A DNA stretch of 64,000 bases, taken from positions 310,001-374,000 of the forward strand of contig NZ_JNZZ01000001.1 in NCBI RefSeq assembly GCF_000717645.1, read 5' to 3'. The stretch's first letter is position 1. Each line of letters begins with the position of its first letter. This document shows, piece after piece, positions 1 to 64,000 of the stretch. The DNA is from Streptomyces californicus. Its GTDB lineage: Bacteria; Actinomycetota; Actinomycetes; Streptomycetales; Streptomycetaceae. The notes under the pieces were generated by a model. That model did not search any database, was not told where the DNA came from, and saw only the letters and a program-made list of their open reading frames with translations. Both the position numbers and the translations under genes were made by a program.

Positions 1-944
1 AGGGCCGTGAGCAGGCGGCTCGGGCGCCAGTCCTCGGCCCGTTCGTCCGGGCTGTCCTGGGCGAGCCAGATGTCGAGGTCGCGGAGTTGGTCGAGGATCG
101 CGGCACCGTGGATGAGCGCGGGACCGTGAACCGGATGCATGTGGCGCGCGGCGATCTCCAGCGCGGCCGCGCCCGCCTCCGAGTCCACGCGTCGGCCGTC
201 GTCGGACACGCGGGCCTCGCACACCAGGCGGCACAGGTCGATCTCGATCGGGCCGAGCACGGCGAACTCGAAGTCCAGCACGGCGGTCACCTCTCCGTCC
301 CACAACGCGTTCATCAGGGCGAGGTCGCCGTGGTTGACGCACTGCTCGACGAGGGGCGCAGCCCGGAAGTAGCCCTCGACGACCGCGTGGAGCCGCGACT
401 GCCGGGGGCCGGACAGCCCGAGCGCGGCGGCGGTCCGGTCTGCGGCTGCGGCTGCGTCGCCGAGCGCGGCCGGGATGAAGCCCCCGTGTGCCGCGACGTA
501 CGTCCTGAGGGACGGGCTCGCGTCGTGCGCGAGGTGGACGCGGGCCCACAGTCGGCGAATCGCGTGCCGCTGTTCCGCAGCCGTCAGCGTCGGCCATGCC
601 TCGTGCAGGTTCTGGCCGCGGACTTCCCTGGTCACGATCCAGCCGTGTCCTTCGGTGGTTCCCTCCCCGAGGATCTCCGGGTGTCCGATCCCCCGTGGCA
701 GAGCACGTACGAGCGCGGCTTCACGGGCCATGCCCACGGGAGTGTGCGCGACTCGCACCGCGATGCCGTCACCGACCCATGTCGCGTTCGAGTACCCGTT
801 CGCCCGCCGCATCCGCGCGAGGTCGCCGCCGAAGCGGGCGGCCACCTCGGCGGCCATGCCGCGGACCCGGGCCGCCTCGGACGGGTCACGGTGCTGGTCG
901 AGCGGATGCGTGTCCGCGCTGGGCTCAGGCGTCATGGGAGGCAT
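1..944 (-). CDS. APH-family phosphotransferase, 3' end cut by window edge
   Basis: Reads as an aminoglycoside/choline-kinase-like phosphotransferase. About residue 205 there is a Brenner-type catalytic loop, NHGDLALMNALW (H-G-D then N), followed some 15 residues later by the Mg-binding DFEFA. The N-terminal lobe has an NATW segment typical of the nucleotide-binding lobe. Translation is open to base 1, so the C-terminus lies outside the window. Two in-frame ATG starts exist, at 944 and 935, and neither has a clear ribosome binding site. The substrate cannot be told from sequence: the family includes antibiotic kinases, homoserine kinase-like and fructosamine kinase-like enzymes. No resistance genes are adjacent, so a resistance role is not supported. 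Confidence 0.8.
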   Translation of the reverse strand, partial: MPPMTPEPSADTHPLDQHRDPSEAARVRGMAAEVAARFGGDLARMRRANGYSNATWVGDGIAVRVAHTPVGMAREAALVRALPRGIGHPEILGEGTTEGHGWIVTREVRGQNLHEAWPTLTAAEQRHAIRRLWARVHLAHDASPSLRTYVAAHGGFIPAALGDAAAAADRTAAALGLSGPRQSRLHAVVEGYFRAAPLVEQCVNHGDLALMNALWDGEVTAVLDFEFAVLGPIEIDLCRLVCEARVSDDGRRVDSEAGAAALEIAARHMHPVHGPALIHGAAILDQLRDLDIWLAQDSPDERAEDWRPSRLLTA

Positions 945-1065
945 TGTCCACGAGCGGGTGGCACCGCCCCCGCGAAGGGCCCGGGGCGGGGTCTGCGGCA
1001 GGCGAGGGGCGGCACCGTCGAACCCACCCGGTGGCGTCGAGGCCGGACCGGTACTGAGCGACACG

Positions 1066-1761
1066 TCACCGCGGCACCCGGTAGTAGGTGACCGGTGGCA
1101 GGGTCAGCGCGAACACCGTGCCGTACCGGCTGCGGACGCCCTGCACACCTCCCTCGGGCGAGGGCTCGCACAGAAGACGCAGGCGATGGTCGTACGGAGA
1201 CTCAGCGGGTTCGGGAAGAGGGGCGGCGGGCCGGTCCCAGGTCAAGGCGTGTCCGGCCCGGGACAGTTCACCGGAGTCGTGCGGGCGGTCGGAGCCGACG
1301 AGTTCACGTGTGAAGGGGATGCCGGACAAGGCGCGCTCCCCCGCGTCGAGGATCCGTGAGAGCGTTTCGGCCGATGGCAGCGGTGAACTGAAGTACGCCG
1401 TGACAAGCATCCGGCAGGACACCCTGCAGTCGGCCCTGTGCAGGGTGAACAGGCCGGATCCCGCCACCCCGGGCGCGTAGCGGTCCTCGATGACCAGGAG
1501 GCGCGGCTCCAGCGGCGTACTCACGGCGTACGTGGCCACGATGGCGCGGAGCCTGGCCTCCGCGTCTCGCGCGGCCCGGCGGGCCGGGGCGGCGGAAGCA
1601 AGGCGGCACGCTCGGCGACGGCCGGTCGAGCCGAAAGCCGTCCACACGCGGGCCACACCGGCGAATACGACCAACAAGGGCCGCTCCACCGCTCCCAGCA
1701 GACGAGGCTGCACCAGGGCCCACATCCGGCGGGCCGTTCTCGGGCGTCTCGGATCATCCAT
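1066..1761 (-). CDS. hypothetical protein, 231 aa
   Basis: I do not recognise a family. The frame has normal high-GC3 codon use, which supports it as a real gene. The N-terminus is basic (several Arg) with a short hydrophobic stretch around residues 22-40 (LLGAVERPLLVVFAGVARV) that could be a membrane anchor or a buried helix. The remainder is soluble-looking with scattered cysteines at roughly 135 and 139 (DCRVSC) and one near 195 (LLCEP). The ATG at 1761 lacks an obvious ribosome binding site, so the true start may differ. It runs parallel to the phosphotransferase downstream (about 120 bases apart) but no shared function is evident. Confidence 0.55.
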   Translation of the reverse strand: MDDPRRPRTARRMWALVQPRLLGAVERPLLVVFAGVARVWTAFGSTGRRRACRLASAAPARRAARDAEARLRAIVATYAVSTPLEPRLLVIEDRYAPGVAGSGLFTLHRADCRVSCRMLVTAYFSSPLPSAETLSRILDAGERALSGIPFTRELVGSDRPHDSGELSRAGHALTWDRPAAPLPEPAESPYDHRLRLLCEPSPEGGVQGVRSRYGTVFALTLPPVTYYRVPR

Positions 1762-1850
1762 GCGTACGAGCGTCCGCCCCGCACCAGCCGCCCGCCATCC
1801 GCGCGGCTACTCACCCGCCGCAACCCGGCTCCAGTCCCCGCCCGGGACCG

Positions 1851-2219
1851 TCAGGCGCGGTCGTGGAGCGTGACGTGGTAGCCGTCGGGGTCGGCGAAGG
1901 TGAACGTCCGGCCGAAGGGTCCGTCGATCGGGGCCGCGACGATGGTGTGGCCGTCGGCGGCGAGCGCGTCGTGGATCGCCTGGACGTCCGTCGCGTGGAA
2001 CCAGAGCGCGACGCCGATCCCGGGCTGGGGCACGGAGGCGAGGTCCGTGCCGGGGATGACCTCGCGGAGGGCGAACGCGATCGGCTTCGTCTCGAAGACG
2101 ACCGCGTGCGGGGGCCCGGCCGGCGAACGGACGAGGCCGAGGTACTGCTCGTAGAACGCCTGCGAGGCGTCGAGGTCGCGCGCCTGGAGCGAAATGAAGT
2201 CGGGACCGGTGGCGGGCAT
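1851..2219 (-). CDS. VOC/glyoxalase-fold protein
   Basis: A 122-residue vicinal-oxygen-chelate protein. The family pattern is visible: SLQARDLDASQAFYEQYLGL at the N-terminus (first beta-alpha unit), a central substrate strand (AVVFETKPIAFAL), and the C-terminal FADPDGYHVTLHD, which carries the usual metal/substrate-side residues of the second module. This length is one VOC domain pair, as in small glyoxalase/bleomycin-resistance proteins. The start at 2219 has an AAGGAG site 8 bases upstream. It is divergent from a MarR gene and shares two operator-like palindromes with it, so it is probably the MarR target. The substrate is unknown; family members handle thiol adducts, drugs or aromatic compounds. 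Confidence 0.85.
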   Translation of the reverse strand: MPATGPDFISLQARDLDASQAFYEQYLGLVRSPAGPPHAVVFETKPIAFALREVIPGTDLASVPQPGIGVALWFHATDVQAIHDALAADGHTIVAAPIDGPFGRTFTFADPDGYHVTLHDRA

Positions 2220-2237
2220 GGCGATGCTCCTTGCTCT

Positions 2238-2273
2238 CCGTGGTTCGTGTCAGCTATCTGACACGAACCACGG
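2238..2273. promoter_or_regulatory. perfect 16-bp inverted repeat, operator 1 of the MarR/VOC pair
   Basis: Arms CCGTGGTTCGTGTCAG (2238-2253) and its exact reverse complement (2258-2273) flank a 4-base spacer CTAT. It lies between the divergent VOC and MarR start codons. The core TGTCAG-N4-CTGACA recurs in the second site 28 bases away, which is what marks it as a protein-binding site rather than a terminator. Confidence 0.75.
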
Positions 2274-2274
2274 T

Positions 2275-2292
2275 ATGTCAGACTCCTGACAT
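2275..2292. promoter_or_regulatory. second operator, overlapping the MarR start codon
   Basis: ATGTCAG (2275-2281), spacer ACTC, CTGACAT (2286-2292): the same TGTCAG-N4-CTGACA core as the site at 2238-2273. Its right arm covers the first two bases of the MarR ATG at 2291, so binding would block the gene's own transcription start. Centre-to-centre distance is 28 bases. Confidence 0.7.
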
Positions 2293-2797
2293 GAGTCAAA
2301 AGCGCTCCGGCATCGAACTCGACACCTCCCTGGGCTACCTCCTCAAGGAGGCGTCGACCGCCCTGCGCCTGGCCATGGAGGAGGTGCTGCGCCCCCTCGG
2401 GATGACCGTGACCCACTACTCCTGCCTCGAACTGCTGGCCCAGCGCCCCGGCATGTCGAACTCCGAGCTGGCGCGGGGAGCGTTCGTGACCCGGCAGTCG
2501 ATGAACGTGCTCCTTCAGGCCCTGGAGCGGGACGGCCACGTGACCAGGCCCGCCGAGGCGGCGGTGGGCAAGGTGCTCCCCGCCCGGCTCACACCCCGGG
2601 GCCGGGAGAGCCTCAGAGAGGCGTCGGCGGCGGTCCGGGCCGTCGAGAGCCGCATGCTGGGGGGCATGAGCGACGGCGAGCAGGCGGAGGCGTTCCGGCT
2701 GCTCCAGGGCATGATCCGGTCCCTGCGCGACGACAGCGACGGAGGCCACGGGAGCGACGGGAGCGACCAGAGCCACGGGAGCGACCGGAAGGGCTAG
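2291..2797 (+). CDS. MarR-family regulator, divergent from VOC gene
   Basis: A 168-residue winged-helix repressor. Residues roughly 45-120 carry the MarR core: LLAQRPGMSNSELARGAFVT (helices alpha2-3), RQSMNVLLQALERDG (recognition helix) and the wing through RLTPRGRE. The C-terminus is an unusual low-complexity Asp/Ser/Gly/His stretch (DDSDGGHGSDGSDQSHGS) that is not part of the fold. I chose ATG 2291; there is no Shine-Dalgarno sequence, and a TATGTC box about 12 bases upstream suggests a leaderless transcript. Two matching palindromes upstream imply autoregulation and control of the VOC gene. The ligand is unknown. Confidence 0.88.
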   Translation: MSQKRSGIELDTSLGYLLKEASTALRLAMEEVLRPLGMTVTHYSCLELLAQRPGMSNSELARGAFVTRQSMNVLLQALERDGHVTRPAEAAVGKVLPARLTPRGRESLREASAAVRAVESRMLGGMSDGEQAEAFRLLQGMIRSLRDDSDGGHGSDGSDQSHGSDRKG

Positions 2798-2875
2798 ACG
2801 ACGCGGCCGCCTTCACCGCGCCCCACACGTACCGGCTCCCGCACCACCGGAGCCACTGGACGACGGCCCGAACTC

Positions 2876-3337
2876 TTAGCCGGGCAGGTCCAGTTCCGCA
2901 CGGACCGTCTTGCCCGGGTTGCGGTCCAAGATCTCCCAGCGGTCCGCCAGGGCCTCCACGATCAGCAGCCCGCGACCACTGTCGGCGCCGTCGTCCGGAG
3001 CCGCGACCGCACCGGGGCCCGGCGGCCGGCGCTCGCCCCGGGCGTCGGACACCTCGATCCGCAGAAGGCGGGGCGCTTCCGGCCCGCCGGGCATGTACGA
3101 GAGCCGCAGGGCGAAGTCGCGGCCGGGGACGCGGCCGTGGGTCACCGCGTTGGCCGCCAGCTCCCCGATGATCAGCGCCGCCGACTCCGAGGCGTCACTG
3201 AGATACGGAACGCCCCACGCGTGCAGCTTGTGCAGGCCGACGCGGCGAGCGAGCCGGGCGCCCTGCGGAGTCGCCGGGTAGTGGTGATTGAACACACGTA
3301 CGGTTACGGGGTATTGAGGCTGCGCGAGTGCTTCCAT
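2876..3337 (-). CDS. RsbW-like ATP-binding protein (HATPase_c)
   Basis: A single-domain GHKL ATPase of the anti-sigma/serine-kinase type common beside XRE-DUF397 genes in streptomycetes. The N-box is ELAANAVTHG (Glu-Leu...Asn), and the G1 region is DDGADSGRGLLIVEALADRW. Length (about 153 aa from ATG 3337) fits the family. An upstream in-frame GTG at 3370 would add 11 residues; the ATG gives the usual family N-terminus. It is divergent from the XRE gene at 3491. In such modules the three proteins are thought to act together in developmental or antibiotic regulation (WhiJ-like systems); that role is inferred from context here. Confidence 0.82.
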   Translation of the reverse strand: MEALAQPQYPVTVRVFNHHYPATPQGARLARRVGLHKLHAWGVPYLSDASESAALIIGELAANAVTHGRVPGRDFALRLSYMPGGPEAPRLLRIEVSDARGERRPPGPGAVAAPDDGADSGRGLLIVEALADRWEILDRNPGKTVRAELDLPG

Positions 3338-3490
3338 GCCCCCAATTTCCGGGCTTTCGGCCCCCTCCACCAGGTCAGGAACTCGTACGCTGAGTCAGCG
3401 TACGAGCGCGAAGGGTGGACGGTACGGATCACGGTCCGTAAGCATGGGCGGGTTGCTCACCGGCACCAGGACACGGGGAGGTGGCCGTCC

Positions 3491-4378
3491 ATGACGCACG
3501 GCACCGACGGCATCGGCACCATCGGGCAGGGGGCCTCGAAAGGCAGTGGCGCACGCGGACGCGCCGCCTCGGAACCCGAATCGCAGTACAGCCTCAAGGT
3601 GTTCGGGGAGGTGGTCAAGGCCTTCCGCAAGCGGGCCCGGCTGACGCAGGAGGAGTTCGCGCCGCTCGTGCGGTACTCGGTGGAGACCATCGCCTCCATC
3701 GAGCAGGGCCGCCGCTTCCCTCCCCCTGACTTCGTGGAGCGCGCGGAAGCGGTACTCGACGCGTTCGGCGTGATCGAGGCCGCGGCGAAACACCTGACGC
3801 GCAAGAGGGGGCTCGCGAGTTGGTTCCAGCAGTGGGCGCAACTGGAGCTGTCGGCGCTGAGCCTGCACACGTACGAGTGCCGGATGATTCCGGGACTGCT
3901 GCAGACGCCCGCGTACGCACGGACGCTGTTCACCGACCAACTGCCGCCGCTCACCGACGAGCAGATCGAGGTCCAGTTGGCGGCTCGGCAGGAGCGCCAG
4001 CAACTCCTGCGGAACCGGCCGAACACCGCCTTCAGCTTCATCCTCGAAGAGCACCTGTTCCTGCGGAACCTGGGCGGCGACGAGGTGACCAGCGAACAGC
4101 TCGACCACCTCCTCGAACTGTCCGAGCTGCGTAACGTCACGATCCAGATCATGGATGTGGTACGCCCTCACCACTCCGGGCTGGGCGGCCCCATGCAGTT
4201 GCTGGAGACTCCGCAACACCAGTGGTTCGGCTACCTGGAGGGGCAGAAGTACGGCCAGCTCGTCACCGACCCCAAAGCGATCAGCACGTACCAGATGCGG
4301 TGTGCCAGTATGCGTTCACAGGCTCGTACAGCGGAGGACTCCAGGAGCCTGATGCAGCGGATGCGAGGAGCAACATGA
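3491..4378 (+). CDS. XRE regulator with DUF5753 (WhiJ-like)
   Basis: A 295-residue regulator: an N-terminal XRE helix-turn-helix around residues 36-95 (KRARLTQEEFAPLVRYSVET, SIEQGRR) followed by a DUF5753 effector domain (SWFQQWAQLELSALSLHTYE, MIPGLLQTPAYAR, FILEEHLFLRNLGG). The start at 3491 follows GGGAGG at 3476-3481; an open frame continues further upstream but lacks a better start. Its stop overlaps the next gene's start as ATGA (4375-4378), so translation is coupled to the DUF397 protein. This gene pair is the hallmark streptomycete module in which the small DUF397 protein is thought to antagonise the XRE repressor. Confidence 0.92.
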   Translation: MTHGTDGIGTIGQGASKGSGARGRAASEPESQYSLKVFGEVVKAFRKRARLTQEEFAPLVRYSVETIASIEQGRRFPPPDFVERAEAVLDAFGVIEAAAKHLTRKRGLASWFQQWAQLELSALSLHTYECRMIPGLLQTPAYARTLFTDQLPPLTDEQIEVQLAARQERQQLLRNRPNTAFSFILEEHLFLRNLGGDEVTSEQLDHLLELSELRNVTIQIMDVVRPHHSGLGGPMQLLETPQHQWFGYLEGQKYGQLVTDPKAISTYQMRCASMRSQARTAEDSRSLMQRMRGAT

Positions 4379-4686
4379 GCACCACACCCCTGGCCTGGTT
4401 CAAGAGCAGCTACAGCAGTGGATCCGGCGACTCCTGCGTAGAGGTCGCGCTGGAGTGGCGTAAATCGAGCTACAGCAGTGGTGACGGCGACTCCTGCGTA
4501 GAGGTCGCCATGGACTGGCACAAGTCGAGCCACAGCGGCAGCTCCGGGGACGACTGCGTCGAGGTCGCCGCCTGCCCCTCGACCATCCACGTCCGGGACT
4601 CCAAGCTCGACGAGAGCCCTCAGCTCGCCCTCGCCCCGGCGTCCTGGACCAGCTTCCTCGGGTACGCGGTCCAGGGCCGGGACTGA
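4375..4686 (+). CDS. DUF397 protein with three tandem copies of the N-terminal motif
   Basis: A 103-residue partner of the upstream XRE protein, overlapping it by 4 bases, with GAGGAG just before the ATG. A standard DUF397 protein is about 60-75 residues and begins with one W-x-KSSYS...G...CVEVA motif. Here that motif occurs three times in succession (WFKSSYSS, WRKSSYSS, WHKSSHSG, each ending in CVEVA), with strong nucleotide identity between the first two copies (about 4396-4515). The C-terminal half (HVRDSKLDESPQLALAP, then SWTSFLGYAV) is normal. This looks like internal duplication of a 20-21 residue unit, possibly changing how many XRE partners are bound. Confidence 0.9.
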   Translation: MSTTPLAWFKSSYSSGSGDSCVEVALEWRKSSYSSGDGDSCVEVAMDWHKSSHSGSSGDDCVEVAACPSTIHVRDSKLDESPQLALAPASWTSFLGYAVQGRD

Positions 4687-4713
4687 CTGAGGCTGCGGGC
4701 AAGTCGCCTACGG

Positions 4714-5289
4714 CTACGACGCGACGGCCGCGAAGACGCCCCGCGCGGCCGTTCCGTCCGGCCAGGCCCACCCGGCGACCAGGTGCGCCTCCGGGCGCTC
4801 CTCGGCCTCGGCCGACGTGAGGACCCGGTTGATCCGGACGTCGAACCCGCCGTCGGGGCCGGTCCCCCGTACCGTCACGGACGGATCGGGGGTGTCGCTC
4901 TCACGCTGGTGCTGCGGTTCCGCCTGTCCGCGCAGCAGCGCGCCCAACTGGGCCTGCACCACCGGGTCGTGGGTGCCGTCGTAGATCCAGCGGGTGCCGA
5001 GCACCCCGTGCTCGGAGGTGCCGAGCAGCGCCCCGTCGGGCGCGCCCTCCAGCGCCGCGCCGCGATAGCTCAGCGGCACCAGGTACGCCACCGGCTCCTC
5101 GGCCGCGCTGTCCACCACGACCATGAACTCGATGCCGACCTCGCCCTCGGGGTCGTCCAGGCGGAACCCGCCGGCGTTCGTCAGATCGGGTGTCGCCGGG
5201 CCGCCCGCGTACCACTTCTGCTGCGGCAGCCAATCGGTGATCAACTCCAGTTTGCCGGGCGACAGGGTGGTGCGGTGCACAGTGGCCAC
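4714..5289 (-). CDS. maltokinase N-terminal cap-like domain protein
   Basis: A 191-residue protein matching the cap domain found at the N-terminus of maltokinases (Mak/Pep2), without the kinase domain. The opening TTLSPGKLELITDWLPQQKW and YAGG segment is characteristic of that cap, followed by FRLDDPEGEVGIEFMVV and VPLSYRGAALEGA. Stand-alone copies occur widely in streptomycetes, sometimes annotated as branching-enzyme-related. No trehalose/maltose genes are adjacent, so a role in alpha-glucan metabolism is only suggested by homology. The start at 5289 has a GGGAGC sequence upstream. Confidence 0.8.
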   Translation of the reverse strand: MATVHRTTLSPGKLELITDWLPQQKWYAGGPATPDLTNAGGFRLDDPEGEVGIEFMVVVDSAAEEPVAYLVPLSYRGAALEGAPDGALLGTSEHGVLGTRWIYDGTHDPVVQAQLGALLRGQAEPQHQRESDTPDPSVTVRGTGPDGGFDVRINRVLTSAEAEERPEAHLVAGWAWPDGTAARGVFAAVAS

Positions 5290-5435
5290 GGAAGCTCCCT
5301 CATCGGTCGATCTGCGATCGGTCCGCCCCGCCCTCCCCGGCCGGTCGGGCTCAGCGGGACGGGACGCTGTCCGAACCTACCGCGACCGGCCCGGATGCGC
5401 GGCGGCGGTGTCGTCGCCGGATCCGTCCGCCCGCC

Positions 5436-5801
5436 TCAGTTCGCGGAGTCGACCAGGACGCCGAGCCCCGCCACCAGACCGGCGTAGGCGAGCACCAGCA
5501 CCAGGGCGCCGAGCATGAGCAGCCAGCCGGTGAGGAGGGCCAGCAGCGCCAGGCCCCGGTCCCGGCCGCCCAGCTTCTTGCCCCGGCGGCGGCCCGCGTG
5601 TCCGGCCGGGACGGCGACGAGGCCGCAGAGGAAGAGGGCGGCCGTGTAGAAGCCGCCGTACATCAGCCAGAACATCGGCGTCAGCACGATGGCGGCGATG
5701 AGGCCGACCCCCAGGGCCGCCGACCAGGCGGCGACCCGGGCCGGAGTGTTGCGCGCCCGGTTCCCCGGCACTGCCGCCGCCTGCTGAACGTTCCATGCCA
5801 T
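5436..5801 (-). CDS. small integral membrane protein
   Basis: A 121-residue protein with hydrophobic segments at about residues 28-45 (SAALGVGLIAAIVLTPMFW), 48-65 and 82-115, giving three or four membrane helices, and an Arg/Lys-rich loop (GRRRGKKLGGRDRG) between them. The start ATG 5801 is preceded by AGGGGGAGG at good spacing. No family recognised beyond general streptomycete small membrane proteins. Conserved position next to the cap-like protein may be coincidental; the two are separated by about 146 bases. Confidence 0.7.
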   Translation of the reverse strand: MAWNVQQAAAVPGNRARNTPARVAAWSAALGVGLIAAIVLTPMFWLMYGGFYTAALFLCGLVAVPAGHAGRRRGKKLGGRDRGLALLALLTGWLLMLGALVLVLAYAGLVAGLGVLVDSAN

Positions 5802-6138
5802 GACCGGCCTCCCCCTGTCGATGTCGATCTGCGGATCTGTCGATATATACGGATCGACGGAGCTCGCTTCCCGGCCCCGCGTCAGCACCTCCGGGCGCCC
5901 GGACCGGTCCGGTGATCCTACGAGCCGCCCTGCGGCCGTCGCACGGTCCGGTGCCGCCGGTGGTACGACCAGGTCACCACCGCGAGGAGCGGTCCCCGGA
6001 GCAGAAGCGGGGCGTAGGCGGCGGGCAGCCCCTCGCGGTCGGGCGCGCTCAGGGCGGCCCGGTACCGTAAGAGGGACACCGGTACGACTCGTGAGCCTCC
6101 ATACGGGCTGCGTGCCCCAGAAGGAGGAGCCCACCACC

Positions 6139-6597
6139 ATGACGACCAACCGCGGCCGCAAGGACGTCATCCGCGACCGGATGGCCGCCACCGGCGAGTC
6201 GTACAACGTCGCCGCCCGCCATCTCAAGGCCATGAAGGACACCGCCGCCACCCGCGACGCCGTCCTCGTGCAGCGGTGGACGCCCGCCGACTCCTTCGAC
6301 GTGCCCTGCCCCTGCGGCGGGACCTGCGAGCCCGGCGAGACCTGCGACCACTGCCACGCCCGCCACCGGCACGTGAAGCGCTACCCCGGCTCCACGACGG
6401 AGGTCGAGACCTGGGCCGACCGCTACGAGTGCACCGGTTGCTCGTCCTCGTACACCCTCACCGTCCATCTGGCCGGGCGGCCCTGGGGCGTCGCCGAGAC
6501 CGTCGTCCGGGGCGGATCGGCCGAGGAGACCGTGCAGGCGACCGTCTTCCCGGGCGTGATCCACCCGCTGCTGCGGTCCGAGGCGGACGCCGGCTGA
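6139..6597 (+). CDS. hypothetical protein with a Cys/His cluster
   Basis: A 152-residue soluble protein with an excellent ribosome binding site (AAGGAGGAG, 6121-6129). The N-terminus (GRKDVIRDRMAATGESYNVA) resembles short segments seen in streptomycete conserved hypotheticals. Residues about 55-77 hold a dense cluster CPCGGTCEPGETCDHCHARH, followed about 25 residues later by CTGC, so a zinc-binding module is likely. Enzymatic function is not apparent. The gene stands alone between a divergent membrane protein and a convergent one. A DNA- or RNA-binding role would be compatible with the zinc cluster but is not shown. Confidence 0.72.
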   Translation: MTTNRGRKDVIRDRMAATGESYNVAARHLKAMKDTAATRDAVLVQRWTPADSFDVPCPCGGTCEPGETCDHCHARHRHVKRYPGSTTEVETWADRYECTGCSSSYTLTVHLAGRPWGVAETVVRGGSAEETVQATVFPGVIHPLLRSEADAG

Positions 6598-6633
6598 AGC
6601 GGGGCGAGGGGCTCCGCTTTTCCGCGCGAACAG

Positions 6634-7203
6634 TCAGGCGGCGGCTTCGAGCCGGGCCGATCGCGCCCGCACCCGGGTGGCGTACCAGGCGACGGCGAAG
6701 CAGACGCAGAGGTAGATCGCGGCCGCCTGGGTCGCGTAGTTCGGGTAGTCGATGACCCAGGCGCTCTGCGCGGGGTCGGCCTCGTGGGCCGGGTTGGCCC
6801 ACACGTACGGCATCATCCACGCGAAGACACCGCCCACCCCCTGCGCGGCGATGTACAGGACGACGAACTCGGCCAGGCTCCGCAGGGAGGCGCGACGATC
6901 GGACCGGAGCATGGCGCGAGTGCGGGACCGTGCCCGGCCGGGACGCCAGTGGTCGCCCGCCGGCGCGACCCGGGCACTGACCTCCGGGGCGATCACCACC
7001 GCGCTCGTGACGAGAACCAGCAGCAGGAAAGAGCCGACCATGAGGAGCGCCTCCGAGCCGGCGCGGCTGCGGAGCAGTTGCGGGACCAGGAGCAGGGCCA
7101 GGAGCGGCAGATTCACCACAAGAGTGGCGGCGTAGGTGCGGAACAGTACGCGGGAGTCCAGCAGCGGGCGCCCGGCGGTGCGCGTCGCGGAAATGGTGGT
7201 CAT
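6634..7203 (-). CDS. multi-pass membrane protein divergent from MarR
   Basis: 189 residues with hydrophobic segments at about 20-45, 55-75, 110-135 and 155-175, suggesting four membrane helices; a basic cytoplasmic loop (RPGRARSRTRAMLRSDRRA) separates the two pairs. No recognised transporter motif. It begins 58 bases from the start of a MarR gene on the opposite strand and shares a centred palindrome with it, so it is probably the regulated target. A start at 7203 with little Shine-Dalgarno sequence is chosen because it sits immediately next to that palindrome. Confidence 0.75.
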   Translation of the reverse strand: MTTISATRTAGRPLLDSRVLFRTYAATLVVNLPLLALLLVPQLLRSRAGSEALLMVGSFLLLVLVTSAVVIAPEVSARVAPAGDHWRPGRARSRTRAMLRSDRRASLRSLAEFVVLYIAAQGVGGVFAWMMPYVWANPAHEADPAQSAWVIDYPNYATQAAAIYLCVCFAVAWYATRVRARSARLEAAA

Positions 7204-7212
7204 GGGAACAAC

Positions 7213-7252
7213 CTAGCGAGAATATTTCACTGAAGTGAAGTAGTTTTGCTAG
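7213..7252. promoter_or_regulatory. nested palindrome between membrane protein and MarR genes
   Basis: TTCACT (7226-7231) and AGTGAA (7234-7239) flank GA, and an outer pair CTAGC (7213-7217)/GCTAG (7248-7252) shares exactly the same centre (7232.5). The stretch is AT-rich for this genome, so promoter and operator probably coincide. Confidence 0.6.
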
Positions 7253-7261
7253 CCTCTTCCC

Positions 7262-7756
7262 ATGACCACTGCGGATGTCTCAAGGGCCGCCGGCAACGCC
7301 CTGGGGCAGGAGTTGAGCCTGCGGGTCGTCCTGTTCCACGAGGCCGTCGCCGCCCACCTGGGTCTCAATGCGACGGAACACAAGATCCTCTCCCTGATCG
7401 CCCGGTCACCGGGCACGAGCCCGGGCGAACTGGCGGCCCACACCGGACTGAGCAATCCGGCGATCACGAAGGTCGTGCACCGGCTGACCGGGCTGGGGCA
7501 CGTGGAGCGGCGCCGCGACGCCGCCGACGGCCGCAGGTACTCCCTGCACGTGGCCCCGGGGCGCCGGCGTGACCTCGCCCGGCTCTTCTCGCCGATGGCC
7601 GAGGCGATGAACGCCCTGGTCGAGGAGATGGACGCCGCGGAGCGCGCGGCGGTCACCCGCTGGGTCGGAAGCACCATCGACATCCTGCGGCGCTCCACCG
7701 AGGAGCTGACCCGCGCACGGCAGGCGAGCGGAGAAGCGGGCGGCACGGCGGAGTGA
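7262..7756 (+). CDS. MarR-family regulator
   Basis: 164-residue winged-helix regulator. The DNA-binding core spans about residues 38-105: LGLNATEHKILSLIARSPG, ELAAHTGLSNPAITKVVHRL as the helix-turn-helix and RRRDAADGRRYSLHV as the wing with its conserved Asp-Arg. N- and C-terminal helices provide the dimer interface. ATG 7262 has no Shine-Dalgarno sequence and may be leaderless. It is divergent from the membrane protein gene at 6634-7203, with a 40-base nested palindrome between them, implying autoregulation plus control of that membrane protein. Confidence 0.88.
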   Translation: MTTADVSRAAGNALGQELSLRVVLFHEAVAAHLGLNATEHKILSLIARSPGTSPGELAAHTGLSNPAITKVVHRLTGLGHVERRRDAADGRRYSLHVAPGRRRDLARLFSPMAEAMNALVEEMDAAERAAVTRWVGSTIDILRRSTEELTRARQASGEAGGTAE

Positions 7757-7786
7757 GCCTTGAGGCGGGGCCCGCCCCTGTCCGGC

Positions 7787-8272
7787 TCACACAGCCACGA
7801 CGTGCACGTCATGCGGTCGCAGAACCGCCAGGTACGCCAGCAGATCATCGGGGTCGCTGGTGAAGATCACCGCACCGCCATGGCGTGCGGCAGCCAGAGC
7901 GACCCAGGCATCCACCGCGTCCGGCTTCTTCTTCGCCGGCAGCGCCGCCTGCCCGAGTGCTGTTCCGACGCGTCGCCAGTCGGTGAGGTCCGGACCGGTA
8001 GCACAGGCCAGACATGCCGGGCGACCCGCCTTCGTCTCCCGCATGGGCGGCTCGGACGACCGGGCCTGCGGAACCGTGCAGTCTTTCAGCACACCGGACA
8101 ATGCGTGAATCGTCGAAGGACGAGGACGCCAGACCTGAGCCAGGACGGGCCCGAGCACCAGCGCACGGTGCGCGGACGTACGCATTCCCTCGTGGAGGGC
8201 GACTGCTTTGGCCCTTCGGTCCGCGAGCGCGATCAGCATGCCCGAGTCGTACACGGGAACACGTCCGCTCAC
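7787..8272 (-). CDS. PIN-domain toxin (VapC-like)
   Basis: 161-residue PIN-fold ribonuclease. The first acidic residue is D9 in VPVYDSGMLIAL; later acidic residues are D118 and D121 in KKPDAVDAWVALAA and D140/D142 in FTSDPDDLLAYL. The usual second-position Glu is a Gln (GPVLAQVW), as in some actinobacterial PIN subfamilies. It is longer than many VapC proteins because of an unusual stretch at about 61-95 that has no clear PIN counterpart; a pair of compensating frameshifts there is possible. The start overlaps the upstream antitoxin stop by 4 bases (8269-8272), typical of toxin-antitoxin pairs. Target RNA unknown. Confidence 0.85.
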   Translation of the reverse strand: MSGRVPVYDSGMLIALADRRAKAVALHEGMRTSAHRALVLGPVLAQVWRPRPSTIHALSGVLKDCTVPQARSSEPPMRETKAGRPACLACATGPDLTDWRRVGTALGQAALPAKKKPDAVDAWVALAAARHGGAVIFTSDPDDLLAYLAVLRPHDVHVVAV

Positions 8273-8598
8273 GCCGCGTGGCCCGGAGTCCTCGCGCCCT
8301 GCTGGTCGGCACCGTGCACGAGCGCGAGTGCGGCCTCGACGTCGCGGCGTTGCCGCTCGGTCAGTTCCGCCGCATCCGCCTCGGCCTCATCAGGCATCGC
8401 ACCGGCTTCCGCCTCCGCCCGCGCGATGGCCGCGTCCACCTCCGCGAACTGTTCCTCTATGGCATCGCTCTCTGCCATCTGGCGCGCCGCGGCGTGCACC
8501 AGATACGCGGAGACGTCCATTCCGGCCCGCTCCGCATGCTCTCTGATCCGCTCCGCCTGCTGCCGGTCAAGGCTGATACTGATCCGAGTTTTCGCCAT
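8269..8598 (-). CDS. ribbon-helix-helix antitoxin partner of the PIN toxin
   Basis: 109 residues. The N-terminus MAKTRISISLDRQQAERIRE followed by HAERAGMDVSAYLVHAA is a ribbon-helix-helix (CopG/Arc-like) DNA-binding domain. The C-terminal half is strongly acidic and helical (AESDAIEEQFAEVDAAIARA), as expected for the toxin-neutralising region. Translation is coupled to the PIN gene by an ATGA-type overlap. An imperfect palindrome (8607-8624) starts 9 bases before the ATG and is a likely autoregulatory site. Confidence 0.87.
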   Translation of the reverse strand: MAKTRISISLDRQQAERIREHAERAGMDVSAYLVHAAARQMAESDAIEEQFAEVDAAIARAEAEAGAMPDEAEADAAELTERQRRDVEAALALVHGADQQGARTPGHAA

Positions 8599-8606
8599 AC
8601 TTCGAG

Positions 8607-8624
8607 CGTAAGACGCGTATGACG
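8607..8624. promoter_or_regulatory. imperfect palindrome upstream of the antitoxin gene
   Basis: CGTAAGACGCGTATGACG is an 18-base imperfect palindrome (two mismatched pairs) centred on ACGCGT, immediately before the antitoxin start. Ribbon-helix-helix antitoxins usually bind such sites; assignment is by position. Confidence 0.45.
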
Positions 8625-8669
8625 ACAGATCAAGCCGCTCTCACGCCGCCCCGGGCGCCTGACAGCACT

Positions 8670-8707
8670 GTGCCCCGGACCTCCCCGTTCGAGGAGGTCC
8701 GGGGCAC
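8670..8707 (-). terminator. strong hairpin after msrB
   Basis: A perfect 15-bp stem (GTGCCCCGGACCTCC at 8670-8684 with its complement at 8693-8707) and an 8-base loop. It lies between the msrB stop and the toxin-antitoxin promoter, where a terminator for the murC-msrB transcript is expected. No T-run follows, as is common in streptomycetes. Confidence 0.75.
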
Positions 8708-8763
8708 CACACCCCGACCTGCCGGGACCGGCCGATCGATCGACCGACGGACCGGACGAGGGC

Positions 8764-9171
8764 TCAGCCCTCGTCCGGCGCCAGGGTCAGCGAGATCGAG
8801 TTGATGCAGTAGCGCTGGTCCGTGGGGGTCGGGTAGCCCTCGCCCTGGAAGACGTGGCCCAGGTGGGAGCCGCAGCGGGCGCAGCGCACCTCGGTGCGGA
8901 CCATGCCGTGGCTGCGGTCCTCGATGAGTTCGACCGCGTCGGTGTCCTTCGGGTCGTAGAAGGACGGCCAGCCGCAGTGCGACTCGAACTTGGTGTCGGA
9001 GCGGAACAGCTCCGACCCGCAGGCCCGGCAGGAGTAAACCCCCGCCGTCTTGGTGTCGGTGTACTCACCGCGGAAGGCGGGTTCGGTGCCGGCCTGGCGC
9101 AGCACCGCGTACTCGGCGGGGGTCAGCTCTTCCCGCCACTGCTCGTCCGGCTTCTCGACGTCGTACGGCAC
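8764..9171 (-). CDS. msrB: peptide-methionine (R)-S-oxide reductase
   Basis: Reduces methionine-R-sulfoxide in proteins in the cytoplasm. 135 residues, normal for MsrB. Zinc-binding cysteines are C48/C51 (SCRAC) and C97/C100 (RCARC); the catalytic cysteine is C122 in RYCINS. HCGWPSF (C66) and GHVF are family signatures, and C66 may act as resolving cysteine. It begins 10 bases after murC on the same strand, so the two are probably co-transcribed, followed by a strong hairpin. Confidence 0.96.
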   Translation of the reverse strand: MPYDVEKPDEQWREELTPAEYAVLRQAGTEPAFRGEYTDTKTAGVYSCRACGSELFRSDTKFESHCGWPSFYDPKDTDAVELIEDRSHGMVRTEVRCARCGSHLGHVFQGEGYPTPTDQRYCINSISLTLAPDEG

Positions 9172-9181
9172 GGCTCGCTCC

Positions 9182-10591
9182 TCAGCTCGACTGGTGACCG
9201 CTGGACAGGTGCTCCAGGATGCGCGGGCCGAGGTCGGTGACGTCGCCCGCTCCCATGGTGAGAACGAGATCGCCGGGCTTCGCCATTCCCGCGATCACCC
9301 CGGGGACCTCGGCCTGGTCGTGGACGGCGGTGACCTCGGCACCGGCCGCCTTCGCCGCGTCGATGATCAGGGCGCTGGTGATGCCCGGGATCGGGTCCTC
9401 ACGGGCCGGGTAGATGTCCAGGACCGCGGAGGCGTCGGCCAGGGCGAGGGCCTGGCCCATCTCGGTGCCCAGCTCCTGGGTGCGGGAGAACAGGTGGGGC
9501 TGGAAGACGACCAGGATGCGCGCGTCGGCGGCCGCGCCGCGCATGGCCTCCAGGTCGGCGGTCATCTCGGTCGGGTGGTGCGCGTACGAGTCGATGACCT
9601 GCACGCCCGCCGCATCGCCCTTGAGCTGGAGGCGGCGCTTGACCCCGGTGTACGAGCCGAGCGCGGAGGCCAGGTTGTGCGCCGGGATGCCGAGGGCGAC
9701 CCCGGCGGCGAGGGCGGCGACCGCGTTGTGGGCGTAGTGGGCGCCGGGGACCGAGACCGTGAAGGTGAGGAACTTCCCGTTCAGCAGGACCGTGACCTCG
9801 CTGGTCAGGCCGCGCGGGGTGACCTTGTGGACGCGTACGTCGGCGTCCTCGGCGGAGCCGTAGGTGACGACCTTGAGGTCGGAGAGGTCGCGGACCCTGC
9901 GGGTCAGCTCGACCGCGCCCGGCTGGTCGGCGGAGATCACCAGGGTGCCGCCGGGGACGATCTTGCCGACGAAGGTCTCGAAGGAGTCGTAGATCTCGTC
10001 CATCGAGGCGTAGTTCGCGTGGTGGTCCAGCTCGACGTTGAGGACGATCGCGACCTCGGGGTCGTACTTCTGGAAGCTGCGGTCGCTCTCGTCGGCCTCG
10101 GCGACGAAGATGTCCCCCTCGCCGTGCGTGGCGTTGGTGCCGGGCCCCTCCAGATCGCCGCCGATGGCGTACGAGGGGCCCAGGCTCAGCGAGGAGAGGG
10201 CGACGGCCAGCATCGAGGTGGTGGTCGTCTTGCCGTGGGTGCCGGCCACCGCGATGGCGCGCAGGCCGTTCATCAGGGAGGCCAGCGCGTCGGAGCGGTG
10301 GACGACGGGGACGCCCAGCTCGCCCGCCCGGAGCAGCTCCGGGTTGTCGGCGCGGATGGCGCTGGAGACGACCACGCACGACGCGTCGTCGGCCAGATGG
10401 GCCGCCGCGTGTCCGATGTGCACGGTCGCCCCCAGCGCCCGCAGGGACTCGGCGGTGGCGGACTCCTTGGCGTCGCTGCCCGCCACCTTCGCGCCGCGCT
10501 GGGCGAGGATCTTGGCGATACCCGACATTCCGGCGCCGCCGATGCCGATGAAGTGCGGTCGTTCCATGGCGGCGGGAATGCCGGGGGCCAT
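9182..10591 (-). CDS. murC: UDP-N-acetylmuramate--L-alanine ligase
   Basis: Adds L-Ala to UDP-MurNAc in cytoplasmic peptidoglycan precursor synthesis. 469 residues, typical. The N-terminal Rossmann motif is HFIGIGGAGMSGIA, the Mur-ligase ATP loop is AVAGTHGKTTTTS near residue 115-127, followed by EADESDRSF and NVELDHHANY, and the C-terminal domain has YAHHPTE and VFQPHLFSRT. The start at 10591 has GAGGAG at good spacing. It lies away from the dcw cluster and is paired with msrB, a known streptomycete arrangement. Confidence 0.97.
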   Translation of the reverse strand: MAPGIPAAMERPHFIGIGGAGMSGIAKILAQRGAKVAGSDAKESATAESLRALGATVHIGHAAAHLADDASCVVVSSAIRADNPELLRAGELGVPVVHRSDALASLMNGLRAIAVAGTHGKTTTTSMLAVALSSLSLGPSYAIGGDLEGPGTNATHGEGDIFVAEADESDRSFQKYDPEVAIVLNVELDHHANYASMDEIYDSFETFVGKIVPGGTLVISADQPGAVELTRRVRDLSDLKVVTYGSAEDADVRVHKVTPRGLTSEVTVLLNGKFLTFTVSVPGAHYAHNAVAALAAGVALGIPAHNLASALGSYTGVKRRLQLKGDAAGVQVIDSYAHHPTEMTADLEAMRGAAADARILVVFQPHLFSRTQELGTEMGQALALADASAVLDIYPAREDPIPGITSALIIDAAKAAGAEVTAVHDQAEVPGVIAGMAKPGDLVLTMGAGDVTDLGPRILEHLSSGHQSS

Positions 10592-10661
10592 CTGTACTCC
10601 TCGGGGTGCGTGTCGTGGCGACGCGGTACCGGCTTGCCTCCGGCGACCGCGCGGCTTCAGC

Positions 10662-11132
10662 CTATTCGCTGTGCGCGAAGAGCTTGAGCACCGGGACGCC
10701 GACCTTGTGGCGGGCGCGGGAGGCCCAGTCGCGGTGGAAGAACTCCTCGACGTAGTGCGGGGCGGTCAGGACGATCACCTCGTCGGCGCCCGCGTCCTCG
10801 ACGACGGTCTTCAGCTTGTCGAGAGGGTGTTCCTCGATCACCTGCCCGACCGCCTCGGCCCCTGCCTGGCGCAGGGCGCGTAGGGAGTATTCGAGGCCGA
10901 TCTCGGCGGGTTCCCGGGCCTCGCCGCCCTCCGGCTCCTCGCCCTCGCGGACCGCTTCCTTCAGTTCCCCCATCGCCACGTCGTCGATCGCGCGCAGCAG
11001 GACATCGGCCTGGTCGCCGCGCGGCTGCAACAGAACGACGAACGAGATGCGCTCCTCCCCGTGGAGCGTGGTGACGAAGTCCACGTCCTCGGGGCTGAGC
11101 GGCTTCTCGATCATCAAAACGCTTGTGAACAC
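10662..11132 (-). CDS. conserved hypothetical protein, 156 aa
   Basis: A cytoplasmic alpha/beta protein. The N-terminal MIEKPLSPEDVDFVTTLHGE and C-terminal DEVIVLTAPHYVEEFFHRDW and VGVPVLKLFAH are well structured, with an acidic linker (EAVREGEEPEGGEAREPAE) between. The alternating strand/helix layout resembles universal-stress or Rossmann-like folds, but I see no catalytic motif. I chose GTG 11132 (GGAAGGG 8 bases upstream); a further in-frame ATG lies at 11114. Some related genes carry the name indole-3-glycerol phosphate synthase, which nothing in this sequence supports. It is upstream of murC by about 70 bases on the same strand. Confidence 0.78.
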   Translation of the reverse strand: MFTSVLMIEKPLSPEDVDFVTTLHGEERISFVVLLQPRGDQADVLLRAIDDVAMGELKEAVREGEEPEGGEAREPAEIGLEYSLRALRQAGAEAVGQVIEEHPLDKLKTVVEDAGADEVIVLTAPHYVEEFFHRDWASRARHKVGVPVLKLFAHSE

Positions 11133-11277
11133 GACAGGCGCCCTTCCGGTTCTTCGTCTCGTCCCCGGCGCTCTCGGCCGTGGACGGTCGTTTGCTGAAA
11201 CCATCCTTCCCCGTGCTTCCACGGGGACTGCAGGGGTAAGTGTGCCCATCCGAAGCTAAGCGGAACGGCAAATTCCG

Positions 11278-12120
11278 CTAACTGTCAGTCCGACGGTACC
11301 GAGAGAAGAGGAAACCGGCCTCTTCCAGGAGCGATGCCAGGAAAAAACGTTCCGGCACGACGACGCCGGGGCCCCCGGCAATGCGCTGAGCGTCACCCGC
11401 TGTGAGCATCGGGGAGATCGTGAGGCACAGCTCGTCCAGCACCCCGGCCGCCACGAACTGGCCGAGCAGCCGGGGGCCGCCCTCGGTGAGCTGCCGGCGC
11501 AGCCCCCGGTCGGCCAGCTCACGCACGGCCCTCGCCGGGTCCACCCCGGCCCCGTCGCCCGCGATCACCACCTCCGCGCCCGCCTTCCGGGCCGCCGCGA
11601 TCCGGTCGGCCGGAGCCGCCGCGCCGGTCAGGACGAGGGTGGGGACCAGGGGCTCGGTGAACAGCGGCAGCGAGAAGTCCAGCTCCAGGGAGCCGCTCAC
11701 CACCGCGACGGCGGGCGCGGGGCCCTGCCCGGCGGCCGCGCGCCGCGCCGCGAACGCCTCCCGGGCGCGGGCGGGGCGGTACCCCTCCTGCCGTACGGTC
11801 TCGGCTCCGGCGATCACCACGTCGGCCAGGCCCCGCAGGGTGCCGAAGATCCGCATGTCGGCGGCGCAGGAGATGGGCTGCGAGCGCCCCTCGTGCTGGG
11901 CGGCCCCGTCGAGGGTCGAGACCATGTTGGCCCGCAGCCAGGAGCCGCCGGACGGGTCCGCTCCCCCGGCGGCCGGTGCCCGGCGGTCCGGAGCGGCGGG
12001 GTAGGCGTACGCCTCCGCCAGTTCGTCGAGGCTCCACTCGCGGTCGGCCGAAGGCCCTGCCGGGCCCCCGCCTTCCGACGTGCTGGTTGTCAGGTCCGTC
12101 ACAGGGAACAGGCTTCGCAT
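11278..12120 (-). CDS. pyrimidine reductase family protein (RibD C-terminal domain)
   Basis: 280 residues with the RibD_C/dihydrofolate-reductase-like fold: ANMVSTLDGAAQHEGRS near the N-terminus, DVVIAGAETVRQEGYRP, and the C-terminal QLTEGGPRLLGQFVAAGVLDEL segment, which forms the NADPH/substrate site in riboflavin reductases. No deaminase domain is present, so it is a stand-alone reductase. The start ATG 12120 is chosen over upstream extensions because a divergent gene begins at 12158. The substrate may be a riboflavin intermediate or a related pyrimidine; not determined. Confidence 0.88.
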   Translation of the reverse strand: MRSLFPVTDLTTSTSEGGGPAGPSADREWSLDELAEAYAYPAAPDRRAPAAGGADPSGGSWLRANMVSTLDGAAQHEGRSQPISCAADMRIFGTLRGLADVVIAGAETVRQEGYRPARAREAFAARRAAAGQGPAPAVAVVSGSLELDFSLPLFTEPLVPTLVLTGAAAPADRIAAARKAGAEVVIAGDGAGVDPARAVRELADRGLRRQLTEGGPRLLGQFVAAGVLDELCLTISPMLTAGDAQRIAGGPGVVVPERFFLASLLEEAGFLFSRYRRTDS

Positions 12121-12157
12121 GGGTTGCAGTCTGGCACGGGCCTTAGGGTGGAGAGTT

Positions 12158-13252
12158 GTGTCGTCCTCCACCGCGTTTCCGGGGCAGAGCCCCCTCTCCG
12201 AAACGGCCCCGCTGTCCCTGTGCGCCCGCGAGCCGCACGTCCCCGCCGACCGGCTGGTCGCCGAGATGGTGCCGCCGCCGCGCTTCGATTCGGTGCGCTT
12301 CGACACGTACGTGCCCGACCCGAACCAGCCCAGCCAGCGCGAGGCCGTCACCGTTCTGGCGGACTTCGCCGCCGGGCTCGGCGGGGCGCACGCCACCGGT
12401 TCCGGCCGCCGCAAGTGGTTCGGGAGCAGGAAGCCGGCCGCCCCGGCCGGACCGCGCGGGATCTATCTCGACGGCGGCTACGGCGTCGGCAAGACCCACC
12501 TGCTGGCCTCCCTGTGGCACGCCACGCCGGCCGAGCCGTCGCTGAAGGCGTTCGGCACGTTCGTGGAGCTGACCAACCTCGTGGGCGCGCTGGGCTTCCA
12601 GCAGACCGTGCGGACGCTGAGCGGGCACCGGCTCCTGTGCATCGACGAGTTCGAGCTCGACGACCCGGGCGACACGGTGCTGGTCTCCTCGCTGCTCAGC
12701 CGGCTCGTGGAGGCCGGGGTGGCGCTGGCCGCGACCTCGAACACGCTGCCGGGCAAGCTCGGTGAGGGCCGGTTCGCCGCCGCCGACTTCCTGCGCGAGA
12801 TCCAGGGGCTTTCGTCGCACTTCCGCCCGTTGCGCATCGACGGCGAGGACTACCGGCACCGCGGGCTGCCCGAGGCCCCGCCGCCGTACAGCGACGAGCA
12901 GGTGACCCGGGCCGCTTACGCCACCGAGGGCGCTTCGCTGGACGACTTCCCCGGGCTGCTGGACCACCTGGCCAAGGTGCACCCGAGCCGGTACGGCGCG
13001 CTCACCGACGAGTTGGGCGCGGTGTGCCTGACCGGGGTGACGGCGGTGCCCGACCAGTCGACCGCGCTGCGCCTGGTGGTGCTGGCGGACCGGCTGTACG
13101 ACCGGGAGGTCCCGGTGCTGGCGTCGGGGCTGCCGTTCGACCGGCTGTTCAGCGACGAGATGCTGAACGGCGGCTACCGGAAGAAGTACTTCCGGGCGAT
13201 CTCGCGGCTGACGGCGCTGGCGCGTGACGCGAAGGGGCTGGTGGCGCAGTAG
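12158..13252 (+). CDS. zapE: ZapE/AFG1-like P-loop ATPase
   Basis: 364 residues of the AFG1/ZapE ATPase family. Walker A is YLDGGYGVGKTHLLAS, Walker B is LLCIDEFELDDPGDT, a sensor-like Asn occurs in AATSNTLPG, and the C-terminal part has SRYGALTDELGAVCLTGV and LPFDRLFSDEMLNGGYRKKY. In E. coli ZapE affects Z-ring dynamics; mitochondrial AFG1 assists protein quality control. The role in streptomycetes is inferred. GTG 12158 is preceded by GGTGGAG. It is divergent from the reductase gene with only 37 bases between starts. Confidence 0.9.
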   Translation: MSSSTAFPGQSPLSETAPLSLCAREPHVPADRLVAEMVPPPRFDSVRFDTYVPDPNQPSQREAVTVLADFAAGLGGAHATGSGRRKWFGSRKPAAPAGPRGIYLDGGYGVGKTHLLASLWHATPAEPSLKAFGTFVELTNLVGALGFQQTVRTLSGHRLLCIDEFELDDPGDTVLVSSLLSRLVEAGVALAATSNTLPGKLGEGRFAAADFLREIQGLSSHFRPLRIDGEDYRHRGLPEAPPPYSDEQVTRAAYATEGASLDDFPGLLDHLAKVHPSRYGALTDELGAVCLTGVTAVPDQSTALRLVVLADRLYDREVPVLASGLPFDRLFSDEMLNGGYRKKYFRAISRLTALARDAKGLVAQ

Positions 13253-13342
13253 GTTCGGGGCGTGACACGGCGGGGAGCGGCGCACGACGGCGCACCCCGC
13301 CCTTACCCGTACAACCGCGCACACCGTTCGAAGGGATCCAGC

Positions 13343-13768
13343 ATGGCTACCACGCGTCAGGCGCACACGGTCTGGGAAGGCAACCTGATCGAGGGCAAGG
13401 GGGTCGTCTCCCTCGACTCCTCCGGCATCGGTGAGTACCCCGTCTCCTGGCCCGCGCGCTCGGAGCAGCCGAACGGCAAGACCAGCCCGGAGGAGCTGAT
13501 CGCGGCCGCGCACTCCAGCTGCTTCTCGATGGCGCTCTCGCACGGGCTGGCCCAGGCAGGTACCGCGCCGACCAGGCTGGAGACGAAGGCCGACGTGACC
13601 TTCCAGCCCGGCACCGGCATCACCGGCGTCCACCTCACCGTCGTGGGCGAGGTCCCCGGTCTCGACGAGGCCGGCTTCGTGAAGGCGGCCGAGGACGCCA
13701 AGGCCAACTGCCCGGTCAGCCAGGCCCTGTCGGGCACGACGATCACGCTGTCGGCGTCGCTGGCCTGA
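13343..13768 (+). CDS. OsmC-family peroxidase
   Basis: 141 residues, standard OsmC size. The two peroxidatic/resolving cysteines are C60 (HSSCFSMALS) and C123 (ANCPVSQAL), and R39/E49-type positions occur in WPARS and SPEELIAAA. It reduces organic hydroperoxides in the cytoplasm. ATG 13343 follows AAGGGA. A perfect 11-bp hairpin lies 52 bases after the stop. It follows zapE on the same strand with a 90-base gap, so it could have its own promoter. Confidence 0.95.
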   Translation: MATTRQAHTVWEGNLIEGKGVVSLDSSGIGEYPVSWPARSEQPNGKTSPEELIAAAHSSCFSMALSHGLAQAGTAPTRLETKADVTFQPGTGITGVHLTVVGEVPGLDEAGFVKAAEDAKANCPVSQALSGTTITLSASLA

Positions 13769-13820
13769 CGGCCGCCCGGGTCCGGCGCTCCGGCGCCTGA
13801 CGGACCCGCCGGGAAGACGC

Positions 13821-13851
13821 CCCGGGGGAGTCCCGACGGAACTCCCCCGGG
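13821..13851 (+). terminator. hairpin terminator after the OsmC gene
   Basis: CCCGGGGGAGT (13821-13831) pairs perfectly with 13841-13851 around a 9-base loop. Located between the OsmC stop and the next promoter. Confidence 0.7.
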
Positions 13852-13990
13852 CTTCCCACGGACGGCCCTCCCCACCTGGGCCGTCCCAGCAGCGACACGG
13901 GGCGCGGGGGCGCGCATGGTTCCCCCGCGCCTTCGTGCGTGCTACACACGTGCGGGTCACTTCACCTGTCCGCCAACAGGGAGTCACCTC

Positions 13991-15364
13991 ATGTCAACCG
14001 CACCTCGCACCACCGCGACACGACGACAGGTCCTGGCCGGCAGCGGCGCGGCCGCCGCGATCGCCTTCACGGGGGCCTTCTCCGAACTCTTCGCGGGTAC
14101 GGCGGCCGCACGCGGCCACGACGGCTACGGCCCCCTCGTCCCCGACCCGGACGGTCTGCTCGATCTGCCGAAAGGATTCCGCTACCGGGTGCTGTCCCGG
14201 GAGGGCGACCCGCTGCGCTCCGGTGAGGGCCGGGTGCCCAGCAACCACGACGGCATGACGGCACTTCAGGGCCGCCACGGCCGGGTCCACCTGGTGCGCA
14301 ACCACGAGAACCGGCACACGGCGGCGATCGGCGTCCCGACGGTCGCGGGGCTGACGTACGACCCGGCGGCCAAGGGCGGCTGTACGACCCTGGAGCTGGA
14401 CGGCCGCAACAAGGTACTCGGCGAGCGGGTCGCCATCGCGGGTACGGCGGTCAACTGCGCGGGCGGGCCCACCCCGTGGCGCACCTGGCTGACCTGCGAG
14501 GAGACCGAGGACCGGGCCGGAACCAACGGGTACACCAAGGACCACGGCTTCATCTTCGAGGTGGACGGCGCCGATCCGCGCCGCACCGGGGCCGTCCCGC
14601 TCACCGCGATGGGCCGCTTCCAGCACGAGGCGATCGCCGTGGACCCGAGGTCGGGGATCGTGTACGAGACGGAGGACGCGTTCGACAGGCCGTTCGGCCT
14701 CTTCTACCGCTTCCTGCCCGAGAAGCCGCTCGGCGGCACCGGGTCGCTGCGGGCGGGCGGGGCGCTGGAGGCGATGCGGGTGCCGGGCGTGCCGGATCTC
14801 TCAGCCGTTCAGGAGACCGGCAAGAGCTTCGACCGCATCGAGTGGGTCCCCGTACCGGACCCGCTGGCCAAGGAGACCCCGATCCGCTTCCAGGACTTCG
14901 GCCGGAAGGGCATCACGCACGCCCAGAAGCTGGAGGGCTGCTACTGGGGCGAGTCCTCGGTCTACTTCGTCTCCAGCTTCGCCCGCAGCGAGGAGGGCTC
15001 GGCGGCCGACCACTACGGGCAGGTGTGGCGGTACGAGCCGAAGAAGCGGCGGCTCACCCTGGTCGTCCTCTTCGGCCCGGACACCGACATCCAGCTGCCC
15101 GGCGAGTCCCCCGACAACATCTGCCTGGCGGCCGACGGCGGGCTGATGGTCTGCGAGGACGGCGGCGGCGCGCAGCACGTGCTCGGGGTGACGCGGCGCG
15201 GGGAGGTCTACCCGATGGCGCGCGGGCGGCAGAACATCGGGACACCGGAGGAGCCGGAGTGGGGCGAGTTCGCGGGGGTCACGTTCTCGCCGGACGGTTC
15301 GACGATGTACGTGAACTGCTACACGCCGGGGACGACGTTCGCGGTGACGGGGCCGTGGTGCTGA
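13991..15364 (+). CDS. PhoX-like (DUF839) Tat-exported phosphatase family protein
   Basis: 457 residues. The N-terminus has a twin-arginine signal, ATRRQVLAGSG, a hydrophobic stretch and AAAR before the mature part. The body matches DUF839/PhoX: LPKGFRYRVLSREGD, VHLVRNHENR, WRTWLTCEET, ERFQHE-type metal ligand region GRFQHEAIAVDPRSG, and ESPDNICLAADGGLMVCEDG near the C-terminus. PhoX enzymes are Ca/Fe-dependent phosphatases working outside the membrane; here the phosphatase activity is inferred from family. ATG 13991 follows GGGAG. No pho regulatory gene is adjacent, and I could not identify a clear PHO box. Confidence 0.87.
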   Translation: MSTAPRTTATRRQVLAGSGAAAAIAFTGAFSELFAGTAAARGHDGYGPLVPDPDGLLDLPKGFRYRVLSREGDPLRSGEGRVPSNHDGMTALQGRHGRVHLVRNHENRHTAAIGVPTVAGLTYDPAAKGGCTTLELDGRNKVLGERVAIAGTAVNCAGGPTPWRTWLTCEETEDRAGTNGYTKDHGFIFEVDGADPRRTGAVPLTAMGRFQHEAIAVDPRSGIVYETEDAFDRPFGLFYRFLPEKPLGGTGSLRAGGALEAMRVPGVPDLSAVQETGKSFDRIEWVPVPDPLAKETPIRFQDFGRKGITHAQKLEGCYWGESSVYFVSSFARSEEGSAADHYGQVWRYEPKKRRLTLVVLFGPDTDIQLPGESPDNICLAADGGLMVCEDGGGAQHVLGVTRRGEVYPMARGRQNIGTPEEPEWGEFAGVTFSPDGSTMYVNCYTPGTTFAVTGPWC

Positions 15365-15438
15365 CGTAGCCGGCCGCGTGGGCCGGCACCCGGAGCGCCG
15401 CCGAACCATTTAGTCGTATTGTCGGATATTTTCCGTTG

Positions 15439-16392
15439 GTGATCACTACTGCGCGGACGACGACGGCTCTGACGGTGGCGGGGGTGCTGGCCTGCACCGC
15501 CCTGACGGGGTGCGGGGGCGGGGGGTCCGCCCCCGGCGCCCTCGCACCCCCGCCGAAGGCGTCGGCTCCTCCCCCTTCCGTCCCTGCCCCGGATTCCGCT
15601 TCCGCCCCGGCCACTGCCCACGCTTCGGATTCCGCTTCTGCCTCCGCCTCCCCGAAGAAGCCGCCCACGATTGCTCCCGGCCCGGCGGGACGCACGCCGG
15701 TCTTCGAGCGGAGGGCGACGGACGGGGGCGCGGCGGGCCGGTCGGCGGAGAAGGTCGTGGCGCTGACCTTCGACGCCGACATGACGGCCGATCAGGGCCC
15801 CCGGGCCGCCTCCGGTGAACGCTTCGACAACCCGGACCTGATCGCCCTGCTCCGCCGGTCGAAGGTGCCCGCCACCGTCTTCATGACCGGCCGCTGGGCC
15901 GAGGAGTACCCGGCGCAGGCGAAGGCCATCGGGGCCGACCCGCTGTTCGAGGTCGCCAACCACTCGTACAGCCACCACGCCTTCAGCTCCCCCTGCTACG
16001 GCCTGCCGGTGGTCGAGAAGGCCGCGATGACCGCCGATGTGCGACGCGCCTTCACCGCGTTCCGGAAGGCGGGCGTGCGGAACGTGGTGCCGTACTTCCG
16101 CTTCCCCGGCGGCTGCTACGACGACGCGGCGCTGCGCGCGCTGGCCCCGGCGAACGTGACGGCGGTGCAGTGGGACGTGGTCAGCGGCGACGCCTTCGCC
16201 ACGGACGCGGACGCGGTGGCCCGGCAGGTGCTGGACGGGGTGCGGCCGGGGTCCCTCGTGGTGATGCACTGCACCCGCAGCGCCGCCCCGGCCACCGAGG
16301 CGGCGGTACGCCGGATCGTGCCGGAACTCCGCGCGCGCGGCTACCGCTTCGTGAAGGTGTCGGAGCTGATGGGGAACGGCGGAGGGCGGTAG
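15439..16392 (+). CDS. polysaccharide deacetylase family lipoprotein
   Basis: About 317 residues. A lipobox LTGC near residue 25 follows a hydrophobic signal, then a long Pro/Ala/Ser linker (about residues 30-75). The NodB-like domain is clear: KVVALTFDADMTADQG (motif 1, with Asp-Ala-Asp), VPATVFMTGRWAEEYP, ANHSYSHHAF (motif 2 His residues), YFRFPGGCYD (motif 3) and GDAFATDAD (motif 4 region). It should remove acetyl groups from a cell-envelope polysaccharide on the outer face of the membrane. Start is GTG 15439 or TTG 15436, with no strong ribosome binding site. Confidence 0.88.
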   Translation: MITTARTTTALTVAGVLACTALTGCGGGGSAPGALAPPPKASAPPPSVPAPDSASAPATAHASDSASASASPKKPPTIAPGPAGRTPVFERRATDGGAAGRSAEKVVALTFDADMTADQGPRAASGERFDNPDLIALLRRSKVPATVFMTGRWAEEYPAQAKAIGADPLFEVANHSYSHHAFSSPCYGLPVVEKAAMTADVRRAFTAFRKAGVRNVVPYFRFPGGCYDDAALRALAPANVTAVQWDVVSGDAFATDADAVARQVLDGVRPGSLVVMHCTRSAAPATEAAVRRIVPELRARGYRFVKVSELMGNGGGR

Positions 16393-16472
16393 GGGAGCCT
16401 CTTCCCGGGAAGCGGGATGCGGGGAGCGGGAAGCCGGAAGCGGGATGCGGGGAGGGGGCGCGAGGCGCCCGG

Positions 16473-19400
16473 TCACGGTCCGAGCTGCGGGCCGATCTCC
16501 GTACGGGAGGAGACGCCGAGCTTGCGCAGGGCACGCGCCACATGGTGTTCGACCGTCCGGTGCGAGAGGACCAGCTCGCGGGCGATCTCCCGATTCGAGA
16601 GCCCGAGCGAGGCCAGCCGGGCCACCGCGCGCTCCCGGGGCGAGAGGTGGTCGCCGTACCCCAGCGCGCCGGGCCTGCGGACGGTGACCTCACCGTGCTC
16701 CCGCAGCCCGCGCTGGCAGCGCAGGACGTCCCACACGGCGTCGAGGTCCTGGTAGGCCGCGATCGCCTCGTGCAGCACCGTCCGCCCACCCGCCGTCCCG
16801 GTGGCCAGCAGGTGGAGGCCCCACGCCTCCCTGACGTACGCGGCTTCCCAGGGCCGCTCCAGCCGCGTCCAGGCGTCGGCGGCGGCTCCGTACAGCGCGT
16901 CGGGCGTCGCGCTCCCGGGCCGGGGGCCGTCCGTGGCGGTGGGCGGGGCCGGGCTGGCCGCGGGGTGCCGGCCCTCCTGCGGGGTGAGCAGGGCCCGGCA
17001 GGTGAGCAGGGCGGCGCGGGCGGCCGGCGCGTCCCGGTCGGCGACGCCCTCGGCGAATTCGGCGGCGAGCCGGTGCGCCTCGTCCGGGCGGCCGTCCCGG
17101 ATCAGGGCGTCGACGGTCGTCGGCACGAGGGGCGTCGCCCACGCCCACGCCCCCGTGCGGCGGACGTGGTGCAGCGCGCCCTCCGCCGCCTGGACGGCCT
17201 GCGCGGGGCGGGCGGCGGCCAGGTGGACACGGGCCGCGGCAGCGGCGGCGGAGGTGAGCACGACACCGGTGTCCAGCGCGGTGGTGCGCACGGCCTGGTC
17301 CAGCAGGCGGCGCGCCACATCCGTCTGGCCCTTGGTGTGGAGGCGGAGCAGCCCGCAGACGAGCAGGGCCTCGGCGTGGAAGTCGGGCACGTTCCGGTAC
17401 TGCTCCTCGGCGCGTTCGGCCCGCTCCAGGAGCCCCTTCCACCGGCCGCCGGTGAAGGCGGCGACCAGGTCCGTGGTCTCGACGAACGCTTCCAGGTACG
17501 GGGCGTGGTGCGTCCGTACCGCCTGCCACGCCCGGTCCTGGAAGGCCCGGGCCCGGTCGGGGTGTCCGAGGGAGGTCGCGGCCCCGGCGAGGTTGGCGTA
17601 CACCCGCGCCGCCGCCTCACCGGTGAGGGTGCCGGGCAGGTCCGCCACCGCGTCCCCCGCCGACGGGTCGCCCATCAGGGCCAGGGCGGTGGCCCGGTTG
17701 GCCAGCACGGCCGACCGCAGCTCCTCCTCGGCGACCTCGGGCAGCAGCCGCTCGGCCTCGGCCAGCAGGCGCCGGTGTTCGCGGAACGACCAGCCCTTGA
17801 GCGAGGGGATGGCGGTGATCGCGAGCGCCCGTGCGGCCTGTCCGGTGGAGACGGTGAGCAGGTCGGGGACGGCCCGTGCTATCTCCTCCAGCGCCGCCGT
17901 GCCGGAGCCCGACTGGTTGCGCAGCAGCAGGCCCAGCAGCAGCCGGATCTCACCGGCCGGGCCGGGGTCGAGGGAGTGCCGGTCGAGCACCTGCCGCAGG
18001 GCTGCGGGCACTTGGGGGCCGGGGCGGGCGTTGAGCGCGACGCGGGCCAGCTTGAGCGCGATCCGGTCCCGGGCGGCGGGCGACGGGCCGTCGCCCAGGG
18101 CGTCGAGGTAGTGGGCGGCGGCCGTCCCCGCGTCGCCACCCCCGGCGGCCCGGTCGGCGGCCGCCTCCAGACAGCGCGCTGCCTCGGTGCGTCGGCCGGC
18201 GTGACGGTAGTGCCCGGCCATCGCCGCCAGCGGTACGGGGCCGGGCTGCCGGGCGAGGGCGCGGGCCGCGCGCAGGTGCAGGACGGGGCGTTCCGGTTCG
18301 GGGATCGCCTCGTGGGCGGCCCGGCGCGCGAGGTCGTAGGGGAAGGCGTAGCGGCCGTCCGCCGCCCGGAGGACGCCGTGGTGGAGCGCCGCGGTGAGGG
18401 CGCGGCGGGCCTCCGGTCCGCCCGACCCGGCGACGGCGGACAGCAGGTCCACGGGCGCGGGGTCGCGCAGGACCGCCGCCGCGGCGACCACCCGGCGCGC
18501 GGCCGGGGGAAGGCGGTTCAGCCGCTCGACCACGATCCGGCGTACAGAGGCGGGCAGGGGCAGTTCCGGCGCTCCGTCGGGGGGCGCGAAGCCGGGTTCG
18601 CCTCCCGCGACCGTGCGGCCGGGGTCGCCTTCCCGAGCCGAGCGGCCGGGTTCACTTCCCCGTACCGGACGGCCCGGGTCGCCTCCCCGAGCCGGGAAGC
18701 CGGGCTCGCCTCCCCGGGCAGGGCGGCCGGGTTCACTTCCCTGGGCAGGGCGGCCGGGTTCGCCTCCCGCCACTTCCTCCGCTTCCTCCGCTTCGGCGCC
18801 CGGGGCGGAGCCCGCTGCCCCGCCTCCGTCGCCGCCCTCATCCGTACGGCCGGGGCGTCGGCGCAGCACCTCCTCGACCACGTACGGCAGCCCGCCCGTC
18901 CCCCGGTGCAGGCGCTCGGCGAACTCCTCCGGCACGGCCCGCGCGCCGAGCAGTCCGGCGGCCAGTTCCCCGGTCTCCGCCACCGACAGCGGCGGGAGGC
19001 GCTGCTCGGCCACCGTGACGTGGGACGGGGCGCGCAGGGGGACCGGGAACGGGAGCCCGTCGCCGTCCTCGCGGGCGGTGAGGACGAGTCCGAGGCGCGG
19101 CGGCGGGTCGGAGACGACCGTACGGAGGAAGGTGCGGGTCCCGGCGTCGGCCCACTGGAGGTCCTCCACGGCCAGCACGGCGTCGCCCAGGTGCGCTGTC
19201 ATGGCGCACAGGGCCCGCAGGACGCGATGGTGTTCGGCCTGCGGTTCGGCCAGGGGCGGCGGCGCGGGCGGGAGCCGGTCGGCGAGGTCGGGCAGCAGCC
19301 CGCGCAGGGCCCCGGTCACCGGGGGCAGGTCCCGGGGCAGGGCGTCGAGCAGTCCGGCCGCGAGGGGGCCGGTGGGCGTGAACGCCTCGATGATCGGGGC

Positions 19401-19760
19401 GAACGGCGGGGACGGCGGAGTGTTCGACGCCGGACCGCAGGCGCACGGGGCTGGAGACTCGTCCGCCGCACGGCCGCAGACACACGGCGCTCGGGCTTCG
19501 TCCGGCGGGCTGCCGCAGGCCGCGCACGGGGCCGGGCTCGTGTCCGGCTCCCGGCAGCGGGCGGTCAGGACGATGCCGCACGGCGAGGGGGTGGCGGCCC
19601 CGTGGAGGAGTTCCCGGACGAACCGGCTCTTCCCCACACCCGTCTCCCCGGTGATCGCCACGACGGAGGGTCGCCGTTCGAGTTCCGTACGCAGGTCGTC
19701 CAGGAGCCGGGAGCGTCCGATCAGGGCGCCGGGGGCGGAGAGTGGTGGCTCGGCGTTCAT
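16473..19760 (-). CDS. large LuxR-family transcriptional regulator with AAA ATPase domain (LAL type)
   Basis: 1095 residues. The N-terminus carries an AAA domain: Walker A VVAITGETGVGKSRFVREL (residues about 33-51) and Walker B AVLAVEDLQWADAG. A long helical TPR-like region follows, and the last 60 residues form a LuxR helix-turn-helix (LSPRERAVARLASLGLSNRE, then HRTVEHHVARALRKLGVSS). Such LAL regulators activate secondary metabolism or catabolic genes on ligand binding. Two odd inserts are present: a Cys/Pro-rich segment near residues 60-115 and a 9-residue repeat tract near residues 330-390. Start ATG 19760 follows GGAGGGA; an extension upstream is less likely. Confidence 0.9.
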   Translation of the reverse strand: MNAEPPLSAPGALIGRSRLLDDLRTELERRPSVVAITGETGVGKSRFVRELLHGAATPSPCGIVLTARCREPDTSPAPCAACGSPPDEARAPCVCGRAADESPAPCACGPASNTPPSPPFAPIIEAFTPTGPLAAGLLDALPRDLPPVTGALRGLLPDLADRLPPAPPPLAEPQAEHHRVLRALCAMTAHLGDAVLAVEDLQWADAGTRTFLRTVVSDPPPRLGLVLTAREDGDGLPFPVPLRAPSHVTVAEQRLPPLSVAETGELAAGLLGARAVPEEFAERLHRGTGGLPYVVEEVLRRRPGRTDEGGDGGGAAGSAPGAEAEEAEEVAGGEPGRPAQGSEPGRPARGGEPGFPARGGDPGRPVRGSEPGRSAREGDPGRTVAGGEPGFAPPDGAPELPLPASVRRIVVERLNRLPPAARRVVAAAAVLRDPAPVDLLSAVAGSGGPEARRALTAALHHGVLRAADGRYAFPYDLARRAAHEAIPEPERPVLHLRAARALARQPGPVPLAAMAGHYRHAGRRTEAARCLEAAADRAAGGGDAGTAAAHYLDALGDGPSPAARDRIALKLARVALNARPGPQVPAALRQVLDRHSLDPGPAGEIRLLLGLLLRNQSGSGTAALEEIARAVPDLLTVSTGQAARALAITAIPSLKGWSFREHRRLLAEAERLLPEVAEEELRSAVLANRATALALMGDPSAGDAVADLPGTLTGEAAARVYANLAGAATSLGHPDRARAFQDRAWQAVRTHHAPYLEAFVETTDLVAAFTGGRWKGLLERAERAEEQYRNVPDFHAEALLVCGLLRLHTKGQTDVARRLLDQAVRTTALDTGVVLTSAAAAAARVHLAAARPAQAVQAAEGALHHVRRTGAWAWATPLVPTTVDALIRDGRPDEAHRLAAEFAEGVADRDAPAARAALLTCRALLTPQEGRHPAASPAPPTATDGPRPGSATPDALYGAAADAWTRLERPWEAAYVREAWGLHLLATGTAGGRTVLHEAIAAYQDLDAVWDVLRCQRGLREHGEVTVRRPGALGYGDHLSPRERAVARLASLGLSNREIARELVLSHRTVEHHVARALRKLGVSSRTEIGPQLGP
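18590..18770 (-). repeat. in-frame 27-bp minisatellite inside the LuxR regulator gene
   Basis: About six and a half degenerate copies of a 27-base unit, encoding variants of a 9-residue unit such as GSEPGRPAR, GGEPGFPAR and GGDPGRPVR. It sits between the ATPase domain and the TPR-like region. Being a multiple of three, copy-number change would keep the frame. Confidence 0.8.
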
Positions 19761-19876
19761 GGCGTCCCTCCGCACCCCGGGCGGCATCGGCATGACGAGC
19801 GGCCGAGCGGATGCGGCCGTGCCGCCGGGACGGCCTCATGATGGCCTGTCCCGGCGGCGGGGAGAAGAGTGGGGAC

Positions 19877-19950
19877 GTCCGCGGCGCGAGTGCGGACGCC
19901 GCGGACGCCCCCCGCCGGCCGGTGAGTTCGCGGAGAGGTTCACCGGCCGG
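19877..19950 (-). terminator. two consecutive hairpins downstream of the subtilase gene
   Basis: This is within the 329-base gap (19761-20089). Stem 1: GTCCGCGGCG (19877-19886) with 19897-19906. Stem 2: CCGGCCGGTGA (19915-19925) with 19940-19950. Both are perfect. They lie after the subtilase stop and before the LuxR gene on the same strand, so terminator function is most likely. Remaining gap sequence is GC-rich with several copies of CGGGGCGGCCGGTC-like elements and no gene. Confidence 0.55.
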
Positions 19951-20089
19951 GTGAGCCGGGGATCCACCGTGGTTCGGGACGTGGATCACCGGCAGTCGTC
20001 CGGGCCGTTCCCGGGGCGGGGCGGCCGGTCCCCGGGCGGGGGCTGAGGACCCCGTCCCGGGCGGCCGGCCCCTGGACCGGGGCGGCCGG

Positions 20090-21703
20090 TCAGAACTGGA
20101 GCGACCAGGCGTTGATGTTGCCCGTGTCGTTGACCCAGTTATCGGTGACGCGCAGCTTCCAGACACCGTTCGCGGGGCTGCTGGAGGCGTTGACCGTGAA
20201 CGTGCCCCGGACGTCGTCGGCGCTGTCGTTGGCGTTGTAGTTCTTCAGGACGGTCACGCCGCCGCCCGGGGCGACCAGCTCGACCTTGAGGTCACCGCGG
20301 AAGGTGTGGCGGATGTCGACGGTGACCGCCAGGGTGGCGGGCGCGTTGCCGGAGACGCCGCTCACGGTGATCGGTGATTCGACGGTGGCGTTGTCGCGGA
20401 TCTGGACCTGACCGGAGCTCTCGAACTTCTTGCCAGGCGGGTCGGTGGGGTCCTCCCCGCCGCCGGTGCCGGTGAAGAGCAGCCGGTTCGGGGAGCCGGT
20501 CCGGGCGTCGCTGATCTTGTCCGGGGTGGCGTTGGCGACCAGTTTGTCCCGCACCTGGGCCGGGGTGAGCGACGGCTCGGCGGCCAGGAGGAGCGCGGCG
20601 GCGCCGGCGGTGTGCGGGGAGGCCATGGAGGTGCCGCTCATCGACTGGTTGGCGTTGTCGCCCCCGTTCGAGGTGGAGATGATCTTGTCGCCGGGCGCGA
20701 AGATGTCCAGGCAGGTGCCGTAGTTGGACGCCTGGCCGTTGCTCCAGCCGGTGGCGCGGGCGTCCGAGCTGTTCGTGGCGCCGACCGTGATCGCGGCCGG
20801 GGTGGACGAGGGCGAGTACTGGCAGGAGTCGGCGTTGTTGTTGCCCGCCGCGACGACCCAGGTGATGCCCGAGGAGATGGAGTTGTTGATGGCGTCGTTG
20901 ATGGACTGGGTCTTGCCGCCGCCGACGCTCATGTTGACCACGGCGGGCTTCTTGGCGTTCTTGGTGACCCAGTCGATGCCCCGCAGGACCGGGTCCCAGG
21001 TGGTGCCGGAGCTGCCCTGGCAGTTCAGGACCCGGACGCTGACGATCTTGGCGCCCTTGGCGACCCCGTAGGAGCCGCCGGCGGCGGTCCCGGCCACGTG
21101 CGTGCCATGCCCATGACAGTCCGACGCGTTGGAGTCGTTGTCGATGAAGTCGTAGCCGCTGGTGGCCCGACCGCCGAAGTCGCTGTGGCTCATGCGGACG
21201 CCGGAGTCGACGACGTAGACCGTGACGTTGGAGGCGTCGCTGGGATAGGTGAAGCTCTTGTCCAGCGGAAGACTGCGCTGGTCGATCCGGTCCAGGCCGT
21301 AGCTGGGCGGGTTGGGCTGGGTTCCGGTGGCGTACGCCGCGCCGTCTGCCTCGACCCGGGCCACGGAGGGGTCGGCGGCGAGCCGCTTCGCCTTCTCCTC
21401 GCTCATCTTCACGGAGAAGCCGCGCAGGGCGGTGGTGTAGGTGCTCCGTACCGTGCCCGAGTGACGCTTGGTCAGGGACTTGGCGACGGAGGGTATCTCC
21501 GTGCGGGCCACGGAGTCCTTGAGGGTGACGATGTAGGAGCCTTCGACGGCGTCGGGCCGGTCCGCACCGACGATCCGGCCCTCGCCGCCGCCCGGCGGCA
21601 CGGGCGCGGCGGCGGCCCCGGCGGTCGAGGCGGCGCCGACGAGCAGGGCGGCACCGGCGCCTACGGCGAGCAGTCTGCGCAAGGTGCGCACGGGACGATC
21701 CAC
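20090..21703 (-). CDS. secreted S8 subtilisin-like protease with C-terminal P domain
   Basis: 537 residues. A signal peptide (RTLRRLLAVGAGAALLVGAA) is followed by an I9 inhibitor propeptide (SYIVTLKDSV...) and a peptidase S8 domain with catalytic Asp (VYVVDSGVRMSHSDF), His (DCHGHGTHVAGTAAGG) and Ser (NQSMSGTSMASPHTAG) plus the oxyanion Asn (VVAAGNNN). The last roughly 120 residues form a proprotein-convertase P/homoB domain (SPITVSGVSGNAPATLAVTV, HTFRGDLKVELVAPGG). Exported, self-processed extracellular protease. The GTG start 21703 has AGGAG at good spacing. Confidence 0.95.
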   Translation of the reverse strand: MDRPVRTLRRLLAVGAGAALLVGAASTAGAAAAPVPPGGGEGRIVGADRPDAVEGSYIVTLKDSVARTEIPSVAKSLTKRHSGTVRSTYTTALRGFSVKMSEEKAKRLAADPSVARVEADGAAYATGTQPNPPSYGLDRIDQRSLPLDKSFTYPSDASNVTVYVVDSGVRMSHSDFGGRATSGYDFIDNDSNASDCHGHGTHVAGTAAGGSYGVAKGAKIVSVRVLNCQGSSGTTWDPVLRGIDWVTKNAKKPAVVNMSVGGGKTQSINDAINNSISSGITWVVAAGNNNADSCQYSPSSTPAAITVGATNSSDARATGWSNGQASNYGTCLDIFAPGDKIISTSNGGDNANQSMSGTSMASPHTAGAAALLLAAEPSLTPAQVRDKLVANATPDKISDARTGSPNRLLFTGTGGGEDPTDPPGKKFESSGQVQIRDNATVESPITVSGVSGNAPATLAVTVDIRHTFRGDLKVELVAPGGGVTVLKNYNANDSADDVRGTFTVNASSSPANGVWKLRVTDNWVNDTGNINAWSLQF

Positions 21704-22155
21704 AGTGTCTCCTCTTGGTGCGTCACAGACCCGGTCGGGCCTGGCGGGGGGTGGGCCGCTCGGCACGGAGCGTCGCGGGAAGAGGCGGGGGCGGAGGCCG
21801 CCCCGTGCGGGCCGGTGGGTCGGCCCGTGGCGGAACGCGCCGCGCGGAAAGGCCGTCGCCCTCCGCCCGGTCGCACCGGGACCACGCCCGACGGCGGGGT
21901 CGAGGCAGCCGAACACCCGTGTTCGCGAGGGGTGTCGTAGCCACGGGACCTTCCGCCCGCCGTCCGGCGTGTTCCGGCCACCAGAGTGTGCGGCGGCCGA
22001 CCGGCGCCTATCAATGCGTAGCGCTACCTAAAGGAAGGGGGGCGTGGCGGACTCCCTGAATTCCTCTCTGTCAGGAATTGTCTTCAGCGCCACCGCGACG
22101 CCCCCGAAGCCCCTGCGCCGCCGTACCGGGTTCGGGTGAGGCTGCCGTACCGGAT
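21704..22155. other. intergenic region with LacI-like palindrome and 24-bp tandem repeat
   Basis: No gene is supported in this 452-base gap. It must contain the promoter of the subtilase gene. At 22018-22027 there is the palindrome GTAGCGCTAC followed by CTAAAGGAAGGGG, resembling the CG-centred operators of LacI-family repressors. At 22120-22167 a 24-base unit is repeated twice (see separate entry). Confidence 0.5.
22018..22027. promoter_or_regulatory. possible LacI-family operator GTAGCGCTAC
   Basis: A 10-base perfect palindrome with the central CG typical of LacI/GalR-family sites, about 315 bases upstream of the subtilase start. Single occurrence and no LacI-family gene in the window, so weak. 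Confidence 0.3.
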
Positions 22156-22167
22156 TCAGGTGAGGTC
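22120..22167. repeat. 24-bp tandem duplication covering the esterase stop codon
   Basis: Copy A 22120-22143 and copy B 22144-22167 match at most positions (GCCGTACCGGRTTCRGGTGAGG). Copy B contains the esterase TGA; copy A reads CGA at the same position, so the duplicated end would encode SLTRTRYG if the stop were lost. Confidence 0.7.
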
Positions 22168-23637
22168 GAAGGGGGCAGGGGGGACGCCCCGCCAGATCCG
22201 GAGCGAAGCCTGCTCGGGATAGGGGACGGTCCTCGGTTCGGCGGCCAGGACGCGGGTCAGCTGGCGGCCGGGATCGTACGCCGCCCACCCGGGGCTGCCG
22301 GTGGAGACGAACCGGACCCACCCCCGCTGGAGTTCGCGCGACACCTCGACGGCCTCGGACGCGGCCTCGTCGCCGAGGAGCTGCCTGCCGGTGGGGCTCT
22401 CCATCGTGCCGAACGCCAAGGGCACGTCGAGACTGTGGCAGGCGCCGCCGATGGTCGGTGAGCCGAGTTGCAGCTCGAACAGGAACGAGCTGCCGCCCGC
22501 CGCCGTGTTCGCCTCGGCCAGCAGCAACGACGGCATACGGAAGGTGGCGTCGGAGAACACCGTCTCCAGCAGGTCTTCCGGGTCCGCGTGCGGGTGGGCG
22601 GCACGGTACGCGTCCGGGCCGTCCGGCGCGGGGGCGAACAGGTCCAGGGCGGTGTCGGCGTCCTGTGCGGTGAACGTTCCCCGCAGCCCCGTCGCGACGC
22701 TGAACAGCCGGAACTCGTCGCGGGTGTGGCCGACGAGGAGGTCGACACCGGCGGCACGGCCGCCGGTCAGAGCGGTCCAGGGCGTTTCCGTGAGGACGTC
22801 GCCGTCGATCACGGGGCACACCGCGATACCCAGGTGGGCGAGCCTTCCCCAGCGCTCCCGGTACTGCGGGAGGTCGACGCACAGACCGGTCAGTTCGTCC
22901 GCCAGACGCTGCGGGGCGACGCCGGCCAGCGCCGAGGCGGTGGGCGCGACGCCGAGGCGGTCCGCGAGCGTGGCGGTGACCTGTTCCGCCAGGGCGGGCA
23001 TGCAGTGCAGTCCCGGCACCGAGTGCGTGATGGCCCTCCGGAACAGGGCGCGCGCCGACGCCATCGTCAGGAGCGCGGCGACCGACCCCGCCCCGCCGGA
23101 CTGCCCGGCCACGGTGACCAGTTCCGGGTCCCCGCCGAACCGGGCGATGTTCCGCCGCACCCATTCCAGTGCCGCGACCTGGTCGAGCAGGCCGCGGTTG
23201 GCCGGAGCGCCGTCGAGCAGGGCGAACCCTTCCGCGCCCATTCGGCAGTTGACACTCACGACGACGAGCCCCGCCCCGGTCAGCACGGCGGGGTCGTACA
23301 TCGGATCACCGGAGTCCCCCGCCATGTAGCCTCCGCAGATGATCCACACCAGCACCGGCAGGCCCCCGCCGCCGGGGTCCGGCGTGGACACATCGAGCGT
23401 CAGCCAGCCCGTGCCGTCGGACGGATCCGCCCGGGTCGGCCCGGACTGCGGTGCGGCGGGTCCGAATGCGACCGCCGGCCGGACGCCCTCCCAGGGACGC
23501 GCGGGGACAGGCGCGGCGAAGCGGAGCGCGCCCACGGGCGGCTGAGCGTAGGGGATACCGCGGAACACCGCGTGACCCTGTCGCCGGCGGCCCTCCACAT
23601 AGCCCTCGGCGGTGCGCACTCTTGGCTGCTCAGGCAC
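22156..23637 (-). CDS. type-B carboxylesterase family hydrolase
   Basis: 493 residues of the carboxylesterase/cholinesterase alpha/beta-hydrolase family: VFRGIPYAQPPVGALRF at the N-terminus, FGGDPELVTVAGQSGGAGS with the nucleophile Ser, an acidic residue in GHTRDEFRLF and catalytic His in GACHSLDVPLAFG. Two positions depart from consensus: the oxyanion strand reads WIICGGYM where HGGG is usual, and the elbow is GQSGG where GESAG is usual. No signal peptide is seen, so a cytoplasmic enzyme. It is divergent from a TetR gene, its probable regulator; substrate unknown. Confidence 0.9.
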   Translation of the reverse strand: MPEQPRVRTAEGYVEGRRRQGHAVFRGIPYAQPPVGALRFAAPVPARPWEGVRPAVAFGPAAPQSGPTRADPSDGTGWLTLDVSTPDPGGGGLPVLVWIICGGYMAGDSGDPMYDPAVLTGAGLVVVSVNCRMGAEGFALLDGAPANRGLLDQVAALEWVRRNIARFGGDPELVTVAGQSGGAGSVAALLTMASARALFRRAITHSVPGLHCMPALAEQVTATLADRLGVAPTASALAGVAPQRLADELTGLCVDLPQYRERWGRLAHLGIAVCPVIDGDVLTETPWTALTGGRAAGVDLLVGHTRDEFRLFSVATGLRGTFTAQDADTALDLFAPAPDGPDAYRAAHPHADPEDLLETVFSDATFRMPSLLLAEANTAAGGSSFLFELQLGSPTIGGACHSLDVPLAFGTMESPTGRQLLGDEAASEAVEVSRELQRGWVRFVSTGSPGWAAYDPGRQLTRVLAAEPRTVPYPEQASLRIWRGVPPAPFDLT

Positions 23638-23675
23638 AGCTCGTCCTCTCCGGCCGGTGTCCGTAGGTTCCCCAG

Positions 23676-23703
23676 GGTTTATCGGTCACCTGTATTATGT
23701 CAA
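23676..23703 (-). promoter_or_regulatory. candidate promoter for the esterase gene
   Basis: On the minus strand TTGACA (23703-23698) is followed after 16 bases by TAAACC (23681-23676). The -35 is a perfect match, the -10 weak. It lies in the 95-base divergent region shared with the TetR gene, where TetR would bind. Confidence 0.4.
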
Positions 23704-23732
23704 CTGTATGAGAACCAGGAACGGGGCGGACC

Positions 23733-24329
23733 ATGCCGAAACAAGTGGATCACCGCGAACGCCGCGAAGCGATCGCCCGAGCGCTGTGGAGAGTGGTGGA
23801 TCTGCGCGGAGTGCAGCACCTGAGCCTGCGCGAGATCGCACGGGAGGCAGGCATCTCCCATGGACAGCTGCAGCACTACTTCGCCTCTCGGCAGGCCTTG
23901 CTCACATTCGCCATGGACTTCGCCGCCGAGCAGACGACGCAGCGCATCAGCCGAAGCCTGGAACAGCTCGGTGATCCGCCGCACCCCCGCGACGTACTCC
24001 GACTGACGCTCACGGAAATGCTTCCGCTCCACGCCGACGCCCGTGCGACCAGCCGGATGAACGCCGCGTACGTCCTGGAGGCGCTGCACGACGAAGAGGT
24101 ACTCGCGCGCACGCGTGACGCCATGGCCAAGGGACGCGCTCAGATGGAGGGGTTGATTCGCCGGGCGATCGCGGACGGGCACATCGACTCCACCCGCGAC
24201 CCGGCGACCGAGACCGACCTTCTTCTCGCTCTCACCGGCTTCGCCACCCTGATCGAACTGCGCGTGATCGATCCCCAGGACGTGCTCAAGGCCGTGGACC
24301 AGCACCTGGACAGGCTGTTCGACCAGTAG
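23733..24329 (+). CDS. TetR-family regulator, divergent from esterase
   Basis: 198 residues. The N-terminal TetR helix-turn-helix is HRERREAIARALWRVVDLRG, LSLREIAREAGISHGQLQHY and FASRQALLTFAMDF. The C-terminal domain resembles the BetI/TetR_C_6 type (long helices with LTEMLPLHADARATSRMNAA). ATG 23733 follows GGGGCGG. Position 95 bases from the divergent esterase suggests it represses that gene and itself; the ligand may be the esterase substrate or product. Confidence 0.92.
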   Translation: MPKQVDHRERREAIARALWRVVDLRGVQHLSLREIAREAGISHGQLQHYFASRQALLTFAMDFAAEQTTQRISRSLEQLGDPPHPRDVLRLTLTEMLPLHADARATSRMNAAYVLEALHDEEVLARTRDAMAKGRAQMEGLIRRAIADGHIDSTRDPATETDLLLALTGFATLIELRVIDPQDVLKAVDQHLDRLFDQ

Positions 24330-24650
24330 CGCCTTGTCGGATGGGGTCGCGGGGCGGCCATGGGGCGGGGTGCCGGTCGGCGGGCCGGACATCCCGTACG
24401 TGACCGGCCCGCTCGCGCTCTCCGGTCACCGGGCCCACGGGACGTGTGCCCGGGGCGCCCATGACCGCGCCCAGCGACGGGTTCGCGGTACTCGCCGCGC
24501 ACCCCGGCGACGCGCCCGGCGGGGTGGTTGGCGTGCTGAGGGGTGCCCGGCGGACCAGGGTCGAACAGGCGCGCTGAGGGGTGTCCGGCGGATCAGGGGC
24601 GGACAGGCGGGCCAGCGTCGTGGACCCGGTCAGGACGCGCCGGACACGCT
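24330..24650. other. intergenic region with 38-bp tandem repeat
   Basis: No gene is supported in these 321 bases between convergent genes. A 38-base unit beginning GCTGAGGGGTG is present twice, at 24535-24572 and 24573-24610, with several substitutions. No convincing terminator hairpin was found, although the sequence is GC-rich throughout. Confidence 0.55.
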
Positions 24651-24887
24651 CTAACCGGAACAGGCCGAGCGGCCGGCCTCCTGCCAGGCGCAGACCGGGC
24701 AGAGCGTGGCGCCCGGGGTCGACTCCGGGTACTCGGTCGGCTCGCGGCACAGCACGCACTCGGCGTACGGAGGACCGCCGGCCGCGCCTCCCGGGCCGGG
24801 AGGCGCGGCCGGTGCTCCGGGCCCGGCAGGCACGCAGTACGTACCGTCGTCGTCCGCGCCGCCGCCCGTGCTCGTACCCGTACTCAT
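24651..24887 (-). CDS. small protein with paired CxxC motifs
   Basis: 78 residues. The N-terminal half is Gly/Ala/Pro-rich and low complexity; the C-terminal half has YAECVLCREPTEYPE and then TLCPVCAWQEAGRSAC, i.e. two CxxC pairs that would form a zinc ribbon-like knuckle. It starts 15 bases after the ABC permease stop on the same strand and looks like the last gene of that operon. Too short for a confident family assignment. A metal-binding accessory to the transporter is one possibility, offered as inference only. Confidence 0.65.
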   Translation of the reverse strand: MSTGTSTGGGADDDGTYCVPAGPGAPAAPPGPGGAAGGPPYAECVLCREPTEYPESTPGATLCPVCAWQEAGRSACSG

Positions 24888-24901
24888 GCCCACGAGCCTA
24901 C

Positions 24902-25570
24902 TCACCCGCGCCGGGCGGCTGTTCGGCACACGAAGTACGCCACGGGAGCGGCGACGGCCAGCGCGGCGAGCAGCGGCAGGACGGGCTGATGAAACGTCCC
25001 GGTCCGCGATCCGGTGACCAGATCCGTGACCGCGTACCGCGCGGGGGAGCCCGCGGCCACCAGCACGAGGAGCGACCCGAGTACGGCCGCCGCGACGGAC
25101 CAGCCCCGGCGTTCCACCACGGGACGTGTGCTCAGCGCGCCCACGACCGCGCCCAGCAGTACACAGCAGAGGGAGGCGAGCAGTCCCGCGAGCGCGGCGG
25201 AGGACCGGGCGACCTCGTGGGCGCCGTCGTCGGTGACGGGGGCGCTGACGAGAAGGACGACGGCCGTACTCACCACCGCGAGCGCCGCCGCACAGCCCGT
25301 GCCGGTGAGCAGGGACGCCAGATGGACTCGCCGGGCCCCGACGGCCGCCGAGACGACGGTCCGGGCGGCGGGCGGTTCCTGACCGACGCAGAGGTGGACG
25401 GCCCAGGCGGTGACGGGCAGCAGGGCGGCTGCCGCGACGCCGAGCGAGCCCAGCACGGGCTGCCCGCCCTGCACACCGACGGCGAGGACGGCGGCGTACA
25501 GCAGAAGGGGCGCGAGCCAGCGCTGGGAGCGGGCCAGCAGTGCGGCCTGGTAGCGGAGGAGCGCGGTCAC
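24902..25570 (-). CDS. ABC transporter permease, membrane subunit
   Basis: 222 residues with about six hydrophobic segments (about 17-35, 42-60, 90-110, 125-150, 160-178, 200-215). No periplasmic-binding signature; the layout is that of ABC-2-type exporters or small membrane partners. Its ATG at 25570 overlaps the upstream ATPase stop by 4 bases, so the two are translationally coupled and very likely form one transporter. Substrate unknown. Confidence 0.78.
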   Translation of the reverse strand: MTALLRYQAALLARSQRWLAPLLLYAAVLAVGVQGGQPVLGSLGVAAAALLPVTAWAVHLCVGQEPPAARTVVSAAVGARRVHLASLLTGTGCAAALAVVSTAVVLLVSAPVTDDGAHEVARSSAALAGLLASLCCVLLGAVVGALSTRPVVERRGWSVAAAVLGSLLVLVAAGSPARYAVTDLVTGSRTGTFHQPVLPLLAALAVAAPVAYFVCRTAARRG

Positions 25571-26541
25571 GGTGTCGCGGGCCTCTCGATCGGCTGAGCG
25601 GAGCCGGTCGCCCGAACGCTCCCGCCCGGCCCGGGTGACGTCGGCCCCTCGGCACTCCCGGCAGGTCGGACGGTCCGGGACGGCTCCGGCGGCCCCATCG
25701 CGGCGACCTGCCGGATGTGCCAGGGCGGACGGGCCGTCAGCAGCGTCTTCAGGAGCGCGTCCGAGTGGGACGCGGCGACCGTGAGGCGTACGGAGTCGGA
25801 GCCCGGAGTGCCGGCTCCCCGTTCCCGGTCCGGGTCGCCGGGCAACGGCGTCGGCAGGGACGCCCCGCGCGGCCCCACGGCCACGACCAGGACGCGGGGG
25901 CCCGGGGCGATACCGGTCGCGACCGGCGCGGTCACCGTACCCACCCCGCCGTCCCCGGCCCGCAGCGTGAGATCAGCCGCTCCGGCCAGACGTCGGGGAT
26001 CGTGGTCGACGAAGACGACGGTGGCGCCGGCCGCGACGCGCTCGGCCACGGCACGGTCGAGTTCCGCGCGGGCGGCCGCGTCGAGCCCCGTCCACGCCTC
26101 GTCCAGCACCAGCAGGTCGGGGGCGGCGAGCAGCGCCTGGGCCACGGCCACCTTCTGGCTGGTGCCCTTGGAGAGCTCAGCGAGTGGGGTGCGGGCGTGC
26201 TCGGCCGCCCCGAACCGGGTCAGCCACTCCCCCGCGCGCCGCTTCGCCTCGGCGGTCCGCAGGCCGTGGACGCGGCCGAGGTGGACGAGGTAGTCGGTGG
26301 CCGTCAGGGGCAGCGTCGCCGAGAAGCGTTCGGGGACGTACGCCGTACGGGCCCGGCGGCCCGTGATCCGCCCCTCCGCCGGGGTGTCGATCCCGGCCAG
26401 CAACCGCAGCAGGGTCGACTTCCCGGCCCCGTTGGCGCCCTCGACCCGGACGAGGGCGCGGGCGGGCAGCGCGACGTCCACCCCGCGCAGCACCCAGGCG
26501 CCCCGGAGGCCGTACCGGTGCCCCACTCCCCGCAACTCCAC
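25567..26541 (-). CDS. ABC transporter ATP-binding protein
   Basis: 324 residues. Walker A is VEGANGAGKSTLLRLLAG, the Q-loop region is followed by the signature LAELSKGTSQKVAVAQALL, and Walker B is DLLVLDEAWTGLD with the switch His in VFVDHDPRR. The signature reads LSKGTSQK, typical of small exporter ATPases. The last about 100 residues form a non-catalytic Pro/Gly/Arg-rich extension not found in standard ATPases. GTG 26541 is chosen as start; it lies 32 bases after the AIM24 stop, so the AIM24 gene may be co-transcribed. Confidence 0.88.
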   Translation of the reverse strand: MELRGVGHRYGLRGAWVLRGVDVALPARALVRVEGANGAGKSTLLRLLAGIDTPAEGRITGRRARTAYVPERFSATLPLTATDYLVHLGRVHGLRTAEAKRRAGEWLTRFGAAEHARTPLAELSKGTSQKVAVAQALLAAPDLLVLDEAWTGLDAAARAELDRAVAERVAAGATVVFVDHDPRRLAGAADLTLRAGDGGVGTVTAPVATGIAPGPRVLVVAVGPRGASLPTPLPGDPDRERGAGTPGSDSVRLTVAASHSDALLKTLLTARPPWHIRQVAAMGPPEPSRTVRPAGSAEGPTSPGPGGSVRATGSAQPIERPATP

Positions 26542-26573
26542 GCCCCGTACCCCCGGGCCCCTTCGGTGCGGCC

Positions 26574-27248
26574 TCAGTTGGAGGTCTTCTCCGGCCTGGC
26601 CTCGCTCGGGCGGATGATGACGAAGCCCTCGCCCTGGAGCATCAGCTGGACCGCCTCGCCGGAGCCGCCGCGCACCATCGAGCCGACGCTCTGGGAGCGG
26701 TGCAGGCTCGTCGTGAGCTGCTGGCTCCAGCCGACGACCGCGTCCGTGTCCACGTACACCGGCTGGGCGGAGGTCACGGGGATCACGATCGGGGTGCCCT
26801 CGCACATCAGGCCGAGCTTGCCGTAGCCCGTGAAGACGCTGTTGAAGAGGCCGCCGCCGACCATGCCGGCGCCCTTCACCGTCTTGATCTCGTAGGAGAG
26901 CGTGGGGTCGAAGCACAGGACGTTGCGGCCGTTGATGGTGATGGAGTCGCCCTGGTCCAGCTCCACGATGAAGCAGTTCGCCGCCTCGTGCGCGAACCAC
27001 GCCTCGCCCTGGCCCCGGACGGCCATGAGCGCGAGGCCCTCACCGGTGACCGCGCGCTTAAGCATGCCGCCGATGCCCTGGCCCTTGCGCTCGAACTGGA
27101 GGTTGCCGCGGAAGGCGATCATCGAACCCTGGCGGGCGTGCATCTCCCCGTTGACGGCGTACTTGATCGACTTGGCGTTCTGCAGGGTCATGCCGGGGGC
27201 GGTGGCCGGCTGGGCCAGGTGCTCGCTGGAAAAGAGATCGCTCTTCAT
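26574..27248 (-). CDS. AIM24 family protein
   Basis: 224 residues with the AIM24 beta-fold: MTLQNAKSIKYAVNGEMHAR, QGSMIAFRGNLQFERKGQG, a Gly-rich turn KGAGMVGGGLFNSVFTG, and LMLQGEGFVIIRPSE at the end. Yeast AIM24 is mitochondrial; bacterial members are cytoplasmic or surface-associated proteins of uncertain role, related to TerD/tectonin-like folds. ATG 27248 was chosen (TGAGGA 9 bases upstream) over an ATG at 27272. It precedes the ABC transporter genes on the same strand and is divergent from a Pth2-type gene. Confidence 0.88.
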   Translation of the reverse strand: MKSDLFSSEHLAQPATAPGMTLQNAKSIKYAVNGEMHARQGSMIAFRGNLQFERKGQGIGGMLKRAVTGEGLALMAVRGQGEAWFAHEAANCFIVELDQGDSITINGRNVLCFDPTLSYEIKTVKGAGMVGGGLFNSVFTGYGKLGLMCEGTPIVIPVTSAQPVYVDTDAVVGWSQQLTTSLHRSQSVGSMVRGGSGEAVQLMLQGEGFVIIRPSEARPEKTSN

Positions 27249-27319
27249 GCGGAGCATCCTCACCCGGACCACGCCGTTCCGCCAAGCAGGTGACCGCGCC
27301 CGCCTGGCAGACTGGGGCG

Positions 27320-28048
27320 GTGAGCAGCGACGACATCCCCTCCCCCGCCTCCGAGAGCCCCTTCCGCAGCGGCCCGACCGACCGCGACCAAGCGCCGCAG
27401 TTCGTCCTGCCGCTGGTGCTCCACCTGGAGAAGACGGACCCGCCCGCCCGTACCGACGCCCTGCGGACCGCCGCCCGCGCGGTGCTGACGATCCTCGCCG
27501 ACGAGCGGTCCCTCGGCGACGGGGCGTGGGCGGAGGCGATGCGGGACTGGCAGGACGCCCGCATCCGCAAGGTCGTGCGCCGGGCGCGCGGCGCGGAGTG
27601 GCGCAAGGCCGCGGCGCTGGACGGCATCACGGTGACGGGCGAGGACGGCGCGGAGGTACGGGTGTTCCCGCCGATCCCGCTGGACGGCTGGCCCAAGGAG
27701 CTGGCGAAGCTCCAGGTGTCGGGCACCGATCTGGAGGACCCGGAGCCGCCCGCCGCGCCCGACCTGTCCGGCCCGGTGCTCTGGCTGAACCCCGAGGTCG
27801 ACATGTCGGCGGGCAAGACGATGGCCCAGGTCGGGCACGGGGCGCAGCTCGCCTGGTGGGAACTGTCCGGGACCGAGCGCAAGGCGTGGCGCGAGGCCGG
27901 GTTCCCGCTCTCCGTGGCGACCCCCGGGGCGGCGCGCTGGCGGGAGCTGACGGAGAGCGGGCTGCCGGTCGTGCGCGACGCCGGGTTCACCGAGATCGCC
28001 CCGGGCTCCTGCACCGTGATCGCCGACCATCCGGCGCTGCGCCGCTGA
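27320..28048 (+). CDS. Pth2-family peptidyl-tRNA hydrolase
   Basis: About 242 residues. The C-terminal half carries the Pth2 motif DMSAGKTMAQVGHGAQLAWW, with the catalytic-loop Lys, Gln and His; ESGLPVVRDAGFTEIAPGSC and TVIADHPALRR complete the fold. The N-terminal half (PQFVLPLVLHLEKTDPPART...) is an actinobacterial extension. It would free tRNA from stalled peptidyl-tRNA. Start is GTG 27320 with GTG 27290 as alternative; neither has an ideal ribosome binding site. Confidence 0.87.
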   Translation: MSSDDIPSPASESPFRSGPTDRDQAPQFVLPLVLHLEKTDPPARTDALRTAARAVLTILADERSLGDGAWAEAMRDWQDARIRKVVRRARGAEWRKAAALDGITVTGEDGAEVRVFPPIPLDGWPKELAKLQVSGTDLEDPEPPAAPDLSGPVLWLNPEVDMSAGKTMAQVGHGAQLAWWELSGTERKAWREAGFPLSVATPGAARWRELTESGLPVVRDAGFTEIAPGSCTVIADHPALRR

Positions 28049-28230
28049 GCGCCTCCTCCGCCACCTCCCCGGAGGCCGCCGATGCCCGCGGCGGGCGGGC
28101 CGGGGGCGGCGGGCGCGGCGGGCCGGGAACCTCAAATCCTGCTCTGAACGTCCCACTGCTCGGGTTCATCGCCTCGTGACGGGGCCATGACCCCGGAACA
28201 GAACGAGGTGAGCAGGGGGACGGGGGCACC

Positions 28231-29559
28231 ATGGAACTGGGCATCGGCATCGGGTGGCGGCCGGAGATCGCGCACGAGGTGGAGGCGCTGGCCGGGATCG
28301 ACTGGGTGGAGGCGGTCGCGGAGAACCTCTGCGCCGACCATCTGCCGGACTCCCTGGTACGGCTCCGGGAGCGCGGCGTCACCGTCGTGCCGCACGGGGT
28401 GGCGCTCGGCCTCGGCGGCGCGGACCGGCCCGATCCCGGCCGCCTCGCCGCCCTGGCGGCGCGGGCCGAGTTGCTGGGCGCGCCGCTGGTGACCGAGCAC
28501 ATCGCGTTCGTACGGTCCGGGGGGCCGCTGACCGCGTCGCCGGGGCTGGAGGCGGGGCACCTGCTGCCGGTACCGCGCACCTGGGACGCGCTCGACGTGC
28601 TGTGCGAGAACGTGCGGATCGCGCAGGACTCGCTGCCGGTGCCGCTCGCCCTGGAGAACATCGCCGCGCTGATCACCTGGCCCGACGAGGAGCTGACCGA
28701 GGGGCAGTTCCTGGCCGAGCTGGTCGAGCGGACCGGGGTGCGGCTGCTGATCGACGTGGCCAATCTGCACACCAACCACGTCAACCTCGGCCAGGACCCG
28801 GCGAAGGCGCTGGACGAGCTGCCGGTGGAGGCCATCGCGTACGTCCACGTGGCGGGCGGGGTCGAGAAGAACGGCGTCTGGCACGACACGCACGCCCACC
28901 CGGTGACCGCTCCCGTGCTGGAGGTGCTGGCGGAGCTGCGGTCCCGGGTCGAACCGCCGGGCGTGCTGCTGGAGCGGGACGACGCGTTCCCGCCGGCGCG
29001 GGAGCTGGCGGGCGAACTGGACGCGATCCGGGCGACGCTGCGGAAGGCGGCGCCCCCGGCGGGGTCTCAGGTTCCGGTGGGATCCCCGGCCCGGACGGTC
29101 ACCGTTCCCGCCGCCCCCGCGCCCTCCGTCTCCGCGTCGTCCGTCTCCGACGCCGCCCGTGACCGTACGGCCGTCGCACAGACCGCGCTGCTCTCCGCGC
29201 TGGTCGCCGGGACGCCCGCCCCCGCCGGCTTCGACCCCGCGCGGCTGCGGGTGCAGAGCAGGTCGCTGGCGGCCAAGCGCGCGGACGTCGTCGCCAAGGT
29301 CGCCCCGGAGCTGCCGGAGATCCTCGGCGACGGCTACCGCGCGGCGTTCCTCGCGTACGCGGGAGGCCGGCCGATGTCCGGCGGCTACCGGCGCGACGCC
29401 CTGGACTTCGCCGAGCACGTGCTCATCGCGGGCGGCCCCGCCGATCCGGTGGCGCGGCGCGAGCTGACGTACTGGTGGCGGGACCGCTCGGGTTCCCGCC
29501 CGCCGGGCCGGGCCACCCGGCTGATCCGTGCGGCGCGCGCCGCCCTCGTGGGGAGGTGA
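28231..29559 (+). CDS. DUF692 (MNIO) family enzyme with SCO6045-like C-terminal domain
   Basis: 442 residues. Residues 1-275 are a DUF692 TIM barrel, the family now called multinuclear non-heme iron-dependent oxidases that modify cysteine-containing peptides. Candidate metal ligands in order: H55 (VVPHGV), H90 (VTEHIAF), E142 (LENIAA), D175 and H180/H183 ([10 protein letters not shown]), H206 (YVHVAGG), D219/H221 (HDTHAHP), E249 (LLERDDAFP). A Pro/Ala/Ser linker (about 275-312) leads to a C-terminal helical domain (about 315-440) like the one named after SCO6045 and related to partner/recognition proteins of MNIO enzymes. ATG 28231 is used. The next gene begins 5 bases after its stop and encodes a Cys-rich membrane protein, its likely substrate. 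Confidence 0.88.
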
Positions 29560-29564
29560 ACGCC

Positions 29565-30626
29565 GTGAACGCTCTCGCTCTGCTGCTGAACATCGCGGCT
29601 CTCGTCTCGGCGGTCCTCCTCGTCACGACCGCCGTCTCCGCCGGGTCCCGCCGCCCCTCGGCCGGGCCCTTCCCCGGCGTCCACGACCTCTACGAGGCCG
29701 CGTTCCTGAACGGCGGACCGGCCAGGGTGGTGGACACCGCGCTCACCGCCCTGTACGCGGACGGCCGCGTGCTCATCGGCGGCCCCGGCATCATCTCCGT
29801 ACAGCGTCCGCAGGCGGACGACCCGGTGGAACGCGCCGTGCTCCACGAGCTGTCGGCCGCTCCGAGCGGCGCGCTGCACGTCATACGGGAGGCGGCGATG
29901 CGTCACCCGGCGGTGCAGGAGATCGGCGACGGGCTGGCACAGCGCGGGCTGCTCGTCCCGCCCGCCGCGAACCGCGGCGTATGGCGCTGGGGGCTGGTAC
30001 AGGGCGTGAGCTGCCTGGTCGCGTTCCCGGTCTCCATCGTGCTGACGGTCCTCCAGTACGCGACGCACGGCGCGTCCTTCGACCTGCCGGCCCCGTTCGT
30101 CGTCAAGATGCTGCCGGCGATCGTGGTCGGCGGGATCAGCGGTCTCGTCGTCGCCTCGGTCGCGGCGAGGCGGATCACCGGGGCGGGCCGCCGGGCCGCG
30201 CAGGGGTTCGGGGCGGCCCACGCCCAGGCGGCCGACCCGGCCCACCTGGTCGCCGTGCGGGGGCTGCGCGCGCTGCCGGACCCGGCGCTCCGGGCCCAGC
30301 TGATCGCGGCGGCGCGGCTGGGCGCCCCGCGCCGCCGCCGCTCCTCCGGCCACACCTACGGGTCCTCCACGACGGGGGCCACCGCCGTCGCCGCCACGAC
30401 GGTCTGGTGCGCCGCCTCCGGCCCCGGCGCATCGAGCTGCGGCGGGTCCAGCGGGGGCGGTTCCGGGTCGGGATGCGGCGGCGGGTCCGGGTGCTCCTCG
30501 GGCTCCGGGTGCGGCGGTGGCTCGGGGTCGAGCTGCGGAGGCGGCGGATCGAGCTGCGGAGGGGGAGGCGGCGGCTCCGGCTGCGGGGGCGGAGGCGGTG
30601 GTGGGTGCGGAGGCGGCGGCTCCTGA
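29565..30626 (+). CDS. TIGR04222-type membrane protein with nine-cysteine Gly/Ser tail
   Basis: 353 residues. Hydrophobic segments lie at 3-24, about 146-166 and 179-202. Between them is a folded region (PFPGVHDLYEAAFLNGGPAR, ADDPVERAVLHELSAAPSG) matching the TIGR04222 N-terminal domain. From about residue 278 the protein is almost only Gly, Ser and Cys, with Cys at 282, 292, 304, 310, 316, 324, 331, 340 and 348. Spacing is irregular (6-12), unlike a zinc finger. GTG 29565 is preceded by GGGGAGG; an alternative GTG 29556 overlaps the DUF692 stop as GTGA. Tight linkage to the DUF692 enzyme suggests the tail is a modified substrate. The tail's membrane side is not established. Confidence 0.86.
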   Translation: MNALALLLNIAALVSAVLLVTTAVSAGSRRPSAGPFPGVHDLYEAAFLNGGPARVVDTALTALYADGRVLIGGPGIISVQRPQADDPVERAVLHELSAAPSGALHVIREAAMRHPAVQEIGDGLAQRGLLVPPAANRGVWRWGLVQGVSCLVAFPVSIVLTVLQYATHGASFDLPAPFVVKMLPAIVVGGISGLVVASVAARRITGAGRRAAQGFGAAHAQAADPAHLVAVRGLRALPDPALRAQLIAAARLGAPRRRRSSGHTYGSSTTGATAVAATTVWCAASGPGASSCGGSSGGGSGSGCGGGSGCSSGSGCGGGSGSSCGGGGSSCGGGGGGSGCGGGGGGGCGGGGS

Positions 30627-30715
30627 ACCGGACGCCTCGGAGACGGCGCGGCTCCTGAAACCGGGCGCGGCGAAGACAGCCGTGGCCCCTGAAGCGGACG
30701 CGGCGGAGACGGCTC
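30618..30715 (+). repeat. three degenerate 32-34-bp repeats starting at the Cys-rich gene's stop
   Basis: Units beginning GGCTCCTGAACCGGACG start at 30618, 30650 and 30684. The first contains the stop codon of the Cys-rich protein (30624-30626). In another frame the units read as APEPDASETA, LKPGAAKTA and APEADAAETA, suggesting decayed coding sequence or a tail that has been cut short by a frame change. Confidence 0.7.
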
Positions 30716-30836
30716 CCGGACAGGACCCGAGCGGCCTGAAACAGCCCTGTACGTAAGGTCGTTGACCACCCATAGGGGTGGTTCACGGGGACATGCGACG
30801 ACAGTGCTGGACATCGCCGCCCGCCCGCCCGACCAT

Positions 30837-30899
30837 CCCTCTCCGCATCCGCGGAGAGGCACCGCCGTCCCTCTCCTCATCCGCAGAGAGGTACCGCGC
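30837..30899 (+). repeat. tandem 32-bp duplication of a hairpin plus ribosome binding site
   Basis: Copy 1 starts at 30837 and copy 2 at 30869. Copy 1 contains a perfect 8-bp hairpin (CTCTCCGC, loop ATCC, GCGGAGAG); copy 2 keeps a shorter version. Each includes a GAGAGG element, and only the second is correctly spaced from the GTG start at 30900. Confidence 0.7.
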
Positions 30900-32462
30900 G
30901 TGAGAACAGCTGCGCTCTACACCACCGTCGGCTCCCTGGTCCTGTCCGCTCTGGCCGTCGCGCCGGCGGCCGCCCGGGAGGGCCGGGGCCCCGCCGAGGC
31001 CCGGGGCACCGCGATCGCCGCCGCCCGCGCCGCGTCCGCCGGGATCGACTTCGCCGCCTGCCCCGAGGAGGAGATGCTCCCGGACTCCCTGAAGTGCGGC
31101 ACGGTGAAAGTGCCGCTCGACTACGCCGAACCGGACGGGCGGCAGCTCGAGCTGACCGTCAGCCGCACCCCCGCCACCGGTCCGGCCGAGGACCGGCAGG
31201 GCGCGTTCGTCTACAATCCGGGCGGGCCCGGCGCGTCCAGCATCACCTTCCCGATGGCCGGGGAACTGCCGGAGTGGAAGGAGATCGCGGAGGCGTACGA
31301 CCTGGTCGGCTACGCCCCGCGCGGGGTGAACGGGTCCTCCTCGCCGCTGAGTTGCCAGGACCCGTCCGCGTACACGAAGGGCCCGACCGACGCCCCCGTC
31401 CACCCCACGCAGGCGGACAAGGAGCGGCGGATCGCCCGTGCGCGGGCCTACGCGCGAGGCTGCGCCGAACACGCGGGCGACTCCCTGCGCCACTACACCT
31501 CGCTGAACAATGCCCGGGACCTGGACGTGCTGCGGGCCGCGCTGGGCGAGCCGCGGCTCACGTTCATGGGGGCGTCCTACGGGACGTACTTCGGCGCGCT
31601 GTACGCGACCCTGTTCCCCACCCACGTACGGCGCATGGTCTTCGACTCGGTGGTCGACCCGGACCCCGAGCAGATCTGGTACCGCTCCAACATGGGCCAG
31701 TCGGTGGCCTTCGAGCGGCGGTGGGAGGACTTCCGGCGCTGGGTGGCGAAGCACGACGACGTGTACCGCCTGGGCACCACCCCCGAAGCGGTGGGGAAGC
31801 ACTACGACGCGGTGCGCGCCGAGTTGGCGGTGAAGCCGGCGGGCGGCAAGGTCGGACCGGGGCAGTTGCACGGGGCGTTCCTGTCGGCCGGCTACTACGA
31901 CGACTACTGGGCGATGCGGGCGACGGCGCTGTCCGAGTACGTCCGGGGCAACCCGGAACCGCTGGTGGCGCAGGCGTCCCCGCGCGCGGTGGCGGCCAAG
32001 GACAACGAGAACGCGCAGGCGGTGTACACGGCCGTCGAATGCAACGACGCGCCGTGGCCCGAGGACTTCGCCGTCTGGGACCGCGACCACACGGAGCTGG
32101 CGCGCGTCGCGCCCTTCGAGGCGTGGGACAACGCGTTCACCAATCTGCCGTGCGCGTTCTGGCCGGCGCCCCGGCAGCGCCCGCTGGAGGTCGGGACGCG
32201 GTGGGGCGTGCTGCCGCCGGTGCTGATCCTGGCGGCGGAGCGGGACGCGGCGACCCCGTACCGGGGGGCGTTGGAGCTGCGGAGGCGGCTGCCCGGCTCG
32301 TCGCTGGTGACCGAGCGGGGCGCGGGGACGCACGGGGTCGGCGGGGCCGGGAACCCGTGCGTGGACGAGCATCTGCGCCGGTACCTGCTGACCGGCGAGG
32401 TGCCGGGGCGGAGCGCGGACTGCGCCGCCCGACCCGAGCCCAACGCGGTGTCGCTGGACTGA
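30900..32462 (+). CDS. secreted alpha/beta hydrolase, tripeptidyl-aminopeptidase-like
   Basis: 520 residues with a cleavable signal (RTAALYTTVGSLVLSALAVA, PAAAR). The body matches the S33/TAP family: CGTVKVPLDYAEPDG, FVYNPGGPGASS (oxyanion HGGPG-like), NNARDLDVLRAALGE, nucleophile in FMGASYGTYFGALYA, catalytic Asp in LILAAERDAATPYRGAL and His in GAGTHGVGG. Paired cysteines in CPEEEMLPDSLKCG and DCAARP suit an extracellular enzyme. GTG 30900 follows GAGAGG in a duplicated leader. It is separated from the Cys-rich protein by 273 bases, so may be independently expressed. Confidence 0.92.
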   Translation: MRTAALYTTVGSLVLSALAVAPAAAREGRGPAEARGTAIAAARAASAGIDFAACPEEEMLPDSLKCGTVKVPLDYAEPDGRQLELTVSRTPATGPAEDRQGAFVYNPGGPGASSITFPMAGELPEWKEIAEAYDLVGYAPRGVNGSSSPLSCQDPSAYTKGPTDAPVHPTQADKERRIARARAYARGCAEHAGDSLRHYTSLNNARDLDVLRAALGEPRLTFMGASYGTYFGALYATLFPTHVRRMVFDSVVDPDPEQIWYRSNMGQSVAFERRWEDFRRWVAKHDDVYRLGTTPEAVGKHYDAVRAELAVKPAGGKVGPGQLHGAFLSAGYYDDYWAMRATALSEYVRGNPEPLVAQASPRAVAAKDNENAQAVYTAVECNDAPWPEDFAVWDRDHTELARVAPFEAWDNAFTNLPCAFWPAPRQRPLEVGTRWGVLPPVLILAAERDAATPYRGALELRRRLPGSSLVTERGAGTHGVGGAGNPCVDEHLRRYLLTGEVPGRSADCAARPEPNAVSLD

Positions 32463-32479
32463 CGCCGAAGGCGCGCGCC

Positions 32480-32548
32480 GTACGGGCACGCGGACGGACG
32501 TAAGGGCGTACGAGCACAGCAGCGCACCGGCGTACAGGCACGCGGACG
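32480..32548. repeat. imperfect 52-bp direct repeat in the convergent gap
   Basis: GTACGGGCACGCGGACG (32480-32496) recurs with one change at 32532-32548, period 52; shorter GCGTACGGGCG units follow to 32580. Non-coding sequence between convergent genes. Confidence 0.55.
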
Positions 32549-32580
32549 CAGCGGCGTACGGGCGTACCCGCGTACGGCGA

Positions 32581-32615
32581 GGGGGCCGCCGCACCTTCAC
32601 GGTGCGGCGGCCCCC
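32581..32615. terminator. bidirectional hairpin between peptidase and hemQ
   Basis: A perfect 15-bp stem GGGGGCCGCCGCACC (32581-32595) with 32601-32615 and loop TTCAC. Located between convergent stops, so it can serve both. Confidence 0.8.
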
Positions 32616-32714
32616 GAAGCCGAACCCGGTGTCGCTGGAACGGCGGGCGGCACGGTCGGTGCCCGGTGCCCGCCCTTCTGATCTTCCGGGCTGGGGTGGT
32701 GCGGGACTCGCTGG

Positions 32715-33443
32715 CTATGCGAGCCCGGCCACCAGGTGCGCGACGCTCTTCCTGCGGCCCGTGTAGAACGGGACCTCCTCGCGCACGTGGAGACGTGCCT
32801 CGGAGGCGCGCAGGTGGCGCATCAGGTCGACGATGCGGTACAGCTCGTCGGCCTCGAAGGCGAGGATCCACTCGTAGTCGCCGAGCGAGAACGAGGCGAC
32901 GGTGTTGGCGCGGACGTCCGGGTAGCCCCGGGCCATCTTGCCGTGGTCCGCGAGCATGCGGCGGCGGTCCTCGTCGGGCAGCAGGTACCAGTCGTAGGAC
33001 CGGACGAAGGGGTAGACGCTGATGTAGTCGCGCGGCGTCTCGTCGGCGAGGAACGCCGGGATGTGCGACTTGTTGAACTCGGCGGGCCGGTGCAGGGCCA
33101 TGTTGGACCAGACCGGTTCGAGAGCGCGTCCGAGCTTGGTGCGGCGGAAGAGGTTGTACGCGTCCTGGAGCTGGTCCGAGGTCTCGGCGTGCCACCAGAT
33201 CATGATGTCCGCGTCGGCCCGCAGACCCGAAAGGTCGTAGGTGCCGCGGACGGTGACGTCCTCGGCGGCGAGCTGGTCGAACAGCTCCTGGACCTCGTCG
33301 GCGTATCCGGCGCGGTCCAGGGGGAGCACGTCGCGCAGCTTGAAGACCGACCACAGGGTGTAGCGGATGACCTCGTTGAGGTCCTTGGCCTTCTTGCCGG
33401 CGTTCGGACTCTTGCTTGATGTCGCAGTCTCAGGAGCACTCAT
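32715..33443 (-). CDS. hemQ: coproheme decarboxylase HemQ (chlorite-dismutase family)
   Basis: 242 residues. Converts coproheme III to heme b in the coproporphyrin-dependent pathway of Gram-positive bacteria. The catalytic Tyr is Y144 in [16 protein letters not shown] and the proximal His is probably H167 in [30 protein letters not shown] is a family hallmark. It follows hemY with only 4 bases between them, so they are one operon. Length and motifs are normal. Confidence 0.95.
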
Positions 33444-33447
33444 ACGG

Positions 33448-34980
33448 CTATTGTCCCGCCTCGCTCCCCGTGCCCCGAACCCGGGTCGGCGTGGCGATGA
33501 TCTCCCCCGCGATCTCCCCGTCGATCCGCGCCGGGTTCATGCCCGTGCTTCCGCCCGGGTTCTCCGCCAGGTCGCGGAGGATCTCGTCGGCCGCCCGGTG
33601 CGCGCTCGCGACGCAGGCCGGGATGCCGACCCCGTCGTAGACCGCGCCGCAGACCCGCAGCGCGGGCAGTCCGGCGACCGCGTCGCGGATGCGGGCGACC
33701 CGGGCGAGGTGGCCGACCGGGTACTGCGGCAGGCCGCCGATCCAGCGGGTGACCTCGGTGTCCACGGGGCGGGCGGTGAGGCCGGTGGCGGCGGCGAGGT
33801 CGCGCAGGGAGACGGCGACGAGTTCGCCGTCCTCGCGGTGGATGTGGTCCTCCTCGCCGTAGCGGCCGACGGAGGTGCGGAGCACGAACAGGTCGGGCGC
33901 GGCGTCGGCGACCCACTGCCACTTGTTGCTGGAGAACGTGGACGCCTTGATGGTGTGCCCGTCGACCGGCGGCACGAGGAAGCCTGAGCGCCCGCGCAGC
34001 GCCGTGTGCGCCTCGATGTCGGCGCGCCGGAAGGCCAGGGTCACCAGGGCCATCGAGGCGTACTCGACGCCGGACAGTTCGGCGGAGGCGGCCGGGGACT
34101 CGGCGGCCAGCAGGGTGGCGGCGGACCAGGCGGGGGCGGCCAGGACGACGCCGTCGGCGGCGATGGTCCGGGCGTCGGTGCGGACGGCCCAGCCGGATTC
34201 CGTACGGGTCAGGCCGAGGACGGGGGTGGCGGTGAGGATCTCGCCGCCACCGGCCCGTACGGCGTCGCCCACGGCGGCCGGGAGCGTGCCGATGCCGCCC
34301 GCGATGCCCTGGAACACGGGGCCGGTCTGCTGCCGGGCCGCGGCGCGTTCCTGGATGCGGCGGACGGCGTCCAGCAGCGGGCCGCCCTCCTGGACCGCGT
34401 CGAAGAGCTGGGGCACGGCGGCGCGCATCGAGATCCGGTAGGCGTCGCCCGCGTAGACCCCGCCGAGCAGGGGCTCCACCAGCCGGTCCACGACCTCGCG
34501 GCCGAGCCGGTCGGCGACGTACGCACCGACCGCGACGTCGTCGCCCACGGCGGTCGGGGTGAGGTCGCGCTCCTCGGCGATCCGGGCCAGGCCCTCGGGC
34601 GACAGCACCTCGCCGAGGACCGCCGGGTCGCCGGGCACGCCCATTACGTGGCCCTTGGGCATGGGCCGCAGCGCGTCCCGGGTCCAGAGGGAGGCGGTGG
34701 CGGTGGCGGGCGGCTGGAGCCGGTCGGCCAGGCCCACCTCCTCGGCCAGGGCGACCGCTTCGGGGCGCCGGGCGAGCATCGACTCGGCCCCCAGATCGAC
34801 CTGGACGCCCGCGATCTCGCCGGTCATGAGCTTGCCGCCGAGCCGGTCCGTCGCCTCCAGGAGGGTGACGCGCACCCCGGTGGCGACGAGGCGGTGGGCG
34901 GCGGCCAGGCCGGCGATGCCGCCGCCGATGACGACGACGTGGCCCGGGGGCGTGTCCGCACGCTGTTGAGAACGCTGCAT
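33448..34980 (-). CDS. hemY: coproporphyrinogen/protoporphyrinogen oxidase HemY
   Basis: 510 residues, FAD-dependent. The dinucleotide fold [19 protein letters not shown] opens the protein, followed by [43 protein letters not shown] and the C-terminal FAD segment [20 protein letters not shown]. In actinobacteria this enzyme mainly oxidises coproporphyrinogen III to coproporphyrin III. It is upstream of hemQ in a two-gene operon, and hemE is in the same window (41162-42259). Divergent from the DUF4349 gene. Confidence 0.94.
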
Positions 34981-35106
34981 GGGTCCACTCTCTCAAACCC
35001 GTTCCGCGTCCTGACCGTGACCACTTCGCAACCGCCCACCGGCAACCCGTCACGGGACCGCCCCGTCGAACAGACGACATCAACCGAGGTCCTGGGGGGA
35101 CGTGTT

Positions 35107-36099
35107 GTGAGCATGAACAGCGGAATCGATCGGTCCTTCGTCCGGGGGCGCGCGGTGCTCGTCGCCGGAACGCTCGGCCTCCTGCTCGCCGTCGGCGGCT
35201 GCGGGGCGTCGGGCGACGCGTCGGACAGCGGGGCGAAGGCGGCGGACGGGAAGGCCGCTTCGCGCGAGGGGTTCGCGGACGGGCCGGACGGGGCCGGGGC
35301 GGCCTCCGCCGCCACCGAGTCGCGGGCGGACGGCAAGGCGTCGGGGAAGAAGGCGCCGAAGACGGCGGCGAGCCACGTCATCCGTACGGCCACGCTCTCC
35401 GTCGAGGCGAAGAGCGTGCCGAAGGCCGTGGCCGCCGCGCGCGCCGCCGCGGAGGGGGCGGGCGGTCTGGTGGCGTCGGAGAACACCGAGCGGCTCGACG
35501 ACACGCGGGAGACGTCGCACCTGGTGCTGCGGGTGCCGCAGGAGCGGTTCGGGGAGGTGCTGCGGGAGCTGTCCGGGTCCGGGAAGCTGCTGGCGCGCAC
35601 CTCGAATGCGAAGGACGTCACCGACCAGGTGGTCGACGTGGAGAGCCGGATCTCCACCCAGCGGGCGAGTGTGGCGCGGGTGCGCGAGCTGATGGACAAG
35701 GCGGAGCGGATCAGCGACGTGGTCGCCCTGGAGGGCGAGCTGAGCAGCCGCCAGGCCGATCTGGAGTCGCTGCTGGCCCAGCAGGCGAGCCTGAAGGACC
35801 GCACCTCGCTGGCGACGATCACCCTGGACCTGACGCCGCCGGACGCCCCGGGCGACGACGGGGAGGAGAAGGACGACGACCCCGGGTTCCTGGACGCGCT
35901 GGGCGGCGGCTGGGACGCGTTCGTGACGATGCTGCGGTGGATCGCGGTGGCGTTCGGGGCGACGTTCCCGTTCCTGCTCACCGCGGCGCTGGGCGTGGTG
36001 GTCTGGCGGGTGCTGCGCGGGCGCCGGGAGGCCCGTCGTACGGCCGCTTCGCTTCCGGCGCGGTCGGCCGGCGACAACGGGGGTGCGGCGGCCTCCTGA
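35107..36099 (+). CDS. DUF4349 lipoprotein
   Basis: About 330 residues. The signal ends in a lipobox, AVGGCGASG. A low-complexity Ala/Lys/Ser segment (about 30-90) leads to the DUF4349 core: HVIRTATLSVEAKSVPKAVA, GGLVASENTERLDDTRE, LRVPQERFGEVLRELSGSG, and a coiled-coil (ESRISTQRASVARVRELMDK to LESLLAQQASLKDR), then a C-terminal membrane helix (about 275-305, WIAVAFGATFPFLLTAALGV) and basic tail. Envelope protein of unknown role. GTG 35107 (GGGGGGA upstream) fits better than ATG 35113. Confidence 0.87.
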   Translation: MSMNSGIDRSFVRGRAVLVAGTLGLLLAVGGCGASGDASDSGAKAADGKAASREGFADGPDGAGAASAATESRADGKASGKKAPKTAASHVIRTATLSVEAKSVPKAVAAARAAAEGAGGLVASENTERLDDTRETSHLVLRVPQERFGEVLRELSGSGKLLARTSNAKDVTDQVVDVESRISTQRASVARVRELMDKAERISDVVALEGELSSRQADLESLLAQQASLKDRTSLATITLDLTPPDAPGDDGEEKDDDPGFLDALGGGWDAFVTMLRWIAVAFGATFPFLLTAALGVVVWRVLRGRREARRTAASLPARSAGDNGGAAAS

Positions 36100-36151
36100 C
36101 CGCCCCGGCACCGTAGCGTGGGGCCCTCTGATCGGACGGAAGGAGCCCGGC

Positions 36152-37540
36152 ATGGCAGCGGAGCGACTGGTGGTCATCGGCGGGGACGCGGCGGGCATGT
36201 CCGCCGCGTCCCAGGCCCGCAGGCTCAAGGGGCCGGACGAGCTGGAGATCGTCGCGTTCGAGCGCGGCCACTTCACCTCGTACTCCGCGTGCGGCATCCC
36301 GTACTGGGTGAGCGGCGACGTCGGGGCGCGCGACGACCTGATCGCCCGTACGCCCGAGGAGCACCGGGAGCGGTCCATCGATCTGCGGATGCGGACCGAG
36401 GTGACCGGGCTGGACGTCTCCGGGCGGCGGGTGCGGGCGCTGGACCGGGAGAGCGGTGAGGCGTACTGGACGGGGTACGACAAGCTGGTGATCGCCACCG
36501 GGGCGCGTCCGGTCCGCCCGGAACTGCCGGGGATGGACGCGGCCGGGGTGCACGGGGTGCAGACCCTGGACGACGGTCAGGCGCTGCTCGACTCGCTGGA
36601 CGCGCTGGGCACCGAGGGGGCCCGGCGGGCGGTCGTGGTGGGCGCCGGGTACATCGGCGTCGAGATGGCCGAGGCGATGTTGAAGCGGGGCTTCGAGGTG
36701 ACCGTCCTGAACCGGGGCGAGCAGCCGATGGCGACGCTCGACCCGGACATGGGGCGGCTGGTGCACGAGGCGATGGACGGGCTGGGCATCACCACGGTCA
36801 ACGGGGCGGCCGTGACGGAGATCCTGACCGGGGCGGACGGCCGGGTGACGGGGGTGGCGACGGACGCGGTCAGGTACCCGGCGGACGTGGTGGTCCTCGG
36901 CATCGGCGTCGAGCCGGAGACAGGGCTGGCGCGGGAGGCCGGTCTGCCGCTGGGCCCGCAGGGCGGACTGCTGACCGACCAGGCGATGCGGGTCGTCGGC
37001 CACGAGGACATCTGGGCGGGCGGCGACTGCGTGGAGGTCCTGGACCTGGTCTCGGGCCGGCCCCGGCACATCCCGCTGGGCACCCACGCCAACAAGCACG
37101 GCCAGGTGATCGGCTCCAACGTGGGCGGCGGGTACGGCACGTTCCCGGGCGTGGTCGGTACGGCGGTGAGCAAGGTCTGCGACCTGGAGATCGCCCGGAC
37201 CGGGCTGCGGGAGAAGGACGCGGCGGCGGTCGGGCTGCGCTTCGTCACGGCGACGATCGAGTCGACGCAGCGGGCGGGGTACTACCCGGGGGCGAAGCCG
37301 ATGACGGTGAAGATGATCGCCGAGCTGCGGACAGGGCGGCTGCTCGGGGTGCAGATCGTCGGCCGTGAGGGGTCGGCGAAGCGGGTGGACGTGGCGGCGG
37401 TGGCGCTGACGGCCCGCATGACGGTGGAGCAGATGACGGCGCTGGACCTGGGGTACGCGCCGCCGTTCTCGCCGGTCTGGGACCCGGTGCTGGTCGCGGC
37501 CCGCAAGGCGGTGGCGGCGGTGCGGGGCGCGGGGAACTGA
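36152..37540 (+). CDS. FAD-dependent CoA-disulfide-reductase-like oxidoreductase
   Basis: 462 residues. FAD motif LVVIGGDAAGMSAASQARRL, the redox-active Cys in FTSYSACGIPYWVSG, the second dinucleotide motif AVVVGAGYIGVEMAEAMLKRG, and DIWAGGDCVEVLD near the flavin end. The single Cys (not CxxC) is the signature of CoA-disulfide reductase/NADH oxidase relatives. It maintains low-molecular-weight thiols or reduces oxygen. The start follows AAGGAG. A perfect 16-base palindrome lies 5 bases after the stop. Confidence 0.9.
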   Translation: MAAERLVVIGGDAAGMSAASQARRLKGPDELEIVAFERGHFTSYSACGIPYWVSGDVGARDDLIARTPEEHRERSIDLRMRTEVTGLDVSGRRVRALDRESGEAYWTGYDKLVIATGARPVRPELPGMDAAGVHGVQTLDDGQALLDSLDALGTEGARRAVVVGAGYIGVEMAEAMLKRGFEVTVLNRGEQPMATLDPDMGRLVHEAMDGLGITTVNGAAVTEILTGADGRVTGVATDAVRYPADVVVLGIGVEPETGLAREAGLPLGPQGGLLTDQAMRVVGHEDIWAGGDCVEVLDLVSGRPRHIPLGTHANKHGQVIGSNVGGGYGTFPGVVGTAVSKVCDLEIARTGLREKDAAAVGLRFVTATIESTQRAGYYPGAKPMTVKMIAELRTGRLLGVQIVGREGSAKRVDVAAVALTARMTVEQMTALDLGYAPPFSPVWDPVLVAARKAVAAVRGAGN

Positions 37541-37545
37541 GCCCG

Positions 37546-37561
37546 GGGGCCGCGCGGCCCC
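37546..37561 (+). terminator. palindrome after the oxidoreductase gene
   Basis: GGGGCCGCGCGGCCCC is perfectly self-complementary and begins 5 bases after the stop codon. Probable terminator, though as a hairpin it needs a 4-base loop from its centre. Confidence 0.5.
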
Positions 37562-37678
37562 GTCGCCGGGAGGAGGCGCGGGGCCGCGCTGCGGGAGGAC
37601 GTCGCCCCTGGTTGACTGGGGTGGGCCCGGCCGCCGCTCCCGGGGCGGGGCGCGGCCCGCTCTCGACCCCGGCGGTGG

Positions 37679-38398
37679 ATGGTGCCCAAGCTGCTGATCG
37701 TGGAGGACGACGCCGCGACGGTCGTGGCGCTGCGCGGGCTGCTGCTGCGGGCCGGGTACGAGGTGGTGACCGCCGCCGACGGCCGTGAGGGCCTGCGGCT
37801 GCTGTTCGCGCAGCGGCCCGACCTGATGGTCCTGGACCTCGTGGTGCCTGAGCTGGACGGCTGGCGGGTGCTGAACCGGGCCCGTGACGTGAGTGATCTG
37901 CCGGTGCTGGTGCTGTCGGGCCTGGAGGGCGTCGAGCACCGGGTGCGGGCGTTGCGCGCGGGTGCCGACGACTACCTGGTGAAGCCGTTCCACGGCGAGG
38001 AGCTGGTGGCGCGGGTCGAGGCGCTGCTGCGCCGCGTCGGGCACCGGCAGTGGGCCGGCGAGGGCGTGGGCGAGCACCTGCGCCTGGTGCCCGAGCGGCG
38101 GGCCGTGCTCTGGTACGGCGAGGAGGTGCGGCTCAGCGACATCGAGTACCGGCTGCTGTGGCTGCTCGTCCGCAACCGGGGCCGCGTCGTCACCACCCGG
38201 CACCTGCTGACGCGGGTGTGGGGCGACAGCGGCGGCACGGGCGGGGACCGGGTGAAGTTCGCGGTGCTGCGGCTGCGCCGGAAGCTGCGCCGGGCGGCCG
38301 GTCCGGACAGCCGGGACCCCGTCGAGGCGGTACGGGGGCTGGGGTACCGCTTCGTCCCCGGGGACGAGGACGCCGACGGTTCGCAGAGCGCCCCCTGA
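37679..38398 (+). CDS. orphan OmpR/PhoB-type response regulator
   Basis: 239 residues. Receiver: acidic pocket EDD at 9-11 (LLIVEDDAATVV), phospho-acceptor D53 (LMVLDLVVPELDGW), conserved K102 (DYLVKPF). The C-terminal winged helix (about 130-225) includes RLSDIEYRLLWLLVRNRGRV and GYRFVPGDEDA. Both modules look intact. No histidine kinase is adjacent. It is directly upstream of the epimerase/GT2 pair on the same strand (115-base gap), so it may control them. Confidence 0.9.
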   Translation: MVPKLLIVEDDAATVVALRGLLLRAGYEVVTAADGREGLRLLFAQRPDLMVLDLVVPELDGWRVLNRARDVSDLPVLVLSGLEGVEHRVRALRAGADDYLVKPFHGEELVARVEALLRRVGHRQWAGEGVGEHLRLVPERRAVLWYGEEVRLSDIEYRLLWLLVRNRGRVVTTRHLLTRVWGDSGGTGGDRVKFAVLRLRRKLRRAAGPDSRDPVEAVRGLGYRFVPGDEDADGSQSAP

Positions 38399-38466
38399 CC
38401 CGGGACGAAAGGCCGGGGCACAAAGTCCTCGAATACCGTAAAACCGGCGAAGCAACCGTGGAGCAA

Positions 38467-38486
38467 CCGGAACGCACCCGTTCCGG
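38467..38486 (+). promoter_or_regulatory. short hairpin in the leader of the epimerase gene
   Basis: CCGGAACG, loop CACC, CGTTCCGG: perfect 8-bp stem 26 bases before the ATG at 38513. Could be an operator for the upstream regulator or a leader structure. Confidence 0.4.
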
Positions 38487-38512
38487 CAACGGGGGGACGT
38501 AAAGCTCACGCC

Positions 38513-39661
38513 ATGACGTTCTCCGCAGATCGCAAGGTCGCCGTCGTCCTCGGCACCCGGCCCGAGCTGGTCAAGCTCGCCGAGCTGATCCGGCTGCTCG
38601 GCCCCGCCGCCCGGGTCGTCCACACCGGACAGCACTACGACGACGCGCTGTCCGGGGCCTTCCTGGACGAGTTGGGGCTGCCCGAACCCGAGTACCTGAC
38701 CGGCGTGGGCGGGCGGCCCCGGGCCGTACAGGTGGGGTCCGCGCTGGCCGCGCTCGACGGGCTGTTCGCCGCCGACCCCCCGCTCGCCGTGGTCGTCCAG
38801 GGCGACACCAACGCCGCGCTCTCCGGCGCCCTCGTCGCGAACGCGCGCTCGATCCCGCTGATCCACGTCGAGGCGGGGCTGCGCAGCCACGACCGTTCGA
38901 TGCCGGAGGAGCACAACCGGGTGGTCATCGACCGGCTGGCGGACGTCCTGTGCGCGGCCACCCCGGAGAACCGGGCGCTGCTGCTGGCCGAGGGGGTGGC
39001 GGACGAGCGGATCGAGGTCACCGGCAACACCGTCGTGGAGGCGGTACGCGACCACCTGCCGCCGGCCCGGGAGCGCGCACGGCTGCTCGGCGGCCTCGGT
39101 CTGACGGCGGACGCGTACGTGCTGGCGACCGTGCACCGCCCGGAGAACACCGACGATCCGGCCGTGCTGGCGGCCGTCCTCGGCGAACTGGCCGCGCTGA
39201 GCAGGACGCTGCCCGTCGTCCTCCCTCTGCACCCACGCACCCGGACCCGGATCGACGCGGCCGGCCTGCGGCCGCTCCTCGACGGGCTGACGGTGATCGA
39301 CCCGACCTCGTACGGCACGTTCCTCGCGCTGGCCCGGGAGGCCGCGCTCCTGGTCTCCGACAGCGGAGGGGTGCCGGAGGAGGCGACCGTCCTCGGCCGC
39401 CCGCTCGTCGTGGTCCGCCGGTCCACCGAGCGCCCCGAGGCGTTCGCCGACTTCGCCGAGCTCGTCGCGCCCGGCCCCGGCATCGGCGAGGCCGCGCACC
39501 GCCGCCTCGCCGAGGGGCCGGACGGTCTGCGCCGGCTGGCGGCCCTCCCGAGTCCGTACGGCGACGGCTCGGCGTCCCGGCGGATCGCGGAGCTGATCGC
39601 CGGGGTGGTCCCGCGCGGCGCCGCGGGCGCGGCCGGTCCCGCTCCGCTGCTCGCCGCCTGA
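38513..39661 (+). CDS. wecB: non-hydrolysing UDP-N-acetylglucosamine 2-epimerase
   Basis: 382 residues. Family motifs in order: VVLGTRPELVKLAELI, VVHTGQHYDD, VVVQGDTNAAL, IHVEAGLRSHDRSMPEEHNR, VTGNTVVEAVRD, VHRPENTDDP and LVSDSGGVPEEA. It interconverts UDP-GlcNAc and UDP-ManNAc in the cytoplasm, supplying ManNAc for a wall or capsule polymer. A glycosyltransferase follows 92 bases downstream, so a short polymer-related operon is likely. The substrate assignment rests on the conserved family. Confidence 0.93.
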   Translation: MTFSADRKVAVVLGTRPELVKLAELIRLLGPAARVVHTGQHYDDALSGAFLDELGLPEPEYLTGVGGRPRAVQVGSALAALDGLFAADPPLAVVVQGDTNAALSGALVANARSIPLIHVEAGLRSHDRSMPEEHNRVVIDRLADVLCAATPENRALLLAEGVADERIEVTGNTVVEAVRDHLPPARERARLLGGLGLTADAYVLATVHRPENTDDPAVLAAVLGELAALSRTLPVVLPLHPRTRTRIDAAGLRPLLDGLTVIDPTSYGTFLALAREAALLVSDSGGVPEEATVLGRPLVVVRRSTERPEAFADFAELVAPGPGIGEAAHRRLAEGPDGLRRLAALPSPYGDGSASRRIAELIAGVVPRGAAGAAGPAPLLAA

Positions 39662-39753
39662 GCCGCGTCGCGCCGGTGCGGCCGCCCCACCCCGGACCGC
39701 CGAGGCGGGGCGGCCGCCGCCCACCCGCCCCACGACCCCCTTGAGGACCCCGC

Positions 39754-41091
39754 ATGATCCCGGAGCTCGCGCTCGCCGTCTTCCCGTTCCTCCTCCTCGG
39801 CTGCTTCCTGCTCTACTGGGCCGGCTCGCGGCACGCCTACGCCCGGCGCGGGACCACCGAGCCCGGTGACCCCGCCGCCTGGGACTGGCACTTCTTCGTG
39901 CCGTGCCGGGACGAGGAGACGGTGATCGCGACGACGGTCGCCCGGCTGCGCGACGACTTCCCCCGCTCCCACGTCTGGGTCATCGACGACGCCAGCGACG
40001 ACCGGACGGGCCCGATCGTGGCGGCCCTCGCGGCCGAGGACCCCGCCGTCCGGCTCGTCTCCCGCCGCCGCCCCGACGCCCGGATCGGCAAGGGCGCCGC
40101 GCTCAACGCCGCGTACGAGGCGCTGAACGCCCACCTCGGCGACGTGGACCGCTCACGTGTCGTCGTCTGCGTGGTCGACGCCGACGGCCGGCTCTCCCCC
40201 GGCGCCCCGGCGATGGTCTGCGGGCCGGACGGGTTCGGTGACCCCGAGACGGGCGGCGTGCAGATCGGCGTACGGATGCGGAACGTGGACGACGAGCGCC
40301 CGCTGCCCGAGCGCGGCAGGCTCGCCAACGCCTACGCGCGGGTGCTGATCCGCATGCAGGACGCGGAGTTCGCCGTGTCCAACACCGGTATGCAGATGCT
40401 GCGCCGCCGCACCGGCTCGGTGGGCCTGGGCGGCAACGGGCAGTTCACCCGGCTCACCGCGCTCGACCGGATCGCCGCGGCCGAGCGCCGCCCCTGGAAA
40501 CAGGACGCCCTGCTGGAGGACTACGAGCTGGGGCTGCAGATGCGCCTGGCGGGCTACCGGGTCACCCACGTCCCCGACACCTGGGTGACCCAGGAGGCCC
40601 TGCCCCACACCCGCCGGTTCCTGACCCAGCGCACCCGCTGGGCGCAGGGCAACATCCAGTGCGTGCGGTACGCGGGCCGGATCATCGGTTCGCGCCACTA
40701 CCGCGCCCGCGGGGTGCTGGAGGCGGTCTACACGTTCTTCCAGCCGATCGCGCACCTCGCGGTCCTCGCGCTGACCGCGCTCCTGGTGTTCCTCCTGGTC
40801 ACGGCGGCCACGGGCACGGTGCTGCTCGCCGCGTGGCCGCTCGCCCTGGCGCTCGGCGTCCTGTCCGTGCTGCCGTTCGTGCTGTGGGGACCGGTCTACC
40901 GGAAGGAGTACGCCCCCGACCGCTCACGGCTGACGGGGGTGCTGTGGGGCCTCGCCCTGTGGCTGTACGCCTACCACCTGTTCATCGTCTCCACCCGCGG
41001 CTCGGTGCGCCTGGTGCGCGGGAGGACCGGGTGGGCCAAGACGCGGCGCAACGCCGAGACGGGCGCCGGCCCCACCGCGACCGAGGCGTAG
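39754..41091 (+). CDS. membrane GT2 glycosyltransferase (processive-type)
   Basis: 445 residues. N-terminal helix (about 5-22), then a GT2 domain: HFFVPCRDEETVIATTVARL, WVIDDASDDRTG, VVCVVDADGRLSP (DxD), DALLEDYELGLQMRLAG and TQRTRWAQGNIQCV, i.e. the D, DxD, (E/T)ED and QxxRW pattern of processive synthases. C-terminal membrane helices span about 330-425. It is paired with a UDP-GlcNAc 2-epimerase, so it may polymerise or transfer GlcNAc/ManNAc-type sugars; this is inference. No acetyltransferase or export gene is adjacent. Confidence 0.9.
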   Translation: MIPELALAVFPFLLLGCFLLYWAGSRHAYARRGTTEPGDPAAWDWHFFVPCRDEETVIATTVARLRDDFPRSHVWVIDDASDDRTGPIVAALAAEDPAVRLVSRRRPDARIGKGAALNAAYEALNAHLGDVDRSRVVVCVVDADGRLSPGAPAMVCGPDGFGDPETGGVQIGVRMRNVDDERPLPERGRLANAYARVLIRMQDAEFAVSNTGMQMLRRRTGSVGLGGNGQFTRLTALDRIAAAERRPWKQDALLEDYELGLQMRLAGYRVTHVPDTWVTQEALPHTRRFLTQRTRWAQGNIQCVRYAGRIIGSRHYRARGVLEAVYTFFQPIAHLAVLALTALLVFLLVTAATGTVLLAAWPLALALGVLSVLPFVLWGPVYRKEYAPDRSRLTGVLWGLALWLYAYHLFIVSTRGSVRLVRGRTGWAKTRRNAETGAGPTATEA

Positions 41092-41099
41092 GGCGCGTC

Positions 41100-41131
41100 C
41101 CGGCGGACACGCCCTTGACCGGGTCCGCCGG
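41100..41131. terminator. hairpin between GT2 gene and hemE
   Basis: CCGGCGGAC (41100-41108) pairs perfectly with 41123-41131 around a 14-base loop between convergent genes; likely bidirectional. Confidence 0.6.
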
Positions 41132-41161
41132 AAGCGCACCGTCCCCGCGTACGGCGTCCGC

Positions 41162-42259
41162 TCAGCGCGCGGTCTGCTCGTGGACGTAGCTCACGAGGCG
41201 GGTGAGCGCGTCCGGGTCCATCGTCGGCATGACGCCGTGGCCCAGGTTGAAGACGTGGCCCTCCAGTCCGGCGGCCGCGTCCAGCACCTCGCGGGTCTTC
41301 CGCTCGACGGCCGGGGCCGGCGCGTAGAGGACCGCGGGGTCGAGGTTGCCCTGGAGCGCCTTGCCGGGGCCGACGCGGCGTGCGGCCTCGTCCAGCGGGA
41401 CCCGCCAGTCGACGCCGACGACGTCCGCGCCCGCCTCGCCCATCAGGCCGAGGAGTTCGCCGGTGCCGACGCCGAAGTGGATGCGGGGTACGCCGTAGGG
41501 GGCGACGGCGTCGAAGACCTTGGCGGAGGCGGGGAGCACGGCGCTGCGGTAGTCGGCGGGGGCGAGCGCGCCGACCCAGGAGTCGAAGAGCTGGACCGCG
41601 GACGCCCCGGCCTCGATCTGGACCTTGAGGAAGGCGCCGGTGATCTCCGCGAGCCGGTCCACGAGGTCGGCCCAGAGCTGCGGGTCGCCGTACATCATGG
41701 CCTTGGTGCGCTCGTGGTTGCGCGAGGGGCCGCCCTCGACGAGGTAGCTGGCGAGCGTGAACGGCGCCCCGGCGAAGCCGATCAGCGGGGTGGAGCCCAG
41801 CTCCGCGGTGAGCATCCCGATGGCCTCGGTGACGTACGGGACGTCCTCGGGGGTGAGGTCGCGCAGCCGGGCCAGATCGGCGCGGGTGCGGATCGGCTCG
41901 GCGATCACGGGTCCCACGCCGGGCTTGATGTCGAGGTCGATGCCGATGGCCTTCAGGGGGACGACGATGTCGCTGAAGTAGATCGCGGCGTCGACCTTGT
42001 GGCGGCGGACGGGCTGCAGGGTGATCTCGGCGACCAGCTCCGGCATCATGCAGGAGTCGAGCATCGCGATGCCCTCGCGGACCTTGAGGTATTCGGGCAG
42101 CGAGCGTCCCGCCTGGCGCATGAACCAGACCGGCGTGTGGGGTACGGGTTCGCGTCGGCACGCCTTGAGGAACGCCGAGTCGTGGGTGGCGTGGCGGACC
42201 GCGTCGAGGCTGGCGGAGGTCGTCGTCTGCTGGCCCGAAGGGCTGTCGTTGGCACTCAC
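41162..42259 (-). CDS. hemE: uroporphyrinogen decarboxylase
   Basis: 365 residues. Signature [20 protein letters not shown] near the N-terminus with catalytic Arg and surrounding residues, [35 protein letters not shown], and [42 protein letters not shown] and [14 protein letters not shown]. Removes four carboxyl groups from uroporphyrinogen III. GTG start with little Shine-Dalgarno. It is on the same strand as hemY/hemQ but 6 kb away. Confidence 0.97.
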
Positions 42260-42351
42260 GCACAGAATCTTCGCACGCGGGGCGAAGGAGCCCGGCCCCG
42301 CACGGGTGTCTCTCCCCGCACGCGGCCCGCCTTCCGCCTACTCTTCCCCGC

Positions 42352-43014
42352 ATGGCTCCGGCTCAGGGACAGTTCTCCGATCATTCCGACGGCGTCGACG
42401 GCAAGGACCGCGCGGAGGAGGGGCCTCCCGTGCCTCCCGCGTTCCTGGCGGCGGTCGACGCGCTGCGCTCCGCGCGCCTGCGCCCCGAGCTGGAGGTGGA
42501 GGCGACCAGGCCGCCGCGTCGCCTCGCTCCGCACGCGTACGCCCTGGAGGCGGCGGTGGTGGACGGCGAGGAAGACCTCGCCGACGGCAGGCTGGTGCTG
42601 CTGCACGACCCGGCCGGGCAGGACGCCTGGAACGGAACGTTCCGCCTGGTGACGCTGGTCCGGGCGGAGCTGGAGCCGGAGATGGCGGCGGACCCGCTGC
42701 TGCCGGAGGTCTGCTGGTCCTGGCTGACGGGGGCGCTGGAGGACCGGGGCCTGGCGTACGGGGAGGCTTCCGGGACGGTGACGCGCGCCGGATCGCACTA
42801 CTTCGGCGCGCTGTCCACGCGCCGCCCGGCGACGCAGATCGAGATCCGCGCCTCGTGGACGCCGCGCGAGGGCCGGGGCGGCGTCCCGGAGACGGCGTCG
42901 CATCTGACGGCCTGGGGCGATCTGCTGTGCCAGATCGCGGGGCTGCCGCCGTCGGAGCCGTCGGACGCGGCGGTGGTGACGCTGCCGCAGCGGCGCGGCC
43001 CGCAGGTTTCGTGA
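42352..43014 (+). CDS. DUF3000 family protein
   Basis: 220 residues. Matches the actinobacteria-specific DUF3000: FLAAVDALRSARLRPELEVE, RRLAPHAYALEAAV, LLHDPAGQDAWNGTFRLVT, EVCWSWLTGALEDRGL and HLTAWGDLLCQIAGLPPSEP. Function unknown. ATG 42352 has no ribosome binding site; a TACTCT box 8 bases upstream suggests a leaderless transcript. Divergent from hemE by 92 bases, a conserved pairing in streptomycetes. Confidence 0.9.
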   Translation: MAPAQGQFSDHSDGVDGKDRAEEGPPVPPAFLAAVDALRSARLRPELEVEATRPPRRLAPHAYALEAAVVDGEEDLADGRLVLLHDPAGQDAWNGTFRLVTLVRAELEPEMAADPLLPEVCWSWLTGALEDRGLAYGEASGTVTRAGSHYFGALSTRRPATQIEIRASWTPREGRGGVPETASHLTAWGDLLCQIAGLPPSEPSDAAVVTLPQRRGPQVS

Positions 43015-43232
43015 CCCTCCGTCACCCGTATCGCACAGGCGCCGACTCTCTTTTCGTACAATCGATCGCGCGTCCTATTTGCCCGAATTGTTACTCATCA
43101 AATCGCGAACTTCCCTAAAGGAGGACGGGCGCACTGCCGAAGAGGTCAATGACCCTTCCAGCACGGTTCGCCCCCCGGCTACATCCCCCCGAGCCGAGCC
43201 GGCCCGTCCCGCCACTCCCCCCAGGAGGCCTG

Positions 43233-43895
43233 GTGTCCGTTCTCCTCGAGCAGCCCGCAAGCCTGGTCGCCTACCGCCCGAACAAGCCGACGGCCATGGT
43301 CGTCGTGGCCGACCCGCGCGTCCGTTCCACCGTCACCCGCCATCTGTGGGCCCTCGGAGTACGTGACGTCATCGAGGCGTCGTCCATCGCGGAGGCACGT
43401 CCCCGCGTCGGCAATCCGCGCGACATCTGCATTGCCGACGTCCACCTGCCCGACGGTTCCGGGCTGACCCTGCTGTCCGAGACCCGCGCCGCAGGCTGGC
43501 CCAACGGTCTCGCCCTCTCCGCCGCCGACGACATCGGCGCCGTTCGCAACGCCCTCGCGGGCGGGGTGAAGGGGTACGTCGTCACCGGCACCCGAACCAA
43601 CATCGGCCACCCCGGCCGCCCCGGCGTCGCCCCCGTCGGCGCCAACGCGGCCCGTATGCACCGCCGGCCCCCCGGGTCCCCGAGCCACCCGGGCGGCTAC
43701 CGCGAACTGTCCGGGCGCGAGGTGGAGGTGCTCCGCCTGGTCGCCGAGGGCCAGTCCAACAAGGCCATCGGCGTCTCGATGGGCCTCTCCGCCCTGACCG
43801 TCAAGTCCCACCTCGCCCGGATCGCCCGCAAGCTCGGCACCGGAGACCGCGCCGGCATGGTCGCCGTCGCCCTGCGGACGGGCATCATCCACTGA
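43233..43895 (+). CDS. LuxR/NarL-type response regulator with atypical receiver
   Basis: 220 residues. The receiver has a candidate phospho-acceptor D69 (DICIADVHLPDGSG), but the N-terminal acidic pair is reduced to one Asp (VVADPRV) and the conserved Lys near the end is missing (KGYVVTGTR). The C-terminal LuxR helix-turn-helix is complete (LSGREVEVLRLVAEGQSNKA, LTVKSHLARIARKLG). GTG 43233 follows AGGAGG. No kinase is adjacent. Upstream, 43050-43130 is AT-rich with an AAAGGAGGA element, possibly the promoter and leader region. Positioned before RNase D. Confidence 0.87.
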   Translation: MSVLLEQPASLVAYRPNKPTAMVVVADPRVRSTVTRHLWALGVRDVIEASSIAEARPRVGNPRDICIADVHLPDGSGLTLLSETRAAGWPNGLALSAADDIGAVRNALAGGVKGYVVTGTRTNIGHPGRPGVAPVGANAARMHRRPPGSPSHPGGYRELSGREVEVLRLVAEGQSNKAIGVSMGLSALTVKSHLARIARKLGTGDRAGMVAVALRTGIIH

Positions 43896-43951
43896 CCGCA
43901 CCCCGCCCGGACGTGCCCCCGCACGGTTCCGGCTGGAATACGCGCATGGCC

Positions 43952-43981
43952 GCCCGTCGACGGAACGTTCCGTCGACGGGC
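43952..43981. terminator. 30-bp perfect palindrome between the regulator and RNase D genes
   Basis: Fifteen bases (GCCCGTCGACGGAAC) followed immediately by their exact reverse complement, centred at 43966.5. It is 56 bases after the regulator stop and 28 before the RNase D start. As RNA it folds into a strong stem, so termination is likely; as DNA it is a good binding site. Confidence 0.55.
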
Positions 43982-44009
43982 TCCGCGCATACACAGATAC
44001 CCTTGACAC

Positions 44010-45284
44010 GTGACCGACGCCCAAGAGACCGCAGCAGACACTTCACTGCGAACCACCGGGGGCGCTCCCCCGGACGACGTCGCCCCGGCGCCGATCCCCT
44101 TGCTCGAACCACGCGAGGGCATCCCCCCGGTGGTGACCTCCGACGACGCCCTGGCCGAGGTGGTCGCGGCCTTCGCCGCCGGCACCGGCCCGGTGGCCGT
44201 CGACGCCGAACGCGCCTCCGGGTACCGCTACGGCCAGCGCGCCTATCTCGTCCAGCTGCGCCGCGAGGGCGCGGGCAGCGCCCTGGTCGACCCGGTCGGC
44301 TGCCCCGACCTCTCCGGTCTCGGCACCGCGCTGAGCGGCTCCGAATGGATTCTGCACGCCGCGACCCAGGACCTGCCCTGCCTGCGGGACATAGGCATGA
44401 CCCCCACCTCGCTCTTCGACACCGAGCTGGCCGGGCGGCTCGCGGGGTTCCCGCGCGTCGGCCTCGGCGCGATGGTGGAGAACGTCCTCGGGTACGCCCT
44501 GGAGAAGGGCCACTCCGCCGTCGACTGGTCCACCCGCCCGCTGCCCGAGCCCTGGCTGCGCTACGCCGCGCTCGACGTGGAGCTGCTGATCGACCTGCGT
44601 GACGCGCTGGAGGAGGAGCTGGAGCGGCAGGGCAAGCTGGAGTGGGCCCGCGAGGAGTTCGACGCGATCGCCTCCGCGCCGCCCGCCCCGCCGCGCAAGG
44701 ACCCCTGGCGCCGCACGTCGGGCATGCACAAGGTGCGCCGCCGCCGCCAGATGGCCGTCGTCCGCGAGCTGTGGACCGCCCGCGACCAGGTGGCCCAGCG
44801 CCGCGACATCTCCCCCGGCAAGGTCCTCGGCGACGCCGCGATCGTCGAGGCAGCGCTCGCCCTGCCGGCCAACGTCCAGGCGCTGACCGCGCTGCCCGGA
44901 TTCGGCCACCGCATGGGGCGCCGTCAGCTGGAGCAGTGGCAGGCCGCGGTGGAGCGGGCCAAGGCGCTGCCGGAGTCGGCGCTGCCGCAGCCCGGCCAGC
45001 AGCCGGCCGGACCGCCTCCCCCGCGCTCCTGGGCCGACAAGGACCCGGCCGCCGCCGCCCGGCTCTCGGCCGCCCGCGCCGCCGTCTCCGAGCTGGCCGA
45101 GCGCCTGCACATGCCCCAGGAGAACCTGATCACCCCGGACACCGTGCGCCGGATCTGCTGGGAGCCGCCGAAGAACCCGACCCCGGGCGCGGTCGAGGAC
45201 ACCCTCGCCGGTTACGGGGCGCGGAACTGGCAGATCCAGCAGGTCGCCCCGCTCCTGGTCCGGGCGCTCGCGGCGTCCGCCTGA
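44010..45284 (+). CDS. rnd: ribonuclease D-like 3'-5' exonuclease with HRDC domain
   Basis: 424 residues. DEDD exonuclease: AVDAERASGYRYGQRAYLVQ (D and E), LHAATQDLPCLRDIGM, and YAALDVELLIDLRDALEEEL. An HRDC nucleic-acid-binding domain (about 230-305, RRQMAVVRELWTARDQVAQR) and a C-terminal extension follow. It trims structured RNAs such as tRNA precursors. Start GTG 44010. A 12-bp hairpin (45303-45328) closes the transcript. The fadAB operon lies downstream after the ferritin-like locus. Confidence 0.92.
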   Translation: MTDAQETAADTSLRTTGGAPPDDVAPAPIPLLEPREGIPPVVTSDDALAEVVAAFAAGTGPVAVDAERASGYRYGQRAYLVQLRREGAGSALVDPVGCPDLSGLGTALSGSEWILHAATQDLPCLRDIGMTPTSLFDTELAGRLAGFPRVGLGAMVENVLGYALEKGHSAVDWSTRPLPEPWLRYAALDVELLIDLRDALEEELERQGKLEWAREEFDAIASAPPAPPRKDPWRRTSGMHKVRRRRQMAVVRELWTARDQVAQRRDISPGKVLGDAAIVEAALALPANVQALTALPGFGHRMGRRQLEQWQAAVERAKALPESALPQPGQQPAGPPPPRSWADKDPAAAARLSAARAAVSELAERLHMPQENLITPDTVRRICWEPPKNPTPGAVEDTLAGYGARNWQIQQVAPLLVRALAASA

Positions 45285-45302
45285 CCCCGCACACACCTGA
45301 AG

Positions 45303-45328
45303 CACCCCCGGCCGCCCGGCCGGGGGTG
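45303..45328 (+). terminator. terminator after RNase D
   Basis: CACCCCCGGCCG (45303-45314) pairs with 45317-45328 and is followed by TT; 18 bases after the stop. Confidence 0.75.
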
Positions 45329-45411
45329 TTCGACTTCCTCCCGGGCCGTGAGGGCCGCGGGAGCGGACGTGCCTCCCGGATCCGGCGGCACGGCGACGTA
45401 CGGGGGCGGAC

Positions 45412-46111
45412 GTGGACAGCACGGGATACGGCGACTGGATACGCGACTTCGAGACAGCCCGGCGGGGAGCGCGCCGGGCAGGGCGATCCGGACTGGCGGA
45501 CCGGGGTGCCGTTGCACCCCGCGATCCGGCGGAGCGTGCAGCGCTTCCAGGTCGGCGAGGACGGCGACGGGGCCGAGCTGATCACCAAGGCGGAGGCGGC
45601 CGGTGACGCGGAGTACGCGTCGGCGGTGCGGATGTTCGTCGCCGAGGAGCGAAATCACGCCAGGTTGCTGGCGCTTCTGCTGGCCTCCGGGGACGCGCCG
45701 ACGATCGCCTCGCACTGGAGCGACCACATCTTCGTGACGCTGCGCCGGGCGCTCGGGCTCCGCCTGGAGCTGCTGGTCCTGATGATCGCGGAGGTGGTCG
45801 CGCTGCGCTACTACCGGGCGCTGCGGGACGGGGGTGAGGACGCGCTGACCCGGGAGGTGGCCGGGCGCGTCCTGGCGGACGAGGAGCGGCACGTGCCGTT
45901 CCACTGCCACCGGCTGCGCCGGGCGCTGCGCCCGCTGCCCGCGCCGGTCCGGGTGCTGGTCACCTCCGGCTGGCGGGCGGCCCTGGCCGCGGCCTGTCTG
46001 GTGGTGGCCGTGGACCACGGGCCGGCGCTGCGGCGGCTGGGGGTCGGGCGCGGACGGTTCGCCGTGGAGGTGGTCCGGTCGTCGGGGCCGATCGCGGCGG
46101 CCATGCGGTGA
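45412..46111 (+). pseudogene. ferritin-like domain protein, apparent +1 frameshift near its 5' end
   Basis: The expected start GTG 45412 opens VDSTGYGDWIRDFETARR, but this frame soon leaves the family and ends at 45606. The real body (ELITKAEAAGDAEYASAVRM, FVAEERNHARLLALLLASGD, LLVLMIAEVVALRYYRALRD, LADEERHVPFHCHRLRRALR) is in another frame that runs to 46111 and carries the ferritin-like Glu/His ligands. Dropping one G from the GGGG run at 45464-45467 joins them as ETARRERAGQGDPDW, giving 232 residues. It is therefore either a mutation or a sequencing error. A shorter intact start, GTG 45506, cannot be excluded. Membrane-associated desaturase/ferritin relative. Confidence 0.75.
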
Positions 46112-46305
46112 CCCGGTGCGCGTCGCCGGAACCGCCGGGCCCGGCGAACGACGCCGTCCTGTCGGCCCCGGTGGACGCGGGCGGCGCCCCGTGACGAGCG
46201 CGTGCCGAGGCGGGAGGCGTACGGCGGGCGCGGTGGGGAAGGACCCCGGTGCCCGGCCGCGCGGTGTGACCTTCGACGCTCCGGCCGTGGGGGGTGGGCA
46301 GTCTG

Positions 46306-46321
46306 GTTACCCGCAAGTAGC
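46306..46321. promoter_or_regulatory. imperfect palindrome upstream of fadA
   Basis: GTTACCCGCAAGTAGC is symmetric at 10 of 16 positions with a central GC (GTTAC... against GCTAC...). It lies 73 bases before the thiolase start, a good position for a fatty-acid-responsive TetR-type repressor. Inference from position and symmetry. Confidence 0.4.
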
Positions 46322-46393
46322 ATGATGGCAGGCGGTGCGCCCCCGTGGCGCGCCCCGCAGCAGTGCCATCCCGCACCCTGGAGGAGAGCCATC

Positions 46394-47620
46394 GTGCCTC
46401 GTACCATCCGGGACGTCGTCTTCGTCGACGGCGTCCGCACCCCGTTCGGCAAGGCGGGCCCGAAGGGCGTCTACCACGAGACCCGCGCCGACGACCTCGT
46501 CGTCAAGGCCATCCGGGAGCTGCTGCGACGCAACCCGGATCTGGACCCCAAGAAGATCGACGAGGTCGCCATCGCCGCGACCACGCAGATCGGGGACCAG
46601 GGGCTGACGCTGGGCCGCACCGCCGGGATCCTCGCCGGTCTGCCGCAGTCCGTCCCCGGCTACTCGATCGACCGCATGTGCGCGGGCGCGCTGACCGCCG
46701 TCACCTCGACTGCCGGTTCCATCGCCTTCGGCGCGTACGACGTCGTCGTGGCCGGTGGCGTCGAGCACATGGGCCGCCACCCCATGGGCGAGGGCGTGGA
46801 CCCGAACCCGCGCTTCGTGTCGGAGAAGCTGGTCGACGAGTCCGCCCTGTTCATGGGCATGACGGCGGAGAACCTGCACGACCGCTACCCCACGATCACC
46901 AAGGAGCGCGCCGACGCCTACGCGGTGCGCTCGCAGGAGAAGGCCGCCAAGGCGTACGCCAACGGCAAGATCCAGCAGGACCTGGTACCGGTCTCGGTGC
47001 GCCGCACCAACGCCGAGGCGGGCGAGACGGGCTGGGGCCTGGTCACCGCCGACGAGCCGATGCGCCCGGGCACCACGATGGAGTCCCTGGCCAACCTGAA
47101 GACCCCGTTCCGCGCCCACGGCCGGGTCACGGCCGGTAACGCCGCGGGGCTCAACGACGGTGCCACCGCCTCCCTGATCGCCGCCGAGGACGTCGCGCGC
47201 GAGCTGGGCCTCCCGGTCAAGATGCGCCTGGTCTCCTACGCCTTCGCGGGCGTGGAGCCGGAGGTCATGGGCTACGGCCCGATCCCGGCCACCGAGAAGG
47301 CGCTGGCCCAGGCCGGTCTGGCCATCGGCGACATCGGTCTCTTCGAGATCAACGAGGCGTTCGCCGTCCAGGTGCTCGCCTTCCTGGAGCACTACGGCAT
47401 CGCCGACGACGACGCCCGGGTCAACCAGTACGGCGGCGCGATCGCCTACGGTCACCCGCTGGCCTCCTCCGGTGTCCGCCTGATGACCCAGCTGGCCCGG
47501 CAGTTCGAGGAGCAGCCCGAGGTCCGCTACGGCCTGACGACGATGTGCGTCGGCTTCGGCATGGGCGCCACGGTCATCTGGGAGAACCCCCACTTCAACG
47601 CTGACGGAGGCGACAAGTGA
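46394..47620 (+). CDS. fadA: acetyl-CoA acyltransferase (thiolase) of the fatty acid oxidation complex
   Basis: 408 residues. Nucleophile C96 in SIDRMCAGALTA, GEGVDPNPRFVSEKL insertion, GRVTAGNAAGLNDGATA, catalytic His in NQYGGAIAYGHPLASSG and the second Cys in TMCVGFGMGAT. Cleaves 3-ketoacyl-CoA with CoA in beta-oxidation. GTG 46394 follows GGAGGAGAG. It overlaps the downstream fadB start by 4 bases (GTGA, 47617-47620), so both subunits are translationally coupled. Confidence 0.96.
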   Translation: MPRTIRDVVFVDGVRTPFGKAGPKGVYHETRADDLVVKAIRELLRRNPDLDPKKIDEVAIAATTQIGDQGLTLGRTAGILAGLPQSVPGYSIDRMCAGALTAVTSTAGSIAFGAYDVVVAGGVEHMGRHPMGEGVDPNPRFVSEKLVDESALFMGMTAENLHDRYPTITKERADAYAVRSQEKAAKAYANGKIQQDLVPVSVRRTNAEAGETGWGLVTADEPMRPGTTMESLANLKTPFRAHGRVTAGNAAGLNDGATASLIAAEDVARELGLPVKMRLVSYAFAGVEPEVMGYGPIPATEKALAQAGLAIGDIGLFEINEAFAVQVLAFLEHYGIADDDARVNQYGGAIAYGHPLASSGVRLMTQLARQFEEQPEVRYGLTTMCVGFGMGATVIWENPHFNADGGDK

Positions 47621-49746
47621 GCTCCACCACTGAGCTTCTGAAGGGTGCGGCCGAGCTGTTCCCCGGCGAGGTCGTCACGCAGGCGCACGTACGCCACCTG
47701 GACCTGCCGTTCGGCGCCGGGCGGTTCGCGCTCATCACGCTGGACAACGGCCTGGACCACACCAAGCCGACCACCTTCGGACCGCAGTCGCTGGCGAACC
47801 TGAACGCCGCGATCGACCAGGTCGAGAAGGAGGCCGCCGACGGCGCCGTCACCGGTGTCGGCATCACCGGCAAGCCGTTCATCTTCGCGGTCGGCGCCGA
47901 CCTCAAGGGCGTCGAGCTGCTCGGCCGCCACGAGGACGCGCTCGCCATCGGCAAGGGCGGCCACGACGTCTTCCGCCGCCTCTCCGGCCTCGCGGTCCCG
48001 ACGTTCGCGTACTACAACGGCGCGGCCATGGGCGGCGGTGTCGAGGTCGGTCTGCACTGCACCTACCGCACCGTCTCCAAGGCGCTCCCGGCGTTCTCGC
48101 TGCCCGAGGTCTTCCTCGGCCTGGTCCCCGGCTGGGGCGGCTGCGTGCTGCTGCCGAACCTGATCGGCGCGGACCGCGCGGTCTCGGTGATCATCGAGAA
48201 CTCGCTCAACCAGAACCGCCAGCTCAAGGGCAAGCAGGTCTTCGAGCTCGGCATCGCGGACGCGCTCTTCGAGGGCGCGGACTTCCTGGAGCAGTCGCTG
48301 ATCTGGACCGCGAACGTGCTCAAGGGCTCGGTCACGCCTCAGCGCGCGGAGATCGACCGCGGCGACGCCTGGGACCAGGCCGTCGCCCGGGGCAAGGCCG
48401 TCGCCGACTCCAAGGTGCACGGCGCGGCCCCGGCGGCGTACCGCGCGCTGGACATCATCGCGGCGGCCAAGGACGGCGACCTGTCCGCCGGCTTCGACGC
48501 CGAGGACCAGGCGCTGGCCGACCTGATCATGGGCGGCGAGCTGCGCAGCGGCATCTACGCCTTCAACCTGGTGCAGAAGCGGGCCAAGCGCCCGGCCGGC
48601 GCCCCGGACAAGAGCCTGGCCCGCCCGGTCACCAAGGTCGGCGTCGTCGGCGCCGGTCTGATGGCCTCGCAGCTGGCGCTGCTGTTCCTGCGCCGCCTGG
48701 AGGTCCCGGTCGTCCTCACGGACATCGACCAGGAGCGCGTCGACAAGGGCGTCGGCTACGTCCACGCCGAGATCGAGAAGCTGCTCGGCAAGGGCCGCAT
48801 CAACCAGGACAAGGCCAACCGCCTCAAGGGCCTGGTCTCCGGTGTGCTCGACAAGGCCGAGGGCTTCGCCGACGCGGACTTCATCATCGAGGCCGTCTTC
48901 GAGGAGATCGGCGTCAAGCAGCAGGTGTTCGCGGAGGTCGAGGCGGTCGCCCCGGCGCACGCGATCCTCGCCACCAACACCTCCTCGCTGTCGGTGACCG
49001 AGATGGCGTCGAAGCTGAAGAACCCCGAGCGGGTCGTCGGCTTCCACTTCTTCAACCCGGTCGCGATCCTCCCGCTGCTGGAGATCGTCCGCGGCGAGCA
49101 GACCGACGACGCCTCGCTGGCGACGGCGTTCGGGGTGGCGAAGAAGCTCAAGAAGACCGCGGTGCTGGTGAAGGACGCCCCGGCGTTCGTCGTCAACCGC
49201 ATCCTCACCCGCTTCATGGGCGAGATCCAGAACGTCATCGACGAGGGCACCCCGGTCGAGGTCGCGGAGCGCGCCGTCGAGCCGCTCGGCCTGCCGATGT
49301 CCCCGCTGGTGCTCCTGGAGCTGGTCGGCCCGGCCATCGGCCTGCACGTCTCCGAGACCCTGAACCGCGCCTTCCCGGAGCGCTTCACGGTCTCCGAGAA
49401 CCTCGCGGCGGTCGTCAAGGCGGGCAAGCGCGGCTTCTACGTCTACGACTCCGGCGCGCCGGTCCTCGACCCCGAGGTCGCCGCGCTCCTCAAGCAGGGC
49501 GACACCGTCCTGACGGAGGAGCAGGTCCGCGACCGGGTGCTCGACGCGGTGGCGCAGGAGATCGGCCTGATGCTGGACGAGGGCGTCGTCGCCGAGGCCC
49601 AGGACATCGACCTGTGCCTGATCACCGGCGCGGGCTGGCCCTTCCACCTGGGCGGCATCACGCCGTACCTGGACCGCGAGGGCGTCTCCCAGCGGGTGAA
49701 CGGCAAGCCGTTCCTGGAGCGCGGCGTGGCGAGCGTGCCCGCGTAG
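47617..49746 (+). CDS. fadB: multifunctional enoyl-CoA hydratase/3-hydroxyacyl-CoA dehydrogenase
   Basis: 709 residues. The N-terminal crotonase domain (about 1-190) contains KPFIFAVGADLKGVELLGRH and NGAAMGGGVEVGLHCTYRTV plus FSLPEVFLGLVPGWGGCVLL. The central Rossmann domain begins KVGVVGAGLMASQLALLFLR and includes NTSSLSVTEMASKLKNPERV and GFHFFNPVAILPLLEIVRGE. The C-terminal dehydrogenase domain follows (KDAPAFVVNRILTRFMGEIQ). It hydrates and oxidises acyl-CoA in beta-oxidation. A strong hairpin (49766-49801) follows the stop, closing the operon with fadA. Confidence 0.96.
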   Translation: MSSTTELLKGAAELFPGEVVTQAHVRHLDLPFGAGRFALITLDNGLDHTKPTTFGPQSLANLNAAIDQVEKEAADGAVTGVGITGKPFIFAVGADLKGVELLGRHEDALAIGKGGHDVFRRLSGLAVPTFAYYNGAAMGGGVEVGLHCTYRTVSKALPAFSLPEVFLGLVPGWGGCVLLPNLIGADRAVSVIIENSLNQNRQLKGKQVFELGIADALFEGADFLEQSLIWTANVLKGSVTPQRAEIDRGDAWDQAVARGKAVADSKVHGAAPAAYRALDIIAAAKDGDLSAGFDAEDQALADLIMGGELRSGIYAFNLVQKRAKRPAGAPDKSLARPVTKVGVVGAGLMASQLALLFLRRLEVPVVLTDIDQERVDKGVGYVHAEIEKLLGKGRINQDKANRLKGLVSGVLDKAEGFADADFIIEAVFEEIGVKQQVFAEVEAVAPAHAILATNTSSLSVTEMASKLKNPERVVGFHFFNPVAILPLLEIVRGEQTDDASLATAFGVAKKLKKTAVLVKDAPAFVVNRILTRFMGEIQNVIDEGTPVEVAERAVEPLGLPMSPLVLLELVGPAIGLHVSETLNRAFPERFTVSENLAAVVKAGKRGFYVYDSGAPVLDPEVAALLKQGDTVLTEEQVRDRVLDAVAQEIGLMLDEGVVAEAQDIDLCLITGAGWPFHLGGITPYLDREGVSQRVNGKPFLERGVASVPA

Positions 49747-49765
49747 CCGGCACGGCGTGAACGGG

Positions 49766-49801
49766 GCGGGCCGTACGGGATGATTCTCCCGTACGGCCCG
49801 C
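49766..49801 (+). terminator. terminator after fadB
   Basis: Perfect 15-bp stem GCGGGCCGTACGGGA (49766-49780) with 49787-49801, loop TGATTC; 20 bases after the fadB stop. Confidence 0.85.
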
Positions 49802-49829
49802 ACACGTGTACGGGCCCGGGAAGGATCGC

Positions 49830-50720
49830 ATGCGGAACGATACGGGCGGGGCCGGCCCGTACCGGCCTTCGGTGCGTCCGCTCGTCGTGCTGGCCGCGGC
49901 ACTGCTCGCGCTGCTCCCGGTCTCGGCTCCGCTGCCCGCCCCGGCCCTTCGGACGGTGCCGGACGACCTGCGGATCGCCACCTGGAACATGTGCGGCGTG
50001 ACGCAGTGGAACTGCGGGGGCACCGGCGGCGCCCAGCTCAAGATCCGGGCGCTCACCAGGCTGGCCACCCAGGACGGCGCGGACGTGATCCTGCTCCAGG
50101 AGGCCTGCTCGGACGATGTGGCCGCCGCCCGACGAGCGCTGGGCGCCGGTTGGGACACGGCCTTCCAGGGGTACGCCCATCGCCGGGCCACCGGACGGTA
50201 CGCCCAGGTCGGCTGCGGGGCCGGCCGCGGCCGGGCGGGGATCGCCGTCCTGTCCGCCGCACCGCTGTCCCGGATCGAGACGGTGGACGCCCAGCAGCCC
50301 GAGGTCGGCCTTCACCGCGGCACACTGTGCGCGACGGTGTTCGAGCCCGGGATCCGGGTGTGCGGCGCCCATCTGAGCCTGCCGGGCAGCGACCGCGCGC
50401 ATCCGGAGTGGGAACTGGGCGACGACCAGCTCGCGGCGCTGGTCGACGCGGCGGGTGGGCGTACGGTCTTCGGAGGAGATCTCAACAGCACGCCGCCCGG
50501 CGCCTCCAACGCCCGCTCCTGGATCTGGCCCGACGGGCCCTACGGCCGGTACCGGGAATGCGATCAGCAGGGGCCCGACGATCGCACGGGGCGGCCGACC
50601 CTGGTCTCCGGCGGCAAGGTCGACTACCTGTTCACCGATCTGCCGCGCTCCGGCTGCTCGGTGCGCGACACCTCGGCCTCGGACCACTTGGCCCTGATCA
50701 TGGAGGTCCGCGCGGGCTGA
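49830..50720 (+). CDS. secreted endonuclease/exonuclease/phosphatase-fold protein
   Basis: 296 residues. A signal-like N-terminus with a hydrophobic stretch (LVVLAAALLALLPVSAPLPA) precedes the EEP fold: LRIATWNMCG, ADVILLQEACSDD (catalytic Glu), VCGAHLSLPGSDR (His), TVFGGDLNSTPPGAS (Asp-Asn) and the C-terminal SASDHLALIMEV (Asp-His). Several cysteines fit an extracellular location. Could be a phosphodiesterase, nuclease or sphingomyelinase-like hydrolase; the substrate is open. ATG 49830 follows GGGAAGGATC. Confidence 0.85.
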   Translation: MRNDTGGAGPYRPSVRPLVVLAAALLALLPVSAPLPAPALRTVPDDLRIATWNMCGVTQWNCGGTGGAQLKIRALTRLATQDGADVILLQEACSDDVAAARRALGAGWDTAFQGYAHRRATGRYAQVGCGAGRGRAGIAVLSAAPLSRIETVDAQQPEVGLHRGTLCATVFEPGIRVCGAHLSLPGSDRAHPEWELGDDQLAALVDAAGGRTVFGGDLNSTPPGASNARSWIWPDGPYGRYRECDQQGPDDRTGRPTLVSGGKVDYLFTDLPRSGCSVRDTSASDHLALIMEVRAG

Positions 50721-50731
50721 CGCCGCCGGTG

Positions 50732-52246
50732 TCAGCTCCGGTGGGCGTGGACCACGCCGAACCGCACGACGGTACGCGGGGATTCCTGACCGGAGGCGTC
50801 GACCGCGCGGCACTCCACGGTGTGCTCACCCTCGGCCCACGACCACCCGGGCTCGAAGGCCCAGCGCGTGTCCGGCGCCACCGGGGCGACGCCCAGTCGC
50901 ATGCCGTCCTCGACGAAATCGACGCGGACGGCCCCCTCGGCGTATCCGGCGATGCCGATCAGCGGTCCCCGGACCTGATGTCCGGATCCCGGGACGACGA
51001 TCACGGGCGCCGGGGGTGCCCCGGCCGACGGCAGGGGCGGGGCCTCCCCGGGCCGCGCCTGTCGCGGAACAGCTCCTGTGCCGACGGGGTGCTCTGCTCC
51101 CTCCGGCGCCTCCGCGACGGTGAACGTGATCTCGGCACGCTGGGAGTGGTAGCCGGCCGCGTCGACTCCCAGGATCCGCACGGGGTGGTCGCCCACGCTC
51201 CAGGGGCGGCCGAGTTCCCAGCTCCAGGTTCCGTCCGGTGCCACTTCCGGGGCGCCGAGGAACTTGCCGTGCTCCCAGACGCTCAGCCGGGCCGCGCCCG
51301 GGGCGATCCCGGTGAACGTCACCGACCGTTCGTACACCGTGCCGCCGGTCGGCGGGGTGTGGACGACGGGGGCGGCGAACGACTCCTGCACCTGCGAGGT
51401 GGCCTTGAGGTAGGCGTCGATGGCCGACGTGTCCCTGTCGGGCTGTTCTCCGCCGCTGCGCACGAACCCGATCCGCGGCGCGATCCCGTCGATGAGGAAA
51501 TTCACGAGCCCCATCAGGACCGGCAGGTTGCGGCCCGTGACATGGGCGTGGTCGACGATGTGCGGCGAGTCGCTGAAGATGAAATTGAGGTTCTCGTAGC
51601 CGGCGAAGAGCGGCAGGAACGGTTCCACCTGCTCCTTGAACTGCTCGTCCTGCGGCGAGGAGAGGATGTAGATGTTGGCCCCGCGGTTCGCACCCGCCCG
51701 GACGAGCGACGGTATCGCGTCGTCGATGACGTGCGTGTTCTGTTCCGTGACCTCGCCCATCATGTGCTCGGCGATGGACGGGTACTGGAGGACGTAGCTG
51801 CCGATCCGGAACTGCGGAACCATCGAGACGATGTTCCGGAAGCCGTACTTCAGCCCGAAGTAGAGCGCGGCGCTCCCGCCCTTCGAGCCGCCCCACATGG
51901 TGCACTGGTCCGGTGTGAGCCCCAGCGAGTTCAGCACGTTGGAGATGAGGGAGACCACGGACCGCTCCAGCCCGAAGTCCATCCCCTTGCAGAGGTAGTA
52001 GCTGTTCTTGCCGTGGAACCGGTCACGGATCCACAGGACGTTGGACCGGAGCGTGTCGAACACGCCGTTGGACCACCCGTAGTCGCCGGGCACCGAGAAA
52101 TTGGCGAAGACGACCACCAGATGGCGGTTGCCGTTGCGCGCGTGCGCGAACCGGTACTCGACCGGGAACGTCCCGGAGTTGTCGATACCGGTGTGCAGCG
52201 GACGGCCCGGGGCTGCTTTGGACACGGCGGGTGTTTCCCATCTCAT
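50732..52246 (-). CDS. Asp2-like alpha/beta hydrolase with C-terminal Ig-like domains
   Basis: 504 residues. The first about 270 form an alpha/beta-hydrolase-like domain: HLVVVFANFSVPGDYGWSNG, CTMWGGSKGGSAALYFGLKY with the nucleophile Ser, NIYILSSPQDEQFKEQVEPF (acid), and FSDSPHIVDHAHVTGRNLPV (His). This resembles the accessory-Sec protein Asp2 and related acyltransferases. Two Ig/Big-like repeats follow (about 300-385 and 415-500), each with WxWE-type strands. No signal peptide. It is the last gene of the three-gene glycopolymer cluster, so a role in acylating or modifying the polymer is a reasonable guess. Start ATG 52246 or internal GTG. Confidence 0.75.
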   Translation of the reverse strand: MRWETPAVSKAAPGRPLHTGIDNSGTFPVEYRFAHARNGNRHLVVVFANFSVPGDYGWSNGVFDTLRSNVLWIRDRFHGKNSYYLCKGMDFGLERSVVSLISNVLNSLGLTPDQCTMWGGSKGGSAALYFGLKYGFRNIVSMVPQFRIGSYVLQYPSIAEHMMGEVTEQNTHVIDDAIPSLVRAGANRGANIYILSSPQDEQFKEQVEPFLPLFAGYENLNFIFSDSPHIVDHAHVTGRNLPVLMGLVNFLIDGIAPRIGFVRSGGEQPDRDTSAIDAYLKATSQVQESFAAPVVHTPPTGGTVYERSVTFTGIAPGAARLSVWEHGKFLGAPEVAPDGTWSWELGRPWSVGDHPVRILGVDAAGYHSQRAEITFTVAEAPEGAEHPVGTGAVPRQARPGEAPPLPSAGAPPAPVIVVPGSGHQVRGPLIGIAGYAEGAVRVDFVEDGMRLGVAPVAPDTRWAFEPGWSWAEGEHTVECRAVDASGQESPRTVVRFGVVHAHRS

Positions 52247-52299
52247 GCAGGTCGGCGACCACCGGCCCGGAAGGCCGCGGACCGGTGGCCGCCCGTAGG

Positions 52300-54297
52300 T
52301 CAGACGTGCTTCACGGAGAACGACAGGTCGTTGTCGTCGGTGATGTAGGCGACGGTACGGTGCGCGACGCCGAGCTCCGAAAGGTCCACCGACGCGGGGA
52401 ACCGGTCGGTGTGCTTCCGGCGGATGATGTCGCCGCCGATCCGTCCGGCCCGCATCTCGAACTCGTCGCCGATCCGGATGAACAGGTCCCAGATGTCGGT
52501 GGCGCCGAGGCGGCGGGCGAGGAACTCACGGTGCGGAACGGCGAACGTGACCGAGGCTCCACCGGCCGCCTGGGCGGGGACGGTGAACTCGGTCGTCCGG
52601 TCACCGCGGTGGCGCAGCACGGCGTGGACCGCCGTGCCCGCCCGCGCGGGCCGCGGCAGCAGCAGGCCGACGTGGAGGCCGGTGCGCCCCTCGTCGACGA
52701 CGACCTGGCCGATCTCCGCGTGGGCCGGGCGGTACCACGTACGCAGGGCTATGAAATCGTCCATCGTCCGGTAGGGAATGGCGGCCGAGACACCCTGGGC
52801 ATCCTGCCAGGGCTCCTGACCGCTGAGGTACTGATTCTCCACCCCCTCGGCCACGATGCGTTCGTCCTGGCCGTCGGGGCCGTGCAGCCTCAGGTCCCAC
52901 GTTCCCTCGTGCGGGCGCAGCAGGCGGGGATCGATCGACGTCTCCGTCCAGAGCCGCCCGCGGGCGTCCTTGACGAGCCTTCCCGGTTCCACGGGGACCG
53001 TGCGGAGTTCCGGACTGTCGCGGAGCTTGATCCCCACCGCGTACCCGACGGCACCCTCGCCGGTGGTCTTCAACTGGAGCCGGAATCCGCCGCCCGGGGC
53101 CGCGACGAGGCGGCCCTGAGCCAGGACACGGGACTTCTGCGGCACGGGGCTGCGCACCCGGTCCGTGAGGAGGTGCTCGATGAGTTCCTCGTACCGCTGG
53201 GCGATGACGTCGGGGGCGAAGCGGTAGGCGTTCTGACGGGCCGCCTCGCTCATCTGCAGACGCAGCCGGTCGTCGTTGATGATCGCCAGCAGTCCCTGGG
53301 CCACCGACTCCGGGTCGCCGGGAACGGCCAGGAACCCGTCGACCCCGTGCTGAATGATCTCGCGGGGCCCCAGGGGGCAGTCGGTGCTGACGACGGGCAG
53401 GCCGGCCTGCATGGCCTCGACGATCGTCATGCCGAAGGACTCGTTGTCGGAGGTGACCGCGGCGATGTCGCCCTTGGCCCACTCGCTCTCCATGGGCGCG
53501 TGCGCGCCCATCAGCCGGACGTGGTTGTACAGGCCGCGTTCCATCACCAGATCCCGGAGGGACTGCTCCTCCTTGCCGGAGCCGTAGATCCGCAGCGTCC
53601 AGTCGGGCCGGCTGCGGACCACGGTCTCGAAGGCGCGGATGAGCACGTCGTAGCGCTTGACCTTCACCAGTCGCCCGGCGGCCACGACGATCCGCTGTCC
53701 GCTGCGGGCGGGCATGACGGTCGGCAGGGCCACCGGGTTGGGGATGGAGAGGATCCGGGAGGCGGCGTGCGGCAGGACGCCTCGGTAGATCTCCGCGTCG
53801 GCGTGGGAGACCGTCACGAAGGCGTCCATGTCGCCGATGATCTGGTTCTGCCGTTCGCGCTGCTCGGGGATCTGCGAGTCGTGGGTCAGGTGCTCCTGAC
53901 CGATCCGGAGGTAGTCGCGTTCGCCGAAGTGCGCCAGGTACATGAGCAGCACCGGCCGGGTGGCTATGACGACGTCGGCCGTCGTCCCGTCCAGGTAGGA
54001 ACCGATCCGCTGGTCCGTGAGCGCGTTGTACAACGGGGAGAACGAGGGGCTGCTCGGACTGACGGCGGACGGCCGTCGTGACAGCTGGTGGCCGCTGTCC
54101 GCGCTGTTGGCGCGGATGTCCACCAGCGGGGTCAGCCGGACGCCCGGCTCCACGGTCCCTTGCGGGGTGTCGCGCGTACGGAAGACGGAGACGATCTCGA
54201 CCTCGTGGCGCTTGGCCAGCGCGCCGGCGAGGTTGAGGGTGGCGCTGACCGTGCCGCCGATGCCGTAGGCGTCGTGCAGCAGAAAGGCGATCTTCAT
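52300..54297 (-). CDS. GT4 glycosyltransferase with C-terminal extension
   Basis: 665 residues. Residues 1-375 are a GT-B fold GT4 enzyme: MKIAFLLHDAYGIGGTVSAT at the N-terminus, IVVAAGRLVKVKRYDVLIRA, LRIYGSGKEEQSLRDLV, and the C-terminal donor motif SDNESFGMTIVEAMQAGLPV with the E...E pair. The remaining about 290 residues are a beta-rich extension, similar in style to the segment in the downstream GT2-TagF protein. It should transfer a nucleotide sugar to a wall polymer. It is between the Asp2-like gene and the GT2-TagF gene, all on the minus strand. Confidence 0.88.
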   Translation of the reverse strand: MKIAFLLHDAYGIGGTVSATLNLAGALAKRHEVEIVSVFRTRDTPQGTVEPGVRLTPLVDIRANSADSGHQLSRRPSAVSPSSPSFSPLYNALTDQRIGSYLDGTTADVVIATRPVLLMYLAHFGERDYLRIGQEHLTHDSQIPEQRERQNQIIGDMDAFVTVSHADAEIYRGVLPHAASRILSIPNPVALPTVMPARSGQRIVVAAGRLVKVKRYDVLIRAFETVVRSRPDWTLRIYGSGKEEQSLRDLVMERGLYNHVRLMGAHAPMESEWAKGDIAAVTSDNESFGMTIVEAMQAGLPVVSTDCPLGPREIIQHGVDGFLAVPGDPESVAQGLLAIINDDRLRLQMSEAARQNAYRFAPDVIAQRYEELIEHLLTDRVRSPVPQKSRVLAQGRLVAAPGGGFRLQLKTTGEGAVGYAVGIKLRDSPELRTVPVEPGRLVKDARGRLWTETSIDPRLLRPHEGTWDLRLHGPDGQDERIVAEGVENQYLSGQEPWQDAQGVSAAIPYRTMDDFIALRTWYRPAHAEIGQVVVDEGRTGLHVGLLLPRPARAGTAVHAVLRHRGDRTTEFTVPAQAAGGASVTFAVPHREFLARRLGATDIWDLFIRIGDEFEMRAGRIGGDIIRRKHTDRFPASVDLSELGVAHRTVAYITDDNDLSFSVKHV

Positions 54298-54384
54298 GAG
54301 TGTTCGGTCTCCGGGGTCGGGTGGCTCGTACCGTGAGGGCGCTGGTCCGTGGCGGCGCCTGGCTCGTCCAGGGCCGCCACGGCG

Positions 54385-57300
54385 TCACATGACGATTCCC
54401 TCGTAGACGCGCTCGCCGGGAGCGGGCGCCCGGTCGTGCGGGCTTACCGCTTCCCCGAACGCCCGGCCGTCGGCCGGGAGGGTGCGCTGCGCCCCCTGAC
54501 GGATGATCGACGGCGATGCCGTCCGGAGCTGCTGGATCGGCTGTGTCTGCTCCAGCACCCGGCGTGCCGGACGTTCCTGGCGTATCGGCACGGAGCCCAC
54601 CGCGGGGGCCTTCGCCCGTTCGGGAGCGAGGTCGCCGCCGGCGATCAGGATGCGGTCGGTCAGCCGTGCGGAGGCGTAGCCGTCGTCCAGGTCGCAGAAC
54701 TGGTCCTGGAACCAGCGGTACCGGTCGGCGTACGCCTCCTGGATGTTGTCGATGTCCCGGATCGCCGAGACCAGTTCGGCGGACTCGGACACCAGGGGGC
54801 CCGGCGCGCTCTCGGCGAACTCGAAGTAGAACCCGCGCAGGGTGTCCCGGTAGTGCTCCAGGTCGTAGGTGAAGAAGAGGATCGGCCGTCCCGTGTTGAC
54901 GTAGTCGAACATCAGCGACGAGTAGTCCGTGATCATCACGTCGGTGATGAGGGACAGATCGGCCATGTCCGGGTAGTCGGAGACGTCGAAGACGAACCCG
55001 TCGCCGGCGCCCGGCACCGGGTCCACCACGTTCGGGTGGCGCCGCACCATCAGGACGTGGTCCGCTCCCAGCCGGGCGCGGGCGTCGTCGAGGTCGATCC
55101 GGAAGTCGAACTTGTACTTGCCCGGAGCGTAGAACTGGTCGTCGCGCCAGGTCGGGGCGTACATGATGATGCGCTTGCCGGCCGGAAGGCCGATGCGTCG
55201 GCGGATCTGCGCCGCCCGTTCCTCGGTCCCCGGCCTGCGCAGCAGGTCGTTGCGGGGGTAGCCGCATTCGACCATCTCGCCGGGGAACTGGAAGGCCCGT
55301 TTGAGGATGGGTGTGGAGAAGCTGTTCGGGGAGACCAGCATGTCCCAGTTCCGCACCTCCTTCGCGACCCGCTCCAGATAGCGCTGGTCGGCGAAGTGCA
55401 CCGCCTCGATGTCATGGCCGATCTTCTTGAGAGGAGTGCCGTGCCAGGTCTGCACGACCACCTGTTCGGGACGCTTCTCGAACCAGTCGGGGAGGTGGTT
55501 GTTGGCGACGATGTAGCGGGAGGTGGCGAGCGCCTCGTACCACTCCTGGGACCACATCCGTACGGGGCGCGCCGTGGGCGGCAGGTCCACCTGGTCGTCG
55601 CGGACCACCCAGAGCTGTTCGATGTCGACGCCCCGGCCGATCATCTCCTCGTGGACGGCGCGCGGACTGTCCGAGTACTGCGTTCCCTTGAACGCGTCGA
55701 AGAGCACGGCGGGCCGGATCTCCCGGCGCCGGGCCTGCGGGTAGGTCTTGGTCCGGAGCAGCTTCTGCCGGTACGGGCCCCGGGCGTCCTCCGCCATCGC
55801 GGAGCGGACGAGGAGGGAGAGCCGGTCGTACGCTTCCGCCTGGAGGTCGTATCCGCGCCCGTCCAGTTCGGCCTCCTGGGGGAAGCCGGGTATCAGTTCC
55901 TGCTCGATCTTCAGCATGAGGTCGGGAGAACGGTCGGCGGGAGCCACGGTCGAGGGGTCCTGACGGCGCAGGAAGAAGTCCCAGCGGCCGGCCGCCAGCG
56001 GGACGGCTCCGGCCAGGGTGCGCATGGCGGCGGGGGTGACGAAGCAGCGGAAGCGGTGGCCGTCCCATTCCAGCGGGACCGCCCGCTCGGCGCCGTGGGC
56101 CCGGGACCTGACGACGACATGGGCACTGGTGTGCTCGGCAGGGGTGAGCAGGTCGTTGCACGAGTAGCCGCCGATGAGTTCCAGCGTGCCGTCCTCGTGC
56201 CAGCGCGTCTCGGTGACCAGCGGCAGCGTGTCCCGTTCGAAGAGGACGACGTAGCCGGAGCCGTTGCGGTGGACGACGACCTCCCGGTCCCCCGCCGCGG
56301 TCTGGATCTCCGCCGGCATCCGGTAGTGGCCGTCCGGGGTGCCTTCGGCCATCACCGGGTACAGCGGGCCCTTGCGGCCCTCCATGTGGACGGTCAGCTT
56401 CCACCCGTTGCTGCCCATGGTCCATGCCTGGGGTACGGAGTCGTCGCCGTCGGCACGCGACCCGGGCACGAGGTTGCGCAGCGGGACGCGGGTGGTGAAG
56501 GTGCACCACCCCTCGCCCCCGGGCTTGAACGACAGCCAGGACTCGTGCCGGCCGGCGCCGTTCATGCTGACGACCCGGACCTTCCCCCACTCGGGGACCC
56601 GGGGGGCCAGATAGACGCCGCCGAGCTCCAGGTGCCCGCCCACGATCCGGTGGCGGGTGATGCGGCACCGGACGATCTCGACGCGGAGCTTGAGCGAGCC
56701 GTGAGCGAAGAGGGGCACGATGCGGGTGTTCTTGTCGACATAGCGGTACGGGGGGTTGGCGGCGGATCCGGACCCTCCCCGCCCGACGCTCTTGTAGCGG
56801 AAGAGCCCGCGGCTGAAGACGCCGGCGGCGACGTCCCAGGTGCCCTCGACCCACTGCCCCTTCTTCTTGAGCCGAGTGGTGTCGAAGCGGCTCTCGAAGC
56901 CGGCCCAGTCGTAGCAGTAGCGGTTCTGGTTGGAGTACTCGGTCGCCTGCGGGTAGTAGACGGTCCGGGCCAGATTGACGATCTTGCTCCCGGACTTCTT
57001 GTTCCGCAGCGCCAGCGCCTTGGTGGACATGTGCTTCTTGTGCACGTTGATGAACCGGATGTACGCCGAGCCGGTCAGCGTCAGCCACTCGGCGTCCCAG
57101 TGCGCCCCCGTGAGCGAGCTGGCGGGGGACAGTTCCCGGTCGAGGCGGTAGTCGCTCTTGTACAGGCCCGTCTTGCGGTTCTCCAGGTGCGGGTAGTTCA
57201 GGTACCGCCGGAGCCGCCTGCGGACGGGGAGGGGGCCGCCCTTGCGCTCGAACTCGATGACGTCGAGCAGTTCGCCCAGGCGCCCCTGGTGGACCAGGAG

Positions 57301-58245
57301 CCACTTCACGCGGGCGTCGGCGGGCAGCTCCTCGATGAGGTCCTCGTCGGCCTCCCCCAGGAACTCCTGGGCCGCGTACATGAAGGCGTCGCGGTACTCG
57401 TCGTCCGCGTCGGGCAGCACCTTGAGGTGGAGCATGAGGTCGGATTTCAGGCACGCCAGGTCGTACTTGCGCTTGTACTCCTTGTACGCGCGCGACCGGT
57501 GCCCGCCGAGGAACCGGCTGACCGACTGCACGGCGGCGACCCGGTCGCGGAGGTTGTCGAGTTCGGTGTGCCGTTGGGTGATGGACGGCGCAGCGCCCCC
57601 GTCGCGCCGGCGCCAGAAGTAGACGATGTCGGTGATGACGTCGACCTTCAGCGCCTTGAAGTGCGCGAACATGTTGACCCAGGAATCCTCGTAGAGGACG
57701 CCCTCGGGAAAACGAATGAGGTGGTGGTCCCAGAAAGAGCGGCGGAATACCTTGTTCCACACGGTGCGGTCATAGATCAGCGCGTCGAACCGGGTGATGT
57801 GGGTGCCGCGACGGTCCTTCTGCATCGGCCCCTTGTGCAGGGGGGACTGCCACTTCTTGGTGGAATTCATCATCTGGACGTTGCCCGAGACGAAATCCGA
57901 TCCGGACTCCGAAACCGTTCGTATGAGCAGTTCGTACGCGTACTCGGGAATGACGTCGTCGCCGTCCGCGAAGACGAGGAACTCGCCGTCCGGGTGCATG
58001 GCGTTCAGCCCCGTGTTCCGGGCGTGCCCGGGCCCCTGGGAGTCCTGACGGATCAGGCGGAAGCGCGGATCGCGGGCGCAGAACTCCTCCGCTATGGCTG
58101 TGGACCGGTCGGTCGAACCGTCGTCGACCATGACGACCTCGAAGTCCCGGAACGTCTGGCGGGCGATGGACTCCAGGCACTCGTCGAGGTAGGTCTCAAC
58201 GTCCTGGAACGGGACGATGACACTCAGACGCGGCCCAGAGGCCAT
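54385..58245 (-). CDS. fusion protein: GT2 glycosyltransferase plus TagF-like CDP-glycerol phosphotransferase
   Basis: 1286 residues. Residues 1-330 are GT2: LSVIVPFQDVETYLDECLES, EVVMVDDGSTDRSTAIAEEF, GEFLVFADGDDVIPEYAYEL (DxD), YEDSWVNMFAHF. Residues about 400-800 are beta-rich with no recognised domain. The C-terminal about 420 residues match CDP-glycerol:glycerophosphate transferases: VVQTWHGTPLKKIGHD, WDMLVSPNSFSTPILKRAF, IIMYAPTWRDDQF, VLMVRRHPNV and VMITDYSSLMFDYVNTGRP. Such proteins add both sugar and polyol phosphate to teichoic-acid-like polymers. A near-consensus promoter (58397-58424) lies upstream, so it is the first gene of the cluster. Confidence 0.92.
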   Translation of the reverse strand: MASGPRLSVIVPFQDVETYLDECLESIARQTFRDFEVVMVDDGSTDRSTAIAEEFCARDPRFRLIRQDSQGPGHARNTGLNAMHPDGEFLVFADGDDVIPEYAYELLIRTVSESGSDFVSGNVQMMNSTKKWQSPLHKGPMQKDRRGTHITRFDALIYDRTVWNKVFRRSFWDHHLIRFPEGVLYEDSWVNMFAHFKALKVDVITDIVYFWRRRDGGAAPSITQRHTELDNLRDRVAAVQSVSRFLGGHRSRAYKEYKRKYDLACLKSDLMLHLKVLPDADDEYRDAFMYAAQEFLGEADEDLIEELPADARVKWLLVHQGRLGELLDVIEFERKGGPLPVRRRLRRYLNYPHLENRKTGLYKSDYRLDRELSPASSLTGAHWDAEWLTLTGSAYIRFINVHKKHMSTKALALRNKKSGSKIVNLARTVYYPQATEYSNQNRYCYDWAGFESRFDTTRLKKKGQWVEGTWDVAAGVFSRGLFRYKSVGRGGSGSAANPPYRYVDKNTRIVPLFAHGSLKLRVEIVRCRITRHRIVGGHLELGGVYLAPRVPEWGKVRVVSMNGAGRHESWLSFKPGGEGWCTFTTRVPLRNLVPGSRADGDDSVPQAWTMGSNGWKLTVHMEGRKGPLYPVMAEGTPDGHYRMPAEIQTAAGDREVVVHRNGSGYVVLFERDTLPLVTETRWHEDGTLELIGGYSCNDLLTPAEHTSAHVVVRSRAHGAERAVPLEWDGHRFRCFVTPAAMRTLAGAVPLAAGRWDFFLRRQDPSTVAPADRSPDLMLKIEQELIPGFPQEAELDGRGYDLQAEAYDRLSLLVRSAMAEDARGPYRQKLLRTKTYPQARRREIRPAVLFDAFKGTQYSDSPRAVHEEMIGRGVDIEQLWVVRDDQVDLPPTARPVRMWSQEWYEALATSRYIVANNHLPDWFEKRPEQVVVQTWHGTPLKKIGHDIEAVHFADQRYLERVAKEVRNWDMLVSPNSFSTPILKRAFQFPGEMVECGYPRNDLLRRPGTEERAAQIRRRIGLPAGKRIIMYAPTWRDDQFYAPGKYKFDFRIDLDDARARLGADHVLMVRRHPNVVDPVPGAGDGFVFDVSDYPDMADLSLITDVMITDYSSLMFDYVNTGRPILFFTYDLEHYRDTLRGFYFEFAESAPGPLVSESAELVSAIRDIDNIQEAYADRYRWFQDQFCDLDDGYASARLTDRILIAGGDLAPERAKAPAVGSVPIRQERPARRVLEQTQPIQQLRTASPSIIRQGAQRTLPADGRAFGEAVSPHDRAPAPGERVYEGIVM

Positions 58246-58396
58246 GCTTCACTCTCCAGTTCACAGCAGCAGTGAGCACACGGCCACCACCAAGATCCAA
58301 CTCTGCCCACTACCCTCGCCCGAGCCCCCGTTGGCCCAGAGTCGGTCTTCTTCGATCGCGCACGGTCAACTCTCGAAGCTGTAGCACCAAGCACAA

Positions 58397-58424
58397 ATCT
58401 TAGGTGAACATTAAAGGTTGTCAA
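58397..58424 (-). promoter_or_regulatory. near-consensus housekeeping promoter for the GT2-TagF gene
   Basis: On the minus strand TTGACA (58424-58419), 16-base spacer, TAAGAT (58402-58397). It is in an AT-rich island and points at the start codon 58245, leaving a leader of about 145 bases. Confidence 0.7.
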
Positions 58425-58521
58425 TGTGAGGATGAAGTGATGATCGCTCGATGATTCTGGACAGAGGCGCGTGATGTATGTCATGGACCACGCGGTGCAA
58501 CCATCCGCGAAGAATCGCGAT

Positions 58522-59598
58522 TCAGACCGTTCGCCAGTCGTCGAGCGTGAGGCCCGGACCTTCCGTCTGCCGAGCCATGCGCGGTTCGCCGTCTTCACCG
58601 ACCACCGCCATCACCAGCATGCCGCGACCGTCGAGCGCCAGAGCGGGCGTACCCAGACAGCGGACCCCGGTGTCCGACCACCAGACCCCGTTGGCCTCGT
58701 TCTCGGTGACGCCGAGCCCCACCGCGGCCGTGCCGTCGGCCCCCTGATGGGCGAGCACCGTGCAGTCGTACCCGTCCACCGCCACCCGAATCGCCGCGTG
58801 CGGCCCGTCCCCGGGCGCCCCGCCCAGCGCCATCGGCCACGCACCCGCACGGAAGCCGACGACCCCGCCGGCCGGGTCGGTCCAGTAGTACGTGGCCCGG
58901 CCCGGCGCGGTCTCCAGCGCGGCCGTCGTGCCGGCCAGCACGGCCAGGCGCGACGGCTGCGCCTCGTGCCAGTCCCCGCCCGCCTCCTTCTGCTGCCAGT
59001 ACAGCGTTCCGCCCTCGACCGCGGCGAAGAACTCCACCGCCCCCGAGGCGAGCGCGACCGCGACGGGATCGCCCTCCATGCGCGCCCCCTTGAGGTCCTC
59101 CCAGCCACGCCACGTGCCGTCGGGCCGTTCACGGCGCAGCATCAGCCCGCCGCCCGCGTTCCGCAGAACGATGTGGACCTCGCCCGAAGCGCTCACCACG
59201 ACGTCCGGCGCTCCTATGCGGTGCCCTCCCGGCGCGTCCTTGTGCGGGTTGCCCAGCGACCGCCACGCGGTGACGGGACGGCCCGTCTGGTACTGGATCG
59301 CGTACACGATGTCGACGGCGGGGGTGGAGCCCGACGTACGCTCCCGCCGGCCGACGAAGTGAACGTAGCCATGGGTGTCCTGCACCACGGTCAGGTGGCC
59401 GAGCGAACCCCCGGTGGCGATATCGGCAACCGTCCAGCGGCTGCCCCCGGCCCGCTCCTGGGTCCAGCGGCGCAGGCCGTCCGCGCTGTGGACGTACAGG
59501 GTCAGGCGGCCGTCCTTGCCATGGGTCAGCCAGATACCGCTCGGCGCCTGGATGGAAGGGGCGACCTCCGAAGTCGCACGGGCATCGCGTCCGGGCAT
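58522..59598 (-). CDS. beta-propeller/lectin-like protein of unknown function
   Basis: 358 residues in repeating beta-strand units with aromatic-rich strands (SGIWLTHGKDGRLTLYVH, TVVQDTHGYVHFVGR, SASGEVHIVLRN, VEFFAAVEGGTLYWQQKEAG, ATYYWTDPAGG), typical of five- to seven-bladed propellers such as PLL-type fucose lectins. No signal peptide and no enzyme motif. It lies upstream of the glycopolymer cluster on the same strand, so carbohydrate binding is plausible but unproven. Start ATG 59598. Confidence 0.78.
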   Translation of the reverse strand: MPGRDARATSEVAPSIQAPSGIWLTHGKDGRLTLYVHSADGLRRWTQERAGGSRWTVADIATGGSLGHLTVVQDTHGYVHFVGRRERTSGSTPAVDIVYAIQYQTGRPVTAWRSLGNPHKDAPGGHRIGAPDVVVSASGEVHIVLRNAGGGLMLRRERPDGTWRGWEDLKGARMEGDPVAVALASGAVEFFAAVEGGTLYWQQKEAGGDWHEAQPSRLAVLAGTTAALETAPGRATYYWTDPAGGVVGFRAGAWPMALGGAPGDGPHAAIRVAVDGYDCTVLAHQGADGTAAVGLGVTENEANGVWWSDTGVRCLGTPALALDGRGMLVMAVVGEDGEPRMARQTEGPGLTLDDWRTV

Positions 59599-59929
59599 GG
59601 TTCCGCCGTCACCTTTCCAGTAGGAGCATCTGCTACGTCACGCCATGACTGACATATCGCTCACGATTTCGAATCCGCCCTATCCTAGACCTCGCCGGAG
59701 ACACGGTTCCGGCGCACGGAACGACGCCGTCGGCCCTGTTCCGCCGCTGCCGCACCGCTCACCCCACAACGGCGCACCGTGCGCTCGCACGGGCACTCGA
59801 TCGACTGTCTATAGTTCTTGTCCGCTTATAGTTCAGCTCCATTACCCATACGGACCGGCCCCTCCCCCCACCCGAGTCCACCCGCCACAGCCCTCCACCG
59901 GGCCGCGAGACCTAGGGACTCGAAACAGG
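59599..59929. promoter_or_regulatory. 331-base divergent promoter region of the lectin-like and LCP genes
   Basis: No gene is seen. It is relatively AT-rich, with TATAGTT repeated at 59810-59816 and 59827-59833 exactly 17 bases apart, suitable as overlapping -10 elements or an operator for the LCP gene. Confidence 0.5.
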
Positions 59930-61009
59930 ATGAGCAACGACGTCATGCCGCCGGGCTCGCGCGCCTCCCGGCGCTCGGCACCGCCCCGCAAGCGCCGCCG
60001 CGGCCTCAAGATCACGCTCGGGATCCTGCTCGTCCTGCTGCTCGCCGGCGGTGGGACGGTCTACTGGCTCTACAGCCAGCTCGACAAGAACATCACCGGC
60101 GTCGACATCGACAAGGCGCTCGGCGACGACCGCCCGGAGAAGCTGCCCACCAGCGGGCAGAACCTGCTGGTCCTCGGCTCGGACTCGCGTGCCGGGGCGG
60201 AGAACAAGGAGCTGGGAGGCGGCGGCGCCGTCAGCGGCGCGCGCTCCGACACGGCGCTGGTGGTGCACATACCCGAGGGCCGGACGAAGGCGGTCGCCGT
60301 CTCGATCCCGCGCGACACCCTCGTGACCCGGCCCGAGTGCGTCGGCGAGAACGGCTCCACCGTCTCCTCCAAGGAGCGGGTCATGTTCAACTCCGTCTAC
60401 TCCCAGGTCGGTCCGGCCTGTGTGGTGAAGACGGTGGAGAAGATGTCCGGCGTCCGCATCGACCACTACCTGGAGATCAACTTCGCCGGGTTCAAGGGCC
60501 TGGTGGACGCCATCGGCGGCGTCACCGTCGACGTGCCGCAGGACATCGACGACAAGGCGTCCGGGCTGCACCTGACCGCGGGCCCACAGAAGCTCGACGG
60601 CACCGAGTCCCTGGCGTACGTACGGACCCGGCACGGCATCGGCGACGGCAGCGACCTCGGCCGCATCGGGCTCCAGCAGCAGTTCCTGCTGGCCCTGCTG
60701 AGCGAGGTCAAGTCGCAGGACCTGCTGGGCAGTCCGGCCAACTCGTACAAGATCGCCAAGTCGGCCACCGAGTCGCTCACCACCGACAAGGAGCTCGCCT
60801 CGCTCACCTCGCTGGCGGAGTTCGCCCGTTCGATGAACGGCGTCGACCCGGCCTCGATGGAGACGATCATGCTGCCGGTGGCGTACGACCGGATCGACAG
60901 GAACCGGGTGGTCGCGGCCGAGCCGCAGGCGGGCCGGCTGTGGAAGGCGATCCGCGAGGACAACGCCGTCCCCGAGGACGCGAAGAAGTCCCCCGCCACC
61001 GGGGGCTGA
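59930..61009 (+). CDS. LCP (LytR-CpsA-Psr) family wall polymer ligase
   Basis: 359 residues. A short cytoplasmic basic segment (PPRKRRRGLK), one membrane helix (about 27-47) and an extracellular LCP domain: NLLVLGSDSRAG, RSDTALVVHIPEG, AVAVSIPRDTLV, INFAGFKGLVDAIGGVTVDV, LDGTESLAYVRTRHGIGDGS. The Arg and Asp residues that bind the polyprenyl pyrophosphate are present. LCP enzymes attach teichoic-acid-like polymers or arabinogalactan to peptidoglycan. It is divergent from the lectin-like protein and near the GT2-TagF cluster, suggesting a shared product. Confidence 0.93.
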   Translation: MSNDVMPPGSRASRRSAPPRKRRRGLKITLGILLVLLLAGGGTVYWLYSQLDKNITGVDIDKALGDDRPEKLPTSGQNLLVLGSDSRAGAENKELGGGGAVSGARSDTALVVHIPEGRTKAVAVSIPRDTLVTRPECVGENGSTVSSKERVMFNSVYSQVGPACVVKTVEKMSGVRIDHYLEINFAGFKGLVDAIGGVTVDVPQDIDDKASGLHLTAGPQKLDGTESLAYVRTRHGIGDGSDLGRIGLQQQFLLALLSEVKSQDLLGSPANSYKIAKSATESLTTDKELASLTSLAEFARSMNGVDPASMETIMLPVAYDRIDRNRVVAAEPQAGRLWKAIREDNAVPEDAKKSPATGG

Positions 61010-61048
61010 CGGCCTCTCGCACCGCGCTCCCCGTGACACCCTGCCGGG

Positions 61049-61450
61049 ATGAGCGAGGAGAGCGCGGTGCTGGTGATCGTGGACGGGGCCAACGTGGTCG
61101 GCTCCGTACCGGACGGATGGTGGCGGGACCGGCGCGGGGCGGCCGAGCGGCTGCGGGACGCACTGGTCCACCGCGCCGAGGGGGGACTGCCCGGCCTGCC
61201 CGGCCCGCTCGACCTGGTGCTCGTCGTCGAAGGAGCGGCCCGGGGCGTCGCGTCCGTGCCCGGCGTCCGGGTGGCCTCGGCCCCCGGCAGCGGCGACGAC
61301 CTGATCACCGAGCTGGCGGCCGGGGCGGGGCCCGGCCGGGAGTGCGTCGTCGTCACCGCCGACCGCGAGCTGCGCCGGCGGGTCGAGGCGTACGGGGCCC
61401 GGTGCGTGGGACCCCGTACGGTGCGGGCGGGGCAGCCGGACGGGCGGTGA
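61049..61450 (+). CDS. YacP-like NYN/PIN-fold protein
   Basis: 133 residues: VLVIVDGANVVGSVPDGWWR with the conserved Asp and Asn, then CVVVTADRELRRRVEAYGAR near the end, the NYN ribonuclease pattern. Related proteins are often labelled NTP pyrophosphohydrolase, but the fold signature is nuclease-like. It starts 39 bases after the LCP stop on the same strand. Role in RNA processing is inferred. Confidence 0.8.
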   Translation: MSEESAVLVIVDGANVVGSVPDGWWRDRRGAAERLRDALVHRAEGGLPGLPGPLDLVLVVEGAARGVASVPGVRVASAPGSGDDLITELAAGAGPGRECVVVTADRELRRRVEAYGARCVGPRTVRAGQPDGR

Positions 61451-61499
61451 GGCCCGACGGCGGGGCCGGGGAGGGCCGGGGTCTCGCCCGGCGGTGCGG

Positions 61500-61616
61500 T
61501 CCCGTGGAACCCGGGGCCCGTGAAGCCCGCAGGAACCCGGGGCCCCGCCCGGCGGTGAGGCCGACAGGACCCGGGGCCCCCGTGAGCCCCGCAGGCCCCG
61601 GGGCTGCGGGCACTCC
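61500..61616. repeat. GC-rich repeats between convergent genes
   Basis: AACCCGGGGCCC-type elements occur three times (about 61508, 61533 and 61567) with shared flanks, ending in a hairpin of CCCGCAG and CTGCGGG around CCCCGGGG (about 61589-61611). Probably the terminator region of both genes. Confidence 0.55.
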
Positions 61617-63119
61617 TCAGCGGTTCTCCCTCGCCATCCGGCTGTGCGAGCGCCCGTAGACGAAGTAGATGACCACCCCGAGCACCATCCAGACGCCGAA
61701 CCGCAGCCAGGTCTCCACCGGCAGGTTCAGCATCAGCCAGACGGACGCGGCCACCGAGACCACCGGGAGCAGCGGCACCAGCGGGGTGCGGAAGGCGCGG
61801 GGCAGATCCGGGCGGGTGCGGCGCAGGACCAGGACGCCGAGGGCGACGACGACGAACGCGAAGAGCGTGCCGATGTTCACCAGGGTGGCCAGCTCCTCGA
61901 TGCTGGTGAACCCGGCGATGATCGCGATCAGCACCCCGAGCAGGATCGTCGGGCGGTACGGGGTGTGGAAGCGCGGGTGGGTCTTGGAGAAGAAGCGCGG
62001 CAGCAGCCCGTCCCGGCTCATCGCGAAGAAGACGCGGGTCTGGCCGAGCAGCAGGATCATGCAGACCGTGGTGAGGCCGACCGCGGCGCCGAAGCTGATC
62101 AGCCCGGCGTAGAACGGGTGCCCGGTGGCCTTGAAGGCGTCGGCGAGCGGGGCGCTGACGGACAGTTCACTGTAGTGCTGCATGCCGGTGACGACGATCG
62201 ACACCGCCACGTAGAGCACCGTGCAGATGACGAGCGAGCCGAGGATGCCGCGCGGCATGTCGCGCTGGGGCAGCTTGGTCTCCTCGGCGGCGGTGGCCAC
62301 CACGTCGAAGCCGATGAAGGCGAAGAAGACGATGGAGGCGGCGGTGAAGATGCCCATCACGCCGAAGTTGGTGGGTTCGTAGCCGAACATCAGCTGCACC
62401 AGCGGGGCGTCCCAGCCGCCGCCGGACTCCTGCTTCTCGGCCGGCGGGATGAAGGGCTTGAAGTTCTCCGCCTTGATGAAGAAGAGTCCGGCGATGATCA
62501 CCATGAGGACCACGCCGACCTTGATCGCCACGACGACCGAGGTGACGCGGGCGGACAGCTTCATGCCGATGACCAGGATGACGGTCAGCACCAGCACCAG
62601 GGCGAAGGCCAGGATGTCGAAGCCGAATCCTTCCGCCACGTCCGTGCCCGACAGCACGTCGGGGAGTTTCCAGCCGGCGTTGTCCAGCAGTGAGCGGATG
62701 TAGCCGGACCAGCCGACCGCGACGACCGCGGTGCCGAGCGCGAACTCCAGCACCAGGTCCCAGCCGATGATCCAGGCCACCAGCTCGCCCAGCGAGGCGT
62801 ACGAGAAGGTGTACGCGGAGCCGGCCACCGGGACGGTGGAGGCGAACTCGGCGTAGCAGAGCGCCGCCAGTCCGCAGACGACGCCCGCGACGACGAACGC
62901 GATCGCGGTGGCGGGGCCCGCCGTCTCCTTGGCGACCTGGCCGGTGAGGACGAAGATGCCGGTGCCGATGATGACGCCGACGCCGAAGACCGTCAGGTCC
63001 AGGGCGGAGAGGGACTTCTTGAGCCCGTGTTCCGGCTCCTCGGTGTCCCGGATCGACTGCTCGACCGATTTCGTCCGGAACATACCGTTTCGACGGGGTG
63101 GTGTGACCTGCGCGCTCAC
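61617..63119 (-). CDS. APC-family amino-acid permease
   Basis: 500 residues with 12 membrane helices. The opening LSALDLTVFGVGVIIGTGIF is the APC/CAT signature (helix 1), with ETAGPATAIAFVVAGVVCGL and YAEFASTVPVAGSAYTFSYA next, and FIGFDVVATAAEETKLPQRD in helix 6. Related to cationic or broad amino-acid transporters. GTG 63119 was chosen because GGAGG lies 8 bases upstream; an extension to 63182 and a shorter ATG at MFRTKS are alternatives. Confidence 0.92.
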   Translation of the reverse strand: MSAQVTPPRRNGMFRTKSVEQSIRDTEEPEHGLKKSLSALDLTVFGVGVIIGTGIFVLTGQVAKETAGPATAIAFVVAGVVCGLAALCYAEFASTVPVAGSAYTFSYASLGELVAWIIGWDLVLEFALGTAVVAVGWSGYIRSLLDNAGWKLPDVLSGTDVAEGFGFDILAFALVLVLTVILVIGMKLSARVTSVVVAIKVGVVLMVIIAGLFFIKAENFKPFIPPAEKQESGGGWDAPLVQLMFGYEPTNFGVMGIFTAASIVFFAFIGFDVVATAAEETKLPQRDMPRGILGSLVICTVLYVAVSIVVTGMQHYSELSVSAPLADAFKATGHPFYAGLISFGAAVGLTTVCMILLLGQTRVFFAMSRDGLLPRFFSKTHPRFHTPYRPTILLGVLIAIIAGFTSIEELATLVNIGTLFAFVVVALGVLVLRRTRPDLPRAFRTPLVPLLPVVSVAASVWLMLNLPVETWLRFGVWMVLGVVIYFVYGRSHSRMARENR

Positions 63120-63275
63120 CTGCGTTACCTCCACGCATTCGATGTGAACGCCATGATTCGGACCGGTTTGGCGAGGGAACACGCCATCTGGCCCGTTTCA
63201 TGCGAATGGGCCGGGAGAACCACCCGTACAGGGGCGGTTCGCCCGGCCCGTCGGCCGTACGAAGCGGTACGCGGA

Positions 63276-64000
63276 TCAGTCGCGCGCGGGCTCCGCGGCG
63301 CGGCTCTCGAAGCGGCCGTCCAGCTTGGCGACCAGACCGGTGACCTGGCGGGCGATGTCCGGCGCGGTCAGTCCGATCTCGGCCATGACCTCGCCGCGCG
63401 AGGCATGGTCGAGGAAGACCGGCGGGATGCCGAAGTCGCGCAGGGGGACGTCCACGCCGGCGTCGCGCAGGGCCTGGGCGACGGCGGAGCCGACGCCTCC
63501 GGCGCGGCTGTTGTCCTCGACCGTGACGACGACCCGGTGGCGCTCGGCGAGCGGGGCGAGCGCCTCGTCGACCGGCTTGACCCAGCGCGGGTCGACGACC
63601 GTGCTGGAGATGCCCTGGGCGTCCAGCAGGTCGGCGATCTCCAGGCACATCGGGGCCAGCGCGCCGACGGAGACGAGCAGCACGTCCGGCCGGGCGTCCG
63701 TCTTCGGCTCGCGCAGGACGTCCATGCCGCCGACCCTGCCGACCGCCTTGACGGCGGGGCCGACCGCGCCCTTGGAGAAGCGGACCACGGTGGGGGCGTC
63801 GTCCACGGCGACGGCCTCGCGCAGCTGGGCGCGGACCTGGTCGGCGTCGCGCGGGGCGGCGATGCGCAGGCCGGGCACGCACTGGAGGATCGACATGTCC
63901 CACATGCCGTTGTGCGAGGCGCCGTCGGTGCCGGTGATGCCGGCCCGGTCCAGGACGAAGGTGACCCCGCACTTGTGCAGGGCGACGTCCATCAGGACCT
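63276..64000 (-). CDS. dxs: 1-deoxy-D-xylulose-5-phosphate synthase, C-terminal part
   Basis: The visible about 240 residues are the pyrimidine-binding and C-terminal transketolase domains of [53 protein letters not shown], and [20 protein letters not shown] with [20 protein letters not shown]. Makes DXP from pyruvate and glyceraldehyde-3-phosphate for the MEP isoprenoid pathway. The N-terminal half, including the TPP-diphosphate-binding domain, is beyond the window end. Confidence 0.95.

Follow-up and report, generated by a model that had tools for sequence, protein, structure and literature searches.

A probable natural MNIO-partner fusion in Streptomyces and candidate substrates with membrane-anchored cysteine tails

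In the window, the 64,000-nucleotide stretch of Streptomyces californicus DNA that we analysed, the stop codon of an MNIO (DUF692) gene lies 5 bases from the GTG of a gene for a TIGR04222 membrane protein that ends in a Cys-rich Gly/Ser tail (Table 1), raising the question of what this enzyme acts on and on which side of the membrane its product would come to lie. Our preferred answer, to which we give a probability of about 0.5, is that an MNIO maturase that naturally carries its partner as a fused domain would oxidise the Cys in Gly/Ser tails of membrane-anchored proteins, and that the tails would remain on their anchors at the cytosolic membrane face, where the oxidised tails would serve as tethered soft-metal ligands, most likely for copper. 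In this proposal the anchor would be exchangeable (the three-helix TIGR04222 protein, a single-helix mini-protein, occasionally a protein without an evident helix), one enzyme would serve substrates encoded beside the MNIO and elsewhere, and the tail chemistry would be of the 5-thiooxazole or the oxazolone/thioamide type. We infer four of its parts, namely the tail as substrate, the cytosolic face, the chemistry and the metal binding.

Table 1. Coordinates of the genes and features discussed, as positions in the window.
Feature	Position	Strand	Remarks
PTH2-like gene directly upstream of the MNIO	27290..28048	+	PF01981 34.9 bits; 252 aa, one Cys
MNIO enzyme (DUF692, PF05114) to which a partner-type domain is fused C-terminally	28231..29559	+	442 aa
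Catalytic barrel of the MNIO	28240..29040	+	metal-ligand-type residues H55 H90 E142 D175 N178 H206 D219 H221 E248
MNIO C-terminal domain, residues 312-442	29164..29556	+	has homologues in stand-alone partner-type genes next to MNIOs that are not fused
TIGR04222 membrane protein (353 aa, starts with GTG), the proposed substrate of the MNIO	29565..30626	+	TIGR04222 161.8 bits (cut-off 43)
Three hydrophobic segments of the TIGR04222 protein (about residues 3-21, 144-162, 178-196)	29571..30152	+	
Gly/Ser tail, last 75 residues, nine Cys; conserved Trp-Cys (W281 C282) at its start	30399..30623	+	
TAP-like alpha/beta hydrolase, next gene downstream	30900..32462	+	PF08386 91.6 bits

The adjacency of the two genes and the nine-Cys tail, both reported in the initial annotation, are confirmed by coordinates, profile scores and composition. 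The TIGR04222 protein contains ten Cys, and its last 75 residues combine nine Cys with 41 Gly and 18 Ser; its start context, MN.LAL, is conserved in 34 aligned relatives, and by our tail criterion neither strand of the window holds another such ORF. Homologues of the PTH2-like gene occur in 9/15 survey loci and 65/80 Streptomyces loci, those of the TAP-like hydrolase in 9/15 and 37/80. The start of the hydrolase is uncertain, between 30762 (a TTG) and 30900, and, judged by eye, the protein is probably secreted. It had been claimed that neither a protease nor a dedicated exporter stands beside the pair. Among the directly flanking ORFs we likewise recognised no dedicated exporter by eye, and nothing marks the hydrolase as a maturation protease; but since a TAP-like hydrolase follows on the same strand, the claim does not hold strictly as regards a protease.

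In a profile search, residues 4-270 of the enzyme match PF05114 with E 6.1e-76 and 255.6 bits, against a cut-off of 25. Across the 81 MNIO matches of our class survey (180 bits or more, the window's MNIO included), H55, H90, E142, D175, N178, H206, D219 and H221 are invariant, and E248 is kept in 80, the remaining row having a gap at that position. These residues, N178 apart, are what we take to be the MNIO ligand set, and they align with the 8hci, 3bww and 7dz9 chains. The nearest NCBIfam model is BufB (NF050167), which scores 173.2 bits, under its cut-off of 310. From its family membership the window's enzyme is predicted to carry out iron- and oxygen-dependent peptide oxidation.

Residues 312-442 of the enzyme fall outside PF05114; a Pfam profile search gave them no match, and a precomputed domain table labels them PF26136. 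We take the name of this family from the precomputed tables, in which proteins with PF26136 as their sole domain are called 'SCO6045-like C-terminal domain-containing'; we found no function for PF26136, and one paper names SCO6045, in an expression table. The suggestion in the initial annotation that this domain acts as the MNIO partner gains from the surveys. Beside unfused MNIOs a separate small gene encodes a homologue with 30-35% identity, and the domain is present for all 58 MNIOs with a TIGR04222 neighbour, in 41 cases fused in one open frame and in 17 as a separate gene. More broadly, it is encoded with 75 of the 81 MNIOs that reach 180 bits, and 76/77 ORFs that bear it in the fetched loci adjoin an MNIO. 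Both these stand-alone homologues and the constant company that the domain keeps with MNIOs support a partner role for it. An engineered HvfB-HvfC fusion is described as highly active in PMC13419390, which makes a natural MNIO-partner fusion plausible. What speaks against it is that likeness to DUF2063/TglI, a mark of PME-type 2 partner proteins, is weak: an hhalign run gave P 0.0089, collinear over the domain, with controls at 0.59 and 0.32. This was one comparison, not calibrated, against ten proteins of DUF2063 type, two of which were checked as PF09836. The domain itself has no PF09836 match in the profile search, and a PDB sequence search gave no match below E 0.1; one solved-structure match at E 0.36 was taken as chance.

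Now we consider how closely the tail is associated with the MNIO. The tail criteria are our own: three or more Cys among the final 60 residues plus a G+S minimum for the TIGR04222 and mini-protein counts, and a stricter tail window for the MNIO-locus control count. A tailed ORF lies within 3.5 kb on the same strand at 49 of 73 MNIO loci scoring 220-300 bits, and at none on the opposite strand; it is found at 2/5 MNIOs of 180-220 bits and 0/3 above 300 bits. The 52 control loci (376 kb), in which no MNIO reaches 180 bits, were chosen for a TIGR04222-like match or a weaker MNIO match, and two of them hold such a weaker match; they contain 3 tailed ORFs, and this comparison rules out the tail as a chance ORF. 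The survey proposed in the initial annotation, of whether the two genes sit together or apart, finds them together: 53/65 TIGR04222 matches scoring at least 100 bits have an MNIO within 10 kb, in every case on the same strand. We also rejected the pair as a one-genome artefact. Sorted by tail and neighbour, the 117 TIGR04222 matches comprise 46 tailed proteins with an adjacent MNIO and nine without (among the nine, G423 resembles a wrong frame and was kept in the count), and 20 untailed proteins with an adjacent MNIO and 42 without; these are counts of TIGR04222 proteins and the 49/73 is a count of MNIO loci, so the numbers are not comparable. In the initial annotation the membrane protein is an uncleaved substrate of full length; what speaks for this claim is gene association, on which the tail of the TIGR04222 protein is probably modified by the MNIO.

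Untailed TIGR04222 neighbours, which like the other anchors and the unlinked mini-protein described below are absent from the initial annotation, occur as well. In 14/30 surveyed MNIO-bearing Streptomyces the sole TIGR04222 neighbour is without a Cys tail, and tandem tailed and untailed neighbours are common; both observations count against the proposal. Within 54 Streptomyces tails, Cys-Cys steps of 2 or less make up 2/388 (shuffles give a mean of 95), and Gly comes next after Cys in 288/442 cases. Slippage of the repeat unit could likewise produce regular Cys spacing.

Similar Cys tails also occur on other anchors. At 8/15 MNIO loci without TIGR04222 they are borne by single-helix mini-proteins or by proteins without an evident helix, two tail proteins without a strong helix having best 19-residue mean hydropathies of 1.26 and 1.39. 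The Cys tail, rather than its anchor, appears to track the MNIO. In tail-less Streptomyces we scanned small conserved ORFs and Cys/Gly/Ser ORFs beside the MNIO for a hidden precursor and found none, in scans that were not exhaustive for short ORFs, and we therefore ran a genome-wide pattern search, which led to an unlinked mini-protein. Match counts in this search were not clearly above those of the reversed pattern and only single in-frame matches were followed; a repeated pattern in biotin synthase was set aside. The mini-protein has a single helix and the tail consensus SWWAGG...SCGGGSSC...GGGGGCGGGS, and it is encoded at a DUF2617/polyamine-type locus. The tailed form is found in 42/48 MNIO-bearing Streptomyces, the window's genome included, versus 2/15 MNIO-lacking ones. 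The latter include G523, which has a remote 51-bit PF05114 match; G591 and G766, with about 320-350 bases upstream of DUF2617 only, were scored tail-less, G736 was dropped for lack of a DUF2617 match, and the two MNIO-lacking genomes that do bear the tail are split into 1420 (G675) and 750 (G875) contigs. This correlation is confounded by phylogeny: 12 of the 15 MNIO-lacking genomes fall in one 16-row clade of the DUF2617 tree, three of whose four MNIO-bearing members are also without a tail of 3 Cys, and the correlation is lost after correction for descent (a sign test on 4 independent pairs, with a median p of 1 and no power). We also considered that the mini-protein replaces the tailed TIGR04222 protein (13/18 vs 2/12 genomes in a protein search with one mini-protein) and rejected it as a detection artefact, because 11 of the 12 tailed genomes have the mini-protein at the syntenic locus. 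More generally, actinomycete MNIOs with a fused or separate partner domain might keep up a stock of membrane-tethered Cys tails that stay at full length, face the cytosol and are carried by interchangeable anchors, both linked and at the unlinked DUF2617/polyamine-type locus, an extension that we offer tentatively and hold to be somewhat doubtful.

On which side of the membrane would these tails lie? Our topologies are based on hydropathy and charge counts only. In the window's TIGR04222 protein, K/R follow the third segment and occur in the long loop but not in the short one, and its tail is predicted to face the cytosol, opposite to the published view; beyond residue 259 the protein has no Lys or Arg. 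In 29/31 mini-protein ORFs a helix with a 17-residue mean hydropathy of 2.67 or more is preceded by no K/R and followed by 1-11 K/R in the next 25 residues, so by the positive-inside rule the tail would be cytosolic; in the six mini-proteins beside an MNIO, four have no K/R before the helix, a fifth has a single one and the sixth has five (with the chosen start). It is unlikely, in our judgement, that the TIGR04222 tail is an MNIO substrate but an extracytoplasmic one, like the exported bufferins, modified before insertion. This is in line with Antoine et al., who predict several membrane segments and place the low-complexity region in the periplasm (PMC12452194), and a fourth hydrophobic stretch before the tail (1.4 or more), which would put the tail outside as they propose, is present in 14/35 non-Streptomyces tailed TIGR04222 proteins. 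The Streptomyces proteins themselves, however, have a weak fourth segment (median 0.9, with 1/12 at 1.4 or more; 5/55 in the 80-locus set), the K/R counts place both loop 3 and the tail on the inner side, and both the mini-protein charges and the two tail proteins without a strong helix run counter to an outside location.

A different possibility is that the Cys tail stays unmodified and binds metal or forms disulphides while the MNIO acts on some other product, encoded close by or at another locus, their linkage reflecting a shared role in metal stress. Untailed TIGR04222 proteins do adjoin MNIOs, 15 fused MNIOs have such neighbours only, and nine tailed proteins have no adjacent MNIO. Gly-rich tails with few or no Cys are also present in MNIO-free loci, which suggests that the tail itself may do something else. 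We nevertheless regard this reading as distinctly improbable, given that the non-exhaustive scans of MNIO loci gave no other candidate, that such tails recur beside MNIOs on unrelated anchors, and that 53/55 tailed TIGR04222 proteins belong to genomes whose MNIO scores at least 150 bits. Finally, the regular tail could be mainly repeat slippage in GC-rich DNA, with functionless Cys and an MNIO association that is merely inherited linkage. Tail length and unit (SSCGGG, SSCSSSS) do differ among relatives, and Gly/Ser tails without Cys occur, but each of the 54 tails keeps 5-11 Cys, almost never closer than 3 residues, and a similar tail stands at an unlinked locus and on unrelated anchors, which leaves very little room for this explanation.

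The reading that we prefer, in which the MNIO oxidises tethered cytosolic tails, is in part anticipated. Although the initial annotation treated the pairing as distinctive, both the pairing and the substrate idea were published in 2025 (PMC12452194); the built-in partner, the other tail-bearing proteins and the predicted cytosol-facing tail look new. That survey left open whether partner-less MNIO-TIGR04222 loci can function (PMC12452194), and the partner-type domain at each of 58 loci offers an answer. The unlinked mini-protein is a candidate substrate for MNIOs beside tail-less TIGR04222 proteins. Since an MNIO is present in 301/314 Streptomyces genomes, this would, if true, be a protein modification present almost throughout a heavily used genus. 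The abstract of a 2019 study of cytosolic copper in S. coelicolor (PMC6414726) calls the mechanisms that buffer cytosolic copper poorly understood. If the more doubtful extension to a pool of tails on interchangeable anchors were true, the MNIO would be a general protein maturase acting in trans, not a peptide natural-product enzyme, and Streptomyces would have an inner-membrane metal buffer that is the topological mirror image of the exported bufferins.

The closest published counterparts are the loci in which Antoine et al. 2025 (PMC12452194) describe an MNIO with TIGR04222, and these share with the window the gene order (peptidyl-tRNA hydrolase-MNIO-TIGR04222, and in cluster II 'Adjamnio-II - MNIO - TIGR04222'), the families, the Cys/Gly/Ser tail and the proposal that the tail is the substrate. 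The upstream gene is assigned to PF01195 there and matches PF01981 in the window, and the size and single Cys of the window's PTH2-like protein fall within the published 'adjamnio-II' range (233-256, 1 Cys). Many of these loci are thought in that account to lack partner genes, whereas we find a partner-type domain, fused or separate, at 58/58 loci; it also places the tail in the periplasm, where we predict a cytosolic one, and we further find such tails on other anchors and in trans. By profile, the nearest characterised MNIOs are those of the bufferins and oxazolins (BufBC, HvfBC; BufB 173 bits), with which the window's system shares several spaced Cys followed by small residues, and a partner, which theirs need. 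Their substrates are exported signal-peptide precursors and their partner is a separate DUF2063-RRE protein (PME-type 1), whereas the window's proposed substrate is a membrane protein without a signal peptide and its partner-type domain is fused. In the oxazolin motif AEGKCGEGKCG (PMC13419390) the Cys become copper-binding 5-thiooxazoles through a reported four-electron oxidation, which by our reckoning would lower the mass by about 4 Da for each modified Cys, and the Cys-then-Gly order of the Streptomyces tails resembles it. MovX, an MNIO fused at its C-terminus to an RRE or winged-helix domain, and likewise ChrH, both named in PMC12452194 and PMC13419390, are like the window's enzyme natural MNIOs whose additional domain may stand in for a partner; by description their extra domain differs, and the window's has stand-alone homologues beside unfused MNIOs.

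Both families were searched for in two overlapping samples, one of 296 genomes from the phylum and one of 324 from the class; at most 9 (phylum) or 8 (class) TIGR04222 candidates were scored per genome, so that absences are upper bounds. The initial annotation had called for a survey of how often the two genes sit together, and we find that they usually do: in the class sample, 53 of the 65 TIGR04222 matches of at least 100 bits have an MNIO gene within 10 kb, always on the same strand, as do 10/24 matches of 60-100 bits and 3/28 of 43-60 bits (strand noted for the strong matches). Seen from the enzyme, a TIGR04222 gene is nearby for 57 of 72 MNIOs scoring 225-300 bits and for 0 of 3 scoring above 300 bits, among the best 8 TIGR04222 candidates per genome of the class sample. 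One of these three adjoins a PF09836 (DUF2063) protein by scan, and the neighbours of the other two look alike.

The window is Streptomyces DNA, and most of the nearest named database proteins come from S. californicus. In it, coordinates, domain matches and tail composition agree that the MNIO and the Cys-tailed TIGR04222 protein form an adjoining pair, as annotated; the last 75 residues of the latter comprise 41 Gly, 18 Ser and 9 Cys by composition count, and the ligand set of the MNIO is likewise observed. The statement that no protease lies beside the pair needs a small amendment: the next gene downstream encodes a TAP-like hydrolase, which is probably secreted. Its homologues occur in 9/15 survey loci and 37/80 Streptomyces loci (flanks of at most 4 kb in the 80), and those of the HemQ-type gene in 10/15 and 48/80. 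We take the flavoprotein that follows to be protoporphyrinogen oxidase.

Features of the MNIO-TIGR04222 locus and of the unlinked mini-protein
Feature	Position	Strand	Details
PTH2-like gene upstream of MNIO	27290-28048	+	252 residues, one Cys; PF01981, 34.9 bits
MNIO	28231-29559	+	442 residues; PF05114 barrel, Pro/Ala/Ser linker, C-terminal domain residues 312-442
TIGR04222 protein	5 bases past MNIO stop	+	353 residues, GTG start; TIGR04222 match
TAP-like hydrolase	start 30762-30900	+	PF08386 family match
HemQ-type gene, past the locus	32715-33443	-	chlorite-dismutase family; PF06778
Amine-oxidase-type flavoprotein	33448-34980	-	PF01593
Mini-protein, window's own genome	C8:227193-227510		105 aa; neighbours DUF2617 and spermidine-synthase-like gene (Pfam)

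The Cys tail follows the MNIO enzyme. With a tail counted at three or more Cys, the 117 TIGR04222 matches divide into 46 tailed and 20 tail-less with an adjacent MNIO, and 9 tailed and 42 tail-less without one; five of those nine belong to one genus (g235), whose MNIO is elsewhere in the genome. In a stricter scan, 49/73 MNIO loci have a tail ORF in the orientation of the MNIO gene and 0/73 have one on the opposite strand; the 52 control loci, which lack an MNIO of at least 180 bits, contain 3 tail ORFs, and two of these 52 have a weaker MNIO match. At 8 of the 15 loci whose MNIO lacks a TIGR04222 neighbour, a tail of this kind is carried by another protein. These bearers are six proteins with a single helix (87-119 residues) and two longer ones with no strong helix (438-447 residues), and may overlap with the 'adjamnio-V' proteins of PMC12452194. 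Across 54 Streptomyces tails, each with 5-11 Cys, successive cysteines are at most two apart in 2 of 388 steps versus 95 in shuffles, and Gly directly follows Cys in 288/442 cases. Among surveyed MNIO-bearing Streptomyces, the TIGR04222 neighbour is tail-less in 14/30, and none was found in 4/30.

Several other proteins were seen alongside. Tail-less TIGR04222 paralogues of six loci (L055, L056, L057, L059, L060, L062) all carry CxxLCLA, both of its cysteines within the first helix. The window's own genome holds two TIGR04222-like proteins unlinked to an MNIO, with Gly-rich tails of 3 Cys (C1:13901-14629) and 1 Cys (C10:29643-29951). In two Streptomyces, unlinked biotin-synthase-type ORFs (L309:1502-2857 and L310:1342-2646; the latter radical SAM plus BATS by Pfam, the former assigned by likeness) end in a CGSHEGxG-type repeat, which places several spaced Cys on a soluble enzyme. 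A protein of about 270 residues, which we take to be DUF4142-like, adjoins the MNIO in several Streptomyces, downstream in L053, L055, L056 and L058 and upstream in L054 and L056.

The partner role proposed for the C-terminal domain is supported by its distribution. A first profile, made from the domain of the window's family, finds separate small homologous ORFs adjoining unfused MNIOs in other actinomycetes, which align with the fused domain at 30-35% identity with invariant residues in common; a second was built from these ORFs. With the second profile, the domain is found for every one of the 58 MNIOs that neighbour a TIGR04222 gene (within the same open frame in 41, as a separate ORF in 17) and for 75/81 of all MNIOs of at least 180 bits. 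Conversely, 76 of the 77 domain-bearing ORFs in fetched loci adjoin an MNIO; the sole exception is a TIGR04222 protein (L151, G323 C1:5645519-5646538) in which the Cys tail continues into part of the domain, as if an intervening MNIO gene had been lost. Fusion is the rule in Streptomyces, with exceptions: 74 of 80 close relatives have it, and of the remaining six, L249 and L263 have a separate gene, L200 and L241 have the domain in another frame, and L195 and L264 are cut by a contig end. Such fused and split forms are a classic sign of shared function, and they bear on the partner question left open by the 2025 survey, in which partner genes are apparently missing from many MNIO-TIGR04222 loci (PMC12452194). 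Comparison of the domain with DUF2063 proteins gives no more than a hint of likeness (hhalign P 0.0089; two controls gave 0.59 and 0.32).

A DNA pattern for the tail also led to a mini-protein unlinked to the MNIO, encoded upstream of a DUF2617 gene on which the syntenic site was anchored. It has about 70-120 residues (72-121 in 26 aligned), a good ribosome site in many cases, and one N-terminal helix followed by an Arg-rich stretch, SWWAG and a Gly/Ser/Cys tail often containing His. DUF4247/DUF2617 pairs are described as part of polyamine-type PspA operon variants (PMC11237479). At this site a tail of at least three Cys occurs in 27/30 MNIO-bearing versus 0/4 MNIO-lacking Streptomyces of the first set, and in 15/18 versus 2/11 fresh genomes (Fisher p 0.0013), or 42/48 versus 2/15 pooled (p 2e-7), both p values being confounded by descent; several MNIO-lacking genomes have a similar gene there with 0-2 Cys in its tail. 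The confounding arises because MNIO-lacking genomes cluster: a single 16-row clade contains 12 of the 15, and of its four MNIO-bearing members three are tail-less as well. G829, on a weakly supported branch outside this clade, is one more co-loss; an independent-pairs test had no power. We regard the correlation as a strong lead, not proof.

Hydropathy and charge predict that the tail is cytosolic. In TIGR04222 proteins, K/R lie mostly in the long loop past helix 1, with few or none between helices 2 and 3, and reappear past helix 3, a pattern which, with three helices, would leave the tail on the cytosolic side. A fourth hydrophobic stretch is present in 14/35 non-Streptomyces tailed proteins versus 1/12 from Streptomyces. 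The mini-proteins are clearer, with no K/R ahead of the helix in 30 of 31 (one start probably wrong, one record cut) and 1-11 after it. The six single-helix proteins beside MNIOs agree, except for one K/R before the helix in one and five in another, counts that depend on the start codon chosen. In the reading that we favour, the MNIO, aided by the partner domain that it carries in cis, would bind tail proteins at the membrane's inner face and oxidise their cysteines one after another to thiooxazole- or oxazolone/thioamide-type ligands, and the tethered, modified tails may act as a cytosol-facing sink for metal, probably copper.

The window locus is of a published kind, with a fused-partner variant. 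Antoine et al. 2025 (PMC12452194) collected TIGR04222 proteins, remarked on their Cys/Gly/Ser tails and put subsets forward as MNIO protein substrates; the gene order tabulated there, peptidyl-tRNA hydrolase, MNIO, TIGR04222, is identical to that of the window. Their upstream gene encodes 233-256 residues with 1 Cys, which the window gene fits on both counts, but they assign it to PF01195, whereas ours matches PTH2, and in their view the tail is periplasmic, in contrast to the cytosol predicted here. To the extent of our searches, the fused variant and the wider set of likely substrates are new, the main-text MNIO and RRE literature searched yielding no description of this fusion; MovX and ChrH are named as exceptions to separate partners (PMC13419390). 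The same paper describes an artificial HvfB-HvfC fusion with high activity, so a natural fusion of MNIO and partner makes sense.
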